DNA of 13,890 bases from Propionibacteriaceae bacterium (GTDB lineage Bacteria > Actinomycetota > Actinomycetes > Propionibacteriales > Propionibacteriaceae), in NCBI GenBank assembly GCA_031268065.1, contig JAIRXX010000338.1, forward strand, positions 1 through 13,890. Direction: 5' to 3'. Below the pieces are notes generated by a model. It worked only from the letters and a program-made list of their open reading frames with translations, made no database searches and had not been told where the DNA came from. Shown here piece by piece: positions 1 through 13,890 of this stretch. Within the stretch, counting starts at the first letter, position 1. Each line of letters opens with the position of its first letter. Position numbers and translations under genes: made by a program.

Positions 1-230
1 TCATCGCCGGGCTGCGAGCTGGGGAATAACCGGGCTATCACCGGATCGCTGAAATCAAGGTCGGCCTGGGTCAGCTCAGCCTGCCAGCGGACGAAGGGGT
101 CGTCCGCCAACGGCTGGGCGTCCCCCTCCAGCAGTCCGGCCACCTGCTGCGTCATCGAGGTGAGGATGGCGATCTCGAACTCGGTGCAGCGCAGCTGGAT
201 CACCGCGCCCGCGCGATGGAAAAAGCTCAT
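1..230 (-). CDS. DUF2017 family protein (partial, N-terminal part)
   Basis: This is the first 76 codons of a minus-strand gene whose 3' end lies beyond the left edge. The start ATG is at 230-228 and is preceded by the ribosome binding site AAAGGTGG. The protein begins MSFFHRAGAVIQLRCTEFE, continues with a helical segment (AILTSMTQQVAGLLEG) and then an acidic linker. This pattern, with the position 13 bases downstream of clpS, matches the actinobacterial DUF2017 family, which is commonly encoded next to clpS. The function of the family is not established. The gene is likely cotranscribed with clpS. The family call rests on the N-terminal pattern and context only. Confidence 0.7.
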   Translation of the reverse strand, partial: MSFFHRAGAVIQLRCTEFEIAILTSMTQQVAGLLEGDAQPLADDPFVRWQAELTQADLDFSDPVIARLFPSSQPGD

Positions 231-243
231 CGCACCACCTTTG

Positions 244-546
244 TCATGCCTGCTCCATCGTCGCCCACAGGCCGTAAGAATGCATGGCGTCCACAGCGGA
301 CTCCATCTGCTCTTTGCTGCCAGATGCGACCACCGCCTTGCCCTCGGTGTGGACCTGCATCATCAGCCGGTGGGCTTTGGATTTGGGGTAGCCGAAATGG
401 GTCTGGAAGACATGCGTCACATAGACCATCAAATTGACTGGATCATCCCAGACAACCGTCACCCAGCTAAGCTGCGCGGCCAACTTGTCAGCCACGCGCT
501 CCTTGACAGCGGTGCCGCCTGCTGGCCTATCCCCTCCTGCATCCAT
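244..546 (-). CDS. clpS: ATP-dependent Clp protease adaptor ClpS
   Basis: This 100-residue protein is the N-degron adaptor that hands substrates with destabilising N-terminal residues to the ClpC/ClpA-ClpP protease in the cytoplasm. The core is recognisable: WDDPVNLM at residues 33-40, the helix VTHVFQTHFGY, LMMQVHTEG with His66 (same number as the substrate-binding His66 of E. coli ClpS), and the C-terminal YGLWATMEQA typical of actinobacterial ClpS. The first 27 residues are a flexible, poorly conserved N-terminus. No clear Shine-Dalgarno sequence precedes the ATG at 546, so initiation could be leaderless. A downstream GTG at codon 18 preceded by AAGGAG is a less likely alternative start. 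It lies 13 bases upstream of the DUF2017 gene, a normal actinobacterial pairing. Confidence 0.93.
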   Translation of the reverse strand: MDAGGDRPAGGTAVKERVADKLAAQLSWVTVVWDDPVNLMVYVTHVFQTHFGYPKSKAHRLMMQVHTEGKAVVASGSKEQMESAVDAMHSYGLWATMEQA

Positions 547-577
547 AGTTTCTATTTTGGCAGGAATTTGGTCGAAA

Positions 578-593
578 CGCCGCCTGGGCGGCG
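578..593 (-). terminator. Candidate intrinsic terminator after the aldo/keto reductase gene
   Basis: On the minus strand, 8 bases past the reductase stop codon, a 7-bp GC-only stem (CGCCGCC / GGCGGCG) is followed by TTTCG. The T tract is only three bases, so termination may be partial. It separates the reductase from clpS. Confidence 0.5.
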
Positions 594-600
594 ATGGGCG

Positions 601-1440
601 CTACTCGCCGTTCACATCATTCGGGTCGGCGCTGAGCCGCGCTCCGGTGTCGATGGCCCGGATGGCCTCAAATTCGGCGTCGCTCAACTCGAAGTCAAAG
701 ATGTCCAGATTCTCGGCCATACGCGCTGGACGCACCGACTTCGGGATGGCGATGGTGCCCTCCTGCATGTGCCAACGCAGGATCACTTGGACCGGCGTCT
801 TGCCGTGGGCGGCGGCGGCGGCGTTCACCGGTTCGAGGCTGTCCAGCGGGAACCGGCCCTGGCCCAGCGGCGCCCAAGCTTCGGTGCGGATGCCGTGGGC
901 GTCATGGTAGGCGCGGAGCCTGCGCTGCTGGAACACCGGATGCAGCTCCACCTGGTTGACCGCTGGAACGGTGCCGGTGCGCTCAGCGAGCGTTTCGAGA
1001 TGTTCGATGTTGAAGTTGGAGACCCCAATCGCCTTGGCAAGGCCGCCTTGGCGGTAGTTCTCGAAATGCTCCCAGGCGCTCACGTATTGGCCGTTCTTCG
1101 GCATTGGCCAATGGATCAGATACAGGTCGATATAGCCGATGCCCAAGGCGTCGATGGAGCGCTGGAAGGCTTGGTCGAAGTCGGCGGCCATGTGGTGGTC
1201 GTTGCGCAGCTTGGTGGTGACGAAAATTTCCCCGCGCTTCAGTCCGGAAGCGCGGACCGCCGCCCCGACCCCAGACTCGTTGTCATAGCCGGTGGCGGTG
1301 TCAATATGCCGGTAGCCGATTTCCAGTGCCTGCTCGACGGCGACCTGGGTGGTGGCCGGATCGACGCGGAACACGCCGAAGCCTAGTTGCGGAATGCTGG
1401 TGCCCTGGTTCAGGGTGAGAGTGGGGGTAATCGTTTTCAT
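601..1440 (-). CDS. Aldo/keto reductase (2,5-diketogluconate reductase-like)
   Basis: This 279-residue protein is a cytoplasmic NADPH-dependent oxidoreductase of the aldo/keto reductase superfamily, close to the 2,5-diketo-D-gluconate reductase (AKR5) group in pattern and length. The catalytic tetrad is complete: Asp47 and Tyr52 in DTATGYDNE, Lys77 in TTKLRN and His110 in LIHWP. The late barrel motifs VSNFN, VNQVELHP and IPKSVRPARM (cofactor binding) are present. The ATG at 1440 follows a TAGAAT -10-like box by 6 bases, which suggests a leaderless transcript. An operator-like 12-mer overlaps the first codons. The gene follows the mutarotase by 89 bases in the same direction and may serve the same sugar pathway, for example by reducing an aldose or keto-sugar, or it may protect against aldehydes. 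The substrate cannot be read from the sequence. Confidence 0.93.
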   Translation of the reverse strand: MKTITPTLTLNQGTSIPQLGFGVFRVDPATTQVAVEQALEIGYRHIDTATGYDNESGVGAAVRASGLKRGEIFVTTKLRNDHHMAADFDQAFQRSIDALGIGYIDLYLIHWPMPKNGQYVSAWEHFENYRQGGLAKAIGVSNFNIEHLETLAERTGTVPAVNQVELHPVFQQRRLRAYHDAHGIRTEAWAPLGQGRFPLDSLEPVNAAAAAHGKTPVQVILRWHMQEGTIAIPKSVRPARMAENLDIFDFELSDAEFEAIRAIDTGARLSADPNDVNGE

Positions 1441-1452
1441 GACCCTATTCTA
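1427..1452 (-). promoter_or_regulatory. Candidate leaderless promoter and LacI-type operator of the reductase gene
   Basis: On the minus strand TAGAAT (1452-1447, five of six matches to TATAAT) ends 6 bases before the ATG at 1440, so transcription could begin at the start codon. Positions 1438-1427 read GAAAACGATTAC, which is 11 of 12 identical to the operator GTAAACGATTAC of the transporter promoter, and lie 8 bases past the -10 box. No good -35 box was seen. The operator overlaps codons 1-5 (M-K-T-I-T), so a chance match is possible. Confidence 0.45.
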
Positions 1453-1529
1453 GCCCTTCCACACCCCGGCAACCCGCCATTTCGCCAATCCAAAGCCGCC
1501 CGCTGCCAGCTTGGCCAGCGCGCCCACCT

Positions 1530-1955
1530 TCAGCTTTGCGGCGGGCGCACTCCGATGGTGAGCAGCAAATTGGCGAACGGACGCTGGTCGGCGCTGGCGA
1601 TGGCGAGAGCCAAATTGGCGCTGCGGGCGGTGTCGTAGAACTCGAAGCGGCCAAATTCGTTCCAGGGCAAGCCTGCCGGGAGCATTTCCCGGTATTCCCG
1701 ATGCGCGGCGACGGCGGCGCCGTCTTCGGGCACCATCACGGCGGCTGACTCCACGGCAACCGTCTGCAGAATTGGGCCTAAGATCGCGTTGACGCTCAGG
1801 CAGCCCGGAGTGAGGTTCAGATACACCTTTTCCGCGCCAGCGGCGACCCCGGTGGACATCGGATAATTCCCGTCAGCGATGAGCACCGTGGCGCCGTGCC
1901 CGGCGCCGGCCAAAGCCCCGGCGAGCTGGGGATGGATGAGAGGCGTCAATAGCAT
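1530..1955 (-). CDS. RbsD/FucU family sugar mutarotase (pyranase)
   Basis: This 141-residue protein belongs to the RbsD/FucU family, which interconverts cyclic forms of sugars (anomers of L-fucose, or pyranose and furanose forms of ribose) so that kinases or isomerases receive the correct form. It resembles FucU more than RbsD: an N-terminal MLLTPLIHPQLAGALAGAGH with the family histidine at position 20, then the signature RFEFYDTARSANLALAIAS and the C-terminal FANLLLTIGV. Family members are decameric or similar ring oligomers in the cytoplasm. The ATG at 1955 is preceded by AAGGAG at good spacing. It lies 24 bases after the serine hydrolase gene and is most likely the last gene of the transporter operon. 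The sugar is not identifiable; L-fucose, D-arabinose (same ring stereochemistry as L-fucose) and ribose are all compatible. Confidence 0.88.
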   Translation of the reverse strand: MLLTPLIHPQLAGALAGAGHGATVLIADGNYPMSTGVAAGAEKVYLNLTPGCLSVNAILGPILQTVAVESAAVMVPEDGAAVAAHREYREMLPAGLPWNEFGRFEFYDTARSANLALAIASADQRPFANLLLTIGVRPPQS

Positions 1956-1979
1956 TGTTTCTCCTTGTGTTCGGCGCTC

Positions 1980-3398
1980 TCAGGCTATTGTGCTGTCTTC
2001 GGCCCGGATTTCCCAACGATCTTGCCAAAACCCGTTGTCCAAGCGGGCCAGCACTTCCAAGGCCTGGCCGTTCAAGCGAAAACTCCAAATCCGGGCGAAG
2101 GGGGAATCTACCACCTGGCAATAGACGAGCAGCGTCCGCGCGTCCTGCCAGCCTGCACGGGCGAAGAAACGCACGCTGTCCATCTCCTCGTAGGGCCAAA
2201 ACCGCGTCTCGCCCTGCTGCCAGCCGGTGAAGCTGGCGGTGAAGGTCTCGGTGGCGTTGGGGCCGCGCAAGACGATGGACACGCCGTCTGCCCGCCCTTC
2301 CCGATCCGCCGCCAGGCGAAGCTCGACCTGTTGGACCCCAAGCTGGTTGCGGCCCAGGCGGCAAACCCCGGCGAAGGGAACCGACCAGTCGGGCGACGGC
2401 TGCGAGGTGAAAGGCAGCGGCACCTCCGGCCCGGCATCCAGCTGGGCTACAGGCTGGGCAGGCTCGCTGGCTTCGCCGCCCAGCAGCGCGGGCGCCAAAG
2501 TCTCGATGATGGCATCCAGCAGTGGATGCCGATCCGGAGTTCCGGCGGTGACGGCGATGACGGCGTTGGCGTCCGGGAGCACAACGGAAAGCTGCTCGTA
2601 GCGCCCGTCCAGGCGATAGGAGCCTAGGCTGCCCCGCCACATCTGGAAACCATATCCGCAGGATGCCTCGGCATCCGCGCTCAGCGGGGTCGGCACCTGC
2701 CGCGCCGAAGCCTGGCCCGCCCATCCCGCGGGCAACACCTGCCTGCCCTGCCAGCACCCGCCGTCCAAGAACAACTGGCCGAGCAGGGCCAATTCCCGCA
2801 CGTTCAGCCGTGCCCCGGAAGCGCCGTAGTTGATGCCCCGGACATTGGATTCCCAAGGCACCCCTGAGATTCCGAGCGGGGCGAAGAGCCGTGGCTGCAG
2901 ATATTCGCGCAATGTCAGGCCGGTACGGCACTGCACCAGCGCCGACAGCACGAAGGACGCCCCGGAGTTGTACAGGAAATGGCTCCCCGGCTCGCACTCG
3001 AAGGGGATATCGAAGAAGACCCGGACCCAATCAGCCTCCGGCTGGGCGCGCATCACCTCCATAGTGTCCACTGTGTGCCCGGTGGACATGGTGAGCAGAT
3101 CGCGGATACGCACCCCGGCGGCGTTTCGCCTGGCCCAGCTGCCGGCGTAACTGGGGAAGTGCCGCAGCACGTCGTCGTCGATGTCCCAAAGGCCCTCTGC
3201 CTGGCCAAATCCGATCGCGGTGGCGGTCAAAGTCTTGGAGACTGAGAAGACCATCTGCCGCATACCTTGCCGATAGGGCTGCCAATACTCCTCGGCGACG
3301 AATTCGCCGCCGACGATGACGGCCAGCGAGTGCGCGGCCAGGCGGCGGGATCGGATGGCATTTCGCAACGCCGCCAGCCCGGCGTCCAGCCCGCTCAC
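1980..3398 (-). CDS. Serine hydrolase, beta-lactamase (class C/esterase) family, with C-terminal domain
   Basis: This 472-residue protein has the beta-lactamase/transpeptidase-like fold used by many esterases, amidases and deacylases. Visible motifs are SVSK (Ser52 nucleophile and Lys55) and Tyr143-Asn144-Ser145 in LYNSGASF as the second motif. The HTG-like third motif is replaced by the YRLDGRYEQ loop common in this subfamily. Residues about 345-472 form an extra, probably beta-rich domain. There is no signal peptide or lipobox, so it appears cytoplasmic. The start chosen is the GTG at 3398, which overlaps the permease stop as GTGA. The frame stays open upstream inside the permease gene, but those codons are out-of-frame permease sequence. 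Being translationally coupled to a sugar transporter, it may remove an acyl group from the imported sugar. It is unlikely to be a resistance enzyme. Confidence 0.85.
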   Translation of the reverse strand: MSGLDAGLAALRNAIRSRRLAAHSLAVIVGGEFVAEEYWQPYRQGMRQMVFSVSKTLTATAIGFGQAEGLWDIDDDVLRHFPSYAGSWARRNAAGVRIRDLLTMSTGHTVDTMEVMRAQPEADWVRVFFDIPFECEPGSHFLYNSGASFVLSALVQCRTGLTLREYLQPRLFAPLGISGVPWESNVRGINYGASGARLNVRELALLGQLFLDGGCWQGRQVLPAGWAGQASARQVPTPLSADAEASCGYGFQMWRGSLGSYRLDGRYEQLSVVLPDANAVIAVTAGTPDRHPLLDAIIETLAPALLGGEASEPAQPVAQLDAGPEVPLPFTSQPSPDWSVPFAGVCRLGRNQLGVQQVELRLAADREGRADGVSIVLRGPNATETFTASFTGWQQGETRFWPYEEMDSVRFFARAGWQDARTLLVYCQVVDSPFARIWSFRLNGQALEVLARLDNGFWQDRWEIRAEDSTIA

Positions 3399-4264
3399 CC
3401 CTTCACCGCGCCCTGGGCTTGACCGGCGATCAGCTGCTTCTGCGCGAAGAGGAACATCAAGACGATAGGCGTGATGGAAATCACCGAAGCCAGCGCCACC
3501 TCTGGGGCGTGGATCGGCAGGGTGGACTGGTTGCCGCCGGAAACCGCCGAAGTGGAGGCCACCAGCAATTGCAAGCCGGTCTGCAAAGTGGCCAACTTGT
3601 CGTCGGTCAGCATGATGAAGGGCAGGAAGAAGGCGTTCCAGGTGCCGACCACGCCGAAGAAGGTGATCATCACGATCACTGGGCGGGCCAGCGGCAGGAA
3701 GACGCGGCGGAAGATGCCGAATTCGCCACAACCGTCGATGCGGGCCGCCTCGATGATTTCGCTGGGCACTGAAGCCTTGGCGTAGAGGTAGGTCATGTAG
3801 ACGCCGAAGGGGTAGAACGTCAACGGCAGGATCACCGCCCAAGGCGTGTTGATCAGGTGGAAGGTGCTCATCTCCAAATACATCGGCAAGATCAACGCCG
3901 CCTGTGGGACCAGCATCAGCAGCAGGGTCAGGAAGAGCAGCGTCCCCCGGAACCGGAAGCGGAATTTAGCCATCGCGTAGCCAGCGGGCAGCGATGCCGC
4001 CAGGGCGACACCCACCGTCACCGCCGTGTACCAGATGGAATTCAGCGCCCAGCGCCAGATTATGCCGTCGTTGTAGGTGACCAGGTTGTTCCAGGTGTCG
4101 CCGAATTGGGCAAGCGATCCGAAAGACATCGGATTTTCGTAGCTGAGCGCGTAGTTTGACTTGGTTGGGGCCAGCAGCAACCAGAGCACCGGCAGCCCAA
4201 AGAAGACGATGGTAGCGACGAAGAAGAGATTGCGGCCGATTTTCCCGCCTGCCAGCCGTAACAT
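3395..4264 (-). CDS. Carbohydrate ABC transporter permease, MalG-like (CUT1)
   Basis: This 289-residue protein is the second inner-membrane permease of a CUT1-type sugar importer. It starts MLRLAGGKIGRNLFFVATIV, with the first membrane helix within about the first 30 residues and roughly six hydrophobic segments in all. The cytoplasmic EAA loop that docks the ATPase is clear: EIIEAARIDGCGEFGIFRR followed by VFLPLARP. The length is usual for MalG/AraQ-type permeases. The ATG at 4264 shares one base with the upstream permease stop (TGATG). The tail overlaps the serine hydrolase start by four bases (GTGA), so the genes are translationally coupled. The longer reading frame to 4552 is an upstream overlap with the first permease and is not used. 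Confidence 0.95.
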   Translation of the reverse strand: MLRLAGGKIGRNLFFVATIVFFGLPVLWLLLAPTKSNYALSYENPMSFGSLAQFGDTWNNLVTYNDGIIWRWALNSIWYTAVTVGVALAASLPAGYAMAKFRFRFRGTLLFLTLLLMLVPQAALILPMYLEMSTFHLINTPWAVILPLTFYPFGVYMTYLYAKASVPSEIIEAARIDGCGEFGIFRRVFLPLARPVIVMITFFGVVGTWNAFFLPFIMLTDDKLATLQTGLQLLVASTSAVSGGNQSTLPIHAPEVALASVISITPIVLMFLFAQKQLIAGQAQGAVKG

Positions 4265-5181
4265 CAGTTGTCCTCCAACGAGTAGAAATTGGTCCGCTTG
4301 ATGATGATGACCGCCAGGCCGATGCAGACCGCCAGCAGCAGGATTGACAGCGCCGAGGCGCGGCCATAGTTGAGTTGCCCACCGGTCGCGTAGACATAGG
4401 CCAATTGGTTCACGCTCCAGGTCTGGGAAATGTGCGCAGGCGCACCGGCCCGGATCACCGTCGGCTCCACAAAGACTTGGAAGCCGTTGGCCAGCGAGAC
4501 GATGAGCACGAAGGCGACATAGGAGCGGATCATCGGCAATTTCACATGCCACACTGTCTGCCAGGCGGTTGCCCCGTCGAGTTGCGCGGATTCGATCAGA
4601 TCGCTCGGAATGCCGGTGAGCGCCCCGAAAAGGATCACCACCCAGCCACCGGCCCCGGCAGAGATTCCCATGATGGCCAAGATCAGCGGCATCGTCTCAT
4701 CGGAGACGAAGGTGGCATCTGTGCCGGAAAGGGCGCGCAACGCCGGACCGATTGGGCTGACCGTCGGGGAGAACATGAAGAGCCAGAGCAGCGCCGCCGC
4801 CGAGCCGGTGATGGCTCCGGGCACATAGGTGAGAAAACGGGTGAGGGCGGCGAATTTGCTGCGCTTGGCATCCATAGCCAACGCCAGCGCGAAGACCAGG
4901 ATCAGCAGGGCTGGCAGCCAAGTCAGCATGTAGAGCGCGACATTCGCCGCAGAGGTCCCCAACCGGTAATCACCTAGGACGTCGGCAAAATTCTGCCAGA
5001 GCGAAAACTCCGGATCGCCCATGATCTTGGTGACGATGAAGGCCTGGTACAAGCCGTATGCCGCTGGGGTGATGCCGAAAAGCAACAGCAGCACGACATA
5101 GGGCGCGGTGAAGAGCAGGCCCTTGCGGGCGAGTCTGCGCTGGGGCAGGCTCGTCCGCAAGGCTGGGGACTTTCCGGACAC
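4264..5181 (-). CDS. Carbohydrate ABC transporter permease, MalF-like (CUT1)
   Basis: This 305-residue protein is the first membrane permease of the importer. After a basic N-terminus (PQRRLARKG) comes the first membrane helix LLFTAPYVVLLLLFG, and about six membrane segments follow. The EAA loop is DLIESAQLDGATAWQTVWHV then KLPMI, in the usual place about 100 residues from the C-terminus. The start is a GTG at 5181, one base after the binding-protein stop codon. The Shine-Dalgarno sequence is weak, so translation is probably coupled to the preceding gene. It pairs with the MalG-like permease to form the channel. No ATPase gene accompanies the operon. Confidence 0.95.
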   Translation of the reverse strand: MSGKSPALRTSLPQRRLARKGLLFTAPYVVLLLLFGITPAAYGLYQAFIVTKIMGDPEFSLWQNFADVLGDYRLGTSAANVALYMLTWLPALLILVFALALAMDAKRSKFAALTRFLTYVPGAITGSAAALLWLFMFSPTVSPIGPALRALSGTDATFVSDETMPLILAIMGISAGAGGWVVILFGALTGIPSDLIESAQLDGATAWQTVWHVKLPMIRSYVAFVLIVSLANGFQVFVEPTVIRAGAPAHISQTWSVNQLAYVYATGGQLNYGRASALSILLLAVCIGLAVIIIKRTNFYSLEDN

Positions 5182-5182
5182 G

Positions 5183-6499
5183 TCAGGACACCACGGTGTA
5201 GCCGGTGGCCTCGGCAGCCGCTTTGGCCTGCTCTCCGAATTGGGCCAGCGAATCTGCGGAGGCGTTGCCCTTGATTACGGTGGCGTTGAATGACTCCAGC
5301 AATTCGGTCTGATAGCGGACGTAGCCATCTGCCGGATTCACCTTGTTGGCGGCATCTAGCAGCACTTCGCTCGGGTTTTCCGCGTACCAGGTGTCAGCGG
5401 CTTTATCGGCCAGCCAGGCTTGCGCGCCGGGAATGTAGGCCGGATATGTGGCCTGGGCTTTGGCGATGTCGATGTCTGTGGTGATGCCCACCAGGAAATC
5501 GACGGTGGCCTGCTTGTTCTTGGTGCTGGCGCTGGCCACCCAGATGCCGCCGCCTACTGCGCCAGACCAATTCGTGCTCTCGCCGTCCCAGGTCGGCATC
5601 GGGGCGGCGGCGTACTTGCCGGAGCCTTCAGCCTCTTTGTTGGCGTCTTTAAACATCGGTTTGAAGGCGAAGTCAGCCACCCAGGAGGCGCCGATCATGC
5701 CGACAACTTTGCCGTCGGCCACCTGGGCAGTGTAATTCTTGTCGAATAGGTCGAGATTGGCCAGCGCGCCGTTCTCAAGCAACGGCGCCATGACGTCAAT
5801 CACCCGGGAGCATTTGGGGTCGGCCAGGTTTATCCGCACCTGAACCGGATCCACCACATCGATGAAGGGGCAACCCGAAGAACCGAGCCAAGCGTCTGTG
5901 CCGTAGCGTCCGTTGACCGTGCCCAGGTTGTAGCCAGCGTGCTCTTGGGCAAGCTTTACGCCGAGTTCTTTGAATTCGCTGAAAGTGGCCGGGGCGCTGT
6001 AGCCCCACTCGTCAAAGAGCGCCTTGTTGTACCAAAACACGGTCTGCCCGGTGTCATTTCCCAGGCAGTAGATTTGGTCGCCATAGCTGCAGCGCTTGGC
6101 GGATGGGAAGTCGTCTAAGACCGACTGCTCCACCAGGCCATTCAGGGCTAGCGGGTAATTGATCGGATTGGCCGACAGCGAGGCTATTTCGTCCGGACTG
6201 CCGATGAAGACGATATCCGGCACGCCTTCACCAGCTTTTTGGGCCAGCGCGATTTTGGCGGTGTTGGTGCCCTGTGTCGCATCGACCAATTCGACTTTGA
6301 CTTCAATGCCCGGATGGCTGCTGGTGAATTTCTCCTCAATGAATTTCTGGACGACTGGCTGGCGCTCGGCGTCCACCCAAACCAGCAATGGGGCGGTCGG
6401 GTCGTCGGACGCGGCAGGCTGGGCGGAGCCGCCTGAACAGCCAGCCAGCACTGTGGCAGCCAGCATCGCCGCTGCCCCGATAGCGATTTGCTTGCGCAA
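5183..6499 (-). CDS. Extracellular sugar-binding lipoprotein of ABC transporter (CUT1)
   Basis: This 438-residue protein captures the sugar outside the membrane and delivers it to the two permeases. The N-terminus (MRKQIAIGAAAMLAA, then TVLAGC) is a lipoprotein signal with lipobox LAGC and lipidated Cys21, followed by a Gly/Ser/Ala-rich linker. The fold is that of family 1 solute-binding proteins, with LLVWVDAERQPVVQKFIEEKF at the start of the mature domain, GVPDIVFIGSPDEIA, TVFWYNKALFDEWGY and GGGIWVASASTKNKQATVDFL. Three internal cysteine-containing stretches (KRCSYGDQIYC, SSGCPF, PKCSR) may form disulfides. The start chosen is the TTG at 6499 because AGGAGG lies 4 bases upstream and it yields a proper signal peptide. 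An ATG at 6517 would add six residues but lacks a ribosome binding site. Confidence 0.94.
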   Translation of the reverse strand: MRKQIAIGAAAMLAATVLAGCSGGSAQPAASDDPTAPLLVWVDAERQPVVQKFIEEKFTSSHPGIEVKVELVDATQGTNTAKIALAQKAGEGVPDIVFIGSPDEIASLSANPINYPLALNGLVEQSVLDDFPSAKRCSYGDQIYCLGNDTGQTVFWYNKALFDEWGYSAPATFSEFKELGVKLAQEHAGYNLGTVNGRYGTDAWLGSSGCPFIDVVDPVQVRINLADPKCSRVIDVMAPLLENGALANLDLFDKNYTAQVADGKVVGMIGASWVADFAFKPMFKDANKEAEGSGKYAAAPMPTWDGESTNWSGAVGGGIWVASASTKNKQATVDFLVGITTDIDIAKAQATYPAYIPGAQAWLADKAADTWYAENPSEVLLDAANKVNPADGYVRYQTELLESFNATVIKGNASADSLAQFGEQAKAAAEATGYTVVS

Positions 6500-6503
6500 T
6501 TTT

Positions 6504-6509
6504 CCTCCT
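6504..6509 (-). promoter_or_regulatory. Ribosome binding site deciding a TTG start
   Basis: A perfect AGGAGG on the minus strand lies 4 bases before the TTG at 6499-6497. It lies downstream of the competing ATG at 6517-6515, which it therefore cannot serve. This fixes the binding-protein start at TTG. Confidence 0.75.
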
Positions 6510-6522
6510 AGGTACATCAAGC

Positions 6523-6600
6523 CGGGCGGCCTCGCCCGCTGAGACGATTCCAGACCTGAATCTGTTGCAACACCGCGCCGATAACCCGGCATCCGCCGGG
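6523..6600 (-). other. Two hairpins in the long 5' leader of the transporter operon
   Basis: The predicted transcript starts near 6660, giving a leader of about 160 bases before the TTG start. It can form two 6-bp GC hairpins with 4-base loops: CCCGGC/GCCGGG (6600-6595 with 6590-6585) and CGGGCG/CGCCCG (6538-6533 with 6528-6523). The second ends 13 bases before the AGGAGG. Neither is followed by a T tract, so they are not obvious terminators. They may stabilise the mRNA or tune translation. No known riboswitch was recognised. Confidence 0.4.
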
Positions 6601-6650
6601 ATTGCCTACTGGGTGAGACGGCGCTTTTGGGTTAACCGATCCCGCATCTA

Positions 6651-6662
6651 GTAATCGTTTAC
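6651..6662 (-). promoter_or_regulatory. LacI-family operator O1 of the transporter operon
   Basis: The site reads GTAATCGTTTAC on plus and GTAAACGATTAC on minus, palindromic at all but one symmetric pair and centred on CG as in LacI-family operators (AAnCGnTT). It begins 4 bases downstream of the predicted -10 box, covering the transcription start, which is a repression position. It differs at one position from the core of the perfect palindrome at 7954-7969. Confidence 0.75.
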
Positions 6663-6666
6663 CGAG

Positions 6667-6695
6667 ACCGTAGCCTAGAAAAAGGCGGGCGTCAA
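6667..6695 (-). promoter_or_regulatory. Predicted sigma-70-type promoter of the transporter operon
   Basis: On the minus strand TTGACG (6695-6690) is separated by 17 bases from TACGGT (6672-6667). The -35 box is strong. The -10 box is weak (matches only at T-A and the final T), but the spacing is exact and the operator follows directly. The expected transcript starts near 6660. Confidence 0.6.
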
Positions 6696-6705
6696 GAGCA
6701 TGAGG

Positions 6706-6717
6706 GTAATCGATTGC
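6706..6717. promoter_or_regulatory. Second LacI-type operator O2
   Basis: GTAATCGATTGC contains the palindrome AATCGATT with central CG and shares GTAATCG with O1. It lies 55 bases from O1 and 10 bases upstream of the -35 box of the transporter promoter, towards the regulator gene. It may allow cooperative binding or regulator autoregulation. Confidence 0.55.
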
Positions 6718-6854
6718 TGACAGTTCGGTCTGCCGCCTGAACCAGCGCTTAAATCGTGCTGGCCGCTTCGCGCGTAGCAGCCCCACGGCGCCCATCGGCG
6801 GCGAAGAACGTGAAACTCGGCGCAAATGTCAAAGCTTCGGCGACTGCCGCGCTC

Positions 6855-6860
6855 TAGACT
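6855..6860 (+). promoter_or_regulatory. Possible -10 box of the LacI-type regulator gene
   Basis: TAGACT (four of six matches to TATAAT) lies 30 bases before the GTG start. No convincing -35 box is found at the right spacing. The rest of the interval 6718-6890 shows nothing else recognisable. Confidence 0.25.
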
Positions 6861-6890
6861 GCCACTTGGAGTCGAATGAAGGAGCAGCCA

Positions 6891-7898
6891 GTGCCCCGCA
6901 AACAGAATGCGGTCAGCATCATGGATGTCGCCAGCCGCGCCCAGGTATCGACGGCGACGGTCTCGCGCGTCTTGAACGGCAAGGGAAATGTGGACCCGGC
7001 GTTGGCGGCGGCGGTGCGCCAGGCGGTGCGGGAGACCGGCTATACCCCCAATATCACCGGACGGGCGCTGCGCCGCCAGGTATCGGACGTCTGGGCAGCC
7101 ATCGTGCCTGACATCGAGAATCCCTTCTTCACCGCTGTGGTGGCGGCATTGGAGTCGGTGGCGATTTCCAATGGCTACTCGCTGATGCTTTTCAACACCA
7201 ACGAGAGGCTCGACCAGGAGCGCCGTTACGTCGAGGCCGTCGTTTCGCAGCGCATGGCCGGGGTGGTGTTGGCGGTGAGTTCCGAGCGCGACTCGGATAT
7301 CAGCCCGATCACTTCCGCCGGTATCCCCTTGGTGCTCATCGACCGGCGGCTGCGCGGCTATTTAGGCGATGCGGTATTCGTCGACAATTTGACTGCCGGA
7401 CGCCAAGCGGCCAAGCATCTGATCGCCCAGGGCTTTACCGACATCGCCTGCATCGCCGGGCCGGAGGACGTCTCCACCACCGAAGACCGGCTGAGCGGCC
7501 TGCGTGAGGAATTGGAAGCGGCGGGCATTGGGCTGCGCCCGGAATGGGTGCGGCGCAGCAACCTGCGCTTCGAGGGCGGTGAGATCGCCCTGCGCTCACT
7601 GGTGAGCAACGATCCGGTGCCCAAAGCCGTCTATGTGACCAATGGCCCCATCACCGCAGGTGCTTTCCGAGCCGCCCAGCAGTTGGAAATCGAAATCCCC
7701 GCGACTCTCGGCATTGTCGGAACAGACGACGACCAGTGGACCAGAATGGTGGCGCCAGCAGTCACCGTAATCGCGCAGCCAACGGCCCGGATCGGCAAAT
7801 TGGCCGGTGAGTGCCTCGTCGCCAGGTCGAACGACCCGATTGGCGCCGGACAGCAGATCACCCTCGCCCCGTCGCTGTTGGCCAGGGATTCTAGCTGA
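6891..7898 (+). CDS. LacI-family transcriptional regulator
   Basis: This 335-residue protein is a sugar-responsive DNA-binding repressor, acting as a dimer or tetramer in the cytoplasm. The N-terminal helix-turn-helix (residues 9-30, SIMDVASRAQVSTATVSRVL) and hinge (ETGYTPN, ALRRQVSD) are typical of the family. A periplasmic-binding-protein-like sugar domain follows, with VWAAIVPDIENPFFTAVV, MAGVVLAVS, PLVLIDRR, VFVDNLTAGRQAAKHLI and the C-terminal GTDDDQWTRMVAPAVTVIAQP. The start chosen is the GTG at 6891, because GAAGGAG lies 6 bases upstream. The ATG at 6876 lies before that site and lacks one of its own. It sits between the transporter operon and the isomerase-kinase operon, both of which carry matching operators. 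The effector is probably the transported sugar or its phosphate. Confidence 0.95.
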   Translation: MPRKQNAVSIMDVASRAQVSTATVSRVLNGKGNVDPALAAAVRQAVRETGYTPNITGRALRRQVSDVWAAIVPDIENPFFTAVVAALESVAISNGYSLMLFNTNERLDQERRYVEAVVSQRMAGVVLAVSSERDSDISPITSAGIPLVLIDRRLRGYLGDAVFVDNLTAGRQAAKHLIAQGFTDIACIAGPEDVSTTEDRLSGLREELEAAGIGLRPEWVRRSNLRFEGGEIALRSLVSNDPVPKAVYVTNGPITAGAFRAAQQLEIEIPATLGIVGTDDDQWTRMVAPAVTVIAQPTARIGKLAGECLVARSNDPIGAGQQITLAPSLLARDSS

Positions 7899-7923
7899 AC
7901 GCGACCACTGCCCGTTTTCCACC

Positions 7924-7952
7924 TTGACAGCCCGGTGAGGCTGGCCTATCTT
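7924..7952 (+). promoter_or_regulatory. Predicted promoter of the isomerase-kinase operon
   Basis: TTGACA (7924-7929, perfect) is separated by 17 bases from TATCTT (7947-7952, four of six matches). It lies 26 bases after the regulator stop and is followed at once by the palindromic operator. Transcription should start near 7959, inside the operator. Confidence 0.82.
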
Positions 7953-7953
7953 T

Positions 7954-7969
7954 GAGTAAACGTTTACTC
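7954..7969. promoter_or_regulatory. LacI-family operator (perfect 16-bp palindrome)
   Basis: GAGTAAACGTTTACTC is identical to its reverse complement and has the central CG and AAnCGnTT core of LacI-family operators. Beginning one base after the -10 box, it covers the transcription start, so bound repressor should block the promoter. Its core GTAAACGTTTAC recurs with single changes at 6651-6662. Confidence 0.88.
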
Positions 7970-8004
7970 TTACGGCTGGCGATCAGCGAAAGGCAGTGGT
8001 CACG

Positions 8005-8625
8005 ATGACGGACGGCGCAAGCATCGAAAATGGAGTGACAACTGCCCTGTCAGCCTTGGACATCGAGGCTTCCGCGCTGAGTGTCGCCAAGGCCAGGGTG
8101 AGCGGGCAAATGGCCGCCGCGCTGGAATTGCTCCACCGGGCGGCAGGTCGGGTAATCGTTTCCGGGATCGGGAAGTCCGGCCACATCGGGGCGAAGATCG
8201 CCGCCTCGCTGGCCTCCACCGGCACTCCGGCCTTCTTCATCCACTCCACCGAAGCGCTGCACGGGGATTCCGGCATGGTCACCGGCGATGATGCGGCAAT
8301 CCTGATTTCCAACTCCGGGGAGACCGCCGAAGTGCTGGCTTTCGGCCAGATGCTCGCGGCTTGGGGCGTGCCGATCATCGCCCTGACCGGTGGGGAGGGA
8401 TCGACGCTGGCCAAGCTGGCGAAAGTCACGCTGGACGTTTCGGTGGCAGCCGAGGCAGACCCGCTCGGGCTGGCTCCCACCGCTTCCACCACCTGCACCC
8501 TTGCGGTGGGCGACGCGCTGGCAGCCGGGTTGATGGCGATTAACGGCTTCACTCCCGGCGATTTCCACCAGCGCCATCCCGGAGGCTCGCTCGGCAAACT
8601 GCTCGACGATGGAAGGGCGGCTTGA
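8005..8625 (+). CDS. SIS-domain sugar-phosphate isomerase, KdsD/KpsF (arabinose-5-phosphate isomerase) type
   Basis: This 206-residue single-domain SIS protein resembles the isomerase half of KdsD/KpsF/GutQ, which interconvert D-arabinose 5-phosphate and D-ribulose 5-phosphate. The usual C-terminal CBS pair is missing. Motifs are SGIGKSGHIGAKIAASLAST, HSTEALHGDSGMV, SNSGETAE, AEADPLGLAPTASTT and FHQRHPGGSLGKLL. Lys57, His86, Glu109, Glu150 and His191 correspond to E. coli KdsD Lys59, His88, Glu111, Glu152 and His193 (recalled literature numbering) at a constant offset of two, so the active site appears intact. The start chosen is the ATG at 8005; a GTG at 7996 would add three residues, but the GAAAGG site is then only 2 bases away. 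Actinobacteria of this kind are not expected to make KDO, so a catabolic role with the following kinase is more likely. Confidence 0.88.
   Translation: MTDGASIENGVTTALSALDIEASALSVAKARVSGQMAAALELLHRAAGRVIVSGIGKSGHIGAKIAASLASTGTPAFFIHSTEALHGDSGMVTGDDAAILISNSGETAEVLAFGQMLAAWGVPIIALTGGEGSTLAKLAKVTLDVSVAAEADPLGLAPTASTTCTLAVGDALAAGLMAINGFTPGDFHQRHPGGSLGKLLDDGRAA
8152..8163. promoter_or_regulatory. Operator-like 12-mer inside the isomerase gene
   Basis: GTAATCGTTTCC matches O1 (GTAATCGTTTAC) at 11 of 12 positions. It lies inside coding sequence about 196 bases downstream of the main operator, a position at which some LacI-family systems have auxiliary operators. It encodes conserved residues (VIVSG), so coincidence is a serious alternative. 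Confidence 0.3.
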
Positions 8626-8695
8626 TGCGCCGGTGTCGCCCGCCGTTGGATTCGCCAACACTACGAGTTGGGCAGCGCTGCGAATGGAGAACGGC

Positions 8696-9619
8696 ATGAC
8701 GGCTGGAAAAGTATGCGTGATCGGCTCGTTCATGATGGACCTGGTGGCAGAGGCTCCCCGGCGCCCCCAACCGGGGGAAACGCTGCGCGGCACCGCTTTC
8801 CGCTGCACACCAGGGGGAAAGGGGTACAACCAGGCCATCGCCGCAGCGCGCGCTGGAGCGCAGACCGCTCTGCTGGGATCGCTGGGCGACGACGATTTCG
8901 CCCGGAGTTTCCAAGCCACCTTCGCTGCAGAGGGCATCGACGCCTCCGGGGTGCGCCTAGCCGCAGACCAGGGCACCGGAGTCGGCCTGCCGGTGGTCGA
9001 GCCGGGCGGCCAGAATTCCATCATCATCATTCCGCGCGCCAATCTCACCTGGACACTGGACCAGGTGCAGGCCAACGCCTCAGCCATCGAGGCGGCAGAT
9101 GTGGTGCTGGCGCAATTCGAAGTGCCGCTGGAATGCGTCACCGAGGCGGCGCGGATAGCGAATGACGCCGGGACGTTGGTAGTCGTCAACCCGGCGCCGT
9201 TTGCGCCCGTGCCCAAGCAGTTATTCGCCCACAGCGACCTGATGGTGCTCAACGAGACCGAATTGCGCGATCTGTGCCAGGCGGCGGACGGCTCGCTGGC
9301 CGCGCTGTACGCCCTCGCCGCTGGCGCCGCGTGCGAAAAATGCTTGGACTTAGTGGTTACCCTCGGCCCCCGAGGTGCCCTCATCGCCTGGAAAGACGGC
9401 TCATTGACCGAAGTTCCAGCCCGCAAAGCCGATGCGGTGGACACCGTTGGCGCTGGCGATGTCTTCTGCGGCAATCTCGGCACCGCGCTGGCTCGCGGCG
9501 AGAGCCTAATCAGCGCCGTGGAATTGGCCAACGCCGCCGCGTCGATTTCGGTCACCCGTCCCGGTGGCGGCTGTTCCGCCCCCACGCTGGACGAGACGCT
9601 GGCACTGCTGGCCGAGTGA
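8696..9619 (+). CDS. PfkB-family sugar kinase, ribokinase-like
   Basis: This 307-residue cytoplasmic protein has the length and layout of ribokinase, which phosphorylates a sugar with ATP. The N-terminal sugar-binding motif is PGGKGYNQAIAAARAGA (GGKGxNQ at 40-46). Glu142 matches RbsK Glu143, and the C-terminal nucleotide-site signature DTVGAGDVFCGNLG carries the catalytic base Asp255, the same number as in E. coli RbsK. Asp15 is kept, but the ribose-contacting Asn14 of RbsK (motif GSINAD) is Met here (GSFMMD), suggesting a different sugar. The ATG at 8696 is preceded by GGAGA at 5 bases. An in-frame ATG at 8609 would overlap the isomerase and add 29 unlike residues. It follows the isomerase by 70 bases, probably in one transcript. 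Confidence 0.92.
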   Translation: MTAGKVCVIGSFMMDLVAEAPRRPQPGETLRGTAFRCTPGGKGYNQAIAAARAGAQTALLGSLGDDDFARSFQATFAAEGIDASGVRLAADQGTGVGLPVVEPGGQNSIIIIPRANLTWTLDQVQANASAIEAADVVLAQFEVPLECVTEAARIANDAGTLVVVNPAPFAPVPKQLFAHSDLMVLNETELRDLCQAADGSLAALYALAAGAACEKCLDLVVTLGPRGALIAWKDGSLTEVPARKADAVDTVGAGDVFCGNLGTALARGESLISAVELANAAASISVTRPGGGCSAPTLDETLALLAE

Positions 9620-9658
9620 GCGGCAGCCGGGTCAACGCCCGCGGGCAGCGTGGACCCG

Positions 9659-9678
9659 AAAACGCCCTTCGGCTGGGC
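9659..9678 (-). terminator. Weak candidate terminator after malQ
   Basis: On the minus strand, just past the malQ stop, GCCC-AGCCGAA-GGGC is followed by GTTTT. The stem is only 4 bp. Nearby, 9628-9658 can form a larger nested hairpin (CGGGTC with GACCCG, enclosing the palindrome GCCCGCGGGC) between the two convergent genes, but without T tract on the plus side. Confidence 0.35.
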
Positions 9679-9682
9679 CGCG

Positions 9683-11839
9683 TCAAGCCAGCGTCACTTC
9701 GGGTTCCCAGACGGGGACCGGGGCGGCGTTCATGACTTCGGCCAGCCTGCGGGCGCGTTCGTCGGCGAACACTTCCTCGATCATCATCGGCGCCCCATCT
9801 GGATGCGACAGCGGGATTCTCCAATTCGGATATTCCTTGTCGGTGCCCGGCTGGTTCTGGGTAAGGTGGTCCCCCACCGCGTCAACCAGCGCGGCGCACA
9901 AGACCCTGGCCGGAGTGGCGCTCAGATAGCGGTGCAAGGCCAGGACGACCTCCTCAACGTCGGTCTCACTGTGGAGGAGGTAGCCCTCGGCTTTCAACAT
10001 GTCCAGATAGTGCTGCTGCTGTGCCTCTGCGGAGGCCAACGCGGATTCCAGCGACTCGGTGAGCAGGCCGAGCCGGTGTTGCAGGTAAATATGCGATTTG
10101 GCCAGATAGCCAGCGGTCGGCGGCAGATCGTGGGTGGTGACCGAAGCCAGGCAGTATTCCCGCCATTGCTCCGGCTTCAGCGGATTGCCCTGGTGATCGT
10201 GCTCGAACCAGGCGATAGACGTCCCCAGCACTCCCCGGTCGCGCAGATAGCCGCGCACCCACGGCTCGACCACGCCGAGGTCTTCCCCGACCACCAGCGC
10301 TCCCGCCCGGTAAGCCTCCAGCACCAGAATGCCGATGGCCGCCTGATAGTCGTAACGCACGTAGCTGCCCTGGGCCGGGGTCATCCCGTTCGGTATCCAC
10401 CACAGCCTAAACAGCCCCATGATGTGATCCATCCGAATCCCGCCGGAATTGCGCAGCAGCCCGGCGACCATCGTCCGGAAGGGCGCGTAACACAATTCCT
10501 CCAGCCGGTCAGGCCGCCAGGCCAGCTGCGTCCAATCTTGGCCCAGTTGGTTGAAATGGTCTGGCGGCGCCCCCACCGACACCCCGTTGGCGAAGAGGTC
10601 GCCGTAAGTCCAAGCCTCAGAACTTTCGATCCCCACACCCACGGCCAAGTCGTTCATCACCCCGATCAGCATCCCGGCATCGCGGGCAGAGGCTTGCGCT
10701 TCGCAGAGCTGCAACTCGGCCACCCACTGCAACCACACGTAAAAGACCACCCTTTCCCGGTTGGCCGCATCAAATTCGGCCACTGCGGCTGAATCTGGTT
10801 CGCGCAGGTCCGGCGGCCATTCGCGCCAGTCATCGCCGTAGTTCTCGCTGAGCGCACACCAAGTGGCGAATTGGGTCAGCGCCGGACCCTCCCGCTCGAT
10901 GAACGCCTCCAACGCCATCTGCCGAGCTGGACGCCGACCGTGCTGGTAGATCACCCACAGTGCCGCCCGTTTGGCGTTCCACACCTCGTCGCGGAAAATG
11001 AGCCGTTTCTCCGGGATTTCATCGGCCAGCGAAGCCTTGAGGTTGAAGACCCGCGCCCGTTCGTCATCGCTCAGCTCGGAATACTCCGCCACGCTTTCTG
11101 GCCGGATGTACAGCGGATTGATGAAACGCCGGCTGGCTGGCAGATAGGGGGAACATTCGACGGGGGCCACCACCTGCGCCGCGTGCAGCGGGTTCACCAG
11201 CATGAAGTCGGCGCCTTGCACCTTCCCCGACCAGGTGGCCAAGTCGGCCATGTCGACCAGATCGCCGAACTCCCAGGACCGCTGGGAACGGGTGGAGTAG
11301 AGCTGCACCGCGTAACCCCAGGCCCGCTTCGCCCCCAGCCGCTCGGGGAAACCCAGGAAATGCGGGCTGACCACCAGCATCGACTCTTCCTGGCCAGCCG
11401 CCGTGGTGGCTTGCAGCGCGTGGTAGCCCAACGGCAGGTCGCCGGGCAATTCAAATGCCGCCTCCCCGATCAGCTTGCCGCTGACCCAGCGCGGATCGAC
11501 AACATGGAAGACCTGCCGCACATCGAGCCAGTCACCGTCTTCGGTGCGGATCGCCAGCCGGACCCACTCGCCGTCCGGAACATGCACCAACACTTGTTGG
11601 CTGGTTCCCTGCTCCATCACGACACAGGGCGGGATCGTCTTGGTCCACGGCTTATTCCGGTGCTCTTCCAGCGCGGCGGCGGCTTTCGCCGCGTCGGCGG
11701 CGTCCACGTCCATAGCGGCTAGGATGGCGACCACCGTCGCTTCAGAAATCTCAATCTGCTGCCCGCGCCAGTCGTAAAATTCGGTGGCGATCCCGAATTC
11801 AGTAGCCAAATCTTTGAGGGCGCTATCCGACCAAGCCAT
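9683..11839 (-). CDS. malQ: 4-alpha-glucanotransferase (amylomaltase)
   Basis: This 718-residue GH77 enzyme transfers maltosyl and longer alpha-1,4-glucan segments between malto-oligosaccharides in cytoplasmic maltodextrin and glycogen metabolism. The catalytic residues are visible: nucleophile Asp471 in IRMDHIMG, acid/base Glu519 in VVGEDLGV and Asp571 in TTHDLPP. Their spacings (48 and 52) equal those of E. coli MalQ Asp448, Glu496 and Asp548. Residues about 1-160 are an N-terminal extension found in the long actinobacterial and enterobacterial MalQ type. The GH77 substrate loop SPYLPASRRFINPLYI is present. The ATG at 11839 is preceded by AAGGTGG at 8 bases; an upstream in-frame start at 11863 would overlap this site. 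It is convergent with the kinase gene and divergent from the DUF3039 gene, and probably unrelated to the sugar locus. Confidence 0.97.
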   Translation of the reverse strand: MAWSDSALKDLATEFGIATEFYDWRGQQIEISEATVVAILAAMDVDAADAAKAAAALEEHRNKPWTKTIPPCVVMEQGTSQQVLVHVPDGEWVRLAIRTEDGDWLDVRQVFHVVDPRWVSGKLIGEAAFELPGDLPLGYHALQATTAAGQEESMLVVSPHFLGFPERLGAKRAWGYAVQLYSTRSQRSWEFGDLVDMADLATWSGKVQGADFMLVNPLHAAQVVAPVECSPYLPASRRFINPLYIRPESVAEYSELSDDERARVFNLKASLADEIPEKRLIFRDEVWNAKRAALWVIYQHGRRPARQMALEAFIEREGPALTQFATWCALSENYGDDWREWPPDLREPDSAAVAEFDAANRERVVFYVWLQWVAELQLCEAQASARDAGMLIGVMNDLAVGVGIESSEAWTYGDLFANGVSVGAPPDHFNQLGQDWTQLAWRPDRLEELCYAPFRTMVAGLLRNSGGIRMDHIMGLFRLWWIPNGMTPAQGSYVRYDYQAAIGILVLEAYRAGALVVGEDLGVVEPWVRGYLRDRGVLGTSIAWFEHDHQGNPLKPEQWREYCLASVTTHDLPPTAGYLAKSHIYLQHRLGLLTESLESALASAEAQQQHYLDMLKAEGYLLHSETDVEEVVLALHRYLSATPARVLCAALVDAVGDHLTQNQPGTDKEYPNWRIPLSHPDGAPMMIEEVFADERARRLAEVMNAAPVPVWEPEVTLA

Positions 11840-11892
11840 GATAGGTGCCACCTTCCCGTACACCGTGAGGTCTCAAGGTTACTATTGGAAAA

Positions 11893-11933
11893 CCCCACAA
11901 AGTGTCCTCGCTGCGCTGCGGTACTTTGTGGGG
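11893..11933. repeat. 11-bp perfect inverted repeat between malQ and the DUF3039 gene
   Basis: CCCCACAAAGT (11893-11903) and ACTTTGTGGGG (11923-11933) are exact inverse copies with a 19-base spacer, 30 bases centre to centre. Read on the minus strand, towards malQ, the hairpin is followed by TTTTCC, like an intrinsic terminator or attenuator 52 bases before the malQ start. The right arm overlaps a candidate promoter of the DUF3039 gene, so it could also be a pair of protein half-sites. Confidence 0.7.
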
Positions 11934-11955
11934 ACCCCGAAGATGGAACTAAACT
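11926..11955 (+). promoter_or_regulatory. Candidate promoter of the DUF3039-sixA unit
   Basis: TTGTGG (11926-11931) and TAAACT (11950-11955) are 18 bases apart. Both boxes are moderate matches. The start would lie about 50 bases before the GTG at 12011. Confidence 0.35.
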
Positions 11956-12010
11956 CGTCTCATCCGTCGAAGTTTCGTTCTCAAAGGGACGAAGCTAAAA
12001 GGAGCACCTG

Positions 12011-12280
12011 GTGAACCAGACTGAAACCCAACCCCGGCTGAGCACGCTCGTCCAAGAGCGGACCAAGCCCCAGCCCGCCGATCCGGAGGACCACGAACGC
12101 CTGTCGCACTACGTGCAAAAGGCAAAACTCACCGAGGCGATGGTGATGGGCACACCGGTGATCGCCCTGTGCGGCAAAGTCTGGGTTCCGTCTCGCAATC
12201 CGGACCGCTATCCGGTCTGCCCTGACTGCAAGCGGATCTGGGAAAAGCTGCGCCCCGGCAAAGACGACGCCGACAAGTGA
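12011..12280 (+). CDS. DUF3039 domain-containing protein
   Basis: This 89-residue protein of unknown function matches the DUF3039 family known from actinobacteria. After a polar, Pro/Glu-rich N-terminal half comes a conserved core PVIALCGKVWVPSRNPDRY, PVCPDCKRIWE. The three cysteines (C-x18-C-x2-C) look like a possible metal site, perhaps with a histidine supplied from elsewhere. The GTG at 12011 is chosen because AAAAGGAG lies 6 bases upstream. The stop overlaps the next start as GTGA, so the two proteins are translationally coupled. No function is proposed. Confidence 0.88.
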   Translation: MNQTETQPRLSTLVQERTKPQPADPEDHERLSHYVQKAKLTEAMVMGTPVIALCGKVWVPSRNPDRYPVCPDCKRIWEKLRPGKDDADK

Positions 12281-12783
12281 CGGCACCGGTGAAGACACTG
12301 ATTGTCCTGCGCCACGCCAAGTCGTCGTGGCAGACCAGCGACGCCGACCACGAGCGCCCGCTCTCGGATCGCGGCCTGCAAGACGCCGCCGTAGCCGGGA
12401 AGATTCTGTCCGAATACCATATCGACTACCTGCTCTCGTCCACTGCCACCAGGGCAAAGCAGACCTGGGAACAGGCTCAAACGGGCGGGGCATCCGCCGA
12501 CGTGGCCGTCTTCTCCAAGGCGATTTACCATGCCTGGCCGGATGAGATCATCTCCGAATTGCGCGAATTGGACGCCAGCGTGCGCGTTGCGCTGCTCATC
12601 GGCCACCAGCCAACCCTTGGAGACCTGGTAGCCTCGCTAACGTCTCCCAACCAATCCCCCCAGCACCTTGGCGGCTTCCCCACCTGCGCCCTAGCGGTGC
12701 TCAACCACCCCGGCGAATGGCAGACGCTGGCAGAAGGCTCAGCCACCCTAGCCAGATTTGAAATACCCAGGGCAGATCAGTAG
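12277..12783 (+). CDS. SixA-like histidine phosphatase family protein
   Basis: This 168-residue protein belongs to the histidine phosphatase (phosphoglycerate mutase-like) superfamily, nearest in motif to SixA, which removes phosphate from phosphohistidine proteins. The N-terminal motif is LRHAKSSW (Arg12, phospho-acceptor His13), with Arg59 in SSTATRAKQT and the second catalytic His110 in LLIGHQPTLGDL. The substrate is unknown; other family members act on small phosphates. The start is a GTG at 12277 overlapping the DUF3039 stop by four bases. The last codons read GAT CAG TAG, and the stop codon lies inside the ahcY-derived repeat copy at 12777-12814. Confidence 0.9.
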   Translation: MTAPVKTLIVLRHAKSSWQTSDADHERPLSDRGLQDAAVAGKILSEYHIDYLLSSTATRAKQTWEQAQTGGASADVAVFSKAIYHAWPDEIISELRELDASVRVALLIGHQPTLGDLVASLTSPNQSPQHLGGFPTCALAVLNHPGEWQTLAEGSATLARFEIPRADQ

Positions 12784-12814
12784 CGGTAGCCCTCGGCTTA
12801 TCCGGCCCGTCCAC
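12777..12814 (+). repeat. Degenerate copy of the ahcY 3' end (left repeat)
   Basis: These 38 bases match 13572-13610 in direct orientation with two mismatches and one missing base. They begin TCAGTAGCGGTAGCC and end CGGCCCGTCCAC in both copies. Read on the minus strand they resemble the last 12 codons and stop of ahcY, but the missing base shifts the frame after VDGPDKP. The copy also contains the SixA-like stop codon. Confidence 0.85.
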
Positions 12815-12839
12815 CCGTTCAATTTGTAAAGACGCCGAA

Positions 12840-12869
12840 GTCGTATATGTACGACATGCGACGTATACT
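12840..12869 (+). promoter_or_regulatory. Promoter and operator of the toxin-antitoxin pair
   Basis: TATACT (12864-12869, five of six matches to TATAAT) ends 6 bases before the antitoxin ATG, so the message is probably leaderless. There is no Shine-Dalgarno sequence. Just upstream are the inverted repeat GTCGTA-TATG-TACGAC (12840-12855) and a near-direct repeat, GTCGTATA (12840) and GACGTATA (12860), 20 bases apart on one face of the helix. These are likely sites for autorepression. Confidence 0.6.
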
Positions 12870-12875
12870 CGGGGC

Positions 12876-13157
12876 ATGACTGAAACGCAGATCGGGATCA
12901 GGGAGTTGCAGCGTGATACCTCACGCATTGTGCGCTCGGTTGAGGAGAACGGCGACACTTACCGCATTTCCATCCAAGGACACCCGACCAATGTCGTTAT
13001 CGGCAGCTACGCACCGCCGAAGAAGTGCGGCGCCACCGTTGGCGAGGTGCGTGACTCGGCCTTGTACCGAAGCATTCCCGCTGAGTTGGCGACCCAATGG
13101 CTGGCTGAGATCGAAGCCGGGCGCGATGCTGACGACTCTCCCGGAGACCAGTGGTGA
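12876..13157 (+). CDS. Type II antitoxin, Phd/YefM-like
   Basis: This 93-residue protein is the likely antitoxin of a type II pair. Its N-terminal half (QIGIRELQRDTSRIVRSVEE, then GDTYRISIQGHPTNVVIG) has the Phd/YefM DNA-binding fold pattern: strand, helix, helix, then an Arg/Ile strand. The acidic C-terminal part (WLAEIEAGRDADDSPGDQW) would wrap the toxin. The ATG at 12876 has no ribosome binding site but sits 6 bases after a -10 box. The stop overlaps the toxin GTG start by four bases, the usual arrangement for balanced expression. It should neutralise the PIN toxin and repress its own promoter. Confidence 0.87.
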   Translation: MTETQIGIRELQRDTSRIVRSVEENGDTYRISIQGHPTNVVIGSYAPPKKCGATVGEVRDSALYRSIPAELATQWLAEIEAGRDADDSPGDQW

Positions 13158-13552
13158 CGCGGATACTGCTGGACACCAATCTGCTCATCTGCGAGCCAGA
13201 CTTCGGGTTGCTTCCAGGTGGCACGCATGAATTGTTCACCGCTGCGCTGTGTTACGCCGAATTGCAGGAGGGCGAGTTCTCCCGAAACCCAGCCATTCGC
13301 GCCCGCGCCCAAATCCAATACCTCCGCGCTGTGGAGACCTACGGGGAAGGGTTGCCTTTCGACCACCGGGCGGCGGCGCTTTACCGCGTTGTCTGCCGGA
13401 CGTCCCATGACAAAGGACGCCAGATAGGCCGCTCTAGGCGCGTTGACCTGATGGTGGCTGCCGTCGCGTTGGCGCACGACTGCGCTTTGGCCACCCGCAA
13501 TCTCGCTGATTTTGCCTGGTTAGACGACATTTTGCCAGTGGTCGCACTGTGA
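13154..13552 (+). CDS. PIN-domain ribonuclease toxin (VapC-like)
   Basis: This 132-residue protein is a predicted Mg-dependent endoribonuclease toxin that cuts RNA (often tRNA or rRNA in this family) when freed from its antitoxin. The acidic PIN residues are present: Asp7 in ILLDTNLL, Glu36 in YAELQEGEF, Asp98 in RRVDLMVAAVA, and Asp119 within ATRNLADF. The length is normal for VapC. The GTG at 13154 is chosen because GGAGA lies 6 bases upstream and it overlaps the antitoxin stop as GTGA; a GTG at 13151 is possible. The gene ends 19 bases before the intact ahcY 3' end, convergent with it. Confidence 0.9.
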   Translation: MTRILLDTNLLICEPDFGLLPGGTHELFTAALCYAELQEGEFSRNPAIRARAQIQYLRAVETYGEGLPFDHRAAALYRVVCRTSHDKGRQIGRSRRVDLMVAAVALAHDCALATRNLADFAWLDDILPVVAL

Positions 13553-13571
13553 CCCGAAGTTATAGCGCCTT

Positions 13572-13610
13572 TCAGTAGCGGTAGCCCGCTGGCTTATACG
13601 GCCCGTCCAC
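13572..13610 (+). repeat. ahcY 3' end, right repeat copy
   Basis: This is the intact copy of the 38/39-bp direct repeat. On the minus strand it encodes the last 12 residues of AhcY ([12 protein letters not shown]) and the TGA stop. The two copies enclose about 760 bases that hold only the toxin-antitoxin module. Confidence 0.85.
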
Positions 13611-13890
13611 GCTAACGCCGATATAGTCGGCTTGGGCTTGGGTGAGCCGGGTCAGTTTGATCCCGAGCGCGTCCAGATGCAGCCTGGCGACCATTTCGTC
13701 CAACAGCTTGGGCAGGGTGTGGACGCCGAGCGGATAGGCCCCAGGCCGGGTGAACAATTCGATTTGGGCGAGCACCTGGTTGCTGAACGAATTGCTCATC
13801 ACGAAACTGGGGTGCCCGGTGGCATTGCCCAGATTCATCAGCCGACCCTCGCTGAGGACGATGATCGAATTGCCGCTGGGCAGCTTCCAC
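13572..13890 (-). CDS. ahcY: Adenosylhomocysteinase (S-adenosyl-L-homocysteine hydrolase), C-terminal part
   Basis: This is the last 105 codons of a minus-strand gene that begins beyond the right edge. The enzyme reversibly hydrolyses S-adenosylhomocysteine to adenosine and homocysteine in the methyl cycle, using bound NAD. The visible part, [20 protein letters not shown], then [37 protein letters not shown] and the terminal [11 protein letters not shown], is the conserved C-terminus that closes the NAD site of the neighbouring subunit (Lys and Tyr of KPxxYRY). The frame is open to the window edge with no internal start required. Its 3' end is convergent with the toxin gene and is partly duplicated at 12777-12814. 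Confidence 0.96.

Follow-up and report, generated by a model that had tools for sequence, protein, structure and literature searches.

Integrative elements inserted at the 3' ends of tRNA or protein-coding genes, together with their integrase-less remnants, rebuild the gene end and leave the displaced end behind as a repeat; such restoration of the gene end is typical of this class. Insertions of another kind are described in the accessible text of PMC3874152, where some restriction-modification (RM) systems enter with long target duplications whose variable length is on the order of 100 bp (with reference to Nobusato 2000 and Furuta 2010), and the portion of PMC2654758 available to us ascribes to RM systems an apparent mobility in common with toxin-antitoxin (TA) systems (citing Nobusato). 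According to the accessible part of PMC2884548, direct repeats flank 10-18% of small variable segments, 66-94% of these repeats being shorter than 30 bp, and in the sections of PMC5361080 at hand homology-facilitated illegitimate recombination is put forward for the T6SS effector-immunity modules of V. cholerae. The entry of bare chromosomal TA modules has mostly been inferred from patchy distribution, and in the literature searched we met no description of a TA module within a gene-end duplication, subscription papers being mostly outside its scope. At the locus presented here such an entry event is caught together with its scar, a relative with one copy of the repeat, and a relative age.

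The window, i.e., the whole stretch of 13,890 nucleotides that was analysed, is the entire contig C73 (JAIRXX010000338.1) of a 2.23-Mb draft genome, about 76% complete, of a Propionibacteriaceae bacterium (GCA_031268065.1). The gene order at its right end is the following:

12011-12280: DUF3039 gene
12277..12783, + strand: SixA-like histidine phosphatase (PF00300, E 2.7e-9; TIGR00249, E 2.1e-14, below its cut-off), with its stop TAG inside the left repeat
12777..12814, - strand: left repeat copy, an ahcY 3'-end relic that lacks one base and is hence frameshifted
12815..13571, no strand: inserted unit between the repeat copies, 757 bp
12840..12855, no strand: perfect palindrome GTCGTA-TATG-TACGAC, 20 bp before the antitoxin start
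12876..13157, + strand: antitoxin, weakly Phd/YefM-like, 93 aa (PF02604; VapB46 in the PDB)
13151..13552, + strand: toxin, VapC-like PIN protein, 133 aa (NF047863; PF01850; invariant acidic positions; structure model)
13572..13610, - strand: right repeat copy, the functional ahcY 3' end
13572..13889, - strand: 3' part of ahcY, adenosylhomocysteinase (PF05221, E 5.8e-34; TIGR00936, E 1.4e-35), the gene running off the contig end

An earlier note on this DNA had described a direct repeat of the ahcY 3' end on both sides of a TA module, and its coordinates and alignment hold, since 12777-12814 and 13572-13610 agree in 36 of 39 columns, with two mismatches and one gap. The pair has a local score of 61, whereas 100 shuffles gave at most 23 and 252 random 1-kb pairs drawn from the window at most 37. 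A 16-base core of the repeat, searched with up to one mismatch, does not occur elsewhere in the 2.23-Mb, ~76% complete draft genome. The right copy forms the 3' end of ahcY in frame, and the left copy is out of frame by one absent base; reading frames and the PF05221 match agree with the previous description of the former as the functional end and of the latter as a frameshifted remnant. The TAG of TCAGTAG in the left copy ends the SixA-like ORF (12277-12783), also as proposed. This long direct repeat of the target flanks on both sides an insert whose measured length (757 bp, 12815-13571) corresponds to the unit of about 760 bases reported before, and whose G+C is 0.597 vs 0.632 for the window. 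The claimed lack of an integrase was borne out by a Pfam scan of the 15 window ORFs, in which no integrase, transposase or reverse transcriptase was named. A DNA transposon or insertion sequence was rejected, given the repeat of 39 bp, the lack of a transposase among the 15 ORFs and of terminal inverted repeats of at least 14 nt, none of which were reported at the insert ends.

The antitoxin and toxin genes overlap by 7 bases and both frames are open. The toxin matches the NCBIfam VapC model NF047863 (E 7.3e-8, far below the cut-off) and the PIN family PF01850 (E 0.0011, below the cut-off), and its residues D7, E36, D98 and D119, which we take to be the PIN active-site positions, are invariant in 22 aligned sequences. 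Its predicted structure is a confident alpha/beta model (mean pLDDT 96), and a protein search at E 1e-3 retrieved 28 relatives besides the window protein. The antitoxin matches PF02604 (Phd/YefM) with E 0.0013 and 18.9 bits, vs a cut-off of 29.8, and its PDB match to VapB46 is weak (E 0.052). Six of the ten named records matched are Propionibacteriaceae MAGs. Judging from these families, the module would be a two-gene type II TA system, composed of a weakly Phd/YefM-like antitoxin and a VapC-like PIN toxin, which may persist through its own addiction. The palindrome is a candidate operator, and a simple scan gave no sigma-70-like promoter. The module resembles VapBC type II systems with a Phd/YefM-type antitoxin in its PIN-like toxin with conserved acidic positions, in the antitoxin gene that lies upstream of, and overlaps, the toxin gene, and in the palindrome upstream of both; unlike them, toxin and antitoxin both fall below the Pfam/NCBIfam cut-offs.

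A SixA match is present in 57 of 60 relatives, paralogues included. We fetched SixA loci from 23 congeners (L003-L025), in 18 of which the ahcY end lies on the same locus, being absent from the other five. In all 18, sixA and ahcY are convergent, with gaps of 4 to 1287 bp: ten gaps are shorter than 200 bp, seven hold a VanY-type ORF (two gap ORFs were scanned with Pfam, the remaining ones being similar ORFs) and one holds a LacI-type ORF. The possibility of a cargo hot spot between the two genes was dropped, seven of the eight large gaps holding a similar (VanY-type) ORF. The window TA is absent from 18/18 congener loci (tblastn), none of which has a second copy of the ahcY end (relic scores 12 to 23; L012, with 110 N, scores one point above its own shuffles).

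The closest relative by the AhcY C-terminus, G029 (89%), has no TA beside ahcY and carries the junction in a single copy, in which the SixA-like end reads FEIPRGWTQ-stop and its TAG lies within the ahcY-end TCAGTAG. Most of sixA is gone in this genome (about 15 codons are left), and an AlbA_2-type ORF (PF04326) then runs to the contig end. The empty site with overlapping stops and one repeat copy, which the earlier note had asked relatives to provide, is thus present in G029, though with most of its sixA gone. None of the 18 congeners has two repeat copies without the TA, and a TA always present beside an unrelated left flank was not seen either. With no TA or second copy in 18/18 congeners and one copy in G029, the proposal that the TA unit entered at the sixA-ahcY junction and that neither gene was lost stands in outline. 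That the two genes originally overlapped at their stops agrees with the G029 junction, but contact between them is not universal, as 8/18 congeners have an ORF in between.

The two window copies share four derived bases relative to G029 (columns 14, 15, 24 and 30), and have their own changes besides, one in the right copy and two in the left copy, including the frameshift (with the gap placed as in the repeat alignment). Since the four derived bases are common to both copies, the duplication is younger than the split from G029. The 318-bp ahcY piece is identical to G029 at 275/318 positions, with no clear step, and the contig ends inside the gene. Two other junctions were noted in passing: at L075 (G029:C37, 3704-4096) the sixA remnant by ahcY possibly reflects a mirror-image event at the sixA end, and at L035 (G014:C63) the DUF3039 gene directly abuts the ahcY end, no sixA being found between them.

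We then define a scar as a gene end, a TA and a relic of that gene end. At VapC-like loci, we looked for direct repeats shared by the two flanks of the module and sorted the matches by eye. Among the matches listed, scars occur in 5/116 VapC-like loci, window included, and, again among the matches listed, in 2/55 ParE/RelE and Phd/YefM loci, one of these at a tRNA. Besides the window, they are:

L129 (G197:C39): end of an AAA_14/DUF4143 ATPase gene, 51 bp at 88%
L104 (JAISBQ010000354.1, Bifidobacteriaceae MAG): end of a different DUF4143 ATPase gene, 120 nt at 94%
L198 (G017:C45): end of a LysE gene, 43 bp, with TA and gene on the same strand
L143 (G197:C109): end of a GNAT/DUF4081 gene, 44 residues matched by protein search
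L353 (G100:C185): fpg-end relic at 1296-1367, in frame, followed by YefM, a YoeB-like toxin and intact fpg
L337 (G007:C31, 1360-2128): tRNA-Met, YefM and YoeB, followed by a 53-nt relic of the tRNA 3' part

Where relics were measured at TA modules, they are short (about 40-130 nt), and the repeats differ from gene to gene. Relative to the stop codon, the repeat boundary lies at 0 bp in the window and at ~+7 (L104), ~+19 (L198), ~-6 (L143), ~-23 (L129) and ~-6 (L353). The L143 and L353 relics are about 30% different from the intact end and yet in frame, like diverged orthologues; in L143, 30 of 93 nt differ (11, 4 and 15 by codon position). The L143 repeat, with a score of 40, is below the screening thresholds and was identified by protein search, while L104, whose toxin is broken after ~48 aa and which has a third copy of the repeat (81-85% similar) nearby, scored 26 among the 116 loci, the end of the broken toxin having been extrapolated past the repeat, and was found by the other tests. 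At L337, the last 28 nt of the relic are identical to the tRNA-Met 3' part and no integrase was named in the stretch read; this tRNA case looks like an integrase site. The GNAT-proS pair provides a clear empty site, for in 9 of the 12 genomes that have the two genes on one locus they are separated by 54-130 bp; G197 has TA and relic there, and G202 and G200 have other cargo, with relic scores that do not exceed 30, a trivial value due to 15 overlapping bases. For L198 no empty site was found (29 genomes searched, 22 with a match, 20 loci read).

Several other repeats were set aside. L319, L152 and L135 have CRISPR-like or REP-like repeats, as judged by eye, and were not counted as scars; L152 (G205:C43:196200-202700) and L319 are CRISPR-like arrays near TA genes. 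The tight 44-bp repeat of L205, which a lenient count would include, is a tail common to two neighbouring TA-like modules (G198:C41, 2034-3530, tandem PIN-type modules, each ending in the 44-bp tail, which runs past the stop codon). The 58-bp repeat of L142 spans its TA, but it is neither tight nor at a recognised gene end, and L211 and L203 were set aside in the same way. L328 was rejected for involving two different tRNA genes, and L349 for a repeat between two similar ORFs.

Raw repeats with a score of at least 45 were present in 7/116 TA loci (among the matches listed) vs 9/318 control windows, and the raw repeat rates of TA loci are not far from those of controls. Tight repeats with a score of at least 45 gave 5/116 TA loci (among the matches listed) vs 1/318 controls, the REP-like L135 and the shared tail of L205 being among the five, and at a score of at least 40 the raw counts were 5/55 TA loci (among the matches listed) vs 15/400 control windows. 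A gene-end test on 119 TA-centred loci kept, among the matches listed, eleven entries, six of which, in four loci (window, L104, L129 and L198), bracket the TA with a gene end. Applied to 40 stretches of other DNA, 800 kb in total, the same test retained nine entries from seven loci and left out 11 random-set matches; apart from L300, the retained entries proved on inspection to be paralogues, shadow frames or internal repeats of large proteins. The comparison is only suggestive, the TA set being centred on TA genes. L300 (G205:C43:60001-80000) contains at 4120-9941 a diversity-generating retroelement, with an RVT_1 ORF and a bAvd-like ORF, and a 52-bp repeat pair (5629-5680/6351-6402), the latter copy lying close to the 3' end of a gene (1201 aa) that has NACHT matches.

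The fpg gene extends the picture to other cargo. The fpg-gtrA pair likewise has a clear empty site: in 24 of 30 fetched loci the two genes overlap, four have an insert (G100, 923 bp; G069, 1317 bp; G087, 832 bp; G074, 225 bp) and two have no visible gtrA. Relics of the fpg end were sought in 39 genomes and judged by DNA scores and an fpg search. In G069 an in-frame fpg relic of 67 nt lies beyond a membrane-type ORF and a GNAT-like ORF (named by eye), in G074 the relic lies within the 225 bp, with no listed gene, and in G087 there is cargo at fpg-gtrA without a relic (DNA score 23). In G071 (L403, G071:C1:1564000-1578500) the relic is ~10.5 kb from fpg, beyond a restriction-type island with an EcoRI-type methylase, a GmrSD/HNH protein, a HATPase, AAA_13 proteins and a pPIWI-associated nuclease; the match to fpg itself is split in two at this locus. 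In G079 (L404, G079:C6:101500-111500) a second fpg copy, 57% similar, is followed by MerR, MerB, a pyridine-nucleotide reductase and an fpg relic. No integrase was named among the nine G071-island ORFs or the six G079-stretch ORFs scanned; a helix-turn-helix match of one G071 ORF to ISL3 transposases is weak and below the cut-off. The gene-end scar is therefore not TA-specific, as GNAT-type cargo and a restriction-type island are likewise bordered by fpg relics, and a mode of mobility proper to TA modules, which we had considered, lost ground once non-TA cargo was met in the same fpg scar.

Our leading explanation, tentatively held, is that the TA was captured at the overlapping sixA/ahcY stops by an illegitimate insertion that duplicated the gene end. 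The module would have entered where the two stops overlapped, and the final 39 bp of ahcY would as a result be present on either side of the TA, the left copy keeping the sixA stop and being frameshifted later, the right copy keeping ahcY whole. The joining step may have been a target-duplicating insertion via a staggered break that was filled in or, alternatively, template switching by a replication fork, which on its return resumed ~39 bp behind the point it had left. An insertion disrupting one of the genes would not be retained, and survivors between overlapping genes would have to carry such a repeat; whatever the route, the scar thus reflects in part the survival of only those insertions that leave both overlapping genes intact. 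Illegitimate recombination is favoured because like scars at other genes (ATPases, LysE, GNAT and fpg) have different repeats, of ~40-130 nt, and it also explains the differing genes and the lack of enzymes. The derived bases common to both copies are, from the alignment, as expected of a local duplication. Against target duplication, the repeat ends at the ahcY stop, and within ~25 bp of the stop in the five other protein-gene TA cases, where a random duplication would often run further, which fits better an incoming gene end; in addition, the L143 and L353 relics resemble diverged orthologues, L337 is att-like, L198 yielded no empty site, and neither a donor molecule nor a source copy was found.

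The boundary near the stop and the diverged relics are what would be expected had a strain already bearing ahcY-TA served as donor, recombining in ahcY by homology and being joined illegitimately 39 bp inside the resident 3' end, so that the resident end became the relic. We regard this import as rather unlikely: it accounts for the end of similarity close to the stop codon in the protein-gene cases and for the resemblance of the L143 and L353 relics to diverged orthologues, and it has a published parallel in the T6SS effector-immunity modules of V. cholerae, but it requires a donor that already had the arrangement, the derived bases common to both window copies would make that donor a very close strain, the relics at TA modules are short (about 40-130 nt), and homology-facilitated illegitimate recombination is described as rare in the accessible part of PMC5361080. 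A relic of site-specific integration, with the ahcY 3' end as the target of an integrase, the gene made whole again by attP, and either a later reduction of the element to the TA or mobilisation of the cassette in trans, is decidedly unlikely. Restoration of the gene end, the L337 tRNA-Met scar and the presence of several kinds of cargo at fpg relics fit it, whereas no integrase is found among the scanned ORFs of the window, of the G071 island (nine) and of the G079 stretch (six), or in the large sixA-ahcY gaps read, and genes and repeats vary from case to case. A viral search with an ahcY-end pattern gave six stretches, three with an AhcY gene end, and no integrase was seen by eye among the larger ORFs beside that gene end on the three viral contigs. 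The fpg relics moved our estimate for illegitimate insertion from an even chance to somewhat below it, raised import from a donor from unlikely to rather unlikely, and left the integrase site where it was.

The locus might also be a variable segment of the ordinary kind, flanked by direct repeats and unrelated to TA, as any islet that survives between overlapping genes would show a rebuilt end. This reading, which we hold to be very improbable, is in line with the frequency of flanking repeats around small variable segments (10-18%, in the accessible part of PMC2884548), with the raw repeat counts (7/116 TA loci, among the matches listed, vs 9/318 controls) and with the fpg relics at non-TA cargo in G069, in G071 and at the mercury genes of G079 and within the 225 bp of G074, where no gene is listed; it is weakened by the tight repeats (5/116 TA loci, among the matches listed, vs 1/318 controls, though L135 is REP-like and L205 a shared tail), and it describes a class and does not itself name the joining step. 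The chance that the copies are a template/variable pair of a diversity-generating retroelement, or coincidental, is practically negligible. L300, in control DNA, did give the same kind of match, but a retroelement was rejected here, as there is no reverse transcriptase among the 15 window ORFs scanned and the differences between copies include a frameshift and are not confined to adenines; coincidence is opposed by the score of 61, far from the shuffle maximum of 23.

A broader proposal would be a general, recombinase-free entry of islets that rebuild the gene end, with small modules (often TA, also restriction-type and metabolic cargo) inserted at the 3' ends of conserved genes (ahcY, fpg, GNAT, LysE-type, DUF4143 ATPases, tRNA-Met), especially overlapping genes, the gene being kept whole and the relic left on the far side. 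We consider such generality unlikely. Should it apply, like scars at other genes would be a signature for scanning and rough dating, by which TA and restriction genes could be compared under one insertion mode; otherwise, the window remains a clear example of two overlapping genes that received a module between them, neither of them being broken.

Compared with integrative elements at gene 3' ends, the window likewise has a rebuilt gene end, with the displaced end kept as a repeat, and it differs in that no integrase was found, in its size of 0.7-0.8 kb and in the differing genes from case to case. As in the T6SS effector-immunity arrays, to the extent covered by the accessible sections of PMC5361080, a module enters beside a conserved gene and the old 3' end is shifted aside; there, however, the effector is displaced, whereas the host gene of the window is kept whole and no donor is seen. 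With RM insertion with long target duplication, as far as the accessible sources describe it, the window shares a small selfish module, a long direct repeat of variable length, an empty site and the lack of a recombinase. It differs in that its cargo is a VapC-type TA and not a restriction-modification gene, so that it may work like such an insertion without being one, and in that its repeat sits at a gene 3' end and rebuilds it, for which a donor-supplied end is a candidate. The insertion in the window follows a known pattern in variant form, its cargo being a TA.
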